Assembly: GCF_004346195.1 (NCBI RefSeq)
Contig: NZ_SMAK01000010.1
Location: 62,001 to 126,000, forward strand
DNA length: 64,000 nucleotides
DNA from: Tepidamorphus gemmatus
GTDB lineage: Bacteria > Pseudomonadota > Alphaproteobacteria > Rhizobiales > Tepidamorphaceae
Direction: 5' to 3'
The notes under the pieces: model-generated
The model's input: only the letters and a program-made list of their open reading frames with translations
The model's database searches: none
What the model was told of the DNA's origin: nothing
Translations under genes and position numbers: made by a program
Shown here: one piece after another, positions 1 to 64,000 of the stretch
Layout of the letters: every line of letters begins with the position of its first letter
Numbering within the stretch: position 1 is the stretch's first letter

Positions 1-922
1 CCACCGCATCCGTGCGCTGCATCTGGTAGCCCTGGTCGAAGGCAGCGGGATAGCCGAGCTGGGTGATCTGCACCGTCCGGGCGTTGCCGAGGAACGGCGA
101 AGCACGGTAGGAATAGCCGTTCCAGGCATAGCCGTACCAGCCGACCAGATCGCCGACGTAACGGCCCCGGCTGTCCGTCTCCAGCACGACGGTGGCGATG
201 TCGTTGTTGCAGACGATGCCGACGGCCGCCGGATCGCAGGTGTCGGTGCCGTTGACGTAGGGCGTGGGGACGTACATCCGCCGCGCAACCCAGCCGCCAT
301 AAGGCTGCCTGGCGGTGTCGCCCGAGATGTTGGCCGGATACCAGAGCACCTCGTCGGCCCAGCCCTCGGCCCCCTGCCCATAGTTGAAGACGCAGTGCGC
401 AGCGGTGATCAGCACGCTCTTCTTGATCAGCGAACCCGTGCAGACATACCAGTTCGACCCCCACCGCGCGTAGATCTTGCCGGTGGCGCGATAGGGGAAG
501 CTGGTGACCGGGGTGCGCGAGGCCGTGGAGGACGGACCGAGCGTCGAGACAGCGACGCGCGCCGTCGTATAGGGCGCAGTCGAGGTGCCGAAGGCCTCGG
601 CGCCGGAGTCCGCGACAAGGCGACCGCCCTCTTGCGAGGACGCGACCGCCCCGGGCTTTCCGGTGATCGCGGGCGCGACGCCGCGGCTGCTCCGGGCGCG
701 AGCGACAGCCTTGTCATACAGCGACCCCGGAGCAAGCGGCATTCGGCTGATGCCGGGTCCGATCGGGCCGCTGAGACCGGCACGCGGGATCAGACCGTCG
801 GCGGTCCGCAGCGGCGAGTGGCTGATGCCGGCCGAGACCTGTGCCGACGCAAGTGCGGGTATCAGAAGCATCGACGCGGCGAGGCCTAGAGCCAACGCCG
901 CAGAGCGGGCAAATGGTGCCAT
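1..922 (-). CDS. Secreted trypsin-like serine protease, copy 1 (3' end cut by window)
   Basis: Predicted exported S1-type (chymotrypsin fold) peptidase. The reading frame is open from an ATG at 922 to the window edge, giving the first 307 residues. An AGGAAC Shine-Dalgarno lies just upstream. Residues 1-28 form a signal peptide ending ASA-Q. A pro-region follows (GPGISRMPLA near 55-64, STAPYTTARVAV near 114-125), then the catalytic domain with His176 in TAAHC and Asp241 in NNDIATVV. The catalytic Ser would fall about 20 residues beyond the edge; it is present in both neighbouring copies. It is the last of three tandem paralogues on this strand. Substrate is unknown. The family call is firm, while the physiological role is not visible. 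Confidence 0.9.
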   Translation of the reverse strand, partial: MAPFARSAALALGLAASMLLIPALASAQVSAGISHSPLRTADGLIPRAGLSGPIGPGISRMPLAPGSLYDKAVARARSSRGVAPAITGKPGAVASSQEGGRLVADSGAEAFGTSTAPYTTARVAVSTLGPSSTASRTPVTSFPYRATGKIYARWGSNWYVCTGSLIKKSVLITAAHCVFNYGQGAEGWADEVLWYPANISGDTARQPYGGWVARRMYVPTPYVNGTDTCDPAAVGIVCNNDIATVVLETDSRGRYVGDLVGWYGYAWNGYSYRASPFLGNARTVQITQLGYPAAFDQGYQMQRTDAV

Positions 923-1065
923 TTCGAGTTCCTGCAGATGATGATGGTCGAGAACGCGGTCATATCGAGCCGTCCTTCGGGGAGCGATCTCTGACCCCGA
1001 ATACATCCGCGGGAATGACGAATTGATTAAGCATGGCTTGCAAGGGCCGTGCGCGGCCCCCACGG

Positions 1066-1093
1066 AAACGGCGCGGCCCGCGGGCCGCGCCGT
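1066..1093 (-). terminator. Terminator-like hairpin after protease copy 2
   Basis: A perfect GC palindrome (two 13-base arms centred at 1080/1081) lies 19 bp beyond the stop codon of the protease ending at 1112. Read on the minus strand it is followed by a short TTT. It probably ends transcription of copy 2 before copy 1. Confidence 0.55.
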
Positions 1094-1111
1094 CCGGTCA
1101 CTGGCCAGCGA

Positions 1112-2305
1112 TCAGCAATAGGCCGGCTGCGCCGTGCACGTATCGAGCATCATCTTGCCGATGTTGCCGGCACCATACGAACCATAGGCGGCGTTCGGGA
1201 ACTCCACGTTCTGGCCGAAGTAGGACGAGCCCTGCCGATTGAAGCCTACCGTCGTGGAGCCATAGCTGGTCACGCCGACGACGATGTTGGAGTTGGAATG
1301 GCTGCCGAGCGATGCCGCGCTGGTATCGACGACCGGGCGCGTGCCGAAGTTGACCAGCCACGGGCCTCCCGACGAACCGCCGGTCTGCGCCGAGCCGATC
1401 TGGGTGTTCTTGAGGTTGCCCGACGTATGGTACCAGCCGACAGCGTCGGTGCGGATCATCTGATACCCGCTGTCGAACGCCTTCGGATAGCCGAGCTGGG
1501 TAATCTGCACGGTCGTCTTGTTGCCGAGATACGACGAGGCCTTGTAGGAATAGCCGTTCCAGCCATAGCCGTACCAGCCGACAACCTCGCCGGGATACTT
1601 GCCGTCACGGGTATTCAGCACCACGGTCGCAATGTCGTTGTTGCAGACAACACCGGACTGGGTGCAGGTATCGTTGCCGTTGTAATATGTCGTCGGGACG
1701 CGCAGCTGGCGATGCGTGTAGACCCCGTAGTCGCCGCCCGAGGAGGAGCGGTTTGCCGGATACCAACGCACTTCCTGGGCCCAGCCGTTTGCCTTCTGGC
1801 CATAATTGAAGATGCAATGCGCGGCGGTGATGAGCACGCCCTTCTTCACCAGCGAGGCCGAGCAGATGTACCAGTTCGATCCCCAGCGGGCCCAGAGCTT
1901 GCCGGTCGCGCGGAACGGATAGCTGTTCACCGGCGTCTGCGACGCCTGGCTGGAGGTGCCGAGCACCTGCACGGCGACCCGCGCCGTCGTGTAGGGCGCG
2001 GTCGAGGAGCCCCATGCCTCCGGGGCAAGGACGGCCTTGCCGCCATCCTCGGAGGAGCCGACGGCGCCGGGCGTGCCGGTGGGCTTCGCCTCGGCGGCAC
2101 CCTCGAACGCACTCGGGCTGGCGAGCGGCATCCGGCTGATGCCGGGGCCGACCGGGCCGCCCGCCGACGGCACGAGGCTCGTCCTGTTGATCGGCGAGGC
2201 GATGGTCCCGGCAGAGGACTGAGCCGTTACGGGGGCGACCGCCCACAACGACACCATCATGGCCGCTCCTGCAGAGAGGGCCACGGTTTTCGCAGACATT
2301 GTCAT
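1112..2305 (-). CDS. Secreted trypsin-like serine protease, copy 2
   Basis: Complete 397-residue exported S1-type peptidase. The signal peptide is about residues 1-29 (cleavage near VTAQS). A pro-region follows with GPGISRMPLA (53-62) and STAPYTTARVAV (101-112). The catalytic triad is visible: His163 in ITAAHC, Asp224 in NNDIATVVL, Ser312 in TGGSSGGPW. Cysteines at 148/164 and 214/221 could form disulfides. A GGGAACT ribosome site precedes the ATG. The protein closely resembles copies 1 and 3 through the catalytic domain and more weakly through the pro-region, which indicates tandem duplication. Terminator-like hairpins after copies 2 and 3 suggest separate transcripts. The substrate cannot be inferred. 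Confidence 0.92.
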   Translation of the reverse strand: MTMSAKTVALSAGAAMMVSLWAVAPVTAQSSAGTIASPINRTSLVPSAGGPVGPGISRMPLASPSAFEGAAEAKPTGTPGAVGSSEDGGKAVLAPEAWGSSTAPYTTARVAVQVLGTSSQASQTPVNSYPFRATGKLWARWGSNWYICSASLVKKGVLITAAHCIFNYGQKANGWAQEVRWYPANRSSSGGDYGVYTHRQLRVPTTYYNGNDTCTQSGVVCNNDIATVVLNTRDGKYPGEVVGWYGYGWNGYSYKASSYLGNKTTVQITQLGYPKAFDSGYQMIRTDAVGWYHTSGNLKNTQIGSAQTGGSSGGPWLVNFGTRPVVDTSAASLGSHSNSNIVVGVTSYGSTTVGFNRQGSSYFGQNVEFPNAAYGSYGAGNIGKMMLDTCTAQPAYC

Positions 2306-2550
2306 GAGAGTTCCCTTAGAGCTTTGGGAAAATTCGACTTCAGCAACTTGCAGCAGCCGGAAAACTCAAGTCTTCGTGGCTGACGCTGCGGAATCTTGCG
2401 CCGCTTCGCTGGCGGCAGCAACGCCGGTAAAGCGACATCGACGTCGCCTAATCAACATCTGCGACATCGGCGTGGCAGGGCCGGTCGGTCGGGCGATGGC
2501 AGAGGTCCCGACACCCGGGGCTGCGGCACGGACTGGTCCGCCAACGACGG

Positions 2551-2577
2551 AAAGGGGCGGCCCCGCAAGGGCCGCCC
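2551..2577 (-). terminator. Terminator-like hairpin after protease copy 3
   Basis: A 9-bp GC stem (2555-2563 with 2569-2577, loop CGCAA) lies about 25 bp past the stop of the protease ending at 2602. On the minus strand the stem is followed by CTTTCC. It is a good candidate for a Rho-independent terminator with a weak T-tract. Confidence 0.6.
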
Positions 2578-2601
2578 GGCAGCGTGACCCGGCTCGGTCC
2601 A

Positions 2602-3816
2602 CTAGCAGAAGGCCTTGTTCCTGTTGCAGGTCTCCTGCATCAGGCGACCGATGTTGCCGGCCCCAAACGTGCCGTATCGCCTGTTCGGGAATTCGCGGTT
2701 CTGGCCGAAGAACGAGGCGCCCTGGCGGTTGAACCCCACCTGCACCGCACCGTAGCTGGTGACGCCGACGACGACGTTCGACCGGGAGGCGGACCCCAGC
2801 GAGGCCGCCGCGGAGACGTTCGGCCGGGTGCCGAAATTGGCGAGCCACGGGCCGCCCGACGACCCGCCGGTCTGCGCCGAGCCGATCTGCGTGTTGCGCA
2901 GGTCTCCATCCTCGACATACCAGCCGACGGCATCGGTGCGCTGCATCTGGTAGCCGCGATCGAACGCGGCGGGATAGCCGAGCTGGGTGATCTGCACCGT
3001 CGTCGTGTTGCCGAGGAACGCACTGGCCCGGTACGAGAAGCCGTTCCAGCCATAGGCATACCAGCCGAGGATATTGCCCGCGAACCGGCCGTTGCGCCGC
3101 TGCAGCACGATGGTGGCGATGTCGTTGTTGCAGACCACACCGGATTGGGTGCAGGTGTCGCTGCCATCGAAATAGGGATCTGGAACGTACATCCGCAGAG
3201 CCCTCCAGACCCCGTACGGGCCATTGCGGTTCTGCGTGATGTTTGCCGGGATCCAGATCACCTCATCCGCCCAGCCGGCGTCCCGGTTCCCGAACTCGTG
3301 GATGCAGTGCGCCGCAGTGACGAGCACGCCCTTCTTCACCAGAGAGGCCGTGCAGACATACCAGCTGGAGCCCCAGCGCGCGTAGATCTTGCCGGTCGCA
3401 CGATAGGGATAGCTCGTGACGGGCGTACGGGCCTTGGTGTTCGACGGGCCGAGCTGGCCGACTGCAACGCGCGCCGTAGTATAGGGCGCGGTCGACAAGC
3501 CGAAGGCTTCCCGACCCGGGCTGCCGGCTTCGGCATCGCTCCCGGAGGACGCCGAGGCCCCCGGCGCTCCCGGCAGAACGGCTCCGCTTGCTGTACCGGC
3601 CGTGCGCTCCAGTTCTGCAGTGCCGGCAAGCGGCATGCGGCTGGCCGCCCGGCCCAACGGGCCGTTGAGGCCAGCTTCCGGCACCAGGCCGTCCGACAGC
3701 CGAATCGGCGACGCCGCGATGTCACGGGTCGACTGCGCCGCGCCGGGATCCGGCGCAAGGATCATGGCGGCGGCAATCCCTGCCAGAACCGGCGCCGTTT
3801 GCAAGAGATGAGGCAT
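2602..3816 (-). CDS. Secreted trypsin-like serine protease, copy 3
   Basis: 404-residue exported S1-type peptidase. I take the ATG at 3816 rather than the longer frame from 3870, because AGGAAC sits 8 bases upstream and the protein then begins with a normal signal peptide (cleavage near GAAQS, residue 29). The pro-region keeps the family signature (ASRMPLA, 58-64; STAPYTTARVAV, 108-119). The catalytic residues are His170 (VTAAHC), Asp232 (NNDIATIVL) and Ser320 (GGSSGGPW). It is first in the tandem array of three and faces away from the peroxiredoxin gene across a 368-bp control region. Confidence 0.92.
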   Translation of the reverse strand: MPHLLQTAPVLAGIAAAMILAPDPGAAQSTRDIAASPIRLSDGLVPEAGLNGPLGRAASRMPLAGTAELERTAGTASGAVLPGAPGASASSGSDAEAGSPGREAFGLSTAPYTTARVAVGQLGPSNTKARTPVTSYPYRATGKIYARWGSSWYVCTASLVKKGVLVTAAHCIHEFGNRDAGWADEVIWIPANITQNRNGPYGVWRALRMYVPDPYFDGSDTCTQSGVVCNNDIATIVLQRRNGRFAGNILGWYAYGWNGFSYRASAFLGNTTTVQITQLGYPAAFDRGYQMQRTDAVGWYVEDGDLRNTQIGSAQTGGSSGGPWLANFGTRPNVSAAASLGSASRSNVVVGVTSYGAVQVGFNRQGASFFGQNREFPNRRYGTFGAGNIGRLMQETCNRNKAFC

Positions 3817-4184
3817 CTGGAAGTTCCTGCTGTTGAAAAAAGTCAGACAAATGAGGACCGGCGCGGCCAAACAGCCTCCGACCCGTCGTCAGAATGACAT
3901 GGTATCCGATCGAATTATAGAAAAAGCGTCAGAATGCGTCGCTTTTGTCTCTGGTGCTGATGTGTAAGGGGGTGGGGAGGCTCAGGAAACGGGCATCGCG
4001 GCTGCGCGCAATGCCATTGCGCGATCAGTCGCCGGGACGGAACACGCCTTCGCCTCCGCGCCATGCGGACGCAAACCCGTGTCTCCCAATCACCGCAGCC
4101 CTGCTCTAGGATCTCGCCAACGCTGCAGACCACCTTTGCCGCGGGCGTGCGGGCCGGACGCGGCAACCAACACGGAGATGTCCG
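3817..4184. other. Divergent intergenic region, protease copy 3 / peroxiredoxin
   Basis: This 368-bp stretch has no convincing gene. It must hold the promoters of both divergent genes. The only clear structure is the inverted repeat at 4005-4023. The segment at 3880-3940 is noticeably richer in A and T than its surroundings and may hold the protease promoter, but no -35/-10 pair stood out. Confidence 0.6.
4005..4023. promoter_or_regulatory. Operator-like inverted repeat
   Basis: CGCGCAATG and CATTGCGCG form perfect 9-base arms around one central base. It lies about 160 bp before the peroxiredoxin start and 190 bp before protease copy 3. The symmetry fits binding by a dimeric regulator. A role is not shown. 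Confidence 0.4.
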
Positions 4185-4847
4185 ATGACGCTGAAGATCG
4201 GCGATATCGCCCCTGACTTCGAGGCCGAGACCACCGAGGGACCGATCCGCTTCCACGATTGGGTCGGAGGGTCCTGGTGCATCATGTTCTCGCATCCGAA
4301 GGACTTCACCCCGGTGTGCACCACGGAACTCGGCACGATGGCCGGCATGCGGGCCGAGTTCGACAAGCGCGGTGTCAAGATCATCGGCCTGTCAGTCGAT
4401 CCGGTCGACGACCACCGGCGGTGGGCCGAGGACATCAAGGCGGTCACCGGGCACGCGGTGAACTACCCGATGATCGGCGATCCGGACCTCAAGGTCGCCA
4501 AGCTGTACGGGATGCTGCCGGCGAATGCCGGCGACAGTTCGCAGGGCCGCACGCCGGCCGACAACCAGACCGTGCGCAACGTGCTGGTCATCGGCCCCGA
4601 CAAGGTGATCAAGGCGATGATCTCCTATCCGATGACCACCGGCCGCAACTTCGACGAGATTCTCCGCCTCGTCGATTCGCTGCAGCTCACGGCGAAGCAC
4701 AAGGTGGCGACGCCCGCAAACTGGCAGCAGGGCGGCGACGTGATCATCGCCGGCTCGGTATCCAACGAGGAGGCGAGGCAGAAGTATCCCGAGGGCTGGA
4801 AGGAGCCGAAACCCTACATCCGCATCGTCCCGCAGCCGCAGGGCTGA
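4185..4847 (+). CDS. 1-Cys peroxiredoxin (Prx6/AhpC-TSA family)
   Basis: 220-residue thioredoxin-fold peroxidase that would reduce hydrogen peroxide and organic hydroperoxides in the cytosol. The peroxidatic Cys45 sits in the active-site motif HPKDFTPVCTTELG (37-50). The length and the C-terminal extension ending in EPKPYIRIVPQPQG are typical of the Prx6 (1-Cys) group rather than of 2-Cys AhpC. A GGAG ribosome site lies 7 bases before the ATG. It converges with the PLP-enzyme gene and is probably monocistronic. Confidence 0.93.
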   Translation: MTLKIGDIAPDFEAETTEGPIRFHDWVGGSWCIMFSHPKDFTPVCTTELGTMAGMRAEFDKRGVKIIGLSVDPVDDHRRWAEDIKAVTGHAVNYPMIGDPDLKVAKLYGMLPANAGDSSQGRTPADNQTVRNVLVIGPDKVIKAMISYPMTTGRNFDEILRLVDSLQLTAKHKVATPANWQQGGDVIIAGSVSNEEARQKYPEGWKEPKPYIRIVPQPQG

Positions 4848-4938
4848 TCGCCGCCTGCGGATCGGTCGGACGGTCCTGCCGATCCCGAGCCGACCGCGCC
4901 TCCGGAAGACCGGGCGGCGCGGGCGATGGCATCTGTTG

Positions 4939-6090
4939 TCAGGCTGCCGCCAGCGCCTGGTCGAGATCGTCGATCAGGTCGCCGGGCGCCTCCAGGCCGA
5001 CGGAGATGCGGATCAGGGTGTCGGGCACCGGGCTCTGCGGGCTTTCCACCGAGCGCCGGTGCTCGATCAGGCTCTCGACGCCGCCGAGCGAGGTGGCCGG
5101 CACGAAGACGCGCGTCGAAGCGGCAACACGCCGGGCCGATTCGACGTCCCCGTCGAGCAGGATCGACAGCATGCCGCCGAATCCGCCGGTCATCTGCCGG
5201 CGCGCAATGGCGTGGCCGGGATGGCGGGCGAGGCCCGGATAGAGCACCTCCACGACCCGAGGGTGTCTCTCCAGGTGCCGGGCGAGCGCCAGCGCCGTCT
5301 CCGACTGGCGGGCGAAGCGAACATGCAGCGTCCGCATGCCGCGAATCAGCAGCCAGGCCTCGAAGCCGCCGAGAACGCCACCGGTGGCGGTGCGGATCTT
5401 GTGGATCTGCGCCCATAATTCGTCGTCGCGGGCCGGGATCAGCGCCCCCGCGGTGAGGTCGGAGTGACCGTTCAGATACTTCGTCGCGGAATGGAACACG
5501 ATGTCGGCGCCGAGCTCCAGTGGCCGCGTGGTCGGCGGCGGCGCGCAGGTGCTGTCGACGGCCAGCCGCGCCCCTGCCGAATGAGCTGCCTCCGCCGCCA
5601 GCGCGATATCGACGACATCCCAGGTCGGATTGGCCGGCGTCTCGATCCAGACCAGTGCCGTGCGGCCCGGCCGCAGCGCGGCGGAGAGCGCCTCGGGCCG
5701 GGTCTGGTCGAACAGGTCGAGCTCGATCCGGCCGCGCCAGGCCTGACGGATCAGCCAGTCCTGCGCGGCATAGTACATGGATTTCGGGGCCAGCACGTGC
5801 GCGCCCTCGGGCAGTGCCTCCAGCAGCGCGGCGAAGGCGGCCATGCCCGAGGCGAACAGGCGCGCGTCCGCTCCGCCGTCGAGCGCCGCGACGATCTCCT
5901 CGGCGCGCCGCACCGTGGGGCCGCTGTCTCGGGAGTAGAGATGGTCGCCGACCAGGCGATAGTCGGCGCCGCGCGCGAAGGTGGTCGAACTGTGCATCGG
6001 CGGCACCACGGCGCCCGTTTCGGCATCCACCGTGCCGAGAGCCTGGGCGGCGAGTGTCGCGGGATCAAGGCGGTTGCGGCGGGCTGTCAT
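4939..6090 (-). CDS. Trans-sulfuration family PLP enzyme (cystathionine gamma-synthase/lyase-like)
   Basis: 383 residues, the usual length for the Cys/Met-metabolism PLP family. Lys204 in HSATKYLNGHSDLTAG is the expected Schiff-base lysine, Asp179 (VDST) should contact the pyridine nitrogen, and YSRDSGPT (53-60) is the usual phosphate-binding segment near the N-terminus. The family covers cystathionine gamma-synthase, beta/gamma-lyases and sulfhydrylases, and the sequence does not decide among them. It stands alone, convergent with the peroxiredoxin gene, with no visible met or cys neighbours, so the substrate stays open. Confidence 0.85.
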   Translation of the reverse strand: MTARRNRLDPATLAAQALGTVDAETGAVVPPMHSSTTFARGADYRLVGDHLYSRDSGPTVRRAEEIVAALDGGADARLFASGMAAFAALLEALPEGAHVLAPKSMYYAAQDWLIRQAWRGRIELDLFDQTRPEALSAALRPGRTALVWIETPANPTWDVVDIALAAEAAHSAGARLAVDSTCAPPPTTRPLELGADIVFHSATKYLNGHSDLTAGALIPARDDELWAQIHKIRTATGGVLGGFEAWLLIRGMRTLHVRFARQSETALALARHLERHPRVVEVLYPGLARHPGHAIARRQMTGGFGGMLSILLDGDVESARRVAASTRVFVPATSLGGVESLIEHRRSVESPQSPVPDTLIRISVGLEAPGDLIDDLDQALAAA

Positions 6091-6282
6091 GGCGGTGCTC
6101 CGGATGCGATCGCCGCGCTATGCCCGTTTGCGGGCCGGCCGGCAAGCGCCGTCAGCCGGGATTCCGCGGCGGGCCTCGGCGGCGAGCCCGGGCTGCAACA
6201 GTCATGGCCGCGCCGTGCAGTCGACCGGTGCCATGCGGCCAATCTCTGAGGTCGCAGGGCTGGTCGGGGCATCCGGCGTGGG

Positions 6283-7857
6283 TCACGAGGATGGCAAGGG
6301 CAAGGCCAGCGCCGCGCGTACCGACGCGACCGTCGCAGCGAGATCGCCGCCCGCCGCGATCGGTGTCCAGTCGATGGGTCCGAGATCGTATCCGAGCTGC
6401 CGCTCGACCACGCTGCCGTCGGCATCCGAGGCATCCCCGCGGCGCGCCATGACCCGGTCGATCAGCGCGGCGGCCGGCGCCTCCAGCCAGAGGCCTGCAA
6501 ACGGCACGCCGGCCCGCTCGGCGACCCGCGCTGCCGCCCGGCGCTCGCCGGGTCGGGCGTGCACGGCGTCGAGGATCGCGGCGTGACCGGCCGCGAGCGC
6601 GCGCCGGGCCAGGTCGTGCATTGCCTCGTAGACGGCCGCGCTCGCCTGAACCGTGTAATGTTCCGACGGCAGGCGGTCGGCCTCGCCGACCCCCGCCATC
6701 ACCTTGCGCAGGACGTCGCTGCGGATGACGACAGCGCCCGGAAGCGGGCCGATGTCGGGCGCGATTGCCATCGCGACGGACGTCTTGCCGGTCCCCGACA
6801 GACCGCCGATGGCGAGGAGCCTGGGCGGCGGCGGGGCTATCGCTGCGCAGGCCAGGCGAAACATCGCCTGCGCCGCGTCGGCACCGGCTTCGCGCGCCCG
6901 GCCGTTCAGATGGCGCAGCCTGGCCGCCCCAACCTTCGCACGGATCGCGGCCCGCATCGAAACGAACAGCGGCAGGAGCGCGAGCCCGTCGATGTCGTCG
7001 ACCGACATTCCGCGGACCACGAGCCAACGGTTGAGCAGACGGTTGGCGTGGCCTGCCTCGCCGCGGCCCCACAGATCCATTACCAGGAAGGCGAGGTCGT
7101 AGAGAACGTCGATCGTCGCGAGGTCCTCGTCGAACTCGAGCGCATCGAAGGGCACCGGATGCCCGTCGATGAGCGCGATGTTGGCGAGATGCAGATCGCC
7201 ATGACAGCGACGAACATGGCCGGCAGCCGCGCGCCGCCGCATCAGCGGTGCAAGGCGCGCAAGTGCGGCCTCCGTGGCCGCGGCCAGCCGGTCCACCGCT
7301 TGGGCTGCAAACAGATCGGGCCGATCGCGCAGTTCGCCGATGTTCTCGGCTGCGATCCGGGACATCCGATCGGCGATCGCGACGACCCCGGCAACGGTTG
7401 CGTCCCTGTGCAGCGCGGCCACCCGCAGCGCCAGCGCGTCGACCATTGCGGCATCGATCCTGCCGGCTGCTGCAAGCCGGTCGAGCGTCGCCGTCTCGTC
7501 GAAGCGTCGCATGTGCACCGCCCATTCGACGACCGGTCCGCGCCCGCCGATGCGCAGGTGACCTTCCGGCGAACGGGTGATCGGCACGACACCGAGATAG
7601 AGGTCGGGTGCGAAGGCGCGGTTCAGCTCGACCTCGCGCGCGCAGGCGCGCCGGCGCCTCTCCAGCGTCGAGAAATCGAGGAACGGAAAGCGGACTGCCC
7701 GCTTGATCTTGTAGACGTCGTCGCCGGCGAGAAAGATCATCGCCGCATGGGTGTCGATGCGCTTGACGCGGTCTGCGCGCCCGCCATGGGTGAGGGGATC
7801 GGCGAGGAATGCCGCGACCTCGGCCTGGTCCGCTGTGTCCGTCTGCTCACTGCTCAT
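6283..7857 (-). CDS. Fusion of aminoglycoside-phosphotransferase-like kinase and P-loop ATPase
   Basis: 524 residues from the ATG at 7857 (MSSEQTD...); the longer frame to 8106 begins in the promoter of the divergent gene. The N-terminal half is a kinase of the aminoglycoside phosphotransferase fold with the catalytic-loop motif HGDLHLAN (219-226) and a DALEFDEDL metal-binding motif (238-246). The C-terminal third has a Walker A motif GGLSGTGKTS (351-360) and resembles small P-loop kinases of the AAA_33 type. Such two-domain proteins are widespread in proteobacteria, but the substrate is not established. Divergent from a small acidic protein. Confidence 0.8.
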   Translation of the reverse strand: MSSEQTDTADQAEVAAFLADPLTHGGRADRVKRIDTHAAMIFLAGDDVYKIKRAVRFPFLDFSTLERRRRACAREVELNRAFAPDLYLGVVPITRSPEGHLRIGGRGPVVEWAVHMRRFDETATLDRLAAAGRIDAAMVDALALRVAALHRDATVAGVVAIADRMSRIAAENIGELRDRPDLFAAQAVDRLAAATEAALARLAPLMRRRAAAGHVRRCHGDLHLANIALIDGHPVPFDALEFDEDLATIDVLYDLAFLVMDLWGRGEAGHANRLLNRWLVVRGMSVDDIDGLALLPLFVSMRAAIRAKVGAARLRHLNGRAREAGADAAQAMFRLACAAIAPPPPRLLAIGGLSGTGKTSVAMAIAPDIGPLPGAVVIRSDVLRKVMAGVGEADRLPSEHYTVQASAAVYEAMHDLARRALAAGHAAILDAVHARPGERRAAARVAERAGVPFAGLWLEAPAAALIDRVMARRGDASDADGSVVERQLGYDLGPIDWTPIAAGGDLAATVASVRAALALPLPSS

Positions 7858-8065
7858 GCTTCGATCCGATCTCCGCCAACCGGCGATGCTGGCTGGCCAA
7901 GCTGGCCGCGGGCCTTGCGCCAGGTCAACGCATACCCACCTTTTGTGGTGCATCAGTTGTCCGATGGTATGCTGCATCGGAGCACTGGCGGTGTCGCTCG
8001 CGCTCCCGGAGCATCTTCCGGGGCACCGGCGACGCGACGAAACCATCCGGAGGAAAAGACCAGGC

Positions 8066-8461
8066 ATGTCTGCCGCAACGGCACATCTCAAGCGCATCCG
8101 CCTCAATCTGGCGCGCAGCCCGGAATTCCCGAACGGGAGCGCGTATCACGGCTACGAATTCGTCGCTCCGCTCGATGCGGAGGGCTTCATCGACGCCGAA
8201 GCGTGGCGGACCCAGCGCGAACGGTGCACGGTGCGCCGGTTCTGGGGCAGCGAGCAGGACGAGATCGGCAGGCTCGTGCACAAGCCGGGCGGCCGGGATC
8301 ACGCACGCTGGGTGTTCGACTACGACGAGTCCACCGACGAGGACGACGAGGCCGGCTACCGCTTCGGCAGCCACGCCTTCCGGGTGGGCGAGTACGTGTC
8401 GATCCGCGGAGAGGATGGTGACATGCACACCTTTCAGGTGGTCACGGTCGACCCCGCCTGA
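8066..8461 (+). CDS. Small conserved acidic protein of unknown function
   Basis: 131 residues, cytosolic, with no signal or membrane segment. The ATG at 8066 is chosen because GGAGGAAA lies 10 bases upstream; the longer frame from 7751 overlaps the divergent kinase. The protein is rich in acidic residues in its middle (DYDESTDEDDEAGYRFG, near 86-102) and ends in a short beta-rich segment (GEYVSIRG, HTFQVVTV). I do not recognise a named domain. It lies between the kinase fusion and Hsp20, and about 97 bp separate it from hsp20, so co-transcription is possible but unproven. Confidence 0.75.
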   Translation: MSAATAHLKRIRLNLARSPEFPNGSAYHGYEFVAPLDAEGFIDAEAWRTQRERCTVRRFWGSEQDEIGRLVHKPGGRDHARWVFDYDESTDEDDEAGYRFGSHAFRVGEYVSIRGEDGDMHTFQVVTVDPA

Positions 8462-8558
8462 GGTTTCACCGATGAGGCGCCATCAGGACTGAATCGTTCG
8501 TGAAATCCTTCGGAGCACCTGTTGCGATCCGATGGATCTGGAAGAATGGAGGTCAAGG

Positions 8559-9029
8559 ATGCGTCTTCCCTCGCTCTGGAGCCGCGACAGGGACGATCCC
8601 TTCGCGGCGCTGCATCGTGAAGTCGAGCGTGTGTTCGAGGATTTCGGTCGCGGCTGGCCTTCAGCGCGCGCCCTGATCGGGACGGCTGGCGCCGGCGCGT
8701 CTCCCAATGTCGAGATCCACGAAACCGACACCGGCCTCGAGGTGAGCGCCGAATTGCCTGGCGTCGATGAGAAGGACGTCGAGGTCACGCTGTCCGAAAA
8801 CGTCCTCACGATCAAGGGCGAGAAGCGGTCGGAACACGAGGAGAAGCAGAACGGTCGAGTGTTCTCCGAGCGCTCCTACGGCAGCTTCCAGCGCTCCTTC
8901 GCTCTGCCTTTCGAAGTCGATGCGTCGAAGGTCACGGCGACGTTCGACAAGGGCGTGCTGAAGGTGGCACTGCCGAAGTCGCCCGAGCAGGAGAAGAAGA
9001 CCCGCAGGATCGAGGTCAAGTCCGGCTGA
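8559..9029 (+). CDS. Small heat-shock protein, Hsp20/alpha-crystallin family
   Basis: 156-residue ATP-independent holdase chaperone that would bind unfolding proteins. The alpha-crystallin domain runs from about residue 48 (PNVEIHETDTGLEVSAELPG) to the conserved GVLKVALPK near 133-141. I start at 8559 (MRLPSLWSRD) because GGAGG lies 6 bases upstream; an ATG at 8532 would add nine residues without a ribosome site. A GC hairpin separates it from the convergent tad operon. No ROSE-type thermometer was evident in the short leader. Confidence 0.93.
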   Translation: MRLPSLWSRDRDDPFAALHREVERVFEDFGRGWPSARALIGTAGAGASPNVEIHETDTGLEVSAELPGVDEKDVEVTLSENVLTIKGEKRSEHEEKQNGRVFSERSYGSFQRSFALPFEVDASKVTATFDKGVLKVALPKSPEQEKKTRRIEVKSG

Positions 9030-9038
9030 TGCCGGGCA

Positions 9039-9066
9039 GCCGCCGCGCCGGCCGTGGCGCGGCGGC
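9039..9066. terminator. Bidirectional terminator-like hairpin between hsp20 and tadC
   Basis: GCCGCCGCGCC and GGCGCGGCGGC form an 11-bp stem with a six-base loop between two convergent stop codons (9029 and 9072). There is no T-tract, so it may only block read-through partially. Confidence 0.45.
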
Positions 9067-9071
9067 CGGCC

Positions 9072-10055
9072 TCACAGCTTCATCAGCTTGATGGCCGCCG
9101 GTCCCAGGATGACGATGAACAGGACCGGCAGGAAGAAGGTGATCATCGGCACGGTCAGCTTCGGTGGCAGTGCCGCAGCCTGCTTCTCGGCCTCGGCCAT
9201 GCGCATGTCCCGGTTCTCCTGCGCCATGACGCGCAGCGCATGGCCGAGCGGCGTGCCATAGCGTTCGGCCTGGATCAGTGCCGCAACCACCGCCTTGACC
9301 CCCGGCAGCCCCGTGCGCTTGCCGAGATTCTCGTAGGCCAGCCGCCGCTCCTGCAGATAGGACAGTTCGGCGGTGGTCAGGCTCAGTTCCTCGGCCAGCG
9401 CGATCGACGTCGTGCCGACCTCCTGACTGACCTTGCGGAAGGCCTGCTCGATCGACATCCCGGATTCGACGCAGATCAGCAGCAGGTCGAGCGCGTCGGG
9501 AAAGGCTCGCTGGATCTCCTGCTGGCGTCGCTTGATCCGGTTGGAGACGTAGACGTTCGGCGCGTAGAATCCGGCATAGGCGGCGCCGAAGGCGATGAGG
9601 AATTTTATGGTCGCCGGCTGATCCTGATAGTTGCCGACGAAGAAGATGTAGATCAGCACGATCAGAAACAGCACCGGCGGCAGCACCACCCGGAAGAACA
9701 GGAACCCCACCAGCGCCGACTGACCGCGCAGGCCCGCCATCCGCAGGCGGTCACGGGTGTCTTCCGCCTCCAGAAGCTTGCGCAGGTTGAGCTGGTCGAC
9801 GACGCGCTGCATGTAGGCCTTTGGCGACTTGCGCAGGCTGACGCGGGGCCCCTCCGCATTCAGTCTGGCACGCTCCCTGGCGCGCAGCTTGTCGCGCTCA
9901 CGCGCGACATACTTCATCCGCGCGCCGAGACGGTCGTTGGCCAGCAGCGGCATGCCGACCGAGACGATCGCCGCGACCGCGGCAATCGCGGCGAACACCG
10001 CGACCAAGAGCCCCGGGTCGTAGAGCTGTTCGAGCCTGGCCATGAGATCGAGCAT
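9072..10055 (-). CDS. tadC: Tad pilus platform protein TadC
   Basis: 327-residue inner-membrane protein of the GspF/T2SSF family. In Tad systems TadB and TadC together form the platform that couples the TadA ATPase to pilin polymerisation. There is an N-terminal membrane segment (about 14-40), the T2SSF domain in the middle (FPDALDLLLICVESGMSIEQAF), and hydrophobic segments near 155-190 and at the C-terminus. The start has GAGG 8 bases upstream. It is the last gene of the operon; tadD, which often follows, is absent here. Confidence 0.92.
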   Translation of the reverse strand: MLDLMARLEQLYDPGLLVAVFAAIAAVAAIVSVGMPLLANDRLGARMKYVARERDKLRARERARLNAEGPRVSLRKSPKAYMQRVVDQLNLRKLLEAEDTRDRLRMAGLRGQSALVGFLFFRVVLPPVLFLIVLIYIFFVGNYQDQPATIKFLIAFGAAYAGFYAPNVYVSNRIKRRQQEIQRAFPDALDLLLICVESGMSIEQAFRKVSQEVGTTSIALAEELSLTTAELSYLQERRLAYENLGKRTGLPGVKAVVAALIQAERYGTPLGHALRVMAQENRDMRMAEAEKQAAALPPKLTVPMITFFLPVLFIVILGPAAIKLMKL

Positions 10056-10065
10056 CGCGGCAGCC

Positions 10066-11064
10066 TCAGAAGTCGAAGTTGATCATCTTGCGCATCACCA
10101 GGATGCCGCACAGCATCCAGAAGGCCGAACCGGCGAGCATGATGTGCCCGACCGGCTCGGTCCATAGCAGCGAGATGTATTGGGGGCTGGTCAGGAACAC
10201 GAGGATCATGACGATGATCGGCAGCGCGCCGATGATCGCGGCGGATGCCTTCGCCTCCTGGCTCATCGCCTGGATCTTGCCCTTCATCCGCTTGCGGTCG
10301 CGCAGAACCTTCGACAGGTTCGACAGTGCCTCGGCAAGGTTGCCTCCGGTCTTCTGCTGGATCGCGATGACGATCGCGAAAAAGTTGACCTCCGGCAGCG
10401 GCATCCGGTCGTACATGCGCTCGACGCAATCGGCGACCGGCAGCCCGAGAGCCTGGGTCTCGATCACCTGCCGGAATTCCGAACGGACCGGCTCCTGCGA
10501 TTCGGCGGCGACGATCCGCAGGCAGTCGTTCAGCGGCAGCCCCGCCTTCACGCCGCGCACGACGATGTCGACGGCGGTCGGAAACTCGTTGAGAAACTTG
10601 TTCTGGCGGCGCTTCTTGAGGAAGCCCAGCATCCAGTGCGGCAGCCCGACGCCGCCGGCGATCATCAGGCCAAGGATGACGAGCGGCGGCAGGCGGGCGA
10701 GAAGCCCGGCAAGGCCCGCGGCGATGCCGGTCGCCACGCTGACCACGTAATAGGTACGCACCGACCAGCCGAGGCCGGCCTGGCCGATGCGGACGCGCAG
10801 GGGCGGGCGGGCGCGCTGCTTCTGCTTGGCCTCGAGGTCCTTGAGGGTTTCCTGGATCTGCTTGCGTCGCTTGCTGACCTCGACCTCGAAAGCCGACTTC
10901 TGGCTGGCCGGCGTCGCGATCCGCGAGGCGCGGACGGTGCGGATGCGCTTCTCGACCGCCGCCTCACCCGACAGTCGGGGATAGATGAAGACCCAGGCGA
11001 GGCCGCCGGCACAGATCATCGCCATCGCGATGACCGCAAGCACCTGGATGTCCGCGCCCAGCAT
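10066..11064 (-). CDS. tadB: Tad pilus platform protein TadB
   Basis: 332 residues, T2SSF-family membrane protein paralogous to TadC. There is an N-terminal membrane segment (about 7-28), then a basic coiled stretch (KRRKQIQETLKDLEAKQKQR), two membrane segments near 103-145, the cytoplasmic T2SSF domain (FPTAVDIVVRGVKAGLPLNDCL), and two C-terminal membrane segments. It lies 3 bp from cpaF and 10 bp before tadC, which implies translational coupling within the operon. Confidence 0.92.
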   Translation of the reverse strand: MLGADIQVLAVIAMAMICAGGLAWVFIYPRLSGEAAVEKRIRTVRASRIATPASQKSAFEVEVSKRRKQIQETLKDLEAKQKQRARPPLRVRIGQAGLGWSVRTYYVVSVATGIAAGLAGLLARLPPLVILGLMIAGGVGLPHWMLGFLKKRRQNKFLNEFPTAVDIVVRGVKAGLPLNDCLRIVAAESQEPVRSEFRQVIETQALGLPVADCVERMYDRMPLPEVNFFAIVIAIQQKTGGNLAEALSNLSKVLRDRKRMKGKIQAMSQEAKASAAIIGALPIIVMILVFLTSPQYISLLWTEPVGHIMLAGSAFWMLCGILVMRKMINFDF

Positions 11065-11067
11065 CGC

Positions 11068-12609
11068 TCAGCCCGTGAACAGCGGCGCGGAGTCAAGATC
11101 GCGCACCTCGGCCTTGTCGAGGGCCTCGGCCAGCCGCTTCTCCTCGCCATAGTAGCGCGCCCGCTCCCAGAACGCGGGTCGGGCGACGCCAGTCGAGCGG
11201 TGGCGCCCGATGATGTTGCCCTTGGCGTCCTCGCCGAGGATCTCGTAGACGAACAGATCCTGGGTGGTGATGGTCTCGCCCTCGGTACCGATCACCTCGG
11301 TGATGTGGGTGATGCGGCGCGAGCCGTCGCGCAGGCGCGAGGCCTGGATGATGACGTCGACGGAGGACGTGATCATCTCGCGGATCGTGCGCGAGGGCAG
11401 GTTGAAGCCGCCCATGGTGATCATGCCCTCGATGCGGGACAGTGCCTCGCGCGGCGAGTTGGCGTGCAGTGTGCCCATCGAGCCGTCGTGGCCGGTGTTC
11501 ATCGCCTGCAGCAGGTCGAAGGCTTCCGGGCCGCGCACCTCGCCGACGATGATCCGCTCCGGACGCATGCGCAGACAGTTGCGCACCAGTTCGCGCATCG
11601 TCACCTCGCCCTCCCCCTCCAGGTTCGGCGGACGGGTCTCGAGACGGACCACATGCGGCTGCTGGAGCTGCAGTTCCGCAGCGTCCTCGCAGGTGATGAT
11701 GCGCTCGCCGTCGTCGATGTAGCGGGTCAGGCAGTTCAGCAGCGTGGTCTTGCCCGAACCGGTGCCGCCCGAGATGATGACGTTGCAGCGGCTGCGGCCG
11801 ATCACCTCGAGGACGGTGGCGCCCTCCGGCGAGATGGTGCCCAACCGGACGAGCTGCTCGAGGGTGAGCTTGTCCTTCTTGAACTTGCGTATGGTCAGTG
11901 TCGGCCCGTCGATCGCCAGCGGTGGCACGATGACGTTGACGCGGCTGCCGTCGGGCAGGCGCGCGTCGCAGATCGGGCTTGCCTCGTCGACGCGACGGCC
12001 GACCTGGCTGACGATGCGCTGACAGACGTTCAGGAGCTGGGCATTGTCGCGGAAGCGGATGTTGGTCGGCTGGATCTTGCCGGCAACCTCGATGTAGACC
12101 GTGTCGGCGCCGTTGACCATGATGTCGGCGATGTCGTCGCGGGCCAAGAGCGGCTCGAGCGGACCATAGCCGAGCACGTCGTTGCAGATGTCGTCGAGCA
12201 GTTCCTCCTGCTCGGCGATCGACATGACGACGTTCTTCAGCGAGATGATCTCGTTGACGATGTCACGGATCTCGTCGCGGGCGGACTCGGTGTCCATCTT
12301 GGCGAGCTGCGCCAGATCGATCGCGTCGATCAGCGCGGAGAAGATCGCCGTCTTTGTGTCGTAATAGTTCTCGGAGCGGGTCGGACGCGGCGCAGGTGAC
12401 CGCGTCGGGTCGATCCGCACCGACGGTTCCGGACGCGGCAGCGCGGCCGTCTGCACCGGGCGCGGCGCGTCGGCCTCGCTCAGAGCGCCCCCGGTCGCGG
12501 GGGGAGCGGCGACGGGATCGACCGGGGAGGCGGGTTCCGTCGGCGAACGCGGCGCGCGCGCCGGCGGCCGCGCATCTCCCGGACCCTGTGTGCCACGCCT
12601 TCCGAACAT
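11068..12609 (-). CDS. cpaF: Tad pilus assembly ATPase TadA/CpaF
   Basis: 513-residue secretion ATPase of the GspE/VirB11 superfamily that powers Flp pilus assembly. A proline-rich N-terminal tail (1-80) is followed by the N-terminal domain and the ATPase core: Walker [10 protein letters not shown] (281-289), the Walker B-type motif RIIVGEVRG (352-360), and the His box [12 protein letters not shown] (373-384). Length and motif order fit CpaF. It sits between cpaE and tadB with very short gaps, as in other alphaproteobacterial cpa operons. Confidence 0.95.
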
Positions 12610-12625
12610 CTCCCGTGCTGCCTGC

Positions 12626-13912
12626 TCAAGCCTTCCTGCGACCGATCAGCCGCTCCAACAGCGGCCCGAGCGGCGAGCGGCGGTGGCGTTTCGCCTCCGC
12701 CTTGCCGGTGACCTGCTCGGCGAGGGCGCGGAACATCTCCACGGGCTTCGCGCCGGCCTGCATCTCGGCGATCATCTGGCCGTTGTTTGCGGCAGAGGTG
12801 AACAGCACCGGGTCGAACGGAATGACCGCCGCGGGCTGCACCTCCAGGGCAGCGCCGAACTCCCTTGCCGAAATCTCCGGCTTTTTCGGCACGCCGACCT
12901 GGTTGAGCACGACGATCGGTGGCGGATCGTTCGGCCGCGCCTGCTTCAGGACGTCGATCAGATTCTTGGCGTTGCGCAGGTTCGCCAGATCCGGCATGGC
13001 GGTGATGACCACCTCGTCGGCGGCGAGCAATGTTGCCTTGGTCCAGGCGCTCCACAGATGCGGGACGTCGAGGACGACCACCGGCACGGACTTGCGGATC
13101 AGGTCGATCACCGGTTCGAAGGATGAGCCGGGCAGATCATATTCGCGGTCGAGCGTCGCGGGTGCGGCGATCAGGCTCAGATGATCGGTGCATTTGGTGA
13201 ACAGGCGCTCGAGATAGACCTCGTCGAGCCGGTCGCCGGCATAGACCGCTTCGGCGATGCCCTGCGGCGGATCCTGGTTGAAGTCGAGGCCGGCGGTGCC
13301 GAAGGCGAGATCGAGATCGGCGATGGCGACGTCGGACCCGATCTCCTGGGAGATCGACCAGGCGACGTTGTGGGCGACGGTGGACGAGCCGACGCCGCCC
13401 TTGGCGCCGACAAAGGCGATGATGCGACCGAGCGGGCCGGCATTGGCCGAGTGGAACAGCCGCGACAGGGTGTCAAGCGCCTCGAGTGCGGTGACGGGCG
13501 CTACCAGATATTCGCTGACACCGCGACTGATCAGCTCGCGATACAACCCGATATCGTTGGCATGGCCGATGACGACCACCCGGGTGCCGGGATCGCACAC
13601 ATCCGCGAGGCGATCCAGCTCGGACAGCAGGCTGCTTCCCCGCGCCATCGTCTCGACCACGATGACATTGGGGGTGGCGGCGTCGGTATAGAACTCGAGC
13701 GCGGCGGCAAGTCCGCCGGTCTGCACGGTCATGTGGGCACGCGCGGCACGCCGGTCGGCCGCAGCCTGGGACAGTGCGGCCTGGACGGCCGGCGTCTCGC
13801 AGAAGGCCTGGATCGAGACCCGCGGCAGCGGCGGCACGTAGGCCGCGGGCCGGACGGAGTCGCCCGCCTCTTCGAGGTGCGGCTCGATCCGTTCGGCGGC
13901 AGCATTCGCCAT
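12626..13912 (-). CDS. cpaE: Tad pilus localisation protein CpaE/TadZ
   Basis: 428 residues. The N-terminal half has a receiver-like fold without obvious phosphorylation residues (ARAHMTVQTGG... to about 150). The C-terminal half is a MinD/ParA-type ATPase with the deviant Walker A KGGVGSST (171-178). The family places the Tad machine at its cellular site. The start at 13912 overlaps the cpaD stop by one base (TGATG), which argues against the longer frame to 14161 and for translational coupling. Confidence 0.92.
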   Translation of the reverse strand: MANAAAERIEPHLEEAGDSVRPAAYVPPLPRVSIQAFCETPAVQAALSQAAADRRAARAHMTVQTGGLAAALEFYTDAATPNVIVVETMARGSSLLSELDRLADVCDPGTRVVVIGHANDIGLYRELISRGVSEYLVAPVTALEALDTLSRLFHSANAGPLGRIIAFVGAKGGVGSSTVAHNVAWSISQEIGSDVAIADLDLAFGTAGLDFNQDPPQGIAEAVYAGDRLDEVYLERLFTKCTDHLSLIAAPATLDREYDLPGSSFEPVIDLIRKSVPVVVLDVPHLWSAWTKATLLAADEVVITAMPDLANLRNAKNLIDVLKQARPNDPPPIVVLNQVGVPKKPEISAREFGAALEVQPAAVIPFDPVLFTSAANNGQMIAEMQAGAKPVEMFRALAEQVTGKAEAKRHRRSPLGPLLERLIGRRKA

Positions 13913-14613
13913 CACTGTCCCACCTCGCTGATCTGCCCGGCGTCGTCGGACTGATAGACCGTCGAGGGATCCTCGCCGCGGCGGTACTTGTCGAAGACCT
14001 CGTCGCGCCGCCGGGCATCGCGCGGCGTCATCGGCCGTGGCCCGGCGAGATCGCGCGGGTCCTCGACCATGGCGGCGAGGTTCTTCTGCGTCGCGCAACC
14101 GAAATTCTCGTAGGGAACGTTGCGCCAGTTCTCGGCGATGTTGGTCGGCCAGGCGCCACATTCGAGCTTGGCGACCAGACGGTCGTAGGAGAGCCTGACC
14201 GGGCCGAACGGCTGCGTGGTGTGATAGCCGGTCACCGAGACCGCCTCGACGGGCATGCCGAAATCATAGGCGATCGCCTTCACTTCCGCGACGACCGATG
14301 CCGCCTCGGCTTCGTTGGCGGTGCCGATGGGGGTGAGAACGTCGAGACCGCCGGTGCCGCGCTCGCGCCAGGACAGGACGAACTCCTCGACCATCGCCCG
14401 ATCCGGACTGGAGAGACCGTAGCCGGTGGCGTTGAGGTCGAGCTTCGGGCGCTCGGGGATGATGCCGATCGGATAGCGCTGTTCCACCGATGTCGGCACC
14501 GACCCGGTGACGACACGGTCGGACTGGCAGGCGGCGAGCAAGGCCGTCAGCGCGGCAAGAACGGCGAGGCGGGACATCTTCGGGAAGCCTTCAGCCATGG
14601 TATGTTCGGTCAC
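13912..14613 (-). CDS. cpaD: Tad pilus lipoprotein CpaD
   Basis: 233-residue outer-membrane or periplasmic lipoprotein that assists the CpaC secretin. The lipobox LLAAC places the modified Cys at residue 29 of the longest frame. That frame starts with GTG at 14613, just after the cpaC stop and with GGGG a few bases upstream; internal ATGs at 14598 and 14577 are alternatives, and all keep the signal peptide. The gene is coupled to cpaE by a TGATG overlap. Confidence 0.88.
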   Translation of the reverse strand: MTEHTMAEGFPKMSRLAVLAALTALLAACQSDRVVTGSVPTSVEQRYPIGIIPERPKLDLNATGYGLSSPDRAMVEEFVLSWRERGTGGLDVLTPIGTANEAEAASVVAEVKAIAYDFGMPVEAVSVTGYHTTQPFGPVRLSYDRLVAKLECGAWPTNIAENWRNVPYENFGCATQKNLAAMVEDPRDLAGPRPMTPRDARRRDEVFDKYRRGEDPSTVYQSDDAGQISEVGQ

Positions 14614-14621
14614 GACCGCCC

Positions 14622-16091
14622 CTACTCGACGATGAAGCCTATCGGCCCGCGGTAGTTGCCGGCCGGGTTGTTGCCGGCAAGCCCGTAGAGACGGTTGAGG
14701 CGGCCGAGGAAGATGGTGGCCGGGTCGGAGGCCGGCGCGAAGTTCTCGTCGGGCCGCGCAAGCTCGCTGCGCGCCGCCGGCTTGACCATGTACGGCGTCG
14801 CCAGCACCACCAGTTCGGTCTCGTCGTTCTGGAAATCGCGGCTGCGAAACAGGGTACCGAGGACCGGCACGTCCTTCAGGCCCGGAACGCCGTTGATGAT
14901 CTGCTTGGTATCCTGGGAGATCAGGCCGGCCAGCACCAGCGAACCGCCGCTCGGAAGCTCGACCGTGGTGTCGGCACGACGCGTCTTGATGCCGGGGATA
15001 CGGGTTCCGCTGAGAACCACCTCCGACTGGCGATCGACCTCCGATACCTCGGTCTTCACCTTGAGGCTGATCCGTCCGCCCGACATCACGACCGGCGTGA
15101 AGGCGAGCGCGACGCCATACGGCTTGAACTCGACCTGCAACTGGCAGAGGTTCGTCGCCGGATCGCAGGAGTTGCCGACCGGAACCGGAAATTCGCCGCC
15201 GGCCAGGAAATCCGCTGTCTCGCCGCTGATGGCCGACAATGTGGGTTCGGCGAGAACCCGCAGGACGCCCTGCTGCTCAAGGGCACGGACATTGGCGCCG
15301 ATCGTCGTTGACCCGTCGGTCCACACGGCGCCCATGCCATCGGTGACGTTCGTCACGCCCGGCACGCCGCCGCCGAACAGTGCCGGCGGGATCGGCAGAC
15401 CCAATCCGAACTGCGGATTGGAAATGACGTTGGTGATCAACCCGCCGGTATTCAGGCGCAGGTTCAGATCGATCCCGAACTGCTTGAGCGCCGAGCGCTT
15501 CACCTCGGCGACCGTCACCTTCAGGAACACCTGCTCGTTGCCCTCGACGGCGAGCATGTTGAGGACCTTCTCCTTGTCGCCGACGAATTTCGCGGCGATG
15601 TCGAAGGCCTTCACTGCATCCGCCGGCGTCTTGACGAAGCCGGCGAGCACGACGTTGTCATTCATCGACTCCACGCGCACCGCCGATCCCGGAATGAGCT
15701 GCCGGATCGACTGGGCAAGCGCGCCGAGATCTCGCTCGACCTGGACCTCGAGCACGGCGATCTGACGGCCTGCGACGTCGAAGAAGAAGACATTGGTCTG
15801 GCCGATCGCCATGCCAATCAGGTAGGCGCGGCGAGCGGTGCGCATGACCGCATCGGCGATCGTGGGGCTCGACACCAGCACGTCCTTGGCATCGCGCGGC
15901 AGATCGATCACCAGCGACTTGCCGAGACCAAGCCTGACCTGCCGCGAGGAGGACAGTTCCGCAGGGTTGATGGTCAGATGGGCGTCCTGTGCGGCCGCAG
16001 GTCTGACGACCGGCGCGGCGCACAGCGCCAGTATGCCGATGACGACGGCGGCAAGGAGGCGGCCAAGGGGCGAGGCGGCGGTGTTGATCAT
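14622..16091 (-). CDS. cpaC: Tad pilus outer-membrane secretin CpaC (RcpA)
   Basis: 489 residues, exported, forming the pilus channel in the outer membrane. The signal peptide is about 1-35 (PAAAQD). The pilus N-terminal domain follows (VRLGLGKSLVIDLPRDAKDV... NVFFFD), then a BON-like segment, then the secretin domain with GSTTIGANVRALEQQG, LAEPTLSAISGE and the late VPGLKDVPVLGTLFRS motif. Order and length fit CpaC. The free-standing gene at 18455 encodes a paralogue of its N-terminal domain. Confidence 0.94.
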   Translation of the reverse strand: MINTAASPLGRLLAAVVIGILALCAAPVVRPAAAQDAHLTINPAELSSSRQVRLGLGKSLVIDLPRDAKDVLVSSPTIADAVMRTARRAYLIGMAIGQTNVFFFDVAGRQIAVLEVQVERDLGALAQSIRQLIPGSAVRVESMNDNVVLAGFVKTPADAVKAFDIAAKFVGDKEKVLNMLAVEGNEQVFLKVTVAEVKRSALKQFGIDLNLRLNTGGLITNVISNPQFGLGLPIPPALFGGGVPGVTNVTDGMGAVWTDGSTTIGANVRALEQQGVLRVLAEPTLSAISGETADFLAGGEFPVPVGNSCDPATNLCQLQVEFKPYGVALAFTPVVMSGGRISLKVKTEVSEVDRQSEVVLSGTRIPGIKTRRADTTVELPSGGSLVLAGLISQDTKQIINGVPGLKDVPVLGTLFRSRDFQNDETELVVLATPYMVKPAARSELARPDENFAPASDPATIFLGRLNRLYGLAGNNPAGNYRGPIGFIVE

Positions 16092-16105
16092 TGCCGGATG
16101 CCCGC

Positions 16106-16906
16106 TCAGTTGGTGTTGACCTGGCTGGGTACGCCGAACTTGACGACGCTCACCGAACCGCGGCGCCCGCGCAGCGAACCCGACGACACCGGATCGATCT
16201 CGGCGGTGCCGCCGTCGAGGATGCTGCGCAGCGCCAGCGAGATGTCGCCGACCTGGGTTGCAAGCGCCAGGATCTCCGACTCATCGGGCCCCAGTTCGAG
16301 CGTCGCGACGCTGCCGACCACGACCATGCGGCCATCCTGCTCCTCGACGGTCTGGTCGATCGCCAGAACCCGGACGTTCTCGAGCACCGTCTCGCCGACA
16401 TAGATCTCGCGGGACGGATTGGCAGGATCGGTCTCGCGGCGGGTCAGAATGACGTCGACGCGGTCGTTCGGCAGGATGAACCCGCCGGCGCCGGATTGCG
16501 GCGAGATGCGGGTCGCGACGGCCCGCTTGCCGGCGGGCAGGATCGCCGCCATGTATCCGGCGGCTCCGGCCTTCACCAGCTTGGATTCGCGGATCGGCTC
16601 GCCCGAGAAGAACTGGGTGCGCGCGACGGCGCCCGACAGCTCCTGCACGGCATTCGCATCGCGGCTGCGGGTGATGAAGGCGCTGTTCAGCGCCTGGCTC
16701 GGCCAGGCCTCCCAGGTCAAATCGTCGGCGGAAATGACGGTACCGGGCATGATGTCGCGCGAGGCGACGAGCACCTGGTCGGTCGCGACCTCCTGACGAA
16801 CGACAACCGGCGTCTCGTCCTCGGTGCCGATGTTCCGGGCCATGCGCCAGGCGACGACCCCTGCCACGATGGCAACGCCGAGTACTGCGATCCGGGCAGT
16901 CTTCAT
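16106..16906 (-). CDS. cpaB: Tad pilus assembly protein CpaB (RcpC)
   Basis: 266 residues with an N-terminal membrane anchor (MKTARIAVLGVAIVAGVVAW) and a SAF domain near 45-110 (VLVASRDIMPGTVISADDLTW). CpaB/RcpC proteins act with the secretin in the periplasm and the SAF domain may contact peptidoglycan or pilin glycan. A CtrA-type half-site (TTAACCAT on the minus strand, 16979-16986) lies 73-80 bp upstream, so cpaB may have its own promoter apart from cpaA. Confidence 0.92.
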   Translation of the reverse strand: MKTARIAVLGVAIVAGVVAWRMARNIGTEDETPVVVRQEVATDQVLVASRDIMPGTVISADDLTWEAWPSQALNSAFITRSRDANAVQELSGAVARTQFFSGEPIRESKLVKAGAAGYMAAILPAGKRAVATRISPQSGAGGFILPNDRVDVILTRRETDPANPSREIYVGETVLENVRVLAIDQTVEEQDGRMVVVGSVATLELGPDESEILALATQVGDISLALRSILDGGTAEIDPVSSGSLRGRRGSVSVVKFGVPSQVNTN

Positions 16907-16978
16907 GTCACATCATCCGCATACGCATCCGGCCGGGCCGGCGACCGACCCGGACTATGCGCGGCGAATGGTCAACTT

Positions 16979-16986
16979 ATGGTTAA
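16979..16986 (-). promoter_or_regulatory. CtrA-type half-site upstream of cpaB
   Basis: Read on the minus strand this is TTAACCAT, the known half-site for the alphaproteobacterial cell-cycle regulator CtrA, in an AT-rich 131-bp gap. A second near-match, GTTGACC, follows two bases later. Binding is inferred from the motif only. Confidence 0.45.
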
Positions 16987-17037
16987 TGATCTGTATCATC
17001 TGTATCAATTGCGCCGCAACGGCGCCGGATGCGGCCA

Positions 17038-17574
17038 TCACCCTGCAACAAGGGCCTGCATCCACGGCGTCGCCGGATAGATGATCAGCCCGGCGACGGC
17101 GAGCGCGATGCCATAGGGTATGCCGCTTCTGGCATCGTGCAGGCGCAGCAGCCATTGCGCACGTCCGAGCAGGGCCGGCAGCGGCACCGCCCGGGCCGCC
17201 AGGATCGCCAGCGTCAGGGCACCGCCGATCAGCGAGAAGTACAGCGCATAGGCCAGAAGGCCGCCCCAGCCGAGCCACAGCGCGGTCGCCGCGAAGAACT
17301 TCGCATCGCCGCCGCCGATCCAGCCCATGGCAAACAATCCGAACGCCACGGCCAGCATCGCGGCACCGGCGGCAAGGTGCAGTCCGATGTCGGCCAGCGG
17401 CAGGCCGGCAAAGGCGGCGGCCGGGGCAAACAGCAGCGCGAAGGCGATGGTCAGCCGGTTCGGGATCGTCATGGTGAAGGCATCCAGGCAGGCCGCCAGC
17501 ACCATTGCCGCCGGAAACACCAGAAAGAGGATGGTCGCAAGCATGCCGTAACGTCTCGATCGTCTCGTGCGCAT
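17038..17574 (-). CDS. cpaA: Prepilin peptidase CpaA (A24 family)
   Basis: 178-residue inner-membrane aspartic protease that cleaves the leader of Flp-type prepilins. The catalytic aspartates are visible: Asp31 in CLDAFTMTIPNRL and Asp90 in the GGGDAKF motif. It has about six hydrophobic segments and lacks the N-methylation domain of PilD, as CpaA/TadV proteins do. The start could also be the ATG at 17544, since neither has a strong ribosome site. It lies between the pilin gene and cpaB. Confidence 0.92.
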   Translation of the reverse strand: MRTRRSRRYGMLATILFLVFPAAMVLAACLDAFTMTIPNRLTIAFALLFAPAAAFAGLPLADIGLHLAAGAAMLAVAFGLFAMGWIGGGDAKFFAATALWLGWGGLLAYALYFSLIGGALTLAILAARAVPLPALLGRAQWLLRLHDARSGIPYGIALAVAGLIIYPATPWMQALVAG

Positions 17575-17784
17575 GTCGCCGGAAAGGCCGGCGATCTGAT
17601 CGGAGCATATGCTCTGGCGCTTAAGCCCGGCTTAAGCGGCCGACCGGACTCCTCGCGGCTGTCCAGCTTCCTTCCGCCGGGCGCGCCGGCGCAGCAAACG
17701 CGAACGGCCGCCCGCGGGCCGGAACCCGGAGCGGCAGATCGCGTTCCCGGTCGCCGCCCCGGTCCTTGGAGCGGCAGGCCGGCA

Positions 17785-17952
17785 TTACTGGGTGAGGCCG
17801 TCCTTGATCTCGGTGAAGGTGTTGACCAGCTCGTCGCCGACCTGACCCACCAGCATGATGATCGCAACGGAAATGCCGGCGGCGATCAGGCCATACTCGA
17901 TGGCAGTGGCGCCCGACTCATCGCGGACGAAGGACTTGAACAGGCTCTTCAT
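17785..17952 (-). CDS. flp: Flp-family type IVb pilin
   Basis: 55-residue major pilin precursor. The short leader MKSLFKSFVRDESG is followed by ATAIEYGLIAAGISVAI, which is the Flp cleavage motif (cut after G14, with the conserved Glu-Tyr pair) and the hydrophobic assembly helix. The ATG at 17952 has GGAG about 8 bases upstream; a longer frame to 18039 would place residues before the leader and is rejected. CpaA is the likely processing enzyme. The divergent control region upstream carries a CtrA-type box. Confidence 0.93.
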   Translation of the reverse strand: MKSLFKSFVRDESGATAIEYGLIAAGISVAIIMLVGQVGDELVNTFTEIKDGLTQ

Positions 17953-18454
17953 CGTGTCGCTCCATGATCCAATGGTCTTTTGACCCATCTTTGTTCCGGT
18001 ATCGCCTCCCGGCGCAATTGCCTCCGGAACTGGGGCCACACTAGCGCCTGCCCGTTACGAACAGCTTAATCCAATCGCACACACTCCCAGTCAAATTGCA
18101 GTCTTCAAGGATTGGTAAACAGAATGATATATCGACTTTCGCATCCTGCATCGCCAGACAGAACCATATTGACTTCCGTTAAATCATGTTAACCAATGGC
18201 GCTCTGCAGGATTTCAGAGTCGTATTCTGGATTTTACTTTCGCATTGGTACATCTTCAGACCCTTCGCGTTTCGATCCGGAGCAATGGATCCGGATGTCA
18301 TCATCTCGCATGCCATCTCCTGGCCATGGCCTCGCACGGCGCGGCCTCGGCATTATTGCTTCGCGCGGCCAACAGGGACGCCGGCACGTCGAGCCGGTAA
18401 CGGTTCGCTTACCAATCGCGGCTACCGTTGTGCGGCGCCGCGAAGGGAAGCCCA
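17953..18454. promoter_or_regulatory. Divergent control region of the pilin and pilus-accessory genes
   Basis: This 502-bp gene-free region separates two pilus transcripts. It is clearly poorer in G and C than its flanks between about 18050 and 18260. It holds a CtrA-type box (18054-18069), a second TTAA pair (TTAA, six bases, TTAACC at 18179-18194), five copies of an ATTGG(T/A)-type word, and a direct repeat GATCCGGA at 18274 and 18288. No ORF here looks coding. Confidence 0.6.
18054..18069 (-). promoter_or_regulatory. CtrA-type box upstream of flp
   Basis: On the minus strand the sequence is TTAA, seven bases, GTAAC, one mismatch from the CtrA consensus TTAA-N7-TTAAC. A TAGTGT hexamer ten bases downstream could be the -10, which would put the box over the -35 as in CtrA-activated promoters. 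Supported by motif only. Confidence 0.45.
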
Positions 18455-18919
18455 ATGAAGCGCTATGCCGCGATCACAGCCGCTGCGACGGTCCTCGTCC
18501 TCTCCGTCGCAGACGAGGCATCGGCCATCGAGGACAGCCTTTTCGTCGAGATGAACCGGGCCAAGGTCATCCGTCTCGATCAGCCAGCGGCGACCGTCAT
18601 CCTGGGCAATCCGGCGATCGCCGACGCGCTGGTGCAGAACCGCACGATGCTGGTCATCACCGGCAAGAGCTATGGCAGCACCAACCTGATCGTGCTCGAT
18701 CCGGCCGGCGAGACGGTGGAGGAACTGACCCTCAACGTCACGGCGGTCAATGATGGCTCGGTGACGATGCAGAAGGGCACGACACGGCTGTCGTTCAGCT
18801 GCACCCCGGTCTGCGAGCGCACACTCGCCGTCGGCGACTCCAAGGATCCCTTCTCGGAGCTCGACTCGCAGATCCAGAGCAGTCTCGGCCTTGCCCAGGG
18901 CCAGGCCGGCCTGCGCTAG
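18455..18919 (+). CDS. Pilus assembly N-terminal-domain protein (CpaC N-domain paralogue)
   Basis: 154 residues, exported (signal peptide about 1-24, EASAIE). The body FVEMNRAKVIRLDQPAATVI... NPAIADALVQNRTMLVITGKSYGSTNLIVLD is the small domain found at the start of CpaC-type secretins, here without a secretin domain. GGGAAG precedes the ATG at 18455. It is divergent from flp and heads the transcript of two TadE-like genes. It could assist secretin assembly, though this is inferred. Confidence 0.85.
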   Translation: MKRYAAITAAATVLVLSVADEASAIEDSLFVEMNRAKVIRLDQPAATVILGNPAIADALVQNRTMLVITGKSYGSTNLIVLDPAGETVEELTLNVTAVNDGSVTMQKGTTRLSFSCTPVCERTLAVGDSKDPFSELDSQIQSSLGLAQGQAGLR

Positions 18920-19028
18920 GACCTGACGTCGCCGGTCGCCGGCAAGGGATCTCCGGCAGATAAACGGTTCCGCAAGCCTTTCCGGCTAATTCTCGTGCCA
19001 ATTGTGCGGGCAGCCGGGAAAGCGCGGC

Positions 19029-19595
19029 ATGGGCACGGAGCAATTGCACATCCGTAAGGGGCCGGACGGCGACGGCCGGCGCGGCCGGGGGCTCCGTCCG
19101 TTCGGTCGGAACGAGGAAGGGGTCACCGCGGTCGAGTTCGCGCTGGTCGCCGCCCCGTTCTTCGCACTCGTCTTCGCGATCCTCGAGACCGCACTGGTCT
19201 TCTTCGCGGGGCAGGTGATGGAGACGGCCGTCGCGGATGCCGCACGCCTGATCCGCACCGGGCAGGCCCAGGCCCAGAAGTTCGACGGGCCAGCCTTCAA
19301 GCGGGAGGTCTGCGCACGCATCCTCGGGCTGTTCAACTGCGAGAGCGGGCTGATGCTCGATGTCCGGACCTATCAGTCCTTCAACGACGTCGATTTTGCC
19401 AGGCCGGTGGACGACAATGGCAATCTCGTTCCGAACTTCGTCTATCAGCCCGGCGCCGGCGGCGACATCGTCGTGGTGCGCGCGTTCTACGAGTGGCCGA
19501 CCATCGTCCCGACGCTCGGGCTGGATCTGGCGAACCTCGCCAACGGCAAGCGGCTCCTGTCGGCGGCGGTGACGTTCCGCAACGAACCGTTCTGA
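19029..19595 (+). CDS. TadE/TadG-type minor pilin-like protein 1
   Basis: 188 residues. A basic N-terminal tail is followed by EEGVTAVEFALVAAPFFALVFAILETALVFF, the TadE-like hydrophobic segment with the Glu-containing pseudopilin motif. The rest is predicted periplasmic. The ATG at 19029 has GGGAAAG about 7 bases upstream; the GTG at 19002 is less likely. TadE-like pseudopilins are processed by the prepilin peptidase and are needed for Flp pilus assembly. Eight bases separate it from the next gene. Confidence 0.9.
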   Translation: MGTEQLHIRKGPDGDGRRGRGLRPFGRNEEGVTAVEFALVAAPFFALVFAILETALVFFAGQVMETAVADAARLIRTGQAQAQKFDGPAFKREVCARILGLFNCESGLMLDVRTYQSFNDVDFARPVDDNGNLVPNFVYQPGAGGDIVVVRAFYEWPTIVPTLGLDLANLANGKRLLSAAVTFRNEPF

Positions 19596-19603
19596 GGCAG
19601 CCG

Positions 19604-20167
19604 ATGACGCAGGCTCCCGACCAGCCGCCGTATTGCCCGCCCGCCGGCCTCCTCCCGCATCGCTTCCTGGGCGACGAGCGGGCCGTTTCGGCGGTCGAGT
19701 TCGCGCTGATCCTGCCCGTGCTGATCGTCCTCTATCTGGGCGGGGTCGAACTGAGCCACACCATCTCGGTGGACCGGAAGGTCACGGCCGTGGCGAGTGC
19801 GGTCGGCGACCTGGTGGCGCAGGCGAAATCCATCGACAATGCCGAGATGAATCACATCTTCACCGCCGCAACGGCCATCATGGCGCCCTACCCGGTCGCG
19901 CCGCTGAAGATGGTCGTCTCGAGCGTCGAGGTGTCGTCGAAGGGCGACAAGATCCTCTGGAGCAACGGCTACCATACCGCCGGGCGCGCGGTCGGCTCGG
20001 CCGTCAGCCTGCCGGCGGCCGTGCGGATCGAGGGAACGACGCTGATCATGTCGGAAGCAGACTATACCTATACGCCCACCCTCGGGCAGATCTTCACCGA
20101 ATCGATCACGCTGTCCGACACGTTCTACCTGCGGCCACGATCGGCCGACAAGGTCGAGCGGCAGTAG
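19604..20167 (+). CDS. TadE/TadG-type minor pilin-like protein 2
   Basis: 187 residues, with the motif ERAVSAVEFALILPVLIVLYLGGVEL near residues 26-51, followed by a predicted periplasmic domain. The ATG at 19604 has GAGG six bases upstream, just after the stop of the first TadE-like gene, so the two are probably co-translated. The longer frame from 19493 overlaps that gene and is rejected. It resembles the first protein only in the N-terminal helix, as expected for TadE/TadF pairs. Confidence 0.9.
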   Translation: MTQAPDQPPYCPPAGLLPHRFLGDERAVSAVEFALILPVLIVLYLGGVELSHTISVDRKVTAVASAVGDLVAQAKSIDNAEMNHIFTAATAIMAPYPVAPLKMVVSSVEVSSKGDKILWSNGYHTAGRAVGSAVSLPAAVRIEGTTLIMSEADYTYTPTLGQIFTESITLSDTFYLRPRSADKVERQ

Positions 20168-20271
20168 CGGCTGTCGTCCGACCCTGCTGCCACGGTTTCC
20201 GTCGCCCCGCTTGTCAGCGTAGGGTATGGTTGCCAGGCCGGATGGCCTGCCGAAGGAACCGCCGACGGGGA

Positions 20272-21405
20272 ATGGACCGCTACTACGAGATACTGGCGCG
20301 ATCCCTTGCGGCCGGTGGCAGGAGCGATCGCAACGCGAGGCAGGCCCTCTATGCATCGGCTCGCCAGAAGATCGATCGCCTGATCGAATCGGCGCAACCA
20401 CCCATGCCACAGGCACGGGTCATTGCCGAGAAGTCGGCGCTCGAGCAGGCCATCGCCCGCCTCGAGTCGGAATTCGCTGACGCCGCTGACGTGCCACCGC
20501 CATCCGTGCCGGCGGCGTCCGCACGACCCCTGCCGTCACGACCTACCGAGACTGCTGCGCCGCAGCTTGGGCCAGGTCCGCCGGCGCGGCCCCGGCGGCC
20601 GAAAGCGCCGCAGCCGCCGCGCAGGGTGGCGCGACATGCGCGAGGACCGAAGCAGGCCCGTGCCGGTTGGCGATTGCCGTGGCGACGCCCCGGTCCTCGC
20701 GGCAAACGGCTCGTCGTCGGCGTTCTTGCGGTCGTCGTCGCCGGCGGGATCGCCGCAGCCGCCTACGCCATTTCAGTCGCCCGTGCGCCGGAGGTCCCGG
20801 CGATGGCGGCAGTCAACCGGGCGCTGCAGCGCGACGGCCGGGCGACGTTGTTCGTCGGCGCAGCCACCGAGCGCGTGACGCCGTCGCCGGAGGCCACCGT
20901 GACAGCCGCCAGCGAACTGTTCGGCCGGGGCGCAGTGCGGATCACCGCCCGCAACGACTCGGCTCGGCCACTTGCGAGGGCCAATGCCGCCCAGATCGAG
21001 CTGACACCCGGGATCCGCGACTCGCTTCTCGGCAAGACGCTGCGCGTGACGATCGTCGTCCGCAGCGCGAAGGGCGCGCCGAGCCCACAGATGGCGCTTG
21101 CTGTCACCGACGGCGGGCGCAAGACGACGGGAGTGCGCCGCCTCGCGCTCGACAGCGAATACCGGCCCTATGCGCTCGATCTCACCTTCGACGACCCTGA
21201 GGCCAAGCGCCGGCCGGTGATTGCCATCTGGGCCGACACCGAAGGCGCCGGTCGCGGCGTCGACATCCGCGAGGTCCGCCTGTCGATCGTACCCAATCCG
21301 CAACCGGCTGCGACGTCGCCCGAACCGATCACGCGCCCCGCTCCGGCAGGGGAGCCGCACGCCGAAGGCGCCGTTCAGGACGCGTCAGCGGATCAGCGCG
21401 AGTAG
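20272..21405 (+). CDS. Single-pass membrane protein of unknown function
   Basis: 377 residues. The N-terminal 68 residues (YYEILARSLA... NARQALYASARQKIDRLI... EQAIARLESEF) form a helical module that I recall from many hypothetical Rhizobiales membrane proteins. A proline- and arginine-rich linker (70-145) and one membrane helix (about 146-168) follow, then a predicted extracytoplasmic beta-rich domain (ATERVTPSPEA... ALDSEYRPYALDLTFDDPEA) reminiscent of a jelly-roll fold. No catalytic motif is visible. Its last 21 bases overlap the convergent glycosyltransferase gene. Confidence 0.8.
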   Translation: MDRYYEILARSLAAGGRSDRNARQALYASARQKIDRLIESAQPPMPQARVIAEKSALEQAIARLESEFADAADVPPPSVPAASARPLPSRPTETAAPQLGPGPPARPRRPKAPQPPRRVARHARGPKQARAGWRLPWRRPGPRGKRLVVGVLAVVVAGGIAAAAYAISVARAPEVPAMAAVNRALQRDGRATLFVGAATERVTPSPEATVTAASELFGRGAVRITARNDSARPLARANAAQIELTPGIRDSLLGKTLRVTIVVRSAKGAPSPQMALAVTDGGRKTTGVRRLALDSEYRPYALDLTFDDPEAKRRPVIAIWADTEGAGRGVDIREVRLSIVPNPQPAATSPEPITRPAPAGEPHAEGAVQDASADQRE

Positions 21406-22356
21406 CTCGGATTCCGGAACCGTGGCGGCTCCGGCGGCATGCCGGGCCTCCTCGGCAAGCACCCGGCTCAGCCGGGCAGCATCGCGCCGGCCCAGCCACC
21501 ACGGGCCGAGCGCGCGGGGCGATCGGACCAGCAGATAGAACGGGATGGCGGCTTCGAACAGGCGCCAGCGCCAGCCCAGTTGCCGACGCATGCCGGGCGT
21601 GACGTTCTTCATCCAGATCAGCCGGCGATTGCGAAACAGCCGGCGCTGGTAGTCCGGCGGCTTGTCGAGAAAGCCGGACGCCCCGCCCGCGGATGCCGAA
21701 CCCACATGCCAGGCCTTCGCCGCCGGGCAGAACAGCGCCTTCCAGCCCCGGTGCTGCATCCGGAACCAGAGGTCGAGATCCTCGTAGCCGGTGCCGAAGC
21801 GCTCGTCATAACAGTAGCCGTGGATGCGGCGCATGTCCTCAAGCATCGCCCGCCGCAGCAGCGGCATCGAGCCGCTGACGCCGAAGGCGAAGGTCGGGCG
21901 ATCCGCGGGAACCCAGCTCCCCCGCAGTTCCCGCGTCAGGAACAGCGCGCCCGCGCTCGGGCGGGGGCGGTCGGTCAGCACTCCGTCGACCCAGGCATAT
22001 TCCGTGCCCCCGACCGCTCCGATTTGCGGATCGACGGCAGCGGCCAGACAGGTCGCCACATAGTCCGGCGCCAGCCTGACGTCATTGCCGAGGGGCATCA
22101 CCCAATCGCCGGTGGCGACGGCGAAACCGGCGTTCATGCCGGCGGCAAAGCCGAGGTTCCGCTCCATGCGCACGAGACGGTCGGGAGGAGCCTCGGCAAG
22201 ACAGGCCTCCAGCGACCCGTCCGTGGAGGCATTGTCGACCAGGATGGTCTCGATTCGGGGCCACGTCTGGCCATGCGCGGCGCGCCAGGCCTCGACGGCC
22301 CGGTTGCCGCCATTCCAGTTGAGGAGAACGATACTGACGCTGGCCGGGCCGGTCAT
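21385..22356 (-). CDS. Family 2 glycosyltransferase
   Basis: 323-residue inverting GT-A glycosyltransferase. The start MTGPASVSIVLLNWNGG is typical of the GT2 nucleotide-sugar domain; LVDNASTDGS follows, then GNDVRLAPDY as the metal/nucleotide motif, and GTGYEDLDLWFRMQHRG as the acceptor motif with the conserved ED pair. The ATG at 22356 is preferred over 22455, which lies in the cysD leader region. The similarity is of the rhamnosyltransferase kind, which fits the dTDP-rhamnose genes nearby. The donor is inferred. Confidence 0.88.
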   Translation of the reverse strand: MTGPASVSIVLLNWNGGNRAVEAWRAAHGQTWPRIETILVDNASTDGSLEACLAEAPPDRLVRMERNLGFAAGMNAGFAVATGDWVMPLGNDVRLAPDYVATCLAAAVDPQIGAVGGTEYAWVDGVLTDRPRPSAGALFLTRELRGSWVPADRPTFAFGVSGSMPLLRRAMLEDMRRIHGYCYDERFGTGYEDLDLWFRMQHRGWKALFCPAAKAWHVGSASAGGASGFLDKPPDYQRRLFRNRRLIWMKNVTPGMRRQLGWRWRLFEAAIPFYLLVRSPRALGPWWLGRRDAARLSRVLAEEARHAAGAATVPESELLALIR

Positions 22357-22417
22357 GGAATGGGATACTCCGCAAGAACGGCCCGCGGAAACAGTCCGCG
22401 CGGCACTGCAACAGCCC

Positions 22418-22446
22418 TTTCCACGTCGGAATGCCTCCGCTATAAG
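22418..22446 (+). promoter_or_regulatory. Candidate promoter of cysD
   Basis: TTTCCA, 17 bases, TATAAG resembles a sigma-70 promoter (the -35 matches TTGACA at four of six bases). Transcription would start near 22453 and give a leader of about 115 bases that contains the pseudoknot-shaped element. Confidence 0.4.
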
Positions 22447-22478
22447 GCGCGCCATTCATCGTGCACAGCAGCGGCACG

Positions 22479-22558
22479 TCAAGGTGTCCCCGACCGCACC
22501 GCCTCGTCTTTGCAAGGGCCGCCCTTTGCGGGGCACCTTGAGGCGGGAGCCGAGACGA
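22479..22558 (+). ncRNA. Candidate structured leader (pseudoknot) of cysD
   Basis: The RNA can form a stem of 12-13 pairs with one bulged base (22479-22492 with 22529-22541). Inside its loop is a smaller hairpin (GCAAGGG 22512-22518 with CCCTTTGC 22522-22529, one bulge). The loop word CCGCCTC (22499-22505) is fully complementary to GAGGCGG (22540-22546) directly after the main stem, giving a pseudoknot. A second partner, TCGTCT (22504-22509) with AGACGA (22553-22558), would compete. The arrangement recalls pseudoknotted riboswitches but I do not recognise the sequence as a known class. Confidence 0.45.
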
Positions 22559-22569
22559 AAAAGAGACTC

Positions 22570-23364
22570 ATGAACCATCTCGACGAGCTCGAAGCGCAGA
22601 GCATCTACATCTTCCGCGAGGCGTTCAACCGCATCGACAACATCGCGATGCTGTGGAGTCTCGGCAAGGACTCCAACGTGATGATCTGGCTTGCGCGCAA
22701 GGCCTTCTTCGGGCACGTGCCGTTCCCCGTGATGCATGTCGACACCGGCAAGAAGTTCAAGGAGATGTACGAGTTCCGCGACCGCTATGCGGTCGAATGG
22801 AACCTGAACTTCCTGCGCGAGGAATGTCCGCCGCTCGAAGCGACGGACGAGACGCTGCCGCCGGCGGCGCGGTCAGCAGCGCGCAAGACGCTCGGGCTCA
22901 AGCAGGCGATCGAGAAGTACAAGTTCAATGCGCTGTTCGCCGGCATCCGTCGCGACGAGGAAGCGCTGAGGGCCAAGGAGCGGGTGTTCAGCCCGCGCGG
23001 CCAGACCGGCCAGTGGGACTTCCGCGACCAGCCCCCGGAATTCTGGGACCAGTACAAGACCGACTTCCCGCCGGGCACCCATATCCGGGTGCATCCGCTG
23101 CTGCACTGGACCGAGATCGACATCTGGAGATACACGCTGCGCGAGGGCATCCCGGTCATCCCGCTCTACTTCGCGAAGAACGGCAAGCGCTATCGCTCGC
23201 TCGGCGATCACGACATCACCTTTCCGGTGGACTCCACCGCCTCGACGATCGAGGAGATCATCGAGGAACTGACCAACACCAAGGTGCCGGAACGCGCGGG
23301 GCGCGCCATGGACCACGAGGCCGAGGATTCCTTCGAGCGCCTGCGCGCCGAAGGCTACATGTAA
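22570..23364 (+). CDS. cysD: Sulfate adenylyltransferase subunit 2
   Basis: 264 residues, the normal CysD length. It is the catalytic half of ATP sulfurylase, which makes adenosine 5'-phosphosulfate (APS) from sulfate and ATP. The PP-loop motif is SLGKDS at 30-35, followed by MHVDTGKKFKEMYEFRD and the C-terminal GDHDITFPVDSTASTIEEIIEEL signature. The ATG at 22570 follows the structured leader; the ribosome site is weak (AGAG). cysNC follows after about 50 bp, forming an operon. Confidence 0.96.
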   Translation: MNHLDELEAQSIYIFREAFNRIDNIAMLWSLGKDSNVMIWLARKAFFGHVPFPVMHVDTGKKFKEMYEFRDRYAVEWNLNFLREECPPLEATDETLPPAARSAARKTLGLKQAIEKYKFNALFAGIRRDEEALRAKERVFSPRGQTGQWDFRDQPPEFWDQYKTDFPPGTHIRVHPLLHWTEIDIWRYTLREGIPVIPLYFAKNGKRYRSLGDHDITFPVDSTASTIEEIIEELTNTKVPERAGRAMDHEAEDSFERLRAEGYM

Positions 23365-23412
23365 GGCCGGCCGCCCCTGTTCCCCGCTTCTGTCATGTCT
23401 GAAGGCTCCATC

Positions 23413-25323
23413 ATGAACGTCGGACCCGTTCCCAAGAAGCCGGTCTTCGGCCGCGAGGCGACACGTCAGCTGCTGCGCATCGTCATCGTCGGCCATGTCG
23501 ATCACGGCAAGTCGACCCTGGTCGGCCGGCTGTTCCATGACACCGGCTCGCTGCCCGAGGGCAAGCTCGAGGCGATCCGGCGGATGTGCGAACGTCGCGG
23601 CATGCCGTTCGAATGGGCGTTCCTGATGGACGCGATGCAGGCCGAGCGCGACCAGGGCATCACCATCGACACCTCGCAGATCTGGTTCAAGACGGAGAAG
23701 CGCGACTACACGATCATCGACGCTCCAGGTCACAAGGAATTCCTGAAGAACATGATCACCGGCGCCGCGCAGGCGGACGCCGCCGTGCTGGTGATCGACG
23801 CGACCGAGGGCGTGCGCGAGCAGTCGCGCCGGCACGGCTACCTGCTGCATCTGCTCGGGGTGCGCCAGATCGCGGTGGCGGTCAACAAGATGGACGCGGT
23901 CGCCTACAGCGAGGATGTCTTCGCCGAAATCGAGACCGAATACCGCGCCTATCTGAACTCGATCGGGGTGGTGCCGACCTTCGTGGTGCCGGTATCGGCG
24001 CGCGAGGGCGACAACATCGCGACGGTGTCGCCCCGGATGCCCTGGTACACCGGTCCGAGCATCGTCGAAGCGCTGGATTCCTTCGCCCTGCCAACGGCCC
24101 ATCTCGACCGCCCGCTGCGGCTGCCGGTGCAGGACGTGTACAAGTTCGACGACCGGCGGATCATTGCCGGCCGCATCGAGTCGGGCCGCCTGCATGTCGG
24201 CGATGAACTGGTGTTCTCGCCGTCCAACAAGACCGCGCGGGTGAAGTCGATCGAGGTCTGGCCCGAACCCGCCGACAAGGATGCGCGTCCGCAGACCGTC
24301 GGCGCCGGCCAGTGCGTCGGCATCACGCTCGACGAACAACTGTTCATCGAGCGTGGCGATATTGCCTCGCACCTCACCAATGCGCCGATCGAGACCGAGG
24401 TGTTCCGCGCCAAGATCTTCTGGCTCGGTCGCGAGCCGCTCACCAAGGGCAAGAGCTACAAGATGAAGCTCGCCACCAGCGAGGCCCGGGTCAGCGTTCA
24501 GGAAATCGAACATGTGCTCGACACGACCGACCTGTCGTCAGCGGCGATGGACCGGGTCGAGCGCAACCAGGTCGGCGAGGTCGTGCTGCGCGCGCGCCGG
24601 CTGCTCGCCCTGGACGAGCACAACCGCAACAGCCGCACCGGCCGCTTCGTGCTCATCGACGGCTACGACATCGCCGGCGGCGGCATCATCTCGATGGAGG
24701 GCTATGCCGACCAGCGCCAGCTGGTGACGCAACGGGCAAGCAACATCACGCGCGTCGAGCACGGCGTACCGACCGAGCTGCGCGAACGCAAGAACGGCCA
24801 CAAGGGCGGAGTGCTCTGGTTCACCGGCCTGTCGGGCGCAGGCAAGTCCACGCTGGCCACGCGGCTCGAGCGCGAACTGTTCGATCGCGGCTATCAGGCC
24901 TATGTGCTGGATGGCGACAACATCCGCTTCGGCCTCAACGCCAATCTGGGCTTCTCGCCGGAGGAGCGTGCCGAGAACATCCGTCGCGTCGGCGAGGTGG
25001 CGGCACTGTTCTCGCGGGCCGGGCTGGTGGCGATCACGGCATTCATCTCGCCGTACCGCTCCGACCGCGACCGTGCCCGCGCCGCCGCCAACGAGCGGTT
25101 CCACGAGATCTACATCAAGGCCGACGTCGAGACCTGCGAGCAGCGCGACCCGAAGGGTCTCTACCGGAAGGCGCGTGCCGGCGAGATCAAGGAGTTCACG
25201 GGGGTTTCCGCCCCCTACGAGGCGCCGGAAAACCCCGAACTCGTCATCGACACCACTGCGCTGTCCATCGACCAGGCGGTGGCCGAGCTGATCCAGTATG
25301 TGGAGAAGTCCTTCCGAAACTGA
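23413..25323 (+). CDS. cysNC: Bifunctional sulfate adenylyltransferase subunit 1 / APS kinase
   Basis: 636 residues. The N-terminal part is an EF-Tu-like GTPase (GHVDHGKST 27-35, DAPGHKEF 103-110, NKMD 158-161) that drives ATP sulfurylase with CysD. The C-terminal part is APS kinase with P-loop GLSGAGKST at 472-480 and [10 protein letters not shown]. Together they make PAPS. The ATG at 23413 is chosen because GAAGG lies 7 bases upstream; 23395 would add six residues. The fusion is of the NodQ type seen in rhizobia. Neighbouring polysaccharide genes raise the possibility of glycan sulfation, but no sulfotransferase is in the window. Confidence 0.96.
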
Positions 25324-25407
25324 CCGGATGCGGCCGGTGCGTCCGCGGACCGGCGCTCCCCTGGTCCCGGCGCCAGCCTGACCGGGGGCCCAGGCGTCGG
25401 GGCGCAG

Positions 25408-26841
25408 ATGGTCTTCTCCTCCATCGAGTTCCTGTTCTTCTTCTTGCCGGCGGCGGTCGGCGTCTACTTTCTCGTCCCGATCGCCGGGCGCAATCTGGTC
25501 CTGCTTGCCGCCAGTCTGATCTTCTATCTGTGGGGATCGGGCGCGCTCGTCCTGATCCTGCTCGTCTCGATCCTCGTCAACTACGGCCTCGGGGCGCTGG
25601 TGGGACGTGCGACGGCTGCCGGCGACCGGAGGCTGGCCGGCCTATCGATTGCGGCGGCGGTGCTGGCGAACCTCGCCATCCTCGGCTACTTCAAGTACGC
25701 GAACTTCATCGTCCTGCAGATCAACGCCGTCGGCGACCAGATCGGCCTCGGCACCATCGCCTGGGACGGCGTGGTGCTGCCGATCGGGATTTCGTTCTAC
25801 ACGTTCCAGGCGATGTCCTACGTCTTCGATGTCGCCCGGGGCGCGGCGCGGCCGGCGCGCAGCCTGCTCGACTTCGCGCTCTACGTCTCGATGTTCCCGC
25901 AGCTGGTCGCTGGTCCGATCGTGCGCTATGCCGCGGTGGCGAAGGAACTGCGCCAGCGCAGCACGCGGCTCGACGACTTCGCCGAAGGCGCGCAGCGCTT
26001 CGCGCTGGGACTCATCAAGAAGGTGGTGATCGCCGATTCCCTCGCGCCCATGGCCGATGCCGCCTTCGCCTCTTCCGGAGCCGATCTGACCTTCGCCACC
26101 GCATGGATCGGACTCGTCGCCTACACGATCCAGATCTATTTCGACTTCTCCGGCTATTCCGACATGGCGATCGGGCTCGGCCGGGTCCTCGGCTTCCGGT
26201 TCCCCGAGAACTTCGATCGGCCCTATTCCGCGCATTCGATCACCGAGTTCTGGCGGCGCTGGCACATGAGCCTGTCGAGCTGGTTTCGCGACTACGTGTA
26301 CGTGCCGCTCGGCGGCAACCGTCTGGGCACGACGCGGACCTATCTGAACCTCTGGCTGGTGTTCCTGATCACCGGCCTGTGGCACGGTGCGGCCTGGACC
26401 TTCGTGGCCTGGGGAGCCTGGCACGGCATGCTGCTGGCGATCGAGCGCGCGACCGGCTGGCGGGAGAAGCGCTTCACCAGCCTGCCGGCGGTGATCGGCG
26501 CGCGGGCGCTGACGCTGCTGCTGGTGATGATGGGCTGGGTCCTGTTCCGCGCCGAGAACCTGCCGGCCGCCTGGGCCTATTTCACCGCGCTGGCGAGTCC
26601 GGATCTGACCGGGATGTCGGACCCGATGGTGCGGGCAAGCGGCAACCGCGCGCTGCTGACGCTGGGACTGGCGTCGCTCGTCTTCCTGCTGCCGCGACGC
26701 TTCCGCATGCCGGATGCGTTGATGCGCGACGATGTTGCCGGCAAGACGGCGCGAACGCTGGTGCTGATCATCGGTTACCCCTATGCGCTGGTGCTGGTGG
26801 TAGCCGGCGCGTTCACCGCCTTCATCTACTTCCAGTTCTGA
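25408..26841 (+). CDS. MBOAT-family polysaccharide O-acyltransferase (AlgI-like)
   Basis: 477-residue polytopic membrane protein. It carries the MBOAT signatures FWRRWHMSLSSWFRDYVY (281-298) and LWHGAAWTFVAWGAWHG (324-340), with the candidate catalytic His326 and a second His339. AlgI-like proteins move acyl, usually acetyl, groups across the membrane for O-acetylation of exported glycans. An AlgX/AlgJ-like partner starts 13 bp downstream, which is the usual pairing. The target glycan is likely the rhamnose-containing polymer encoded nearby, by inference. Confidence 0.93.
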   Translation: MVFSSIEFLFFFLPAAVGVYFLVPIAGRNLVLLAASLIFYLWGSGALVLILLVSILVNYGLGALVGRATAAGDRRLAGLSIAAAVLANLAILGYFKYANFIVLQINAVGDQIGLGTIAWDGVVLPIGISFYTFQAMSYVFDVARGAARPARSLLDFALYVSMFPQLVAGPIVRYAAVAKELRQRSTRLDDFAEGAQRFALGLIKKVVIADSLAPMADAAFASSGADLTFATAWIGLVAYTIQIYFDFSGYSDMAIGLGRVLGFRFPENFDRPYSAHSITEFWRRWHMSLSSWFRDYVYVPLGGNRLGTTRTYLNLWLVFLITGLWHGAAWTFVAWGAWHGMLLAIERATGWREKRFTSLPAVIGARALTLLLVMMGWVLFRAENLPAAWAYFTALASPDLTGMSDPMVRASGNRALLTLGLASLVFLLPRRFRMPDALMRDDVAGKTARTLVLIIGYPYALVLVVAGAFTAFIYFQF

Positions 26842-26854
26842 GGTCAGCGAGCCG

Positions 26855-28018
26855 ATGCGCCGTCACGAGAAGATCCTCGCCGCCGCGATCGTCGCCCTGC
26901 CGCTGGCACTCGGCTTGCTCGGCGCGCCGCTGACCCGCGCCGACACGGCCGACCTCAACCGGCTCCCGACCAGGTTCCCGGAGATCCGGCTGTCGGCGAT
27001 GCTGGATGCCGAAACCTACGCGGACATCGGCGCCTGGCTGCGCGATCGCATGCCGCTCAGGGCGAAGATCCGAACGCTGGAGGCGAAGTTCAATCGCGGC
27101 GTGTTCCGGGATGTGGACGATCCGGCCATCCTGCAGGGCAAGAACGGCTGGCTCTACTTCGATCCGGCAATCTCGCTGGGCCTGCGGCACGACTTCGATC
27201 CGGCCGACGTGCGGGCCGGGATCCTGCGGCTGAAGCAGGAGGTCGAGGCCGCCGGCAAGACCTTCCTGTTCGCGATTGCGCCGCACAAGGAGACGATCTA
27301 TCCGCAGAACCTGATGGATCGCGACCGGCGCCGGCAGGAGATCGTGCGCGAGCGGCTCGAATCGTTCCGGGAGCTGATGCGGCGCGAGCCGGTGGACGGG
27401 TTCATCGATGCCTGGGACGAGTTGGAGGCTGCCGCGGCGGCCTCGCCGACGCCGCTCTACTATCCCCGCGATACCCACTGGTCGCCGGTCGGCGCCATCG
27501 AGATGAGCCGGCTGGTGGTGAAGGCGCTGGCGCCGGACATGCCGTTCAACCTCAACCCGAAGCTCGGCCGGCCCCGACCCTACACGCCCGATCTCGTCCA
27601 GTATTCCGGTCTGAACGAGACCGAGATGTTTCCCGCCATCGAGTTCTTCCGTCCCGGCGTGACGTGGAAACGGGCGGGCGACGAGATGGGCAGCCGAACC
27701 CGTACCGTCCGGTTCCTTTCGCGCTCCACGCGCAAGGCGTCGCCGCTGCTGGCGCAGAAGCTCGTCGTCATCACCGACTCCTACGGCATGGCGATGCCGC
27801 ATTCGCTGCGTCCGTTCTTCCGGGAATCAACCTTCATCATGGTCGGCTCGGGTTACACGGAACTCGCGCGCAGGGCGCTCGCTGCCGCCGACGTGGTGCT
27901 GTTCATCCGCGTCGAGCGGTTCATGTACGATATCTCCTACGACCGCCCGTTCTCGACCGACAGCGTCGAGGTGCTCGACCTGCTCGGCACGCTGAGACGG
28001 AAGCCACCCGCCGTTTGA
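26855..28018 (+). CDS. AlgX/AlgJ-like SGNH-hydrolase-fold O-acetyltransferase partner
   Basis: 387 residues. There is an N-terminal membrane anchor or signal (8-28), then an SGNH-like domain in the circularly arranged AlgX/AlgJ order: YYPRDTHWSPVG with Asp206 and His208, and later VVITDSYG with Ser309. GKNGWLYFD (95-103) is the family's early motif. These proteins take the acetyl group delivered by the MBOAT partner and attach it to the polymer in the periplasm. It is co-directional with the MBOAT gene at 13 bp. Confidence 0.9.
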   Translation: MRRHEKILAAAIVALPLALGLLGAPLTRADTADLNRLPTRFPEIRLSAMLDAETYADIGAWLRDRMPLRAKIRTLEAKFNRGVFRDVDDPAILQGKNGWLYFDPAISLGLRHDFDPADVRAGILRLKQEVEAAGKTFLFAIAPHKETIYPQNLMDRDRRRQEIVRERLESFRELMRREPVDGFIDAWDELEAAAAASPTPLYYPRDTHWSPVGAIEMSRLVVKALAPDMPFNLNPKLGRPRPYTPDLVQYSGLNETEMFPAIEFFRPGVTWKRAGDEMGSRTRTVRFLSRSTRKASPLLAQKLVVITDSYGMAMPHSLRPFFRESTFIMVGSGYTELARRALAAADVVLFIRVERFMYDISYDRPFSTDSVEVLDLLGTLRRKPPAV

Positions 28019-28144
28019 CCGGCGATCGCGCACCGGATAGTGGAGCACTGCGCGGGGCCGGGGTGGCGGCGCCGCGGCGGTTTGCCATCCACGCCACGCC
28101 GCGGGGCGCGACCGACCGACACACGCAGACAGGCAGGACGGACA

Positions 28145-29020
28145 ATGAAGGGCATCATTCTGGCGGGGGGCAGCGGCACCCGGCTGCACCCTCTGACCTA
28201 TTCGCTGAGCAAGCAGCTGCTTCCCGTCTACGACAAGCCGATGATCTACTATCCGCTGTCGGTCCTGATGCTCGCCGGGATCCGCGACATCCTGGTGATC
28301 TCGACGCCGGAGCACCTGCCGCTGTTCGAGGCGCTGCTGTCGACGGGCGAGCAATGGGGCATCAACCTCAGCTACGCCGTCCAACCGAAGCCGGAAGGTC
28401 TGGCGCAGGCCTTCATAATCGGAGCGGACTTCATCGGCGCGGATTCGTGCGCGCTCATCCTCGGCGACAACATCTTCTACGGCCACGGCCTGCAGGAGCA
28501 GCTCGAACTGGCGGTCGCCCGCCAGCAGGGGGCGACTGTCTTTGCCTACCAGGTTGTCGATCCGGAACGCTACGGCGTGGTCGAGTTCGACCGCGACGGG
28601 CGCGCCATCTCGATCGAGGAGAAACCGCAGCAGCCGCGCTCCGACTGGGCGGTGACCGGCCTGTACTTCTACGACAACGACGTCGTCGCCATCGCCCGCG
28701 ACGTAAAGCCGTCGGCGCGCGGCGAACTGGAGATCACCACGGTCAACCAGACCTATCTCGAGCGCGGCCGGCTGAGCGTCGAACGCCTCGGACGTGGCTA
28801 TGCCTGGCTCGATACAGGCACGCACGACTCACTGCTCGAGGCCGCCTCGTTCATCCAGACCATCGAGCGGCGTCAGGGTCTGAAGATCGCCTGTCCGGAG
28901 GAAATCGCCTTCCTCAAGGGCTTCATCGACCGCGCGGCACTGACGGCCGCCGGCGAAAAGCTCGCCAAGACCGAGTACGGCCAGTATCTGCTGCGCCTTG
29001 CGGCGCGCAGCGCCCCGTAA
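28145..29020 (+). CDS. rmlA: Glucose-1-phosphate thymidylyltransferase
   Basis: 291 residues, the normal RmlA length. It makes dTDP-glucose from glucose-1-phosphate and dTTP, the first step to dTDP-L-rhamnose. [18 protein letters not shown] contains the nucleotide-binding signature, with [20 protein letters not shown] and [20 protein letters not shown] as further RmlA hallmarks. The ATG at 28145 follows GGCAGGACGG. It is separated from rmlB/C/D, which are on the opposite strand and convergent. Confidence 0.96.
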
Positions 29021-29058
29021 CCGCTGGCGCGATGCCGGCGACGCAGTCGCGCGGCAGA

Positions 29059-29952
29059 TCAGATCTCGCCCAGCAGGTCGGCGACCACACCTTCCAGGGT
29101 CGCCTGCCAGTCCGGCCGGCCGATCCCCCAGACCTGCTCGATGCGGCTGCAGTCCAGCGCCGAGTTCGCTGGACGCGGGGCCGGCGTCGGATAGGCCGAC
29201 GAGGGGATCGGCGACAGCCGCGGCGCGGCATAGCCGTGTCGGGCCGCCACCGCGAAGATCGCCCTGGCGAAGCCGAACCAGGTCACCGTCGGCGCGCCGG
29301 CATAGTGAAAGGTGCCGAAGCCGTCGGCGCGCCCGTCCAGCAATTCGGTGGCTATCCGTGCACAGGCCGAGGCGATGGCGTTGGCTGGCGTCGGCCCGCC
29401 GCGCTGGTCGTCGACGATGGCGAGCGCGTCGCGCTCGCGTCCGAGGCGCAGCATGGTGCGGACGAAGTTGTGCCCGTGGCCCGCAAAGACCCAGGCCGTC
29501 CTGAGGATCACGTGCTGGGGGCAAGCGGCGCGGATCAGCGCCTCGCCCTCCGCCTTGGTGCGGCCGTAGACGCCGAGCGGGGCGACCGGATCGTCCTCGT
29601 GCCAGGGATCCTGCCGGCGGCCGTCGAAGACGTAGTCGGTGGACAGATGGATCAGCGCGATGCCCGCGCCTGCGCAGATCTCCGCCAGCCGGCCTGGCCC
29701 CAGCGCATTGAGGGCACGGGCAGCCTCGCCGTCGCGCTCAGCCCGGTCCACCGCCGTGTAGGCTGCGGCGTTGATGACCAGCGCCGGCGCGGCACGCTCC
29801 AGAACCGGACTGATCGAACCGGGCGCTGCGAGATCGAACCCGTCGGCGCGGCCGAGCGCCATCACGGGGCGTCCGGCGATCTCCCGCAGCCGGACGAGCT
29901 CGGTCGCGACCTGGCCGGATCGGCCGACGACGAGGATGGGAGCGGCGGCCAT
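29059..29952 (-). CDS. rmlD: dTDP-4-dehydrorhamnose reductase
   Basis: 297-residue extended SDR that performs the last step of dTDP-L-rhamnose synthesis with NAD(P)H. The N-terminal nucleotide motif reads GRSGQVA (10-16), a common RmlD variant of GxxGQxG. The active site is seen in LSTDYVFDG and YGRTKAEGE (Tyr and Lys). It is last in the wzm-wzt-rmlC-rmlB-rmlD transcript, 16 bp after rmlB. Confidence 0.95.
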   Translation of the reverse strand: MAAAPILVVGRSGQVATELVRLREIAGRPVMALGRADGFDLAAPGSISPVLERAAPALVINAAAYTAVDRAERDGEAARALNALGPGRLAEICAGAGIALIHLSTDYVFDGRRQDPWHEDDPVAPLGVYGRTKAEGEALIRAACPQHVILRTAWVFAGHGHNFVRTMLRLGRERDALAIVDDQRGGPTPANAIASACARIATELLDGRADGFGTFHYAGAPTVTWFGFARAIFAVAARHGYAAPRLSPIPSSAYPTPAPRPANSALDCSRIEQVWGIGRPDWQATLEGVVADLLGEI

Positions 29953-29968
29953 CGACCCGCACCGCCGC

Positions 29969-31030
29969 TCAGCCGGCCTTCAGGCCGAGGCGCTCGCCGG
30001 CGTAGCGTCCCTCACGGATAGGCCGCCACCAGCGCTCGTTGTCGAGATACCAGTCGACGGTCGCCGCCAGTCCGCTCTCGAAGGTCTGCGTGGGCGCCCA
30101 GCCGAGTTCTCGCGCGATCTTGGACGCGTCGATGGCGTAGCGCAGATCATGACCGGGACGATCGGCGACGAAGGTGATCAGATCGCGGCGCGAACCGCCG
30201 CCGCGGCGCGGCCGGCGTGCGTCGACCAGATCGCACACCGCCTCGACCACCTCGAGGTTGGTACGCTCCGCATTGCCGCCAATATTGTAGGATTCGCCCA
30301 GCCGCCCCCGTGTCAGCACCAGTTCGAGGGCGCGGGCATGGTCCTCGACGAACAGCCAGTCGCGCACGTTGGCGCCGTTGCCGTAGACCGGCAGCGGCTT
30401 GTCGTGCAGCGCATTGAGGATCATCAGCGGCACCAGCTTCTCGGGGAAGTGATAGGGGCCGTAGTTGTTGGAGCAGTTCGACAGGACGACCGGCAGGCCA
30501 TAGGTGTGCCACCAGGCGATGACGAGGTGATCAGAGGCGGCCTTGGAGGCCGAATAGGGCGAGGACGGCGCATAGGGTGTCTGCTCGGTGAATCGGCCGG
30601 AGTCGAGCGGTAGCGAGCCGTACACCTCGTCGGTCGAGACATGATGGAACCGGAACGCCGCCCTGCGGTCGGCCGGAAGGCCGCTCCAGTACTCGCGGGC
30701 CGCCTCCAGGAGCTGGTAGGTGCCGACGATATTGGTCTCGATGAAGGCGGCAGGACCATCGATCGAGCGGTCGACATGGCTTTCGGCGGCCAGATGCATG
30801 ACCGCGTCGATATCGGCCTCGCGCATCAGCGCCAGCATTGCCTCGCGATTGCAGATGTCGAGCCGGACGAAGCGATAGCGCGGATCGTCCGCCACCGGCT
30901 CGAGCGAGGACAGGTTGGCCGCGTAGGTCAGCTTGTCGACATTGACGACCGAGTGGCCGGTGTTGCGGATCAGATGGCGGCAGACCGCTGAACCGATGAA
31001 CCCCGCCCCGCCGGTGACCAGTATCCGCAT
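29969..31030 (-). CDS. rmlB: dTDP-glucose 4,6-dehydratase
   Basis: 353 residues, full length. It is an NAD-dependent extended SDR that converts dTDP-glucose to the 4-keto-6-deoxy intermediate. Motifs are GGAGFIGS near the start, [28 protein letters not shown], and [12 protein letters not shown] with the active-site Tyr and Lys. Three bases separate it from rmlC upstream, so the two are tightly coupled. Confidence 0.96.
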
Positions 31031-31033
31031 CGC

Positions 31034-31606
31034 TCACGCCTCATGATAGCCGAAATAGTCCGGCAGGTCGGACAGGACGGGATGGCGGCGATCCTTGTCG
31101 GACAGCACCGCCTCGGCCGGCGCCACTGGCCAGGCAATCCCGAGCGCCGGATCGTCAAAGGCGAGCCCGAGATCGTGATCCGGCGCGTAGTAGTCGGTCA
31201 CCTTGTATTGGACCTCGGTATCCGGCTCAAGCGTACAGAAGCCGTGCGCGAAGCCCGGCGGGATCCACAGCTGGCGCCAGTTCTGCGCAGACAGTTCCAC
31301 CGCCACGTGGCGGCCGAAGGTCGGCGAGCCGCGCCGGATGTCCACCGCCACGTCGAGAACAGCGCCGCGGGTCACACGCACGAGCTTCCCCTGGGCATGG
31401 GGCGGAATCTGGAAATGCAGGCCGCGAATGACGCCGCGCTGCGCGGACATCGAATGATTGTCCTGCACGAAGTCGTGTCCGATGCCGGTCGCCTCGGCGA
31501 AGCCGCGACGGCTCCAGGTCTCGGAGAAGAAGCCACGGTGGTCGCCGAAGCGCTTCGGCTCGAGGATCAGGATCTCGGGAATGGCCGTCCGCTCGATTGT
31601 CAGCAC
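31034..31606 (-). CDS. rmlC: dTDP-4-dehydrorhamnose 3,5-epimerase
   Basis: 190-residue cupin. Hallmarks are FFSETWS near 28-34, QDNHSMSAQRGVIRGLHFQ with the catalytic His, KLVRVTRGAVLDVAVDIR, WIPPGFAHGF, and YKVTDYYAPDHDLGLAFDDP. It epimerises the 4-keto sugar at C3 and C5. It lies between wzt and rmlB in the same transcript. Confidence 0.96.
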   Translation of the reverse strand: MLTIERTAIPEILILEPKRFGDHRGFFSETWSRRGFAEATGIGHDFVQDNHSMSAQRGVIRGLHFQIPPHAQGKLVRVTRGAVLDVAVDIRRGSPTFGRHVAVELSAQNWRQLWIPPGFAHGFCTLEPDTEVQYKVTDYYAPDHDLGLAFDDPALGIAWPVAPAEAVLSDKDRRHPVLSDLPDYFGYHEA

Positions 31607-31622
31607 CGGTCGATCGCCTCGT

Positions 31623-32405
31623 TCAGGAGAAGGATTCGTCTACCAGATCGGGCGCCGGCCCGGTCTCTTCCTCATAGGCGGCGAGCACCTCCTTCGGCGA
31701 GCCTTCCATGCGTGTCACCCCCTTGTCGATCCAGATGACCCTGTCGCACAGCTTCCGGTGGGTGGCAGGGTTGTGCGAGACCAGTACAACGGTCCGGTGT
31801 TTCGATGTGATGAGATCGCGGATCGTCGTTGCGGCCTTCTGACGGAAGGAGCGGTCACCGGCCGACAGGACCTCGTCCATCAGCAGGACGTCGGGAACGA
31901 GATGCACGGTGGCCGAGAAGCCGAGCCGCGAGCGCATGCCGGCCGAATAGGTGAAGATCGGCTCATCGATCTTGTCGCCGAGCTCGGAGAACTCGATGAT
32001 GTCGGGCATCCGGGCGCGGATCTCCGCTGCCGGAAAGCCGCGCAGCATGCCGTTCAGCATGATGTTCTCGCGGCCGGTGAGATAGCGCTGGAACCCGGAC
32101 TGCGGGGAGAGGATCGCCGCATCGAGGTCACCGCGACGCACCGTGCCGCGATCGGCGTCGATCACTCCGGCGAGAACCATCAGCAGGGTCGACTTGCCGA
32201 CGCCGTTGCGTCCGATGATCCCCAGCGTCTCGCCGCGATAGACCTCGAGCGTGACGTCCTTGAGCGCCCAGACACCGGCGCGCGAGAACGGCCCGGCCTT
32301 CTTGGAGCGATAGCGCACGCCGACATTTTCGAGCCGGATCACCACCTCCGTGCGGTCCGCTGCCGCTGGCACCTGGTCGAGCCGCGCGATGTCGCTCACG
32401 GTCAT
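31623..32405 (-). CDS. wzt: ABC polysaccharide exporter, ATP-binding protein (Wzt-like)
   Basis: 260 residues. Walker A is GRNGVGKS at 65-72, the ABC signature is the variant YSAGM at 153-157, and Walker B is VLLMDE at 173-178. These are the features of the KpsT/Wzt group of ABC exporters. It has only the nucleotide-binding domain; the C-terminal glycan-binding domain of O9a-type Wzt is absent. The start overlaps the permease stop by four bases. Confidence 0.92.
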   Translation of the reverse strand: MTVSDIARLDQVPAAADRTEVVIRLENVGVRYRSKKAGPFSRAGVWALKDVTLEVYRGETLGIIGRNGVGKSTLLMVLAGVIDADRGTVRRGDLDAAILSPQSGFQRYLTGRENIMLNGMLRGFPAAEIRARMPDIIEFSELGDKIDEPIFTYSAGMRSRLGFSATVHLVPDVLLMDEVLSAGDRSFRQKAATTIRDLITSKHRTVVLVSHNPATHRKLCDRVIWIDKGVTRMEGSPKEVLAAYEEETGPAPDLVDESFS

Positions 32406-33166
32406 GGCAGCACCTTCACATAGGTTCCGCGGAACCGGCGCAACAGCAGGGCCCCGACCGACACCACGAGGCCCGACAGCAGGATGATCAGCGCCAGACG
32501 GCCGAGATCAGGAACCTGATCGTGCAGGATGATCTTGCGTGCCGCGTCGAGCAGGAATGCGACGGGATTGAGGAAGAACAGCTCCTGCACCTCCGGCGCG
32601 AGCCGATCCACCGAATAGAAGATGCCGGACATGAACATCAGCGCCCGCAGGCCGAACTCGATCACCTTCTCCAGATCCGGGACGAAGGGCATGAACACGG
32701 CCAGCACGAAACCGAGCGCACTGCCCAGCGACAGCATGGCGACGAGCACCAGCGGCAGCGCGGCATAGGACGTGCCAGGATGGTAGCCGTAGATCCAGGC
32801 GCCGACCAGGAAGGCACTGAACGGGACGAGGAAGCGTACGGTGTTGGTCAGAACGGCGATCGTGGGAAACAGCGTGATCGGCAGACGCAGCGTGCGCATC
32901 AGCGAGGCGGCACCGGCAATCGAATTCGCCGACGACTGGACGCAGACGCCGAACCACCGGTACATCAGTACCCCGATCGACAGAAAGGCGATGAACTCCG
33001 GCGCCCGGGTGCGCATCAGGATGTCGAAGACGACGTAATAGACCGCCACGAAGATGATCGGGTCGATGAACCACCATGCGATCCCGAGAAACGTCCGCTG
33101 ACGCTCGGTCCTCAGATCGGCATAGATGCGATAGGCGACGAGGCGCCAGTAATGGCCGGGCGTCAT
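32402..33166 (-). CDS. wzm: ABC polysaccharide exporter, permease (Wzm-like)
   Basis: 254-residue ABC-2 type membrane protein with about six hydrophobic segments. It begins with a cytosolic RIYADLRTERQRTFLGIAWWFIDP motif typical of KpsM/Wzm permeases. With the overlapping ATPase it would export a completed, lipid-linked glycan across the inner membrane. It is first in the five-gene export and rhamnose transcript. Confidence 0.92.
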   Translation of the reverse strand: MTPGHYWRLVAYRIYADLRTERQRTFLGIAWWFIDPIIFVAVYYVVFDILMRTRAPEFIAFLSIGVLMYRWFGVCVQSSANSIAGAASLMRTLRLPITLFPTIAVLTNTVRFLVPFSAFLVGAWIYGYHPGTSYAALPLVLVAMLSLGSALGFVLAVFMPFVPDLEKVIEFGLRALMFMSGIFYSVDRLAPEVQELFFLNPVAFLLDAARKIILHDQVPDLGRLALIILLSGLVVSVGALLLRRFRGTYVKVLP

Positions 33167-33418
33167 GGCGCGGCCCGAAAGGCGTCAGCGGTTGCCTGTA
33201 TCGGCGATGTGCCCCCTGCGAGGGGTCGCAAAGCGGCGGCGGACGGGCGAACGGCAAGAGGAGATTTCATAGCGCGCTGCAGCGATGTTCTCTTCCTGCG
33301 GGGATGATCGTCGCGGGGATATCGGATAGGTCCGCCGGTGGCAAGAGCGCGGGACGGCTTGATCTGCCGTGTCGTCCATGCGACAGCCGACCGACGACCG
33401 GCATCGCAGGTAGCCGCC

Positions 33419-33655
33419 ATGAGCCATACGCCGCATGAGCTGCACGAGGAATTTCCCAAGACCGCCGACCGCATTCTTGCAGTCAAGACATCGGCCCGGC
33501 ACTTCACCCGCCGAGCGGATGCGTATCACCACCTGAACCGCGACATCCATCGTGCCGAAAGCGATATCGAGCCGAGCGGCGACGCGCATCTCGAGGAGAT
33601 GAAGAAGCAGCGGCTCACGCTCACGGACGACATCTTCGCGCGTCTCGACGCCTGA
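33419..33655 (+). CDS. YdcH/DUF465-family small protein
   Basis: 78 residues from the ATG at 33419 (MSHTPHELHEEFP). The pattern of a HELxEEFP start, a central HFxxxxDxYHxLNrxIHRxE helix and a final LKKQRLxLxDxI helix is that of the YdcH/DUF465 family of short helical hairpin proteins. Their function is not known. It lies 14 bp before the allantoinase gene and may be co-transcribed. The longer frame from 33338 lacks support. Confidence 0.88.
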   Translation: MSHTPHELHEEFPKTADRILAVKTSARHFTRRADAYHHLNRDIHRAESDIEPSGDAHLEEMKKQRLTLTDDIFARLDA

Positions 33656-33669
33656 GCGGGAGCAACGCA

Positions 33670-34590
33670 ATGGCCGGCGCCTGGACGGACTATCCGCGCG
33701 ACATGATCGGCTATGGACGGACGCCGCCGCACGCCGACTGGCCGGCCGGCGCCCGGCTCGCGGTGCAGTTCGTGATCAACTACGAGGAAGGCGGCGAGAA
33801 CTCGATCCTGCACGGCGATGCCGCCTCGGAGGCCTTCCTGTCGGAGATCGTCGGGGCAGTGCCGTGGCCAGGCCAGCGGCACATGAACATGGAATCGATC
33901 TACGAATACGGCTCGCGGGCCGGCTTCTGGCGGCTGTGGCGCATGTTCACCGCGCTCGGCCTGCCGGTGACGGTCTATGGCGTCGCCATGGCGCTTGCCC
34001 GCAATCCGGAGGCCGTCGCCGCCATGCGCGAGGCGGATTGGGAGATCGCCAGCCACGGCTACCGCTGGATCGACTACCGGGATGTCCCAGAGGACGAGGA
34101 GCGCCGGCATCTGGCGGAGGCGATCCGCCTCCACATCGAGACCACCGGCTCACGACCGCTCGGCTGGTATCTCGGCCGCTGTTCGTCGAACACGCGGCGG
34201 CTGGTGATGGAGGAGGGCGGCTTCCTCTACGACTCGGATTCCTATGCCGACGACCTGCCGTACTGGGTCGCCGGGCCGCACGGACCGCATCTGGTCATCC
34301 CCTACACGCTCGATGCCAATGACATGCGTTTCGCCACCGCGCAGGGATTCAATTCGGGCGACCAGTTCTTCGCCTATCTGAAGGACAGCTTCGACGTGCT
34401 GTACGCGGAGGGCGCGGACCGGCCGCGGATGATGTCGATCGGCCTGCATTGCCGGCTGGCCGGGCGGCCGGGCCGGGCGGCCGCGCTGGCGCGGTTCCTC
34501 GACCATGTGCTGCGCCACGAGGATGCCTGGGTCTGCCGACGCATCGACATCGCCCGCCACTGGCACGCGCGACACTTCCCGAAGGCGTGA
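33670..34590 (+). CDS. puuE: Allantoinase PuuE (polysaccharide-deacetylase fold)
   Basis: 306 residues. The opening DYPRDMIGYGRTPPHADWP and the stretch VQFVINYEEGGENSILHGDAASE are characteristic of the metal-independent allantoinase PuuE, which opens the allantoin ring in purine breakdown. The NodB-like core shows IASHGYRWIDY. No other ureide gene is in the window, so the pathway context is missing. It follows the YdcH-like gene by 14 bp. Confidence 0.9.
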   Translation: MAGAWTDYPRDMIGYGRTPPHADWPAGARLAVQFVINYEEGGENSILHGDAASEAFLSEIVGAVPWPGQRHMNMESIYEYGSRAGFWRLWRMFTALGLPVTVYGVAMALARNPEAVAAMREADWEIASHGYRWIDYRDVPEDEERRHLAEAIRLHIETTGSRPLGWYLGRCSSNTRRLVMEEGGFLYDSDSYADDLPYWVAGPHGPHLVIPYTLDANDMRFATAQGFNSGDQFFAYLKDSFDVLYAEGADRPRMMSIGLHCRLAGRPGRAAALARFLDHVLRHEDAWVCRRIDIARHWHARHFPKA

Positions 34591-34741
34591 ACCGGGGCCG
34601 GTGCATCGGCCTTGCAGCGCGCCGGGCGATCTGTCGAGCAGCCCGGCTGTCGGGCGACCCGGGCGTCGGGGCCCGGCAGCCCGACCGTCCAGCCGTGAGC
34701 AGACCCGCCATGCCCCCGGACAATCTGCCAGGACGCCACAG

Positions 34742-35185
34742 CTAGCGGGGCCGATCCGGCGGCAGCACCACATCCTCGACCATGCCCTCCAGCCAGGAGC
34801 GGTTCGACTGGCCGGTACGGCGGGCGACGGCACCCTGGGCGACGGGACTGCCCTCGAGCCTGGGATAATCGGGAATCTCACGCTCGAGGGCGGACTGCCA
34901 GCCTTCCCAGCTGCGCAGCTCGGTCAGGTCGATCCTGTCGATCCGCATCGGCTCGACGAGTACCGAGAAGAACAGCATGCCGGAGCCGAGATAGACGAGC
35001 GCCACCGACTTCTCGCCGAGCTCGCCCAGCCCCCGCCGCGTCCAGAACAGATAGCCGGCGATCAGGTTGAGCACGAACAGGTAGGCCAGCATCGGCGCGC
35101 CGCCGACGCTCGCCTGCAAGACGGTCGGAACGACGACCAGCAGCGTGAACAGCCAGATCGCAACGCCCATCTGTATCCCGGTCAT
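34742..35185 (-). CDS. Small membrane protein of unknown function
   Basis: 147 residues with three predicted hydrophobic segments (VAIWLFTLLVVVPTVL, PMLAYLFVLNLIAGYLFW, KSVALVYLGSGMLFFSVLV) and a soluble C-terminal tail rich in charged residues. The ATG at 35185 is preferred to 35287, since the extra residues are basic and unlike a normal start; 35170 is another option. No family is recognised. It is convergent with puuE. Confidence 0.65.
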   Translation of the reverse strand: MTGIQMGVAIWLFTLLVVVPTVLQASVGGAPMLAYLFVLNLIAGYLFWTRRGLGELGEKSVALVYLGSGMLFFSVLVEPMRIDRIDLTELRSWEGWQSALEREIPDYPRLEGSPVAQGAVARRTGQSNRSWLEGMVEDVVLPPDRPR

Positions 35186-35310
35186 GTGTGCGGCGAAAGG
35201 ATCTGGGCGATGGTAGCGTCGGCTGCCCACCCCGGATAGGGGCCGGTTCACCCCTTGGTTACCATGAGCGGCGGAAGACGGCCGCACCGGCCCCGCCAGC
35301 TGGCCTCGGT

Positions 35311-35538
35311 TCAGTTCGCCTGGCCGGCCATCTTCTGCGCCTCGAGGATCATCGCCGTGCCGAGCTGGGCGATTGCCTCCCGGTGCAGGGTCAGCGTCAC
35401 GGTGCCATCAGGTGTCATGATCGCCAGGATGCCGACCGATGTCTCCACGGGATGCTGGCGGATCTGGTAGCGCAGCGCCGGCAACAGCACTTCGGCTCGG
35501 ACATAGCCCTTGCGGGGCTTGGGGGCGGTTTCGTCCAT
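35311..35538 (-). CDS. Small protein of unknown function
   Basis: 75 residues from the ATG at 35538, which has GAGGAG about 10 bases upstream. It is soluble and carries a helical middle and C-terminus (EVLLPALRYQIRQHP, REAIAQLGTAMILEAQKM). No domain is recognised. The codon pattern looks coding (GC-rich third positions). It lies 125 bp upstream of the membrane-protein gene on the same strand. Confidence 0.6.
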   Translation of the reverse strand: MDETAPKPRKGYVRAEVLLPALRYQIRQHPVETSVGILAIMTPDGTVTLTLHREAIAQLGTAMILEAQKMAGQAN

Positions 35539-35778
35539 CGCGACGGCTCTCCTCGGCATGCGCAACGTTTCAACCTGCCCGTTTCCCACCAAACGCGCCG
35601 CCGTTCAACCAGCAAGCTTCAGTGCGATCCGGGATCGGGAGATCCTTCATGGAATGTCCCTGCGCCGCGACGTCGGCGCTGCGATCCGCTCGGGCCGGAT
35701 CGCGCCGCGTCCGACCCTGCGGCAACCGCAGGCGCCCGACCGGCACAGGTCGCATTTCGCCAGCAGGATCAGGCCCGC

Positions 35779-37356
35779 TCACGCCTTGCCCGCCAGCGCC
35801 TTCGCCAGCAGGAAGCCCGACCCGGCGCCGGTACCGCCGCCCGGCCAGGTCGCGGCGCCGATCATGTAGAGCCGGTCGACCGGCGTCCGGTAGCGCGACC
35901 AGCCCGGTGCCGGGCGGAACAGGAAGTGCTGGTCGAGATGGTGGCTGCCCGACAGACTGTCGCCGCCAACGAGGTTCGGATTGTCGCGCTCGAGGTCGAG
36001 CGGCGACAGCACCGTGCGCGCGAGGACCTTCGCCGACGTTCCCGGCGCATAACGGTCGATGATGGCGACGACCCGGTCGGCATAGGCATCCTTCGCCGCG
36101 TCCCAGTCGTGCGCGGCGATCGCGCCGGCGGCATCGCCGCGGATCGCGGACGGCAGCACCCGCACCTGGACCCAGAGAATGTGCTTGCCGGCGGGCGCCC
36201 GGCTCGCGTCGATCGCGGTGGGCTGGCCGACGACCAGCAGCGGCTCGGCAGGCAACAGCCCCGCCATGGCCTGCTGGTATGTCGCCGCCATCATGTCGAG
36301 CGACGGCGCGAGATGGACATAGGCGAACCGCCTCAGCTCGGCGCCCGCCGTCCAGTCGGGGAGATCCGACATGGCGAGATGGATCATCATCGTCGCCGGT
36401 CCCGGCCGCAGCGCGGCAATCTTCCGCGCGGCCGGAGCGGCAGCACAGGGGCCCGACAGCAGACGGTCGAACAGGATGCGGGGATGCGTATTGGCAATCA
36501 CGGCGCGAGCGGCCGACAGCCGCCGGCCGTCGGCAAGCTCGACGCCGCGCGCCGTGCCCCCCTCGGCAAGGATCCGCACCACCTCCGAACCCGTCAGCAC
36601 CTCGCCGCCGAGCGCCTCGATGGACGTCGTCATCGCGCGGATGATGGTGTCGGCGCCGCCCCTGCCGAGCGCCATCCCGAAGGCCTGGTCGGCCATCGAC
36701 TCGAGATAGGGGAACAGCGCCCCGCCAGCCACATCCGGGGCATAGTCGAGATGCATGCCCCAGGCCCCGAGCATCGCCTTCACGCGCTCGTCCGAGAAGC
36801 GGGCATCCAGGAAGGCGCGGGTCGAGGAGGCGAGCAGCCGGCCGGTGTCGAGCAGCCAGCCGGTACCGTTCGCCCGCCAGGCCTTCCAGAGGATGCCGGC
36901 AAGCTCTCGGGAGGGCATCGGCGCCCCCAGCAGGGCGAAGATATGCGGGGCGTCACGGCCGAAATCGCCCATCATCCTCCGCCACGCCTCCGCGTCGGAT
37001 TGCGAGATCGCGGCGATACGGGCGAGATTCGTCTCGGCGTCCTGACTGACGCCGAGCCAGCTGCCGTCCGGAAAGGCGCTGGCGAAACAGTCGGTGGCAC
37101 CGACGAACTCGAGGCCCGCCTGAAGCAGCCTGTCCTTGTGCGCCTGGAAGAAGGGCGATCCCGCGAACAGCCCGAGATTCATCGCATAGAGGTCATGGCG
37201 GAAGCCTGGAAGCGTGATCTCCGCAGTCTTGACCGCCCCGCCCGCGACGCGGGCCCTCTCGACGACGGCGACGCGCCAGCCCTTCGAAGCCAGATGCACA
37301 GCGGCGGCAAGCCCGTTGTGACCCGCACCGACGATCACTGCGTCATAGCTCGTCAT
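35779..37356 (-). CDS. Phytoene-desaturase-like FAD oxidoreductase A
   Basis: 525-residue flavoprotein of the COG1233 (phytoene dehydrogenase-related) type. The N-terminal dinucleotide motif is VIVGAGHNGLAAAVHLASKG, followed by VVER. The C-terminal FAD motif is YMIGAATWPGGGTGAGSGF. The ATG at 37356 has GGGGA about 9 bases upstream and begins right before the FAD motif. No crt genes are near, so carotenoid synthesis is unlikely. It is divergent from the cyclase gene and is paralogous to the protein at 38620. Confidence 0.88.
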   Translation of the reverse strand: MTSYDAVIVGAGHNGLAAAVHLASKGWRVAVVERARVAGGAVKTAEITLPGFRHDLYAMNLGLFAGSPFFQAHKDRLLQAGLEFVGATDCFASAFPDGSWLGVSQDAETNLARIAAISQSDAEAWRRMMGDFGRDAPHIFALLGAPMPSRELAGILWKAWRANGTGWLLDTGRLLASSTRAFLDARFSDERVKAMLGAWGMHLDYAPDVAGGALFPYLESMADQAFGMALGRGGADTIIRAMTTSIEALGGEVLTGSEVVRILAEGGTARGVELADGRRLSAARAVIANTHPRILFDRLLSGPCAAAPAARKIAALRPGPATMMIHLAMSDLPDWTAGAELRRFAYVHLAPSLDMMAATYQQAMAGLLPAEPLLVVGQPTAIDASRAPAGKHILWVQVRVLPSAIRGDAAGAIAAHDWDAAKDAYADRVVAIIDRYAPGTSAKVLARTVLSPLDLERDNPNLVGGDSLSGSHHLDQHFLFRPAPGWSRYRTPVDRLYMIGAATWPGGGTGAGSGFLLAKALAGKA

Positions 37357-37677
37357 GTCCTGTTCCCCCGCGTCCAGCAGCGGATCGAAATTAGCCACAG
37401 ATGCATGGACCGGTCCATCGCCGACTGGCGAGCCGGTCCCGCCAGCGCCTTCGGCCGACCGGCCAAGCCGACCTGAATGAGGCTACAATTCCATGAAAAT
37501 GAACAGTTTTCTCTCCCGGATGACCATCCTTCCGTCTCCACAGGGGCGCTGTCTGAAGGTCAGATCAGCCCGTATCAATTACTTGCATTCCCATACGGCC
37601 CGGCTAGTCTGGCCTGACGGCAATGCCTGCGGCAGGACCTGCGGAGCCAGTCCGCACCACGTTGAGGGGAGATGACC
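37357..37677. promoter_or_regulatory. Divergent control region between oxidoreductase A and the cyclase gene
   Basis: About 320 bp without a gene. It contains the perfect 14-base palindrome ATGGACCGGTCCAT (37405-37418) and the inverted pair CCGTAT and ATACGG (37570-37575, 37593-37598). The second pair surrounds TTGCAT, which with TAGTCT 16 bases later (37605) could be the promoter of the cyclase transcript. The MarR-type protein encoded at 40219 is the obvious candidate binder, by inference. Confidence 0.45.
37405..37418. promoter_or_regulatory. 14-base palindrome, candidate operator
   Basis: ATGGACCGGTCCAT is perfectly symmetric and lies 49-62 bp before the start of oxidoreductase A. It is the size of a dimeric regulator site. 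No binding evidence exists in the sequence itself. Confidence 0.35.
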
Positions 37678-38469
37678 ATGAACGCTCAGGCCGTCCTGGC
37701 GGAACTCGCCAGCGCGCTGAAGTCCGGATCGATCGAGGTGGTCGACTTGACCGCGCCACTCGGACCCGACACGCCGTTGATCAAGCTGCCGCCGGAGATC
37801 GGCAAGAACACCCCGAAGGTCGAGATCCATGAGATCTCGAATTACGATCAGAATGGCCCGTTCTGGGCATGGAACTGGCTCAAGCTCGGCGAGCATTCCG
37901 GCACCCATTTCGATGCCCCGGTGCACTGGATCACCGGCCGCGATCATGCCGACGGCTATACCGACACGCTGCCGGCTCAGAACCTGGTGGCGCCCGCCTG
38001 CGTGATCGACTGCTCGAAGGAGGTCGCCGCCGATCCGGACTTCCTGCTGACCGCCGACCACGTCCGCGCCTGGGAGAAGGAACACGGCGAGATCCCGGCG
38101 CGCAGCTGGGTGCTGCTGCGCTCCGACTGGTACAAGCGCAACGGTTCCGAGGAGGCCTTCCTCAATGCCGACGAGACCGGTCCGCATTCGCCGGGCCCCA
38201 GCGTCGACTGCCTCGAATACATCCTGTCGAAGGACATCATCGGCTGGGGCAGCGAGACCGTCGGCACCGATGCCGGCCAGGCCGGCGGCATGAATCCACC
38301 GTTCCCGGCGCACAACCTCGTCCACAAGGCCGGCAAATACGGTCTCGCCAGCCTGTGCAATCTCGATCGACTGCCGCCGACCGGCGCCATCCTGATCACG
38401 CCGCCACTCAAGATCGTCAGGGGCACCGGCAGCCCGCTGCGCGTCCTCGCCCTCGTTGCGCGCGGCTGA
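37678..38469 (+). CDS. Metal-dependent cyclase / kynurenine-formamidase-like hydrolase
   Basis: 263-residue member of the cyclase family (PF04199). The metal and catalytic motif HSGTHFDAPVHW begins at residue 73, followed by DHVRAWEKEH and a C-terminal AHNLVHKAGKYGLASLCNLDRLPPTGA region. The family includes kynurenine formamidase, isatin hydrolase and polyketide cyclases. The ATG at 37678 is used because GAGGGGAG ends 6 bases upstream; the ATG at 37672 is too close to it. It heads the transcript cyclase-oxidoreductase B-MarR. Confidence 0.88.
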   Translation: MNAQAVLAELASALKSGSIEVVDLTAPLGPDTPLIKLPPEIGKNTPKVEIHEISNYDQNGPFWAWNWLKLGEHSGTHFDAPVHWITGRDHADGYTDTLPAQNLVAPACVIDCSKEVAADPDFLLTADHVRAWEKEHGEIPARSWVLLRSDWYKRNGSEEAFLNADETGPHSPGPSVDCLEYILSKDIIGWGSETVGTDAGQAGGMNPPFPAHNLVHKAGKYGLASLCNLDRLPPTGAILITPPLKIVRGTGSPLRVLALVARG

Positions 38470-38619
38470 AACGGACACCGGTCATGGGCTCCGGCACGCT
38501 CGTCGTCCGCCCGGCCCTGCGATCCCGGATCGGCCGCCGGCCGTCCGCAATGGCGCAGGCGCGCGAGGGGGAACGGTGCGTCGTCCGGCGGCCCGGACGA
38601 GAACGAGGGGGAGCCGCCG

Positions 38620-40200
38620 ATGGCTGATACCGACTACGTCATCGTCGGCAGCGGCATCAACGCGCTGGTCGCGGCGGCGCTGCTGAGCCGGCGCGGCAAC
38701 CGCGTCGTCGTGCTCGAGCGCAGCGACCGCCTCGGCGGTTGCATGATGACCGCGGAAGTGACCGTTCCTGGCTTCCGCCACGACGTGATGGCGGCAACCT
38801 TCGTGCTGTTCGTGCTTTCTCCGGCCTATGCCGAGCTGGGGCCCGATCTCGCCAGGCACGGTCTGTCCTTCGCCCACACCGATACGCCGACAGGCGTCGT
38901 GATGCCGGATGGCGACGCATTGGTGCTGCGGATGGACCGCGCAGCGAATGTCGCGGCCTTCGAGGCGCTCGCGCCGGGCGACGGAACCCGATTTGCCGCC
39001 GACATGGATCGGCTCGGGGCAGATGCACCGTTCCTCTTCGCCCTTCTCGGCGGCGCGCTGTGGTCCTGGAGTACCGCCAGGGCGGTCGCCCGCGAGACGT
39101 GGCGGCGCGGCCCGCGCGGCCTCGCCGCCTTCTTCGGCGAGGCGCTGGAAACGGCGCGGGGCTGGCTCGAGCAGGGCTACCGATCAGAGCGGTTCCATGC
39201 GCTGATGGCACCCTGGGTACTGCATTGCGGGCTGGGCCCGGAGGCAGCGTATTCCGGCCAGATGGCCCGTGTCGTCGCCTTTGCGCTGGAGGCGGCCGGA
39301 GCGCCGGTCGCGAAGGGCGGGGCGGGCGCCGTACCAGCCGCGTTCGCCTCGCTGATTGCGGCGAATGGCGGCATCTGCCGCACAGGCGCCGACGTGGTGG
39401 AGATCCTGCTCGACGGCGCCGGCGACGCGCGCGGCGTGCGGCTGGCCGACGGCGGCGAGATCCTCGCCGCGCGCGGCGTGATCTGCTCGGTCACGCCGAC
39501 GCAGCTCTACGGGCGGCTGCTGCCGCCGGACAGCGTCCCCGCCGGGATCGCCGCGTCGGTTGCCGGCTATCGCTACGGCAAGGGCGACATGCAGATCCAC
39601 TATGCGCTCGATGCGCCGCCGCGCTGGACGACACCGGGGCTCGAATCGGTGGCACTGCTGCATCTCACGCCGGGTCTCGACGGCGTTTCCAAGGCGGCCA
39701 ACGAGGCCGAGCGCGGCATGATCCCGGAGGTGCCGACGATCTGCGTCGGCCAGCCCTCGGCGCTGGATCCGTCCCGCTGCCCGCCGGGCAAGGCCGTCTT
39801 GTGGGTGCAGTTGCCGGAGGTGCCGCGGCATGTGAAGGGCGATGCGGCGGGCGCATTCGCCATCCCCGCCGACGGGCGCTGGACGGAGGCGCTGCGCGAG
39901 GCGTATGCCGACCGGGTCGAGGCGATCCTGGCGCGCCATATCGAGAACTTCGCGGCGATCCGGCTCGCCCGGCGAGTCTATTCGCCGGCCGATCTCGAGG
40001 CGCTGAACGTCAACCTGGTCGGTGGCGATCCCTATGGCGGCTATTGCGGTCTCGACCAGTTCTTCCTGTGGCGGCCGTTCAAGGGCTCGCGCAACCATTC
40101 CACTCACGTCGGACGGTTGTATCATATCGGCGCATCCACCCATCCCGGCCCCGGGCTCGGCGGCGGGTCGGGCTATCTGCTGGCCAAATCGCTCGGCTGA
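38620..40200 (+). CDS. Phytoene-desaturase-like FAD oxidoreductase B
   Basis: 526 residues, paralogous along its whole length to oxidoreductase A. The dinucleotide motif is VIVGSGINALVAAALLSRRG, then VVLERS. The C-terminal FAD motif is YHIGASTHPGPGLGGGSGY. GGGGGAG lies 7 bases before the ATG. Conserved blocks shared with A include TICVGQPSALDPSRCPPGK and VNLVGGDPYGG. Being next to a cyclase/formamidase and a MarR regulator, it probably acts in breakdown of a small cyclic compound; the substrate is unknown. Confidence 0.88.
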   Translation: MADTDYVIVGSGINALVAAALLSRRGNRVVVLERSDRLGGCMMTAEVTVPGFRHDVMAATFVLFVLSPAYAELGPDLARHGLSFAHTDTPTGVVMPDGDALVLRMDRAANVAAFEALAPGDGTRFAADMDRLGADAPFLFALLGGALWSWSTARAVARETWRRGPRGLAAFFGEALETARGWLEQGYRSERFHALMAPWVLHCGLGPEAAYSGQMARVVAFALEAAGAPVAKGGAGAVPAAFASLIAANGGICRTGADVVEILLDGAGDARGVRLADGGEILAARGVICSVTPTQLYGRLLPPDSVPAGIAASVAGYRYGKGDMQIHYALDAPPRWTTPGLESVALLHLTPGLDGVSKAANEAERGMIPEVPTICVGQPSALDPSRCPPGKAVLWVQLPEVPRHVKGDAAGAFAIPADGRWTEALREAYADRVEAILARHIENFAAIRLARRVYSPADLEALNVNLVGGDPYGGYCGLDQFFLWRPFKGSRNHSTHVGRLYHIGASTHPGPGLGGGSGYLLAKSLG

Positions 40201-40218
40201 CGCCGGCGCGGAGACACC

Positions 40219-40728
40219 ATGACCGAGGGGCCGTTCCTGACCGCCATCCTGTCGCGCGATCCGCGCGGTCCGGACTCGATTCCCTCGATGGGCGAGATCG
40301 GCCTCAATCACTTCGCGCCCTACCTCATGAACCGCATCATGGCGCGGTGGAACGCCGACCTCGCCGAGGCGCTGAAGGCCTACGACATGACCACCACCCG
40401 CATGCGCGTGCTGGCGGTGCTGAGCATCAGTTCGGGCATGACGGTGAACGAGCTGGCAGTGTTCACCGTGACCGAGCAGTCGACGATGAGCCGAACGCTC
40501 GACGCCATGGAGGAACAGGGGCTGATCCGCCGCCAGGCCCGACCCGACGACATGCGTGTGCGCGAGGTGCACATCACCGATGCTGGCCGCAGCGCCTTCG
40601 AGGAGGTCTGGCCGATGATGTACGAACAGTATGTCAAGATGTTCGCGGGCATCGGCACCGACGAGTTCCAGGCCTTCATCGGGACGCTGCACAAGGTTCT
40701 CGCCAACATCCGCCGGCACGGCATCTGA
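40219..40728 (+). CDS. MarR-family transcriptional regulator
   Basis: 169 residues. The winged-helix core is visible from MRVLAVLSISSGMTVNELAVFTVTEQSTMSRTLDAMEEQGLIRR (recognition helix) to RPDDMRVREVHITDAGR (wing). MarR proteins are usually dimeric repressors released by small aromatic ligands. It is 18 bp downstream of oxidoreductase B and so probably controls this module, perhaps through the palindromes between 37405 and 37598. Confidence 0.93.
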   Translation: MTEGPFLTAILSRDPRGPDSIPSMGEIGLNHFAPYLMNRIMARWNADLAEALKAYDMTTTRMRVLAVLSISSGMTVNELAVFTVTEQSTMSRTLDAMEEQGLIRRQARPDDMRVREVHITDAGRSAFEEVWPMMYEQYVKMFAGIGTDEFQAFIGTLHKVLANIRRHGI

Positions 40729-40821
40729 CCGGCGTCCCCTCCGCCCCCCTGCCGTGGCAGGCACAGCGGGCCATGGCGGCCGGATCGGCCCCGCGCAGCC
40801 GCCCGCCGCGAACCAGACCGC

Positions 40822-41745
40822 CTATCCCGACGGTTCGGGAAGCGGGATGAACTCGCTGTCACCGGGGACCGGCTTGAAGCGGCCGGTCTTCCAGGCCTGC
40901 TTCGCCTCCTCGATGCGCTCCCTGCGCGAGGAGACGAAGTTCCACCAGATGTGGCGCGGGCCATCCGCCGCCGCCCCGCCGAGGAACAGCATCCGTGCCC
41001 GGTCCGCCGCCTTGACGGTGATCCGGTCGCCGGGCCGGAAGATCAGCAGGCGCGGACCCTCGAAGCGGTCCCCGGCGATCTCCACCGTGCCCTCGACCAC
41101 GTAGATCGCCCGCTCCTCGTGGTCGGCGTCCAGTGGGGCCGATGCGCCGGCCGCCAGCACCACCTCGACATAGAACCAGTCCGACAGCCGGGCGACCGGC
41201 GCGGTAGCGCCGAAGGCAGAGCCGGCGATCACCCGCGCGCTGACGCCACGGTCCTCGACGAGCGGCAGCACGGAGGCGGCAAAATGCTGGAACGAGGGAT
41301 CGGTCTCCTCGTGCGCCTCGGGCAGCGCGATCCAGCTCTGGATGCCGTGCATCGCCCCACCGTCGCGGCGCACATCGCCGGGCGTCCGCTCAGAATGGGC
41401 GATGCCGCGCCCGGCCGTCATCAGGTTCATGGCGCCCGGCGTGATCTCCACCTCGTTGCCCTCGCTGTCGCGATGCATCACCCGGCCGTCGAACAGATAG
41501 GTAACGGTGGCAAGCCCGATATGCGGATGCGGCCGCACATCCATGCCCCGGCCACCAACGAACTGCACCGGCCCCATCTGGTCGAAGAAGATGAACGGCC
41601 CGACCATCTGCCGCCGCCCATGCGGCAGCGCCCGGCGCACAGCGAAGCCGCCGAGATCGCGGGCGCGCGGCACGATGACGAGATCGAGCGCCTCGCAGGA
41701 GCGCGGATCGCCGAGGACGGGGTCTTTCGAGGGAAGCCAGGACAT
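40822..41745 (-). CDS. Pirin-family protein
   Basis: 307-residue bicupin. The N-terminal cupin carries the pirin metal signature DVRPHPHIGLATVTYLFDG followed by HRDSEG, and the later AGRGIAHSERTP. Bacterial pirins bind iron and some act as quercetinases; this protein's activity is not known. It is convergent with the MarR gene and followed on the same strand by nothing closely linked. Confidence 0.92.
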   Translation of the reverse strand: MSWLPSKDPVLGDPRSCEALDLVIVPRARDLGGFAVRRALPHGRRQMVGPFIFFDQMGPVQFVGGRGMDVRPHPHIGLATVTYLFDGRVMHRDSEGNEVEITPGAMNLMTAGRGIAHSERTPGDVRRDGGAMHGIQSWIALPEAHEETDPSFQHFAASVLPLVEDRGVSARVIAGSAFGATAPVARLSDWFYVEVVLAAGASAPLDADHEERAIYVVEGTVEIAGDRFEGPRLLIFRPGDRITVKAADRARMLFLGGAAADGPRHIWWNFVSSRRERIEEAKQAWKTGRFKPVPGDSEFIPLPEPSG

Positions 41746-41850
41746 GCGGGACGGGCTCCGGGAGACGGAGGTGACGTCAAGGGGAGATAGGTTGCGTGCA
41801 CAGCTTTGGAAGGGGCAGGCGGCACCGTCGCCCCCTCCTCCGGCCTCCCC

Positions 41851-42531
41851 CTAGCCGCCCCACAGCTCCCCGAACCGCGTCAAGAACCGCGCCTCGGCCT
41901 GCGCCACCGGCAACGGTTGCAGCTTGAACAAGGCCTCCAGCCTCTCCCCGCCGAGCTTCCCCGGCCGACCGAAATAGCGCTGGGCTTCGCTCAGGGTGAA
42001 GCCGGCGAGCTGGGTCGCCTCGAGGAAGGCGGCGGCACGGTCAGCGCGCTTGATCGCGGCGCTGACAGCAGCCGGCAGTACCGCTGGCAAGCCGAAGCGC
42101 AGGTGGACAGCGGCCAGGATCCGCCCCTCCACCGCCTTGTAGCCATCGCCCAGCACCGCCTTGAAGGGGCTGATGATGTCGCCGATCACATATTCCGGCG
42201 CATCGTGGAGCAACGCCGCCAGCCGCCAGGCAGAGGTCGCCGCCGCGCCCTCCTTCCCGGTGGCGAGGGCCACCCGGCCGAACAGTTCCTCGACCAGCAG
42301 GCTGTGCTCGGCGACCGAGAAGGCGTGATCGCCCGTCGTCTGGCCGTTCCAGCGCGCGACGCGGGCGAGGCCGTGGGCGATATCGGCGATCTCGATGTCG
42401 AGCGGCGAGGGGTCGAGCAGATCGAGCCGCCGCCCTGACAGCATCCGCTGCCAGACACGCGGGGCGGCGGCCGAGCCCCGCGCCGTGCTGCGCGCGGCCC
42501 GGGTCATGCGAATCGTCTCATCGGATGTCAT
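41851..42531 (-). CDS. HD-domain hydrolase (YfbR/5'-nucleotidase-like)
   Basis: 226 residues from the ATG at 42531; the frame to 42705 is less likely. HD-domain residues are His76 (AEHSLLVEE), His109-Asp110 (LLHDAPEYVIGD) and a later Asp in KRADRAAAF. This spacing fits the small YfbR-like phosphohydrolases that dephosphorylate nucleotides. Substrate specificity cannot be read from the sequence. It sits downstream of ygfZ on the same strand, separated by 206 bp without a gene. Confidence 0.85.
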   Translation of the reverse strand: MTSDETIRMTRAARSTARGSAAAPRVWQRMLSGRRLDLLDPSPLDIEIADIAHGLARVARWNGQTTGDHAFSVAEHSLLVEELFGRVALATGKEGAAATSAWRLAALLHDAPEYVIGDIISPFKAVLGDGYKAVEGRILAAVHLRFGLPAVLPAAVSAAIKRADRAAAFLEATQLAGFTLSEAQRYFGRPGKLGGERLEALFKLQPLPVAQAEARFLTRFGELWGG

Positions 42532-42737
42532 CGGATGCAGCCGGTCAATCGTTCCGAAACGACCGCAGTCAAGCATGGTCGACAGGCGGAAGCCACCGCT
42601 GCGCGTGCCTCCTGCCGGCGGCGGGGAGAGAGCCGAGACGGCAGCGGCAGCGCCCGTCCCCTGTCTGTGCGGGAGAGCGGGTGCGCTGCGCTGGTCGTGA
42701 ACCACCGGACAGGCGGAGGCGCAGCGACGGCCGCGCC

Positions 42738-43664
42738 TCAGCCAGCCCTGTCCTCGCCCGGCCAGGCGAAGGTGGCCCAGGCTGGGCGGAGCGGGATCAG
42801 CGTCGCCTCGCCGCTTCGTACTGCACCGTCCGGCAGCCTGCCGTCGACGAGCGCGTCGGCCAGCCGGTCGAGGCGAAGAAGCGCGATGCCGGCCGCCCCG
42901 GCCGACGAGCCCATCGCCCCCGACGCCTTGCCGGCGATCTCGACCGGCGTGCCGGGCTCGGGGGCCGGGCCGGCGATCGTCACGGGCACGAAACGGCTAC
43001 GAACGGTGCCGCGATGGTGCATCCGCGAGACCACCTCCTGCCCGACATAGCAGCCCTTGCCGAAGGCGACACCATGCAGCTGATCGAGGTTCGCCTCGTG
43101 CGGAAACACCTCGCCGGGCTGGTAGTCACGGGACAATTCGGCGACGCCGAGGCCGATGCGGTGCGCCTCGAAGGCCGCCATGTCGGCCACGGCGAAGCGG
43201 CCACGAATCGCATCGACCTCGCCGGCGGCAACGATCGCCCGCCAGCCGAGCGCCGGCCAGCGCGGATCGGCGACGGCGCCTGGCGCATCAGGGGCCGCCT
43301 CTGCACGGCCGGGATCGCCCCAGACCGCGATGACCGCAAGATCCGGGCGCTGGGCGATGTCGATCTTCGCCCTCAGACGATAGAACATCAGCCGCTTCTG
43401 AAGTTCGGCCGCGATCCCTGCCGGTGTATCGAGCAGATATTCCCCGTCGGGGCGCGCGTGGATGATGAATTCGAAGGCGATCTTGCCCTGCGGGGTGAGC
43501 AGCGCCGCGGCGGCCGCGGCGCCGGGAGAAAGTTCATCCATGTCTGCGGTCACGAGGCCGTGCAGGAACGCCTTGGCGGTGGCCGCCCCGTCCGGCGCGC
43601 CCACTGCAGGCCTGAGCGCGACCACGCCGCGTCCCGTCAGCCGTGCCGCATAATGAGCGCTCAT
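42738..43664 (-). CDS. ygfZ: Folate-binding YgfZ/GcvT-like protein
   Basis: 308 residues. The diagnostic motif KGCYVGQEVVSRMHHRG begins at residue 203. YgfZ proteins bind tetrahydrofolate and help maintain certain Fe-S enzymes such as MiaB. The gene is divergent from a dihydroorotase-like gene, an arrangement I associate with Rhizobiales genomes. Confidence 0.93.
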   Translation of the reverse strand: MSAHYAARLTGRGVVALRPAVGAPDGAATAKAFLHGLVTADMDELSPGAAAAAALLTPQGKIAFEFIIHARPDGEYLLDTPAGIAAELQKRLMFYRLRAKIDIAQRPDLAVIAVWGDPGRAEAAPDAPGAVADPRWPALGWRAIVAAGEVDAIRGRFAVADMAAFEAHRIGLGVAELSRDYQPGEVFPHEANLDQLHGVAFGKGCYVGQEVVSRMHHRGTVRSRFVPVTIAGPAPEPGTPVEIAGKASGAMGSSAGAAGIALLRLDRLADALVDGRLPDGAVRSGEATLIPLRPAWATFAWPGEDRAG

Positions 43665-43786
43665 GCCATGCCTCCCGCCACGCGCAGAGCAGCCTGTCGG
43701 ATCATCCCCGAGACTTGCCGCCCGGACCGATGCTAGGTATGGCCCGGCCGGGCCGGTGACAAGGCGGACATCGGCGGAAGGGCGGG

Positions 43787-45127
43787 ATGGCGATGGGCGA
43801 ACGCTACGATCTGGTTCTTGCGGGCGGCACGGTAGTCAACCACGACGGGGTGGGCCGGCGCGACATCGGCGTGCGCGGCGGAAGGATCGCCGCGCTGGGC
43901 GCGATTCCGGCGGCGAGCGCCGGCGAGTGGATCGACTGCACCGGGCTCACCATCCTGCCCGGCGTCATCGACACCCAGGTACATTTCCGCGAGCCGGGCG
44001 CCGAGCACAAGGAGGATCTCGAATCCGGGTCGCGCGCCGCCGTGCTGGGCGGCGTGACGGCCGTGTTCGAGATGCCGAACACCAACCCCCTGACGGTCAG
44101 CGCGGCCGCGCTCGCCGACAAGCTCACCCGCGCGCAGGGGCGGATGCACTGCGACCACGCCTTCTTCATGGGCGGCACGCGCGACAATGCGCACGAGCTC
44201 GGCGAGCTGGAGATGCTACCCGGCTGCGCCGGGGTCAAGGTGTTCATGGGGTCATCGACCGGCTCACTGCTGGTCGAGGACGATAACGGCATCGCCGAGA
44301 TCCTGAGGCACATCCGCCGCCGCGCCGCTTTCCACGCCGAGGACGAATTCCGCCTGCGCGAGCGGCTCAGCGAGCGCGTCGCGGGCGATGCGGCGAGCCA
44401 TCCGGTCTGGCGCGACTCCGCCGCCGCGCTGATGGCAACCGAGCGGCTGGTGCGGCTGGCCCGCGCCGCCGGCAAGCGTATCCACATCCTGCATATCTCG
44501 ACCGCCGAGGAGATGAGGTTCCTCGCCGGCCACAAGGATGTCGCCAGCGTCGAGGTGACACCGCACCATCTGACGCTCTCGGCCGACGACTATGCACGGC
44601 TGGGCACGAAGCTGCAGATGAATCCGCCGGTTCGCGACCGCGCCCATCGCGACGGCCTCTGGGCTGGCGTGGCGAACGGGGTGGCCGACATCCTGGGCTC
44701 CGATCACGCGCCGCATACGCTGGCAGAGAAGGAAAAGCCCTATCCCGCCTCGCCGTCCGGCATGGCCGGGGTGCAGACGCTGGTGCCGGTGATGCTCGAC
44801 CATGTGGCGAAGGGCCGGATGAGCATCGAGCGCTTCGTCGACATGACCTCGGCCGGACCGGCCCGGCTGTTCCAGATCGCCGGAAAGGGTCGCATCGCGG
44901 CGGGCTACGACGCCGATTTCACCGTGGTCGACCTCAAGCGCAGCGAAATCCTTACCGACGCCTGGATCGCCTCGAAGGCGGGCTGGACCCCCTATGCCGG
45001 CATGGCGGTCACCGGCTGGCCGGTCGGGACGATCATCCGCGGCAACCGGGTGATGTGGGATGGCGAACTCGTCACGCCGTCGGTCGGCGCGCCGGTCCGC
45101 TTCCTCGAAACGCTGGCGCGCGGCTGA
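43787..45127 (+). CDS. Dihydroorotase-like amidohydrolase
   Basis: 446-residue class I-type dihydroorotase homologue. The motif region reads DTQVHFREPG (62-71), so the first of the two metal histidines in the usual DxHxH is Gln64. The rest of the site is present: Lys151 in GVKVFMGSSTG, His183, His236 in HILHIST, and Asp306 in ILGSDHAPHT. This QxH form may be a group with altered metal binding. The start could also be the ATG at 43793. The GNAT gene follows by 5 bp. Confidence 0.88.
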   Translation: MAMGERYDLVLAGGTVVNHDGVGRRDIGVRGGRIAALGAIPAASAGEWIDCTGLTILPGVIDTQVHFREPGAEHKEDLESGSRAAVLGGVTAVFEMPNTNPLTVSAAALADKLTRAQGRMHCDHAFFMGGTRDNAHELGELEMLPGCAGVKVFMGSSTGSLLVEDDNGIAEILRHIRRRAAFHAEDEFRLRERLSERVAGDAASHPVWRDSAAALMATERLVRLARAAGKRIHILHISTAEEMRFLAGHKDVASVEVTPHHLTLSADDYARLGTKLQMNPPVRDRAHRDGLWAGVANGVADILGSDHAPHTLAEKEKPYPASPSGMAGVQTLVPVMLDHVAKGRMSIERFVDMTSAGPARLFQIAGKGRIAAGYDADFTVVDLKRSEILTDAWIASKAGWTPYAGMAVTGWPVGTIIRGNRVMWDGELVTPSVGAPVRFLETLARG

Positions 45128-45132
45128 CCGCG

Positions 45133-45615
45133 ATGCCAGCGACGATCCGGCCGGCCGGCCCGGGCGACGCAGACGCGCTCGTGCGGCTGATCGGCGGCCT
45201 CAACGCCCATGTCGGCGCCGAGACGGGCCGGATGACGCGCCAGGTGCTGATGCGCGACGCGTTCGGACCGGCGCCCACGCTGTCGCTGCTGGTCGCCGCC
45301 GACGGGGCGGCGGTCGTCGGCTACGCGGCATGGTGCGATGCCTATGACACAGAGCACGCGATGGCCGGGGTCTACCTGATCGATCTCTTCGTCGAACCGC
45401 CGGCCCGGCGGCGTGGCATCGCGCGCCGGCTGATGGCGGCCGTTGCGGCGGCAGCCCGGACGCGCGGCCGTGGCTTCGTCTGGTGGACGGCGCTGCCGAC
45501 CAACGCCGAGGCGGCCGCCTTCTATGCGAGCATCGCCTCGCATTCGGAGTTCATGGTGGCGCATGCCCTGTCCGGCGCGCGCTTCGAGGCGCTGGCCGAC
45601 GAGGCCAGTCGGTGA
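45133..45615 (+). CDS. GNAT-family N-acetyltransferase
   Basis: 160 residues. Acetyl-CoA-binding motif A is seen in YLIDLFVEPPARRRGIARRLMAAV (the R-R-x-G-I/A pyrophosphate loop), and a typical C-terminal half follows (WTALPTNAEAAAFYASIA). The acceptor is unknown. It begins 5 bp after the dihydroorotase-like stop codon, so the two are probably co-translated. Confidence 0.92.
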   Translation: MPATIRPAGPGDADALVRLIGGLNAHVGAETGRMTRQVLMRDAFGPAPTLSLLVAADGAAVVGYAAWCDAYDTEHAMAGVYLIDLFVEPPARRRGIARRLMAAVAAAARTRGRGFVWWTALPTNAEAAAFYASIASHSEFMVAHALSGARFEALADEASR

Positions 45616-45627
45616 GTGGCGCCCCGA

Positions 45628-46278
45628 TCAGTCGCCTGCCACGAAGAAATGCCACGTGCCGTCCGGACCGATGCCGAGGCGGAAGAAGGTATAGCCGCCG
45701 TAATCCTCCATCCCCTTGCGGTCCTGCGGCGTGATGATCTTGTAGAGCTCGACCTCCTGTTCGGGCGTCAGCGCCTCGAACGGCACGGCGTGGAAGTACG
45801 GCCAGACATACATTTCCTGCGGCGTGCCGGGATCGAGATGGGCGTATCCCGCCTCCAGGATCTCGATCATGATGGCCAGGATCTCGCGTCCGTCCGGATC
45901 GCCCGAGATCGACCGGAGATAGGCGATCGCGTCGTCCTCGCCGCCGAACGAGAAGATCGGCGGCATCTCGTTGGCCTCGATCACCGGGCGCAGCTTCTCG
46001 ATGTCGCCGGTGCGGGCTGCGGCGATGATCTGCGCGCGCATCCGCGCGACCGGCGGCGGCAGCAGCGACAGATCGTATTGCGGCACCGGAACATCGGTCA
46101 GCTCGGCGGCGGGTCCGGAAACGGGATTCTCGTCTGCGGTCGTCGCGCCGTCCTGCGGTGCCGGCTCCGCCGGCACTTCGATCGTCTCGGTCCGCACCTT
46201 GGTCTGGGCATGGCCGGCCACGGGCACGGCGACGAGGGCACAGACAAGGATCGCGAAGGCGGCGGATGGCAGCTTCAT
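45628..46278 (-). CDS. Exported protein of unknown function
   Basis: 216 residues from the ATG at 46278, with a clear signal peptide (MKLPSAAFAILVCALVAVPVAGHAQ). A Pro/Glu-rich linker follows, then a helical domain (PVARMRAQIIAAARTGDIEKLRPVIEANEMPPIFSFGG) and a C-terminal part rich in aromatic residues (MYVWPYFHAVPFEALTPEQ, YGGYTFFRLGIGPDGTWHFF). No catalytic motif is recognised. The start could be the ATG at 46287 instead. It is convergent with the GNAT gene. Confidence 0.75.
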   Translation of the reverse strand: MKLPSAAFAILVCALVAVPVAGHAQTKVRTETIEVPAEPAPQDGATTADENPVSGPAAELTDVPVPQYDLSLLPPPVARMRAQIIAAARTGDIEKLRPVIEANEMPPIFSFGGEDDAIAYLRSISGDPDGREILAIMIEILEAGYAHLDPGTPQEMYVWPYFHAVPFEALTPEQEVELYKIITPQDRKGMEDYGGYTFFRLGIGPDGTWHFFVAGD

Positions 46279-46466
46279 GCCGACCATGATCACGCTGCGG
46301 CAGCGCCGGTCAAGCCGTATCGGGCCGCTCATCGGGATCGGCGGGCGGCATCGGCGAGCGGGCGCGACAATCAAGCCCGGGGCGCGGATCGGCGTTGTAT
46401 CTGCAGGGGCGAGACGGCTAGAATCGTCCATGGGGGACGTTCGACAACCTTGCGCCTTGGGGGCAA

Positions 46467-47114
46467 ATGCCGGACCTGGCGATCATCCCGATCGGGATCT
46501 TCATCGGTATAGTGGTCTCGGCTCCGGTCGGACCGGTGAACATCCTGTGCATCGGTCGGGCGTTGCGCTACGGGTTCGTGCCGGCCGTCATGGCCGGGAT
46601 GGGGGCGGTGATCGGCGACGGTGTGCTGGCCTCGATCGCCGGTTTCGGCATCGCCGCAATCGCCGAGGCGATCGAACACCATGCCCATCTGATCCAGCTT
46701 GTCGGCGGCGTCATCCTGGTACTCTACGGTGTCAGGGTGATGATGCTGACGCCCCGCACGGCCGAGGTGCCGGGGCAGCACGTCGCCGAGTCGGCGGTGA
46801 GGATCGTCCCGACGACCTTTCTCATCACGGTCACCAATCCGGGCGCCATCCTCGGCTTTCTGGCGATCTTCGGCGCGCTCGTCGGCGACGATCTGCTGCC
46901 CGAAGGCGATTACGCGGCGGCCGGGCTGCTGGTCGTCTCGGTGTGCGGCGGCGCGCTGCTGTGGTGGATCGGCCTGTCGGCCGTGGTGGCGCGCATCCGG
47001 CATCTGCTCGGCGAAGCGACCCTGCGGCGGATCAACATCGTGTCCGGCGTGCTGCTCGCGGCTTTCGGGGCGCTGCTGCTGTGCCGGTTGGGCTACGACC
47101 TTCTCGGTGTCTGA
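46467..47114 (+). CDS. LysE-family amino-acid exporter
   Basis: 215-residue inner-membrane protein with about six hydrophobic segments. The N-terminus IGIFIGIVVSAPVGPVNILCIGRALRYG carries the LysE/RhtB signature (PxGPVN). It probably exports an amino acid or similar solute. It stands alone, divergent from the exported-protein gene, and is followed by a 273-bp gap before the glutamine-synthetase-like gene. Confidence 0.92.
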   Translation: MPDLAIIPIGIFIGIVVSAPVGPVNILCIGRALRYGFVPAVMAGMGAVIGDGVLASIAGFGIAAIAEAIEHHAHLIQLVGGVILVLYGVRVMMLTPRTAEVPGQHVAESAVRIVPTTFLITVTNPGAILGFLAIFGALVGDDLLPEGDYAAAGLLVVSVCGGALLWWIGLSAVVARIRHLLGEATLRRINIVSGVLLAAFGALLLCRLGYDLLGV

Positions 47115-47387
47115 CGCGGCCTTCAGGCGGTGGCCGGCCGCTGGCTGCGAGCATGCCATGACCCGACCCCATGCGCCCGCCACGAGCGGCAAGGCCGCGA
47201 TCCGGCCGCACCACTTCGACCGGGATCGGCCACATCGCCGTATCGGTTCAAGGCCACCCGTCGACCGGCTCCGCCCGACCGGGAAAGCCCTGTTGAGCCC
47301 CTCAAGTCGGCCGCCCCCGTCTGCGCGCTTTACGCCGAAGCGCGGCTCGACTACCAAGCACGACGATCCCGCCGGAGCGCCCCGCGC

Positions 47388-48749
47388 ATGACCGACCCTG
47401 CCGATGAAGCCCGGCGATTCCTCGCCGAGCACCCCGACATCCGCCAGATCGAGGCCTTCTTCACCGATGTGAGCGGCATCGCGCGCGGCAAGGTGCTGCG
47501 CCGCGAGGAACTGGAGGCGGCGTTCAGCGAGGGGCGCCCGTTGCCCGGTTCGATCTTCGGTCTCGACATCACCGGCCGCGATGTGGAGGAGGCGGGGCTG
47601 CTGTGGGCCGACGGCGACGCAGATCGGGTGCTGCGGCCGGTGCCGGGAACGCTGACGCGGGCGCCGTGGCGCGAGACGCCCTCCGCCCTGATGCTGATGA
47701 CCGCGGTGGAGCGGGACGGCCGGCCGATGCATGCCGATCCACGCCAGGCGCTGGCGCGCGTCGTCGGACGCTTCGCGGAGATGAAGCTGACACCCGTCGC
47801 GGCGATCGAACTGGAGTTCTACCTCGTCGACCGCGCCGCGGCTCAGGCGGGCCGGCTGGTGCCGCCGGCCGGCCAGACTGGCTGGTTGCAGCGTCACCTG
47901 CAGGCCTGCCACATCGACGACCTCGCCGACTTCGCGCCGCTGTTCGACGACATCTATGCGGCTGCGGAGACGATGGGCCTGCCGGCGCGCACCCTGATCG
48001 CCGAATATGCTCCCGGCCAGTTCGAGGTGGTGCTGCGCCACCGCGCTGATGCCATGCGCGCGGCCGATGACGCGATCCTGCTGAAGCGGCTGGTCAAGGG
48101 CATGGCCGAGCGTCACGGCCTCGCCGCAACGTTCATGGCCAAGCCCCACGCCGAACATTCGGGCTCAGGCCTGCACGTCCATGTCAGCCTCGCCGATGCC
48201 GGCGGCGCCAACATCTTCGCCGGCGAGCACGAGATCGCGCCGGGGCCGCTGCTCCATGCGCTCGGTGGGCTGATGGCAACGATGCGCGAATCGATGGGAA
48301 TCCTCGCACCGAATGCCAATTCCTGGCGCCGCTTCCGGCCCGGCAGCTACGCACCGGTCGGGCCGGGCTGGGGCATCGACAACCGCACGGCGCCGCTGCG
48401 GGTGACACGGGGGCGCACGGAGACCCGTCACTTCGAGCATCGGGTCGCCGGCGCCGATGCGAACCCCTACCTGGCGCTGGCAGTCGTACTGGCCGGCATG
48501 CACTGGGGCATGGTCAACGAGATCGATCCGGGGCTGCCGGTGACCGGCAACGGCTACGAGACGATCCGTCCCGATTTTCCGGCGGGGTGGACGGCTGCCA
48601 TCGAGGAGGCCGCCCGCTCGGCGTTCCTGGCCGACTATCTCGGTGCCGATTTCCTGAACGTCTTTGTGGCGGTCAAGCGCGCCGAGGCCGACCGCTTCAA
48701 CGCGCTGGTGCCGGACATCGACCTCGCCTGGTATCTGCGCACCGCCTGA
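47388..48749 (+). CDS. Glutamine-synthetase-family ligase (gamma-glutamylpolyamine synthetase-like)
   Basis: 453 residues from the ATG at 47388. The N-terminal beta-grasp region is VSGIARGKVLRREEL; the catalytic domain shows AAIELEFYLVD (metal-binding Glu), FMAKPHAEHSGSGLHVHVSL, and NRTAPLRVTRG with the C-terminal EHRVAGADANPYLALA. These features fit the GSIII-like/PuuA group, which ligates glutamate to amines, more than canonical GlnA. No puu genes are adjacent. An SDR gene follows 51 bp downstream. Confidence 0.88.
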   Translation: MTDPADEARRFLAEHPDIRQIEAFFTDVSGIARGKVLRREELEAAFSEGRPLPGSIFGLDITGRDVEEAGLLWADGDADRVLRPVPGTLTRAPWRETPSALMLMTAVERDGRPMHADPRQALARVVGRFAEMKLTPVAAIELEFYLVDRAAAQAGRLVPPAGQTGWLQRHLQACHIDDLADFAPLFDDIYAAAETMGLPARTLIAEYAPGQFEVVLRHRADAMRAADDAILLKRLVKGMAERHGLAATFMAKPHAEHSGSGLHVHVSLADAGGANIFAGEHEIAPGPLLHALGGLMATMRESMGILAPNANSWRRFRPGSYAPVGPGWGIDNRTAPLRVTRGRTETRHFEHRVAGADANPYLALAVVLAGMHWGMVNEIDPGLPVTGNGYETIRPDFPAGWTAAIEEAARSAFLADYLGADFLNVFVAVKRAEADRFNALVPDIDLAWYLRTA

Positions 48750-48800
48750 CCGGCCGGTCCGCCCGGCCGCAGCCCTCGCAACCGACCAGGAGATTGCGAC

Positions 48801-49547
48801 ATGACCAAGACCATCCTCATCACCGGCGCGAGCCGCGGCATCGGCGCAGCGACCGCGCGGCTCGCCGGCACCCGCGGCTGGTCGGTCGGAGTCAACTTTG
48901 CCGGCAATGCCGCGAAGGCGGCCGAGGTCGTCGCTGCCGTCGAGGCCGCGGGCGGCCGGGCGATCGCCATAAGGGGCGACGTCTCGCGCGAGGCCGACGT
49001 GACGGCGATGTTCGACGCGACGGAGCGGGCGTTCGGCGGGATCGACGGCGTGTTCAGCAATGCCGGCGTGCTGCATGTCGCGGGCAGGATCGCCGACACC
49101 GACCCCGGCCTTGCCCGGCGCGTCTTCGAGGTCAATGTCTTCGGCGCCTGGCTGGTCGCCCGCGAGAGCGCCCGGCGTCTGTCGACGCGGCGCGGAGGTC
49201 GCGGCGGTTCGCTGGTCAACATGTCGTCGGCGGCGGCACGGCTCGGCAGCCCGAACGAGTTCATCGACTATGCCGGGTCGAAGGGCGCGGTCGATTCGAT
49301 GACCCTCGGTCTCGCCAGGGAACTGGGACCCGACGGTATCCGGGTGAATGCGATCCGGCCCGGGCTGATCGACACCGACATCCACGCCGACACCGGCAAG
49401 ACCGACCGGCTCGGCGAACTGGTCGGCGGCGTGCCGCTCGGGCGTCCGGGTCTTGCCGACGAGGTTGCGGAAGCTGTCGTCTGGCTGCTGAGCGACGCGG
49501 CGTCCTATGTCAGCGGGGCCTTGATCGACGTCAGCGGCGGGCGTTGA
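48801..49547 (+). CDS. Short-chain dehydrogenase/reductase
   Basis: 248 residues, classical SDR. The cofactor motif is TGASRGIG (8-15), FSNAGV stands at the NNAG position, and the active site is Ser142 or Ser143, Tyr157 and Lys161 (YAGSK). AGGAG lies 8 bases before the ATG. Preference is probably NADP, given the Arg after Ser in the glycine loop. Substrate unknown. It is co-directional with the ligase gene. Confidence 0.93.
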   Translation: MTKTILITGASRGIGAATARLAGTRGWSVGVNFAGNAAKAAEVVAAVEAAGGRAIAIRGDVSREADVTAMFDATERAFGGIDGVFSNAGVLHVAGRIADTDPGLARRVFEVNVFGAWLVARESARRLSTRRGGRGGSLVNMSSAAARLGSPNEFIDYAGSKGAVDSMTLGLARELGPDGIRVNAIRPGLIDTDIHADTGKTDRLGELVGGVPLGRPGLADEVAEAVVWLLSDAASYVSGALIDVSGGR

Positions 49548-49642
49548 CCGGCCGCAAGGCCGGGACCGGCTGGCGCGGTTCATCGACTCCATGCAACGCT
49601 GAACCGCTCCACACGTGCGTTTCGTCGCACATTCGAACGGAG

Positions 49643-49672
49643 GACCGGTTTCCGCTTCTCGGGAAATCGGTC
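49643..49672. terminator. Terminator-like hairpin between convergent genes
   Basis: GACCGGTTTCC pairs with GGAAATCGGTC (one G-U pair) across an 8-base loop. It ends at the stop codon of the minus-strand gene. There is no T-tract on either strand. Confidence 0.3.
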
Positions 49673-49983
49673 TAGCGTGCGGCGCCGGCGCGGCACGGGA
49701 TTGCGACCGCCCGGTAGACCACGAACCCGTTGTGCCGGAGCGACACCACCGCGCTGTCGCGCGAGGCCTGCCAATCGGCCCAGCGGGCGCCGTACAGCGC
49801 GGATGTCAGACTGACCCAGTTCTGCAGCGCATGATCGGGGCTTCCGCCGGTGGCCGTCTCGACGGCCGACTTGCAGTCGGCATCGCTCACCACGGTCGCG
49901 GTCCGTCCGGCCGCGACCGTGACAGGCAGCACCATGCCTGCCGTTGCGGCAATCAGCATCAGTCGCCTCAAGACGGATGTCAT
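49672..49983 (-). CDS. Small exported protein of unknown function
   Basis: 103 residues. The ATG at 49983 has GAGG 7 bases upstream and is preferred to 49995. There is a signal peptide (LMLIAATAGMVLPVTVAAG) and a short mature domain with two cysteines (DADCKSAVETATGG, AVAIPC) that could pair. A conserved-looking segment is ALQNWVSLTSALYGARWADW. I know similar small exported proteins in Rhizobiales but no function. It is divergent from the transglycosylase gene. Confidence 0.7.
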   Translation of the reverse strand: MTSVLRRLMLIAATAGMVLPVTVAAGRTATVVSDADCKSAVETATGGSPDHALQNWVSLTSALYGARWADWQASRDSAVVSLRHNGFVVYRAVAIPCRAGAAR

Positions 49984-50194
49984 GAACAACCTCATACGCA
50001 GGACAGGTCTCGAATCGGTGCGGGCGGCTACAGTTCCGTCCGGGATGCGACATCGATGTCGCGGACCACTCGATCTCCCCGGCACGCTGTCCATTCCTGG
50101 GTGCTGAACGTTTCGGTCATGCCGCGTTCGGCGCACAATCGTGTTTCAATCGTTTCGAACCACCCGATCGCACTCCATGCAGGGGACCTGGACC

Positions 50195-51430
50195 ATGCTC
50201 CGTATCGCCTGGCTCGCGCTTGTCTGGTTGCTTGCCGCCGCACCGTTTGGCGCCGGGGCGCAGTCGCGTCAGGCGGCGGAAGCAGAGTTCCGGCAGTGGC
50301 TCGAGACCCGCGTCTGGCCGGACGCCAGCCGACAGGGGGTGTCGCGCGCGACGTTCGAGGCGGCGACCGGCGGGGTCGTCCTCGACTGGTCGCTGCCCGA
50401 CCTGGTACCTCCCGGCGCGACCCCGAGCCCGCCGCAGGTCAACTGGCAGGCCGAGTTCTCGAGCCCGATCAGCTATTTTGCCGAGGACAGGATCAAGCCG
50501 CTCGAATCCATCGGGCGCGGGCTGATCCGCCAGTGGGCCTCGACGCTCGCCCAGATTGAGGCCCGCTACGGGGTGCCGAAGGAGATCGTCGTGGCGATCT
50601 GGGGCCGCGAATCGGCCTTCGGCCGAGCCGCGATCCCCAAGCCCGCCATCCGGACGCTCGCCACCAAGGCGTTCATGGCGACCCGCAAGGACATGTTCTA
50701 CCCGGAGCTGATTGCCGCCCTGAAGATCGTGCAGGACGGCCATATCGCGGTGTCCGACATGAAGAGCTCGGTGGCCGGCGCGCTCGGCCAGCCGCAGTTC
50801 CTGCCGTCGAAATACCTCGCCTATGCGGTCGATTTCGACGGCGACGGGCGGCGCGACATCTGGCGGTCGGTACCGGATACGCTCGCCTCCATTGCCAACT
50901 ATCTGCGACAGCACGGCTGGCAGCCCGGCGTACACTGGGGCGTCGAGGCGATCGTGCCCGATGCGGTGCCCTGCGCGCTGGAGGGCCCGGACAAGCGCTA
51001 TCCGGTCTCCGAGTGGCAACGGGTCGGTACCACCCGCATCGACGGCAGTCCGCTGCCAGGCGCGGCCGGGGAGCCGCGCCACCTGTTGATGCCTGCCGGC
51101 CGGTTCGGCCCCGCCTTCATCGTGTCGGGAAACTTCTACGTGCTCAAGACCTACAACGAGTCCGATCTCTATGCCCTGTTCATCGGCCACCTCGCCGATC
51201 GTCTTGTCGCCGACTCCCGCATCCATGGCAGATGGGCCACGAGCGCCGGGTTGAAGCGCGGCGACGTGCGCGCCATGCAGGAGCGGATGATCGCCATGGG
51301 CTACGACGTGGGGGCCGCCGACGGCCTCGTCGGCTTCCGCACCCGCACCGCGATCGGCCTGTGGCAGCAGCGGAACGGCCGTGCCCAGACCTGCTGGCCC
51401 GACGAAAGTCTCGTCAAGACGCTACGATAG
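50195..51430 (+). CDS. Lytic murein transglycosylase (MltB type) with peptidoglycan-binding domain
   Basis: 411 residues, exported (signal peptide about 1-22, GAGAQ). The SLT/MltB domain has the catalytic Glu139 in IWGRESAFGR, and motifs SVAGALGQPQFLPSKYLAYAVDFDGDGRRDIW. The C-terminal 60 residues are a PG_binding_1 repeat (RGDVRAMQERMIAMGYDVGAADGLVGFRTR). It cleaves the glycan strands of peptidoglycan. The ATG at 50195 has GGGGA upstream; the earlier ATGs at 50141 and 50177 lie outside the signal peptide. Confidence 0.94.
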   Translation: MLRIAWLALVWLLAAAPFGAGAQSRQAAEAEFRQWLETRVWPDASRQGVSRATFEAATGGVVLDWSLPDLVPPGATPSPPQVNWQAEFSSPISYFAEDRIKPLESIGRGLIRQWASTLAQIEARYGVPKEIVVAIWGRESAFGRAAIPKPAIRTLATKAFMATRKDMFYPELIAALKIVQDGHIAVSDMKSSVAGALGQPQFLPSKYLAYAVDFDGDGRRDIWRSVPDTLASIANYLRQHGWQPGVHWGVEAIVPDAVPCALEGPDKRYPVSEWQRVGTTRIDGSPLPGAAGEPRHLLMPAGRFGPAFIVSGNFYVLKTYNESDLYALFIGHLADRLVADSRIHGRWATSAGLKRGDVRAMQERMIAMGYDVGAADGLVGFRTRTAIGLWQQRNGRAQTCWPDESLVKTLR

Positions 51431-51514
51431 CGCCCGTCAGTCGCGCTCGCTTGCGCTGGGCCGGACCCCCGCGCCGTCCCGTCAGGCGCAGAGGAGGGCC
51501 GCGGCGAGGATGCC

Positions 51515-52315
51515 TCAGTCGGCCGGCTCACCGGGGGCGGCGAGCAGTGGCATGTCCAGACGGGTGGCGAGACTGGTCAGGAACCCGTAGATCCGCGCGG
51601 CATTGGCGCCGAGATCGTGGCGGCCGAAGCGCGACGCCGAGCGCATGTCGACCCGGGTCTCCTCCGGGCTGAGCCGGGTAATGACGATCGCGACATCGTC
51701 GGGGAAGCCGAACACCGGCGTCCGCGCCACGAGATGGACGACGCCGGGGCTCTTTATGTCGGGCGGGATCGCGTCGATCTCCGTCCAGTGGTACTCGGCG
51801 GCCAGCTCACGGGCGGTCTCGAACACAAGATCGGCGGAGTAGCCGACGATCAGCGGCACGATCTCCGGATAGGCCTCGCGCTGCCTGAGCGCGAAGTCGC
51901 GTCCCGGATAGGCAGTCGAGGCTCCACCGGGCCCGCGCAGCTCGGCTGCCCAGTCCAGCGAGGGCGGCGCGAACCAGTCGGTGGTGACGTCGTTGATTGG
52001 CGGCAGCAGCGCCGCGTGGGACAGCTTCCAGACCGGCCAGACGAGGACGAGAAGCGCACAGACGAGCCCCGCCGCGGCCGGCCGCATGCCCCGATGACCG
52101 CGCTGCCAGATCGCGACCATGGCGCCGAAACCGAGGACGAGCGCCAGCAGGGCAAGCGCGCCGGCGATCCCGGCGAGTACCAGCGCCGGACCCGTGTCGA
52201 TGAAGCCGAACCGATGCAGCGCCGTGGTCAGCACCGCCACCGGAACCGCAAGAAGTCCCGCCCTGCGGCTCCAGACCGCCTGCGACGAGCGCCTCCTGAC
52301 GTAGCGGGCCGGCAA
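51515..52315 (-). CDS. DUF1499-domain membrane protein
   Basis: 266 residues. Three hydrophobic segments occupy the first 105 residues. The soluble C-terminal domain is DUF1499, with the recognisable ending RVDMRSASRFGRHDLGANAARIYGFL. The function of this family is not known. It is separated by 9 bp from the upstream acyl-CoA ligase gene on the same strand, so the two are probably co-transcribed. Confidence 0.88.
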   Translation of the reverse strand: MPARYVRRRSSQAVWSRRAGLLAVPVAVLTTALHRFGFIDTGPALVLAGIAGALALLALVLGFGAMVAIWQRGHRGMRPAAAGLVCALLVLVWPVWKLSHAALLPPINDVTTDWFAPPSLDWAAELRGPGGASTAYPGRDFALRQREAYPEIVPLIVGYSADLVFETARELAAEYHWTEIDAIPPDIKSPGVVHLVARTPVFGFPDDVAIVITRLSPEETRVDMRSASRFGRHDLGANAARIYGFLTSLATRLDMPLLAAPGEPAD

Positions 52316-52324
52316 GTGCGCTCC

Positions 52325-53965
52325 CTATCCGGCCGCGTCGGTGCTGGGCAGGCGGTAGCCCCGGAACTGCTCCCGAAGCGCCATCTTCTGGATCTTGCCT
52401 GTGGCCGTGTGCGGGATCTCGTCGACGAACACCACGTCGTCAGGCATCCACCACTTTGCGATCTTGCCCTCCATGAAGTCCAGGATCGCCTGCTTGGTCG
52501 GCGCGCGGCCGGGCTTGACGACGACGATCAGCAGCGGTCGCTCGTCCCACTTGGGATGGGCGACGCCGATTACCGCCGCCTCGGCGACGTCCGGGTGACC
52601 GACGGCGATGTTCTCGAGGTCGATGGAGGAGATCCACTCGCCGCCCGACTTGATCACATCCTTGGCGCGGTCGGTGATCTGCATGTAACCGAGCCGGTCG
52701 ATGGTCGCCACGTCGCCGGTATCGAAGAAGCCCTCGCTGTCGAGGATCTCGCCGCCCTCGCCCTTGAAGTAGGAACGGGCGACCGCCGGGCCTGCCACCT
52801 TCAGCCGTCCGAACGTCTTACCGTCCCAGGGCAGCCGCCGCCCGGCATCATCGGTGATCTTCATCTCGACGGTGAACGGCGGGAAACCCTGCTTCTCCTG
52901 GATGTCCAGGCGCGCGTCGCCGTCCAGCGCCGCATAGGCAGGCTTGAGCGCGCAGCACGACCCGATCGGGCTCATCTCGGTCATGCCCCAGGCATGCATC
53001 ACCCTGACCCCGTAGTTGTTCTGGAACTTCTCGATCATCGCGCGCGGACAGGCCGAGCCGCCGATCGCCACGCGCTCGAGATGGGGCAGCTCGCGGCCAG
53101 TCTCCTCGAGATACTGCAGCAGCATCAGCCACACCGTCGGCACCGCGGCAGTGAACGTCACGCGTTCCTGATCGAGCAGTTCATAGATGGCCGCGCCATC
53201 CATCCGCGGGCCCGGCAGCACCAGCTTCGCGCCGGCCATCGGTGTCGAGAAGGCGAGTGACCAGCTGTTGGCGTGGAACAGCGGCACGACCGGCATCACG
53301 TTGTCCGCACAGGACAGCCCGAGCACGTTCGGCACCGACACGGCCATCGCATGAAGCACGTTGGAACGGTGCGAGTAGACCACGCCCTTGGGATTGCCGG
53401 TGGTACCGGACGTGTAGCACATGCCGGCGGCGGTGTTCTCGTCGAACGACTTCCAGGCGAAGTCGCCATCCATCCCGCCGATCCAGCTCTCGTAGGCGAC
53501 CGCGTTGCGCAGCGTCGTCTCCGGCATGTGGTCGGCGTCGGTGAGCACGACGAAGCGCTCGATCGTCGGAACCTGGTCCTGGATCTTCTCGAGCAGCGGC
53601 ACGAAGGTGAGATCCGTCATCATCACGCGGTCCTCCGCGTGATTGATGATGTAGACGATCTGTTCGGGGAACAGCCGCGGATTGACGGTGTGATAGATGG
53701 CGCCGAGGCCCATGATGCCGTACCAGGCCTCGAGGTGGCGCCATGTGTTCCAGGCGAGCGTCCCCACCCGGTCGCCGAAGCCGATGCCGTCGCGTTCCAG
53801 CGCCTGGGCGACCTTCAGCGACCGCTCGCGGACCTCGGCATAGGTCGAACGGTGGATCGGACCCTCCACCGAGCGCGAAACGACCTCCGACTGTCCGAAC
53901 TGCGTCGCCGCATAGTCGATCACCTTGTGGCACAGCAGCGGCCAGTCCTGCATCAGCCCGAGCAT
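52325..53965 (-). CDS. Acyl-CoA synthetase (AMP-binding, long-chain fatty acid ligase type)
   Basis: 546 residues. The adenylate-forming signature is CYTSGTTGNPKGVVYSHRS, with VMHAWGMTEMSP, the hinge region FFDTGDVATIDRLGYMQITDRAKDVIKSGGEWISS, and the C-terminal lysine in PHTATGKIQK. It would activate a fatty or related carboxylic acid to its CoA ester. The ATG at 53965 follows GGGGAGG; the ATG at 53995 and the frame to 54256 are less likely. The DUF1499 gene follows. Confidence 0.92.
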   Translation of the reverse strand: MLGLMQDWPLLCHKVIDYAATQFGQSEVVSRSVEGPIHRSTYAEVRERSLKVAQALERDGIGFGDRVGTLAWNTWRHLEAWYGIMGLGAIYHTVNPRLFPEQIVYIINHAEDRVMMTDLTFVPLLEKIQDQVPTIERFVVLTDADHMPETTLRNAVAYESWIGGMDGDFAWKSFDENTAAGMCYTSGTTGNPKGVVYSHRSNVLHAMAVSVPNVLGLSCADNVMPVVPLFHANSWSLAFSTPMAGAKLVLPGPRMDGAAIYELLDQERVTFTAAVPTVWLMLLQYLEETGRELPHLERVAIGGSACPRAMIEKFQNNYGVRVMHAWGMTEMSPIGSCCALKPAYAALDGDARLDIQEKQGFPPFTVEMKITDDAGRRLPWDGKTFGRLKVAGPAVARSYFKGEGGEILDSEGFFDTGDVATIDRLGYMQITDRAKDVIKSGGEWISSIDLENIAVGHPDVAEAAVIGVAHPKWDERPLLIVVVKPGRAPTKQAILDFMEGKIAKWWMPDDVVFVDEIPHTATGKIQKMALREQFRGYRLPSTDAAG

Positions 53966-54182
53966 GTTCGGCGATCCTCCCCTGATCCCGGTCATCGTTC
54001 GTCCGAGCCAGTGTTGTAATCGTCCCCGCGCCTGCCGCCAATGGTCCGAGCTGCTGCCTTTACGGCATCGATCCGGTGCCGCTACCCTCGATCCGAGACG
54101 AATCGGTGCTAGGGTTGCCGGATCGACGCCACTGGCGCGCGAGACGCCGCCTGCGCGCGAATGGTCACCACTGGAGAGCGCA

Positions 54183-54554
54183 ATGTCGGAGAATCCGGTC
54201 GATAGTGTCTCGGATGCCCTGACCGGGAGGGATCCGGTCAAGAGCGCCAACCTCATCTACATTCTCTATCTGGTCGGCATCATCATTCCCGTCGTACCGA
54301 TCGTGGCCGTGGTGCTGGCCTACATGTACCGCAAGCAGGCCACCGGCTGGCTGGAGAGCCACAACACCTACCAGATCCGCACCTTCTGGATCGGACTGCT
54401 CTATGGCGTGATCGCCATGGTGCTGATGCTGCTGCTGATCGGCTGGCTGGTCTACGTCGCCATCCTGATCTGGCTGGTGGTGCGCTGCGTGAAGGGCATG
54501 CAGGCCCTGGCGCGGCGCGAGCCGATCCCCGATCCACAGACCTGGATGGTCTAG
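54183..54554 (+). CDS. DUF4870-like small membrane protein
   Basis: 123 residues with GGAGAG just before the ATG. Three membrane segments (LIYILYLVGIIIPVVPIVAVVLAYMY, FWIGLLYGVIAMVLMLLLIGWLVYV, ILIWLVVRCV) and a cytosolic tail fit the Tic20/DUF4870-like family. The longer frame from 53925 overlaps the acyl-CoA ligase promoter and is rejected. Function unknown. Confidence 0.85.
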   Translation: MSENPVDSVSDALTGRDPVKSANLIYILYLVGIIIPVVPIVAVVLAYMYRKQATGWLESHNTYQIRTFWIGLLYGVIAMVLMLLLIGWLVYVAILIWLVVRCVKGMQALARREPIPDPQTWMV

Positions 54555-54724
54555 CATCGAGCCAGGTGCGGCCGAAGGGACAGTCGGCCGCGGAGGGCAC
54601 CGGACCCGGCAGACAGAGGCGCCGCCGTCGGTCCGGCCGATCGGTCCGCAGCGGGCTGCCAAGCTGCCGGCGGGGTTTGCCGCCTGCCGAATTGTTGCCG
54701 CTTTCCGGGCGCCAGACTGCGGTC

Positions 54725-55147
54725 ATGCACACGACCCACACGCACGGGGATCGGGGGGCGGTGGATCTGGTGGCGGATTGCGTCCGGCGGGCGATCGCCG
54801 GAGCCGCGCCGTCCACGGATATCCAGACGATACTGGACCGGGCCCGAACTGCGCTGGTGGAGGCGGACGGCGTCAGCCTGTTCAGCCTGCAGACGCCGCA
54901 TCCCGTCTTCGGCGAGATGCACTGGATCGTCGGTCGCGGTGCCAGGCCTGGCGCCGATTATCTGGTCCTGGCGATTCCGGGCCGGGCCGTGCAGGATGCC
55001 GGCTGGACGATGTATGCCGCGGGCTCAAGCGATCTCGATACCGCGCTGCGGCAGCTCACCTGCGATTTCGTCGTCGACACGATGGCGGACGAGCTTGACC
55101 AGCCCAGGTTACGCGAGGGGGAGGAGCCGGAACTGCTGACGGCCTGA
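54725..55147 (+). CDS. Soluble protein of unknown function
   Basis: 140 residues from the ATG at 54725. No signal or membrane segment. The sequence mixes helices at the N-terminus (AVDLVADCVRRAIAG, IQTILDRARTALVEA) with a beta-rich middle (GEMHWIVGRGARPGADYLVLAIPG). No ribosome site is strong, so the start is uncertain; codon bias looks coding. A good terminator follows at 55230, which supports a real transcript. Confidence 0.55.
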   Translation: MHTTHTHGDRGAVDLVADCVRRAIAGAAPSTDIQTILDRARTALVEADGVSLFSLQTPHPVFGEMHWIVGRGARPGADYLVLAIPGRAVQDAGWTMYAAGSSDLDTALRQLTCDFVVDTMADELDQPRLREGEEPELLTA

Positions 55148-55229
55148 CGCCGAACCGGCGTCCCCGACCGTCGTCGCAGTCCCCCGCCACCCGCCGAGGC
55201 GGAAGGCGGGCATCCTCCCGGACGGGGGC

Positions 55230-55260
55230 GGGTCCCGCCGCACGCGGCGGGACCCCTTTT
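55230..55260 (+). terminator. Rho-independent terminator
   Basis: GGGTCCCGCCG and CGGCGGGACCC form an 11-bp stem with a 4-base loop, followed by CTTTT. It lies about 80 bp after the stop of the gene ending at 55147. The rest of 55148-55419 shows nothing else. Confidence 0.75.
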
Positions 55261-55419
55261 CGATCCCGTCGCGATCCTCCGGCCGCGAGCGGCAGGTTGC
55301 ATTTCACCTGCTAAGGCCCGGCCCCGGCCGATTGTCGGGCCTCACCCTGGTGGCCACCATCTTCGACCGGTCATGCCGCAGGCCGCTCGCGCGGCTGTCC
55401 GGGACGGCGGCAGGAGCGG

Positions 55420-56517
55420 TCAGACATGATCGCCGCTGCCATCAGCGGGCTTCCGCAGCACCATCAGCCTGGAGACGAACACCGGCTCGCTCGATACCGG
55501 ATCAAGGCCCGCCCCCTGAAACAGGGCGGTCAGATCCTCGCGGATGTAGCTTGCATAATAGGGCTCGTGAAAGCCGTGCGGGAAGCGCTCCAGCAGCCCG
55601 TCATAGCCCTCGACGTCGCCAAGCTGCAGCGAATCCATGAACACGGCGATGCCGCCAGGCTTCAGCACCCGGGCGAACTCCGCCGCGACCTCGCGGCGCA
55701 CCTTCGGCGGCAGCTCATGGAACAGGAAGATGCTCGACACGATGTCCTGGCTGGCGTCGGCCAGCGGCAGCGCCTCCGCCTTGGCCACCAGCACGCCCCC
55801 GCCGCCGCGGCCCCGCCCGCCGGCATGGCGGCGCGCCTCGCACGCATAGGCTTCCGACAGGTCGATCCCCACCGTCCTGAGGCCGGGGAAAGCCTCCCTC
55901 GCCATCCGCAGGAACCGTCCGGTGCCGCAGGCGATGTCCGCCATCGCCATGTGGCGCTGGTTACGGCCCCGCAGATGCGTCGCGATCGGCACCAAGGCCT
56001 GGCGGCGCATGGCGTTGGCGGTCCCGTTGAACAGCACCTCGACCTGGACGTCATAGATGCGCGCCGACTCCTCCGACAGATATCCGCCGGTCTGGAAGTG
56101 AAAGTTCTGCAGATAGTAGCGCGGCAGGCCCGGTCGCCTGGCCTCGGCGAAGACCTCCTGATGGGCGCCGGTGCGTCGCCGCTCGAAGATGCGCGGCAGA
56201 TCCGCAAAGAAGGCGAGGCTGCGGTCGAGGCGGTCGCCAAGGCCGTCTTCGTCGCGCGGCATCGGATAATGTCCGGCCTCGACATTGGCGAGGTCGCGGG
56301 CGAACAGGCGGGCAAGATCGCGCCAAAGCACCCGTTGCGGCGGCACGGGCCGCGTCGGCTGCGGCGCCTCGGCGCGGGCCATGCGCGGCATCGCCTCTTC
56401 CGCAAGCCGCCTGAGACGGCCCATCGCATAGCCGTGGGCGACGTACCAGGCGACGCGCGAGCCCTGAGCGAGGCCATAACTCGCCCGCCGCGACAGGGTC
56501 TCGAGGGGTGAAGCCAT
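55420..56517 (-). CDS. Class I SAM-dependent methyltransferase
   Basis: 365 residues from the ATG at 56517, which has AGGAGG 6 bases upstream. The N-terminal 180 residues are helical and unlike common methyltransferases. The methyltransferase domain starts at MADIACGTGRFLRMA (SAM motif I), then VGIDLSEAY (motif II) and FARVLKPGGIAVFMDS (post-motif). The substrate is unknown. It lies 2 bp after the rlmD-like stop, so it is translationally coupled. Confidence 0.88.
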   Translation of the reverse strand: MASPLETLSRRASYGLAQGSRVAWYVAHGYAMGRLRRLAEEAMPRMARAEAPQPTRPVPPQRVLWRDLARLFARDLANVEAGHYPMPRDEDGLGDRLDRSLAFFADLPRIFERRRTGAHQEVFAEARRPGLPRYYLQNFHFQTGGYLSEESARIYDVQVEVLFNGTANAMRRQALVPIATHLRGRNQRHMAMADIACGTGRFLRMAREAFPGLRTVGIDLSEAYACEARRHAGGRGRGGGGVLVAKAEALPLADASQDIVSSIFLFHELPPKVRREVAAEFARVLKPGGIAVFMDSLQLGDVEGYDGLLERFPHGFHEPYYASYIREDLTALFQGAGLDPVSSEPVFVSRLMVLRKPADGSGDHV

Positions 56518-56519
56518 GG

Positions 56520-57770
56520 CTAGCCTCCTGATCCGCCGCGAGCACGGCTGAGCCGTGCGACCACCTCTATATGTGGCGCGTAGAGGAACTGGTCCACGGG
56601 GGTGACGCTGTCGATCCGGAAGCCGCCTTCGACCAGTATCCGCAGGTCGCGAGCCAGGGTCGCCGGGTTGCATGACACCGCCACGACGGTTGGAACGGCG
56701 GACCGGGCGATCTCGGCTGCCTGCGCGGCGGCACCGGCGCGTGGCGGATCGAACACCACCGCGTCGAAGCCCTTCAGTTCGCCGGCGGCGAGCGGCATCC
56801 GCGCCAGGTCGCGGCGCAGCGTCTCGACCGGCTTCAGCCCGGCAGCGCGGGCCGCGGCGGCCGCCAGCGCGGTCAGCGCGTCCGCGTCGCCCTCGACCGC
56901 CTTCACCCGCGCCGAACGGGCCAGACGCAGCGAGAAGGTGCCGACGCCGCTGTACAGGTCGGCGACCTGCCGTGCGCCACCGACCGCCGCGACGACGCGA
57001 CTGCCGAGGGCGATCTCCGCCGCCTCGACCGCCTGGAGAAAGGCGAAGGGCGGCGGGACGACCGCAATGCCGTCCACCTCGATCGCCGGTTCGGCCAGCG
57101 TCAGCACCGGTTCGCCGGCGATCGACAGCCGGGCAACGCCCATCCGCCGCACATCGTCGACGACACGGGCGACCAGTGCCGGCCCGCGACGCGCCGGTCC
57201 CTCGAGCGCGAGGTCAAGCCCGTTGCGCGTTGCCGTGATGCCGATCCGCAGGTCGTCCTTGACCGGGACGAACGGTTCCAGGACCCGTCGCAGGGCCGGC
57301 AGCGCAGCCTCGATGGCCGGCACCAGCACCGGGCATTCCTCGACGTCGATCAGCCGGTGCGACAGGCGGGCGTGATATCCGACGGTGACTGCCTTGCCCT
57401 GACGGCGGGCGGTGAGCACCGCACGACGGCGGGACCGAGGATCGATCGCGACAAGCGGCGCCACCTCCGGCGCAAGGCCGCGATGGGCGAGTGCGGTAAC
57501 CACCAGCTCGCGCTTCCAGGCCCGGTAGGCACGCGGCGCCATGTGCTGCAGGGCGCAGCCGCCGCACGTGCCGAAATGCCGGCAGAGCGGCTTTGCCCGA
57601 ACAGGGCTCGGCGAACGGACCTCGATCAGCCGGGCGCGGTCGCCGTCGCAATCGGCCAGGACCGTCTCGCCGGGCAGCGTGAACGGCACGAACACCTCGC
57701 CGGCCGGCGTGTCGGCGATACCGTCGCCGCGATGGCCGAGGCGGGTGATGGCAAGCGTCGCTTCAGCCAT
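56520..57770 (-). CDS. 23S rRNA (uracil-5-)-methyltransferase RlmD-like protein
   Basis: 416 residues of the TrmA/RlmC/RlmD family. An N-terminal TRAM-like segment is followed by four cysteines for a 4Fe-4S cluster (Cys63, Cys69, Cys72, Cys146). SAM motif I is DLYSGVGTFS; the catalytic region is FDPPRAGA and VSCNPATLARD with the nucleophilic Cys. It would methylate a uridine in 23S rRNA; which position cannot be told from the sequence. The start at 57770 overlaps the tlyA stop by 8 bases. Confidence 0.9.
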   Translation of the reverse strand: MAEATLAITRLGHRGDGIADTPAGEVFVPFTLPGETVLADCDGDRARLIEVRSPSPVRAKPLCRHFGTCGGCALQHMAPRAYRAWKRELVVTALAHRGLAPEVAPLVAIDPRSRRRAVLTARRQGKAVTVGYHARLSHRLIDVEECPVLVPAIEAALPALRRVLEPFVPVKDDLRIGITATRNGLDLALEGPARRGPALVARVVDDVRRMGVARLSIAGEPVLTLAEPAIEVDGIAVVPPPFAFLQAVEAAEIALGSRVVAAVGGARQVADLYSGVGTFSLRLARSARVKAVEGDADALTALAAAAARAAGLKPVETLRRDLARMPLAAGELKGFDAVVFDPPRAGAAAQAAEIARSAVPTVVAVSCNPATLARDLRILVEGGFRIDSVTPVDQFLYAPHIEVVARLSRARGGSGG

Positions 57771-58497
57771 GCCGCGCGCCGACCAGGAATTCGGCATTGC
57801 CATCGCCGCCGACGATCGGGGAGGGGAGCCGGCCGGCGACGGTCCAGCCCCGTCCTGCGAGCCAGGTCTCGACGTCTGTGACGGCCGCCTGCGCCCGGTC
57901 CGGGTCGCGTACGATGCCGCCCTTGCCGAGCCCCTCGCGCCCGACCTCGAACTGCGGCTTGACGAGCGCCACCAGCACCGCCCCGCGGCCGGCCAGATCA
58001 AGGGCCGGGGCGATCGCGAGCCTGAGCGGAATGAAGCTGACATCGGCGACGATGACGTCGACCGGCGGCGGCACGACCTGTGGCCCGAGCTCGCGGGCGT
58101 TGAGACCCTCGTGGACGATCACGCGCGGATCGGCCGCAACCATCGGATCGAGCTGACCGTGTCCGACATCCACCGCGTGGACACAGGCCGCCCCGCGCGC
58201 CAGCAGCACCTGGGTGAAACCGCCGGTCGAGGCGCCGATGTCGAGGCAGACGCGCTGCTCCACCGCGAAACCGAAGGCGTCGAGGGCGGCGATCAGCTTG
58301 AGCGCCCCACGCGAGACCCAGGCGAGCGCCGGGTCGTCGACGCTGATCACAGCGTCCGCGGCGACCGCAGCAGACGGCCGGTCGACGGTGCGGCCACCGA
58401 CCGCGACGCAGCCACGACGGATCGCATCACGGGCCCGCGACCTGCTCGGGGCGAGCCCCCGGCGCACCATTTCCTCGTCGAGCCGCAGCCGCGACAT
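57763..58497 (-). CDS. tlyA: TlyA-family rRNA 2'-O-methyltransferase (S4 + FtsJ domains)
   Basis: 244 residues. The S4 RNA-binding domain fills 1-60 (MSRLRLDEEMVRRGLAPSRSRARDAI). The FtsJ-like methyltransferase follows with DIGASTGGFTQVLL as the SAM loop and VALVKPQFEVGREGLGKGGIV in the late motif. TlyA proteins 2'-O-methylate 16S and 23S rRNA. The ATG at 58497 is preferred; the frame to 58863 overlaps the upstream methyltransferase gene. Coupled to rlmD-like gene downstream. Confidence 0.93.
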   Translation of the reverse strand: MSRLRLDEEMVRRGLAPSRSRARDAIRRGCVAVGGRTVDRPSAAVAADAVISVDDPALAWVSRGALKLIAALDAFGFAVEQRVCLDIGASTGGFTQVLLARGAACVHAVDVGHGQLDPMVAADPRVIVHEGLNARELGPQVVPPPVDVIVADVSFIPLRLAIAPALDLAGRGAVLVALVKPQFEVGREGLGKGGIVRDPDRAQAAVTDVETWLAGRGWTVAGRLPSPIVGGDGNAEFLVGARHG

Positions 58498-58544
58498 GCC
58501 CTTCCGGTTCCCCTCCGTCCGGCCGGCTCCAAAGCGGACCGGTA

Positions 58545-59129
58545 TCAGAATACCCAGGGTACCAGGCGCTTGGTCCGACGCGCATAGGCGCGATATTCCT
58601 CGCCGAAGGTCTCCAGCATCATCGCCTCTTCGCGGAACACCCGGAACACGAACAGGGTGCCGAACCCGACCAGCCCTGCCGGCCCGGCGATCCAGTTCTG
58701 CAGCAGCAGTGCCTGCGCCACCGCCCACAGGAAGAAGGCGGTATACATCGGATGGCGCACATGCCGGTAGACGCCCTCGGTGACCAGCCGGTGGCCGTCG
58801 CGCACCTCCAGCGACACCGACCAGTTGCGCCCCAGGTCCTTGTGGGTGCGGCGGAACAACCACAGCGACAGGGCGAACACAGCGACACCCGCCCAGGCCC
58901 GAGACGCGGAGAAGGCGTAGTCACCGACGCGCCCGAAGCCTGTCGCGACATAGGCGCCCGGAATGATCCCGAGTCCCGACAGCGAGATCGTCAGCAGCGT
59001 CACCTCGCGCCAGTCGCGTCGGCTGCGGGCCACTGCGGTGCGCTTCGCCTTCCGCTCGTAGGGGTAGCGGATCACATACCAGGCGATCACGCAGACCGTC
59101 CAGACGATCTTGGCGATGGTCGGTGTCAT
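58545..59129 (-). CDS. Isoprenylcysteine carboxyl methyltransferase-like membrane protein
   Basis: 194 residues, about five hydrophobic segments. The C-terminal motif YRHVRHPMYTAFFLWAVAQA, then FREEAMMLETFGEEYRAYARRTKRLVPWVF, is that of ICMT/PEMT-like integral methyltransferases. Bacterial members methylate varied lipids or isoprenoids and the substrate here is not known. It starts at 59129, 7 bp after the upstream hydrolase gene stops, and lies 47 bp before tlyA. Confidence 0.9.
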   Translation of the reverse strand: MTPTIAKIVWTVCVIAWYVIRYPYERKAKRTAVARSRRDWREVTLLTISLSGLGIIPGAYVATGFGRVGDYAFSASRAWAGVAVFALSLWLFRRTHKDLGRNWSVSLEVRDGHRLVTEGVYRHVRHPMYTAFFLWAVAQALLLQNWIAGPAGLVGFGTLFVFRVFREEAMMLETFGEEYRAYARRTKRLVPWVF

Positions 59130-59136
59130 GCGGGTC

Positions 59137-60405
59137 TCAGTCGCGACGGACAGCCTCGCCGTCTGCGTCGGATCGCTCCGCGCCGGCGGCCGGCAGATAT
59201 GATCCGTCCGCACCGAAGTTGTCCACCGCCAGCGTGAGGTTGGCGATGCGTCCGGCCATTGGCATCGGCCCGCAGCACACCATGAAGAAATCGTAGTGGT
59301 AGCGCCGTTCGTTGCCCATCACGAACTGCCGGTGCAGGCGCAGGAAGTTGCGCTTGAAGCGGGCATAGCTCGCCTCGCCGAGCATCGCCCGCATCTTGAC
59401 CGTCCGCAGTACCGGCGAGCGCCCGACGCCAAGCCCGAGCGCGCGATCCGGGTCGCACCGATAGAAGTTGAGCACATCGACGATTGAGGTGCAGTCAAGC
59501 CAGGCGATACGCTTCTCCTCGAGGACGGTGCGGACAGCGCCACGCAGGTCGCGGGCAGATGGATGCAGGCCGACCTTCAACAGCGACGATCCCACCGTCA
59601 TCAGCGTCAGTGGCGGCGCCGTGGCAACGAGCCCGGGCCTCAGCGCCAGCAGTCCGGCGAGCGCTTCGACGGCGAGCACGGCTCCGAGACTGTGACCGAT
59701 GATGACCACTTCATCGACACCGTCATCCGCCAGCCCGTCGGCGATCTCCTCGCAGAAGACCGCGATGCGGTCGCGGTAGTCCGGCCGCCAGCCGCGCGCC
59801 ACGCCGATGGCAAAGGTCCAGTCGTTGAGCATGTAGCGCGCCAGCAGTCGGTCGCCCGGCCAGCGCAAGACCAGCCAGAAGACCGCCAGCGCCAGCGGCA
59901 GTCTGGCGATCCAGGGCAGCGCGCTGCCCATCTTCTGCGGGATGCCGGCCGCCAGCCATGCGAAGGCGGCCGCCAGCGCGACGATCGCCAGCGGGTAGAG
60001 GTAGAAGAGGCCGTAGCGCCAATTGTGGCGGAAGTAGCGAAAGGCCGTCCCGGTAAGAAGGACGTCGACAAGCGCCGCGATGCCGAGCGGCAAGGCCTTC
60101 CAATCGGGCCTGGCGAAATCCGTGGCGATCAGGTCGTCCCAGGCGCAGTAGCGGAAGTCCGTCTCCACCCGCCAGTTCGGCCCGCACGCTCGGATCGTCC
60201 AGCTCTGAACCGCCCCGCCGCGCGAGATCCTCGGCGGCCCGGCCTCGGCCCACATCGACCATGTGGCCGCAGCGCGGCCGAGCTCGCGGACCACACGCCG
60301 ATACTGCATCGCCGCTGGCACATGCTCGTAGCCGCCGAACAGCAAGACGCGCCGCCGGCGGACGATGCTCGGCTCGGCAGCGGCCTGGGGACGGGCATCG
60401 GGCAT
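59137..60405 (-). CDS. Membrane-embedded alpha/beta-hydrolase-like protein
   Basis: 422 residues from the ATG at 60405. The N-terminal half has a basic VRRRRVLLFGGYEH start, then two to three hydrophobic segments near 135-185. The lipase-like elbow GHSLGA (about 240) follows VDEVVIIG, with the remaining catalytic residues not obvious by eye. Such proteins may act on lipids at the membrane. It is first in a five-gene run of methyltransferases and is divergent from a second, secreted GHSLG hydrolase. Confidence 0.8.
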   Translation of the reverse strand: MPDARPQAAAEPSIVRRRRVLLFGGYEHVPAAMQYRRVVRELGRAAATWSMWAEAGPPRISRGGAVQSWTIRACGPNWRVETDFRYCAWDDLIATDFARPDWKALPLGIAALVDVLLTGTAFRYFRHNWRYGLFYLYPLAIVALAAAFAWLAAGIPQKMGSALPWIARLPLALAVFWLVLRWPGDRLLARYMLNDWTFAIGVARGWRPDYRDRIAVFCEEIADGLADDGVDEVVIIGHSLGAVLAVEALAGLLALRPGLVATAPPLTLMTVGSSLLKVGLHPSARDLRGAVRTVLEEKRIAWLDCTSIVDVLNFYRCDPDRALGLGVGRSPVLRTVKMRAMLGEASYARFKRNFLRLHRQFVMGNERRYHYDFFMVCCGPMPMAGRIANLTLAVDNFGADGSYLPAAGAERSDADGEAVRRD

Positions 60406-60613
60406 CGACGGGGGGCTCCGGTCAGGGACGGGTCGCCGGCGATTGGAGGTCGGGCGTTGCGCAAATGCAAGGCCGGCGGGAAACTGCCGATGCGGCGGTT
60501 GAACCGGATCACGCTCTGCAGCGTTTGCAATATCAGGCGAATCGGATGCGATCCTGCCCGATGCGGGCTTGGGATCGCGGCCGGCGCTGGCGACGCAACA
60601 GGGGTCGGACCGA

Positions 60614-61396
60614 ATGAAGATGTGGTGGGGACTTCTGCGGACGGTCGCGCTCGCCGCAACGCTGTTGTCCGGCACAGACCGTCCGCTCGGCGTCGCGGCG
60701 CAGGCCGGCTCGGTGCTGCATGAACTGCGCAATGTCGACCGCATCGACGAGATCGGCGCCCCCGGGTCAACCGCTTCCGCTCCGGCTCAGCACAATTCGG
60801 GCGCGACGGCGGCCAGCACGCCCCGATCGGCGCCGCCAGCGCCCGGGCAGACCACCACCGTCTCGGGCCGGACGGGCGACGTCATCCTGCTGCGCGGCCT
60901 GATGGACGTGTTTTCCTACGGGATGGACGCGCTCGGCACACGACTGCAGGAAAAGGGATTCCGGACCCAGGTTCTCAACCATTCGTCCTGGCCGAAGGTG
61001 GCCGAGGAGCTGATCCGCCGCTACAAGTCAACCCGCTCGCCGGAACCGGTGTTCCTGATCGGGCATTCGCTTGGCGCCGACGCGGTGATCCTGATGTCGG
61101 AGCGGCTTGCGCAGCAGCAGGTGCCCGTCGCCCTGGTGGTGACGTTCGATCCGGTGCATCCGCGCGAGGCGCCGCCCAATGTGCGGCGCCTCATCAACTT
61201 CTATCAGTCCAACAATGGCTGGGGCGTCGCGGTGAGACCCCGGCCGGGCTCCAAATCGATCCTCGTCAACAATGACCTCAAGGACCGCACCGACATTTCG
61301 CACACCACCATCGACAAGGCCGATTTCCTGCATTCCCGGGTGATCGACGAGATGATCAAGCTGTCGAAGCCGATACGGCGCCGTATCGCCGGCTAG
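60614..61396 (+). CDS. Secreted alpha/beta-hydrolase-like protein
   Basis: 260 residues. It has a signal peptide (MKMWWGLLRTVALAATLLSG... to about VAAQ) and a low-complexity Ser/Ala/Pro stretch (51-82). The nucleophile elbow is VFLIGHSLGADAV. VVTFDPVHPREAPPNVRRLINFYQSNNGWG would carry the Asp. A lipase-like role is plausible; the substrate is unknown. It is divergent from the membrane hydrolase gene and convergent with the TadG-like gene that ends at 61409. Confidence 0.82.
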   Translation: MKMWWGLLRTVALAATLLSGTDRPLGVAAQAGSVLHELRNVDRIDEIGAPGSTASAPAQHNSGATAASTPRSAPPAPGQTTTVSGRTGDVILLRGLMDVFSYGMDALGTRLQEKGFRTQVLNHSSWPKVAEELIRRYKSTRSPEPVFLIGHSLGADAVILMSERLAQQQVPVALVVTFDPVHPREAPPNVRRLINFYQSNNGWGVAVRPRPGSKSILVNNDLKDRTDISHTTIDKADFLHSRVIDEMIKLSKPIRRRIAG

Positions 61397-61408
61397 GCGC
61401 TGCGCCGC

Positions 61409-62314
61409 TCACCTGGCCACCCGCAGCTTCTGGATGTCGCCGGCGATGCGCTGGAACACGGCCGCAAGCTTCGCCGAATCGGTGACGTCGAAGAACTTGT
61501 CCGGCGAGGAGGCGCAGTTCCGGATGGTCGAGTCGTCGACATCGGGATGCTCGAGCCGGATCGTGTAGATGACGATGCCCGCCGCCTTGACGTTCGCGCA
61601 CAGCGTGGCGAGCTTCTGGTCGAGCTTGGCGATGCGCTGGCTGAGGCTGCCGCTCGAGATGCCCAGCCGGTTCTGCCAGATGTAGCCGATGCCGGAATAG
61701 ACCGACTGGTTGTTGTTGGACACGACGACATTGTGGTTCTGGCCGTCGGTCATGAGCACGATCGCCTTGGTATAGCCCTCGGTGCCATAGGGAACGCCGT
61801 CGCCGAACGGGCCGTGCGGCGACAGCGTGTGCCAGCCCCACATCAGCCCGGCCGAGATGTTGGTGTCGCCGCCGGCGGTCATGGCGTCGATCGCCGTCTT
61901 GAAGCTGGTAAAGTTGCTGGTCAGGCGGGTGAGCGGCTGGATCTCGCAGCCGGCGTTGGGACCGAACTGATAGCCGATCGGGTTGGTGCCGGTCCTGGGT
62001 TTGGCATTGGTGTACTTGGCGACGTTGCCCTGGCGCTTCTTCCAGTCCGAACTGTTGGTGCCGTCGGCGATGTAGTTGTTGCAGTAGCCCGAGCCATTGC
62101 AATACTGGCCGCTGGTCAAGTCCGGCTCGTCGGGCGCGAAATAGGGCACGTAGAGCGTGGCCGGAATCGATGACGTCGGCGCCGTCTCGGTGACGTCATA
62201 GGGCGCGGGCCGCGTCTCGACACAGCCTGCCCAGGGCGTCTTCATGGACTGGAACAGATCGAGCCGCTTGACCTGCGTCGCGCCATCGAAGATCTGGTCG
62301 TTGATCGGCGACTT
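61409..62314. repeat. Tandem duplicate segment, unit 1 (paired with 63095-64000)
   Basis: Unit 1 and unit 2 align at a constant offset of 1,686 bases with no insertion or deletion that I can see. The 191 bases at 62124-62314 and 63810-64000 are identical, and long identical runs occur elsewhere. Divergence is concentrated at the 3' ends and in the short Cys-containing loop. Confidence 0.8.
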
Positions 62315-62950
62315 GCCCTGGCTGTCGATCCAGGCGGCGTTGGCATAGTGCGGGCCGACATTGACCGTCATCGTGTAGGGCACCAGTGCCAGCCGCACCG
62401 CGTCGGGCTCGCCGCTGCGGGCCGCCGCGGCCGCCAGCGTATCGACGAGATCAGTTGCCGCGCTCTTCAGGTTGGCCATCCGCGTGCCCTTCATCGACCC
62501 GGTGTTGTCGAGAACGAGTGCGATCTCGACCTTGGTCTGGTCGCGCAGCACCTCGGTAGCCGCGCTGAAGGAGATCTGGTCGACGCTGAGCAATGCCATG
62601 ATCGCGGTATCGACAGTGCCCGACAGCTCGACCTGAACCGACTTGGTCGTCTGCGCGAAGCGGGAGATCGACCACTGCGCCGCCGGAAAGCCGGTCGCTT
62701 CGAGCGTGGCCTGGATATAGTCCTGCAGGAACTGGCGCGCGGACGCGTCGCCCTCGAGCGGACGCCTGGCGAGGGCCAGCGCCGCCGCATCCAGCGCGCT
62801 GCCGAGCTTGGCGCGGGCCGCGACCGCCCGGTTGTAGTCGATGGCGGCCCCCATCATCGCGATGACGGGAACGATCAGGATGCCGAACGCAACGGCGAAG
62901 CTGCCCGATTCTTCGGCCAGAAGCCGACGAAGCTGTCGATACATGCCCAT
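61409..62950 (-). CDS. TadG-like von Willebrand A protein, copy 1
   Basis: 513 residues. A TadE/TadG-like N-terminus (EESGSFAVAFGILIVPVIAMMGAAIDYNR, 13-41) anchors the protein. A von Willebrand A domain follows with the MIDAS motif DNTGS at 148-152 and a later IVLMTDGQN. Pairs of cysteines lie in the loop around YCNGSGYCNNY. TadG-like proteins act in Flp pilus assembly or cell-surface functions. It lies over 41 kb from the tad operon. A second copy starts upstream in tandem. Confidence 0.9.
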   Translation of the reverse strand: MGMYRQLRRLLAEESGSFAVAFGILIVPVIAMMGAAIDYNRAVAARAKLGSALDAAALALARRPLEGDASARQFLQDYIQATLEATGFPAAQWSISRFAQTTKSVQVELSGTVDTAIMALLSVDQISFSAATEVLRDQTKVEIALVLDNTGSMKGTRMANLKSAATDLVDTLAAAAARSGEPDAVRLALVPYTMTVNVGPHYANAAWIDSQGKSPINDQIFDGATQVKRLDLFQSMKTPWAGCVETRPAPYDVTETAPTSSIPATLYVPYFAPDEPDLTSGQYCNGSGYCNNYIADGTNSSDWKKRQGNVAKYTNAKPRTGTNPIGYQFGPNAGCEIQPLTRLTSNFTSFKTAIDAMTAGGDTNISAGLMWGWHTLSPHGPFGDGVPYGTEGYTKAIVLMTDGQNHNVVVSNNNQSVYSGIGYIWQNRLGISSGSLSQRIAKLDQKLATLCANVKAAGIVIYTIRLEHPDVDDSTIRNCASSPDKFFDVTDSAKLAAVFQRIAGDIQKLRVAR

Positions 62951-63094
62951 AGCCCGCTGTCCCCGGCGACCATCCTGGCCGCCGCCGGACGCGGACGTTA
63001 GCCACCGCCCCGCTAATCGACACTGAAACAGGGCGGCGCGGTTTTCGGCAAGTTCAACACAAATTGCGCGCGGATACCGGCCGGCCGGCGGCGA

Positions 63095-64000
63095 TCATTT
63101 CGACACTCTCAACCGCAGGATGTCGCCGGCAATGCGCTCGAACACCGCCGAGAGCTTCGCCGAATCGGTGACGTCGAAGAACTTGTCCGGCGAGGAGGCG
63201 CAGTTCCGGATGGTCGAGTCGTCGACATCGGGATGCTCGAGCCGGATCGTGTAGATGACGATCCCGGTTGCCTTCACGTTCTTGCAGGTCTGGGCTAGCT
63301 TCTCGTTGAGCTTGGCGATGCGCTGGTTGAGGCTGCCGCTCGAGATGCCCAGCCGGTTCTGCCAGATGTAGCCGATGCCGGAATAGACCGACTGGTTGTT
63401 GTTGGACACGACGACATTGTGGTTCTGGCCGTCGGTCATCAGGATCAGCGCCTTGACGAAACCCTCGGTGCCATAGGGGACGCCGTCGCCGAACGGGCCG
63501 TGCGGCGACAGCGTGTGCCAGCCCCACATCAGCCCGGCCGAGATGTTGGTGTCGCCGCCGGCGGTCATCGACTTGATCGCCGTCTTGAAGCTGGTGAAGT
63601 TGCTGGTCAGGCGGGTGAGCGGCTGGATCTCGCAGCCGGCGTTGGGGCCGAACTGGTAGCCGATCGGGTTGATACCGATCTTGGGCGTGGCGTTCTTGTA
63701 CTTGGCGACGTTACCCTGGCGCTTCTTCCAGTCCGAACTGTTGGTGCCGTCGGCGATGTAGTTGTTGCAGTAACCGGGGAGGTTGCAGCTCTGGCCGACG
63801 AGCGTGTCGGGCTCGTCGGGCGCGAAATAGGGCACGTAGAGCGTGGCCGGAATCGATGACGTCGGCGCCGTCTCGGTGACGTCATAGGGCGCGGGCCGCG
63901 TCTCGACACAGCCTGCCCAGGGCGTCTTCATGGACTGGAACAGATCGAGCCGCTTGACCTGCGTCGCGCCATCGAAGATCTGGTCGTTGATCGGCGACTT
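63095..64000 (-). CDS. TadG-like von Willebrand A protein, copy 2 (5' end cut by window)
   Basis: The C-terminal 301 residues of a second TadG-like protein; the frame stays open to the window edge, so the ATG at 63931 is internal. The visible part covers the second half of the von Willebrand A region (ILMTDGQN, IVIYTIRLEHPDVDDSTIRNC). It is almost identical to copy 1 apart from a loop (GQSCNLPGYCNN against GQYCNGSGYCNN) and scattered replacements. The gap to copy 1 is 144 bp without other features. Confidence 0.9.
   Translation of the reverse strand, partial: KSPINDQIFDGATQVKRLDLFQSMKTPWAGCVETRPAPYDVTETAPTSSIPATLYVPYFAPDEPDTLVGQSCNLPGYCNNYIADGTNSSDWKKRQGNVAKYKNATPKIGINPIGYQFGPNAGCEIQPLTRLTSNFTSFKTAIKSMTAGGDTNISAGLMWGWHTLSPHGPFGDGVPYGTEGFVKALILMTDGQNHNVVVSNNNQSVYSGIGYIWQNRLGISSGSLNQRIAKLNEKLAQTCKNVKATGIVIYTIRLEHPDVDDSTIRNCASSPDKFFDVTDSAKLSAVFERIAGDILRLRVSK

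Follow-up and report, generated by a model that had tools for sequence, protein, structure and literature searches.

The locus of Tepidamorphus gemmatus analyzed here groups two paralogous flavoprotein genes with genes for a cyclase-family hydrolase and a MarR regulator, and it raises the question of which compound is oxidized and ring-opened by their products and where in metabolism such a module belongs. The window, i.e. the whole 64-kb stretch of DNA that was analyzed, contains the following features of interest:

35779..37356, strand (-): flavoprotein A (P0001), COG1233/CrtO-like FAD oxidoreductase, 525 aa from ATG
37357..37671, strand (.): intergenic region with the divergent promoters of A and the hydrolase gene
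37580..37597, strand (.): putative MarR operator TACTTGCATTCCCATACG, with weak resemblance to TATnTGCAnnTGCAnATA
37672..38469, strand (+): isatin-hydrolase-type cyclase (P0002), 265 aa, with HSGTHFDAP
38620..40200, strand (+): flavoprotein B (P0003), COG1233/CrtO-like FAD oxidoreductase, 526 aa
40219..40728, strand (+): MarR-family regulator (P0004), 169 aa

Inspection of the open reading frames bore out the existence and positions of the four genes given in the initial annotation, and the alignment of A with B (41 % identity over 527 columns) confirmed that they are paralogs. An upstream GTG, if used as the start codon, would extend A to 539 aa. The cyclase and B genes are separated by 150 nt, and the B and marR genes by 18 nt.

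Identity of the hydrolase and of the flavoproteins

The best PDB match of the hydrolase was isatin hydrolase B of Labrenzia (4j0n, E 1.2e-127), and the likeness to the isatin hydrolases of Labrenzia aggregata (IHB and IHA) and Ralstonia (IHA) comprised the full-length sequence, the Mn-site motif, GLAS and the aromatic pocket. The metal-site motif HxG[T/A]HxDxPxH and GLAS, as published (PMC6117287), were present in the window hydrolase as HSGTHFDAPVH and with A226/S227, respectively. The metal motif was found in all 55 hydrolases of at least 58 % identity from the loci and the window, and GLAS in 54 of them, the remaining one having GLQC. Pocket residues W65, W67, W86 and F211 agreed with the aromatic reference of LaIHB (WxW/FxW, Trp84, Phe209), a Trp occupying the position of LaIHB Phe63. 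Kynurenine formamidase belongs to the same family, PF04199, which might place the module in the kynurenine route, but the nearest solved relatives are isatin hydrolases, and KynB carries I(L/I)E where isatin hydrolase has GLAS, according to PMC6117287. This motif was absent from the GLAS position of the window hydrolase, on which ground a kynurenine formamidase identity was rejected, and the kynurenine reading is scarcely tenable. Isatin and formylkynurenine had both been suggested for substrate screens. Isatin is now the leading substrate, on the strength of the 4j0n match, the motifs and the pocket; the lack of the kynurenine-formamidase motif makes formylkynurenine a less likely one. As judged from sequence, the assignment of the cyclase as a predicted isatin hydrolase converting isatin to isatinate is well supported.

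The best NCBIfam matches of A and B were the CrtO and CrtI families, and carotenoid desaturases were the best folds for modelled B and the closest solved folds for modelled A, followed in the latter case by an archaeal oxidoreductase and nicotine/amine oxidases. With CrtO/CrtI-type (COG1233) flavoproteins A and B thus share the family and the predicted fold, but their curated scores were far lower: 201.1 and 154 bits against the CrtO cut-off of 1000, and 132.2 and 84.5 bits against 238.1 for crtI_fam. Both proteins fell under every NCBIfam cut-off shown. Their gene company is that of indole-type catabolism rather than carotenoids, and no carotenoid-annotated gene was found around the module in Tritonibacter, Alloyangia and Sulfitobacter. 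A carotenoid role was rejected on the cut-offs and the neighbors and is the least credible of the readings considered. On contig C10 the search with the broad family PF01593 retrieved A and B and nothing else; five better matches were located on contigs C14, C5 and C7. A and B are good candidates for the missing isatin-making step that would lead from indole-type compounds towards ordinary metabolism, and they may act on successive intermediates.

Conservation of the gene set

The initial annotation would have been undermined had the genes not been neighbors in related genomes; all four were found together in 39 of the 52 related loci of at least 19 kb, and the divergent order of A (-) and the hydrolase gene (+) was common to 41 sequences, the window included. 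The nodule bacterium Rhizobium tropici is among the carriers of the set (locus L047). Of the 397 genomes searched within the order, 33 had a B ortholog. An A-like gene lay within approximately 3 kb of B in 31 of these 33, so the proximity of A and B is beyond chance; in the two exceptions (G586 and G689) B was a partial match covering residues 217-525. When 121 genomes of the order were compared, the 10 encoding B proved to be exactly those with a hydrolase of at least 68 % identity. The hydrolase was also encoded by 25 of another 26 genomes with B, hence it accompanied B in 35 of 36. Seven of the ten B loci lacking a hydrolase gene were tested, and in all seven cases a hydrolase was encoded elsewhere in the genome, five of the seven being homologs of 52-60 % identity. 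Many of the matches came from rhizobia, judging by their names. A literature search, conducted mostly outside subscription papers, found no description of a flavoprotein/hydrolase/MarR set or of a conserved gene company of isatin hydrolase, and no paper joining 'phytoene desaturase' with 'isatin'.

A second locus with IorAB and an importer

The set is accompanied by IorAB, an indolepyruvate-oxidoreductase-like pair encoded in T. gemmatus outside the window, on contig C7 (homologs of IorAB, or IadAB, at L105:9312-13050), and by a second partner, an Opp-type importer, beside IorAB on that other contig. The initial annotation had missed both, as well as the operator-like palindrome shared by the two loci. 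IorA of at least 65 % identity was found in 36/36 B genomes and, with a fragment counted, in 9/42 hand-picked B-negative comparison genomes (8/42 without the fragment; Fisher 7e-14). The importer binding protein was found in 35/36 and 4/42, respectively. Some IorA homolog was detected at 1e-60 in 12 of the 42 B-negative genomes, so the IorAB pair is not exclusive to the route. IorA scored 287.3 against the cut-off of 650.9 for TIGR03336, the equivalog of the indolepyruvate oxidoreductase alpha subunit, whereas the beta subunit passed the subfamily model NF006179 (704.1 vs 348). Comparison with relatives of the Opp-type importer indicated no ligand. A strict tie between A and the importer was considered but abandoned, since loci L059 and L063 contain importer genes without A. 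Contig C5 encodes a salicylyl-CoA-5-hydroxylase-type enzyme.

The MarR domain of the regulator exceeded the cut-offs of PF12802 (48.4 bits) and PF01047 (47.2 bits). Its best solved relatives were 3cjn and then 7KYM, the latter being one of the auxin-MarR structures in PMC9613470. The 18-bp palindrome of the A/hydrolase promoter recurred in all 36 divergent IorA/importer promoters examined, including that of T. gemmatus. With an operator matrix built without the window sequence, the site at 37580..37597 was the top-scoring one in the 64 kb (7.6 vs 7.3 for the next site), and comparison with shuffled versions of the gap gave p 0.015. The site scan detected none in the A/hydrolase gap of L085. 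A search for near-perfect palindromes in the window gap gave ATGGACCGGTCCAT as the sole result, and this search did not show ATGGACCGGTCCAT for other gaps. Operator-like sites at the C5 salicylyl-CoA hydroxylase locus (L106, 10979 and 8471) were rejected: they lack the TGCA core and probably serve another regulator.

Variant loci and comparison with the iif and iad pathways

The composition of the module varies among relatives, and at loci devoid of A the genes for B and the hydrolase can be accompanied by those for a monooxygenase and a dehydrogenase. In Azospirillum the genes for AraC, an SDR, a styrene/indole monooxygenase, a flavin reductase and a MetA-type channel are followed by B and the hydrolase gene, whereas Tsukamurella combines genes for an SDR, an FMO-type monooxygenase, a B-like protein, IorAB and the hydrolase. 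The first flavoprotein of the Tsukamurella locus was FMO-like and was left out of the flavoprotein tree, which included fewer A and B rows. Some relatives thus share the styrene/indole monooxygenase, flavin reductase, SDR, AraC and MetA-type channel with the iif/WHOP pathway of Acinetobacter, Pseudomonas and Burkholderia. The published set matches the Azospirillum genes with B and the hydrolase standing in the place of IifA; the contiguous Azospirillum stretch contains no IifA-like gene. The Azospirillum monooxygenase, used as a tblastn query, matched L033 at 61 % and L041 at 59 %. No match to this IifC-type protein was found in the T. gemmatus genome by a search run without a positive control, so the indole entry of the relatives is not that of T. 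gemmatus by that route. PF16155 (now named PnbB), tried as a stand-in for IifA, had a match in 1 of 11 genomes and was given no weight.

The iad auxin pathway of Variovorax and Bradyrhizobium resembles the module in the isatin intermediate, the IorAB homologs (IadAB) and MarR (PMC9613470). It has a Rieske oxygenase (IadDE), and the conserved set has A, B and the Opp-type importer instead; the module search, in which CoA ligase and thiolase were not queried, revealed no Rieske oxygenase. According to PMC12633357 the Variovorax iadC-K2 region alone yielded anthranilic acid, thus IadAB-type enzymes are not needed for anthranilate in that genus. Locus L109 combines a hydrolase gene with those for IorAB and encodes a Rieske oxygenase as well as CoA-ligase-like proteins, but has neither A nor B; L110 and L111 resemble it, and by analogy all three look like iad auxin loci. 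The module is a new version of the known isatin pathways iad and iif.

Alternative explanations

An auxin side branch could use the same genes. The importer would take up 2-oxindole-3-acetic acid or its conjugates, A would desaturate or oxidize them and, after side-chain loss, B would form isatin, the hydrolase and IorAB ending the route. The second-best solved relative of MarR, the IorAB and hydrolase common to iad-like loci, the rhizobial names of many matches and the suitability of desaturase-related COG1233 proteins for C-C dehydrogenation are consistent with such a branch, but the conserved set is devoid of the Rieske oxygenase, the IadK2 binding protein of iad is of another class than the Opp-type one, and marine bacteria (Tritonibacter and Sulfitobacter) carry the same set; taken as a whole, this branch is unlikely. 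Still less probable is that A and B serve a pathway for amino acids or other heterocycles to which the hydrolase was recruited only through induction by related compounds. At L031, L049 and L060 the A, B and importer genes lie amid amino-acid-type genes (proline/hydroxyproline or DAO-type) with no adjacent hydrolase or IorAB genes, so other substrates of A/B are possible, and in Mesorhizobium loti an A homolog that adjoins an importer is surrounded by xanthine-dehydrogenase-type genes, approximately 13 kb away from B. However, a 69 % hydrolase is still present in the L049 and L060 genomes, and the tracking of B by the hydrolase in 35 of 36 genomes argues against such a recruitment.

The initial interpretation of the locus as a metabolic module stood with respect to a co-conserved oxidation and ring-opening set but found no support with respect to a constant A-B heterodimer. 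The adjacency of A and B in 31 of 33 genomes favors an obligate heterodimer, but B adjoins the hydrolase gene without A within the stretch examined at six loci (L029, L041, L043, L059, L063 and L108), A-like genes occur without adjacent B at L116 and L119, and in the window the two flavoprotein genes lie on separate transcripts. The loci that carry B but not A led to the rejection of an obligate heterodimer as highly improbable.

Proposed pathway

The preferred reading, to which we assign a probability of roughly 0.6, is that the window carries one half of a two-locus pathway by which indole-type compounds pass through isatin. Judging by its gene company, B would convert dioxindole (3-hydroxyindolin-2-one) to isatin as an oxidase or dehydrogenase, the hydrolase would open isatin to isatinate, and IorAB may join isatinate (2-aminophenylglyoxylate) to CoA, giving 2-aminobenzoyl-CoA that the C5 salicylyl-CoA-5-hydroxylase-type enzyme could process further. 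In the weakest of these suggestions, A would prepare a different oxindole-type compound brought in by the Opp-type importer; with this supply the isatin step would still be fed without a styrene/indole monooxygenase. MarR would repress the A/hydrolase and IorA/importer promoters via the TATnTGCAnnTGCAnATA palindrome until an indole-type ligand is bound. For A, B, IorAB and the importer, the substrates named here are inferred ones.

A more far-reaching proposal is put forward tentatively, at somewhat less than even odds for its parts jointly: A and B may constitute a new catalytic class of COG1233 that makes isatin from dioxindole or other oxindoles and replaces the cofactor-independent oxygenase IifA, the hydrolase and an IorAB-type enzyme leading on to 2-aminobenzoyl-CoA without free anthranilate, in Alphaproteobacteria and at least one actinomycete (with a different monooxygenase), as one MarR regulon.

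The module supplies candidate genes for both sides of isatin, linked across many genomes. It associates a pair resembling IorAB with the isatin step instead of with indolepyruvate, and it offers a concrete prediction for poorly annotated flavoproteins that usually go under the label 'NAD(P)/FAD-dependent oxidoreductase' or 'phytoene desaturase'.

Genes of the module

The initial annotation had described two paralogous FAD flavoproteins (A and B), a cyclase and a MarR regulator, and these four genes were confirmed in the window (C10:62001-126000 of the own genome, 3.78 Mb in 32 contigs, G000) with the following coordinates and strands.

Genes of the module in the window
35779-37356, minus strand, flavoprotein A
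37672-38469, plus strand, cyclase (hydrolase)
38620-40200, plus strand, flavoprotein B
40219-40728, plus strand, MarR regulator

Upstream of the module lies an allantoinase gene, puuE (33670-34590; TIGR03212, 554.5 bits against a cut-off of 424.6), and straight after MarR, on the opposite strand, a pirin gene (40822-41745, minus); neither had a match of at least 33 % identity in the 67 other loci scanned.

The closest solved relative of the cyclase was Labrenzia isatin hydrolase B (4j0n, E 1.2e-127), followed by three more isatin-hydrolase sequences. The signature of these enzymes, as given in excerpts of PMC6117287, is the metal motif HxG[T/A]HxDxPxH with a GLQC or GLAS motif, and the aromatic pocket of LaIHB is formed by Phe63, Trp65, Trp84 and Phe209. 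The window cyclase has HSGTHFDAPVH and GLAS, and W65, W67, W86 and F211 at the pocket positions, so that one Phe is replaced by Trp. Among 55 hydrolases of at least 58 % identity from the loci and the window, all have the metal motif and 54 have GLAS, the remaining one (L029) having GLQC. The kynurenine-formamidase motif was not found in the window cyclase. By its motifs and relatives the cyclase is an isatin-hydrolase-type enzyme.

Flavoproteins A and B are 41 % identical from end to end and both match Pfam Amino_oxidase and NAD_binding_8; their best NCBIfam models, of the CrtO and CrtI family, scored far under the cut-offs. The AlphaFold2 models had a mean pLDDT of 86.1 for B (22 rows) and 85.5 for A (18 rows), with poor stretches at about residues 466-485 and 504-512. 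Foldseek ranked gamma-carotenoid desaturase (4rep) and CrtI (4dgk) at the top for both, with NicA2 nicotine oxidoreductase and other amine oxidases lower, preceded in the case of A by a Methanosarcina oxidoreductase. This ranking points to a predicted fold of the desaturase/amine-oxidase kind, which names no substrate. In a midpoint-rooted tree, with the root on two remote paralogues from the own genome, A and B formed separate clades, the B side taking in Tsukamurella and Brachybacterium and the A side Dietzia and haloarchaeal proteins; this topology argues for old paralogues and against a recent duplication. In three loci (L031, L049, L060) A, B and the importer sit among amino-acid-type genes, so the functions of the two flavoproteins may be broader.

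Other flavoproteins of this type were also seen. Contig C5 of the own genome carries a tandem pair of COG1233-type genes (L107, 7208-10570; about 30 % to A) behind a class-III aminotransferase. A-like proteins of 45-48 % are encoded on haloarchaeal plasmids (L120, L122, L124) with no annotated module genes around, and on a Dietzia plasmid (L118, 6591-9262) an IS481 transposase interrupts a B-like gene, close to which lies an A-like gene.

Conservation of the module

With B as query, plasmid records yielded a Tritonibacter mobilis locus with the layout of the window, A(-), cyclase(+), B(+), MarR(+), in which genes for an indolepyruvate-oxidoreductase-like pair, IorA and IorB, follow MarR and an Opp-type ABC importer lies beside A. 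Scanning of genome contigs with B yielded 61 loci, which with six plasmid loci made 67. B of at least 55 % was present in 64 of these, partly by construction since B was the query. Among the 52 loci of at least 19 kb, B was found in 51, A in 44, hydrolase in 45, MarR in 41, and IorA and the importer binding protein in 42 each; the four genes occurred together in 39, and together with IorA and the binding protein in 37. In one locus (L126, 6892-8829; G626 contig C1 76901-78451) the A gene has an in-frame TAG, and the frames of the hydrolase, B, MarR, IorAB and the importer are open.

Of 397 whole genomes of the order, 33 carried B, as did 4 of 385 in a sample of the class (own genome counted in both), with an A-like gene adjoining it in 31/33 and 4/4, respectively. 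In the first 121 genomes of the order, taken from numbering and totals to be a subset of the 397, the identical 10 genomes carried B and a hydrolase of at least 68 %, and four others had hydrolase homologues of 55-59 % only. The hydrolase was present in 25 of 26 further B genomes, the exception (G689) having only a partial match to B. Ten loci had no hydrolase beside B; seven were checked genome-wide and all seven genomes carry one elsewhere, at 69 % in two cases and at 52-60 % in five. The latter five may be auxin-type homologues, so this test is weaker than it appears. The module is conserved and bigger than four genes.

IorAB and the importer at a second locus

The own genome carries IorA (67 % to that of Tritonibacter) on contig C7 (L105), with IorB beside it. 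The importer, with an SBP_bac_5 binding protein and, on visual reading, a pair of permease-like genes and one ATPase-like gene, is divergent from IorAB. In G085 IorAB and the importer lie about 500 kb away from the A/B locus. IorA is within about 10 kb of B in 32 of 36 B genomes, the others being the own genome, G085, G100 and G563. IorA of at least 65 % was present in 36/36 B genomes versus 9/42 B-negative ones, with a fragment counted among the nine; at 1e-60, 12/42 of the latter had an IorA homologue of some kind. The binding protein was present in 35/36 versus 4/42. The Fisher values (7e-14 for IorA at 9/42, 3e-12 at 12/42, 3e-16 for the binding protein) ignore kinship, and the 42 genomes were hand-picked from the first sample, biased to weaker hydrolase matches, with no random draw. 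This distribution suggests one pathway in two loci. Relatives of the importer bind dipeptides, heme and opines and name no ligand.

A shared operator-like palindrome

Palindromes were sought by EM in 18 A/hydrolase gaps, chosen by hand out of 41 for lower likeness, which yielded TATnTGCAnnTGCAnATA with a log-likelihood of 117 versus 27-31 in six shuffles; no site was found in the L085 gap. A matrix from 16 of the 18 gaps, with the window and all IorA gaps left out, was tried on divergent IorA/importer gaps of less than 900 bases. All 36 that qualified, many from close Rhizobium relatives, had a match (for example TATATGCATATGCATAAA and TATATGCATTTGCATATT) with p <0.05 relative to 300 mononucleotide shuffles of the respective gap. 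Sites were present also where the two loci are separate, in the own genome (L105:9206, AATATGGAATTGCATTTA) and in G085 (L112:9152). The window site at 37580 scores highest in the 64 kb, though hardly more than the next (7.6 versus 7.3); p is 0.015 for its own gap, and a p of 0.05 is reached in 2/19 other window gaps too. Joint regulation, as read from these sites, is thus well supported across the family and only suggestive at the window's own promoter.

Further matches to the TGCA palindrome occur downstream of IorAB on C7 (L105, 15431 and 18567) beside another MarR gene, so that either MarR may be the regulator at this locus; the neighbours are genes for a thioesterase, an MFS transporter and a FAA-hydrolase-like protein (just below cut-off).

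The nearest solved relatives of the module's MarR are 3cjn and 7KYM, the latter a member of the structure set in PMC9613470; this kinship fits an indole-type ligand.

Proposed pathway

Three loci without A or B (L109-L111) hold IorA (65-66 %) and IorB (52-53 %) together with Rieske oxygenase and CoA-ligase-like genes. A hydrolase is among the L109 gene calls (55 %), at the start of L111 in G106, where gene calling had overlooked it, and about 27 kb away in G112. These loci look like the iad loci for auxin (IAA) degradation, which proceeds via isatin to anthranilate and involves IorAB homologues (PMC9613470). The hydrolase and IorAB so look like a common end to which differing upper halves are joined.

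IorAB would convert isatinate, an aryl keto acid, to 2-aminobenzoyl-CoA. Contig C5 of the own genome encodes a fused salicylyl-CoA-5-hydroxylase/oxidoreductase (1129 bits, cut-off 1078), together with a benzoate-CoA-ligase-family protein (385.4, cut-off 375.25), the architecture known from 2-aminobenzoyl-CoA monooxygenase/reductase. Against this step, the Variovorax iadC-K2 region gave anthranilic acid without iadAB, according to excerpts of PMC12633357.

The C5 cluster (L106, 8517-15202) encodes the salicylyl-CoA 5-hydroxylase/oxidoreductase, an SDR-like and a MarR-like protein, an acyl-CoA dehydrogenase and the benzoate-CoA-ligase-family protein; upstream of it lies a gene for a Peripla_BP_4 binding protein.

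For the upper half, the gene order in Azospirillum thermophilum is AraC, SDR, styrene/indole monooxygenase, flavin reductase, a "transporter" that is a MetA-pathway channel (PF13557), B and hydrolase. In the iif/WHOP indole degradation cluster, as outlined in parts of PMC12538310 and PMC6221969, monooxygenase and reductase give indole-2,3-dihydrodiol, an SDR makes 3-hydroxyindolin-2-one (dioxindole) and IifA leads to anthranilate, and a MetA-type channel and an AraC regulator are also present. The Azospirillum set thus resembles what those parts describe in its monooxygenase, reductase, SDR, channel and AraC; no IifA-like gene is listed in that stretch, and B with the isatin hydrolase stands in its place. 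Monooxygenase genes were also found in L033, L041, L077, L085 and L089 (6/52 long loci in total). On a plasmid of the actinomycete Tsukamurella, an SDR (52 % to that of Azospirillum) is accompanied by an FMO-type monooxygenase (PF00743), a B-like gene of 42.5 %, IorB, IorA of 60 % and a hydrolase of 51 % with HIGTHVDAPCH and GLTS in place of GLAS.

The simplest reading of this gene company is that B would oxidize dioxindole to isatin. A styrene-type monooxygenase was not found in the own genome, in a search run without a positive control, and the oxindole-type substrate would therefore be obtained another way, perhaps supplied via the importer and A.

The earlier proposal of oxidation and ring opening of an aromatic or heterocyclic compound is partly supported and can be sharpened to an isatin-centred catabolic module. 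This module is probably a new form of the known iad and iif routes, in which the two uncharacterised COG1233 flavoproteins are the new element.
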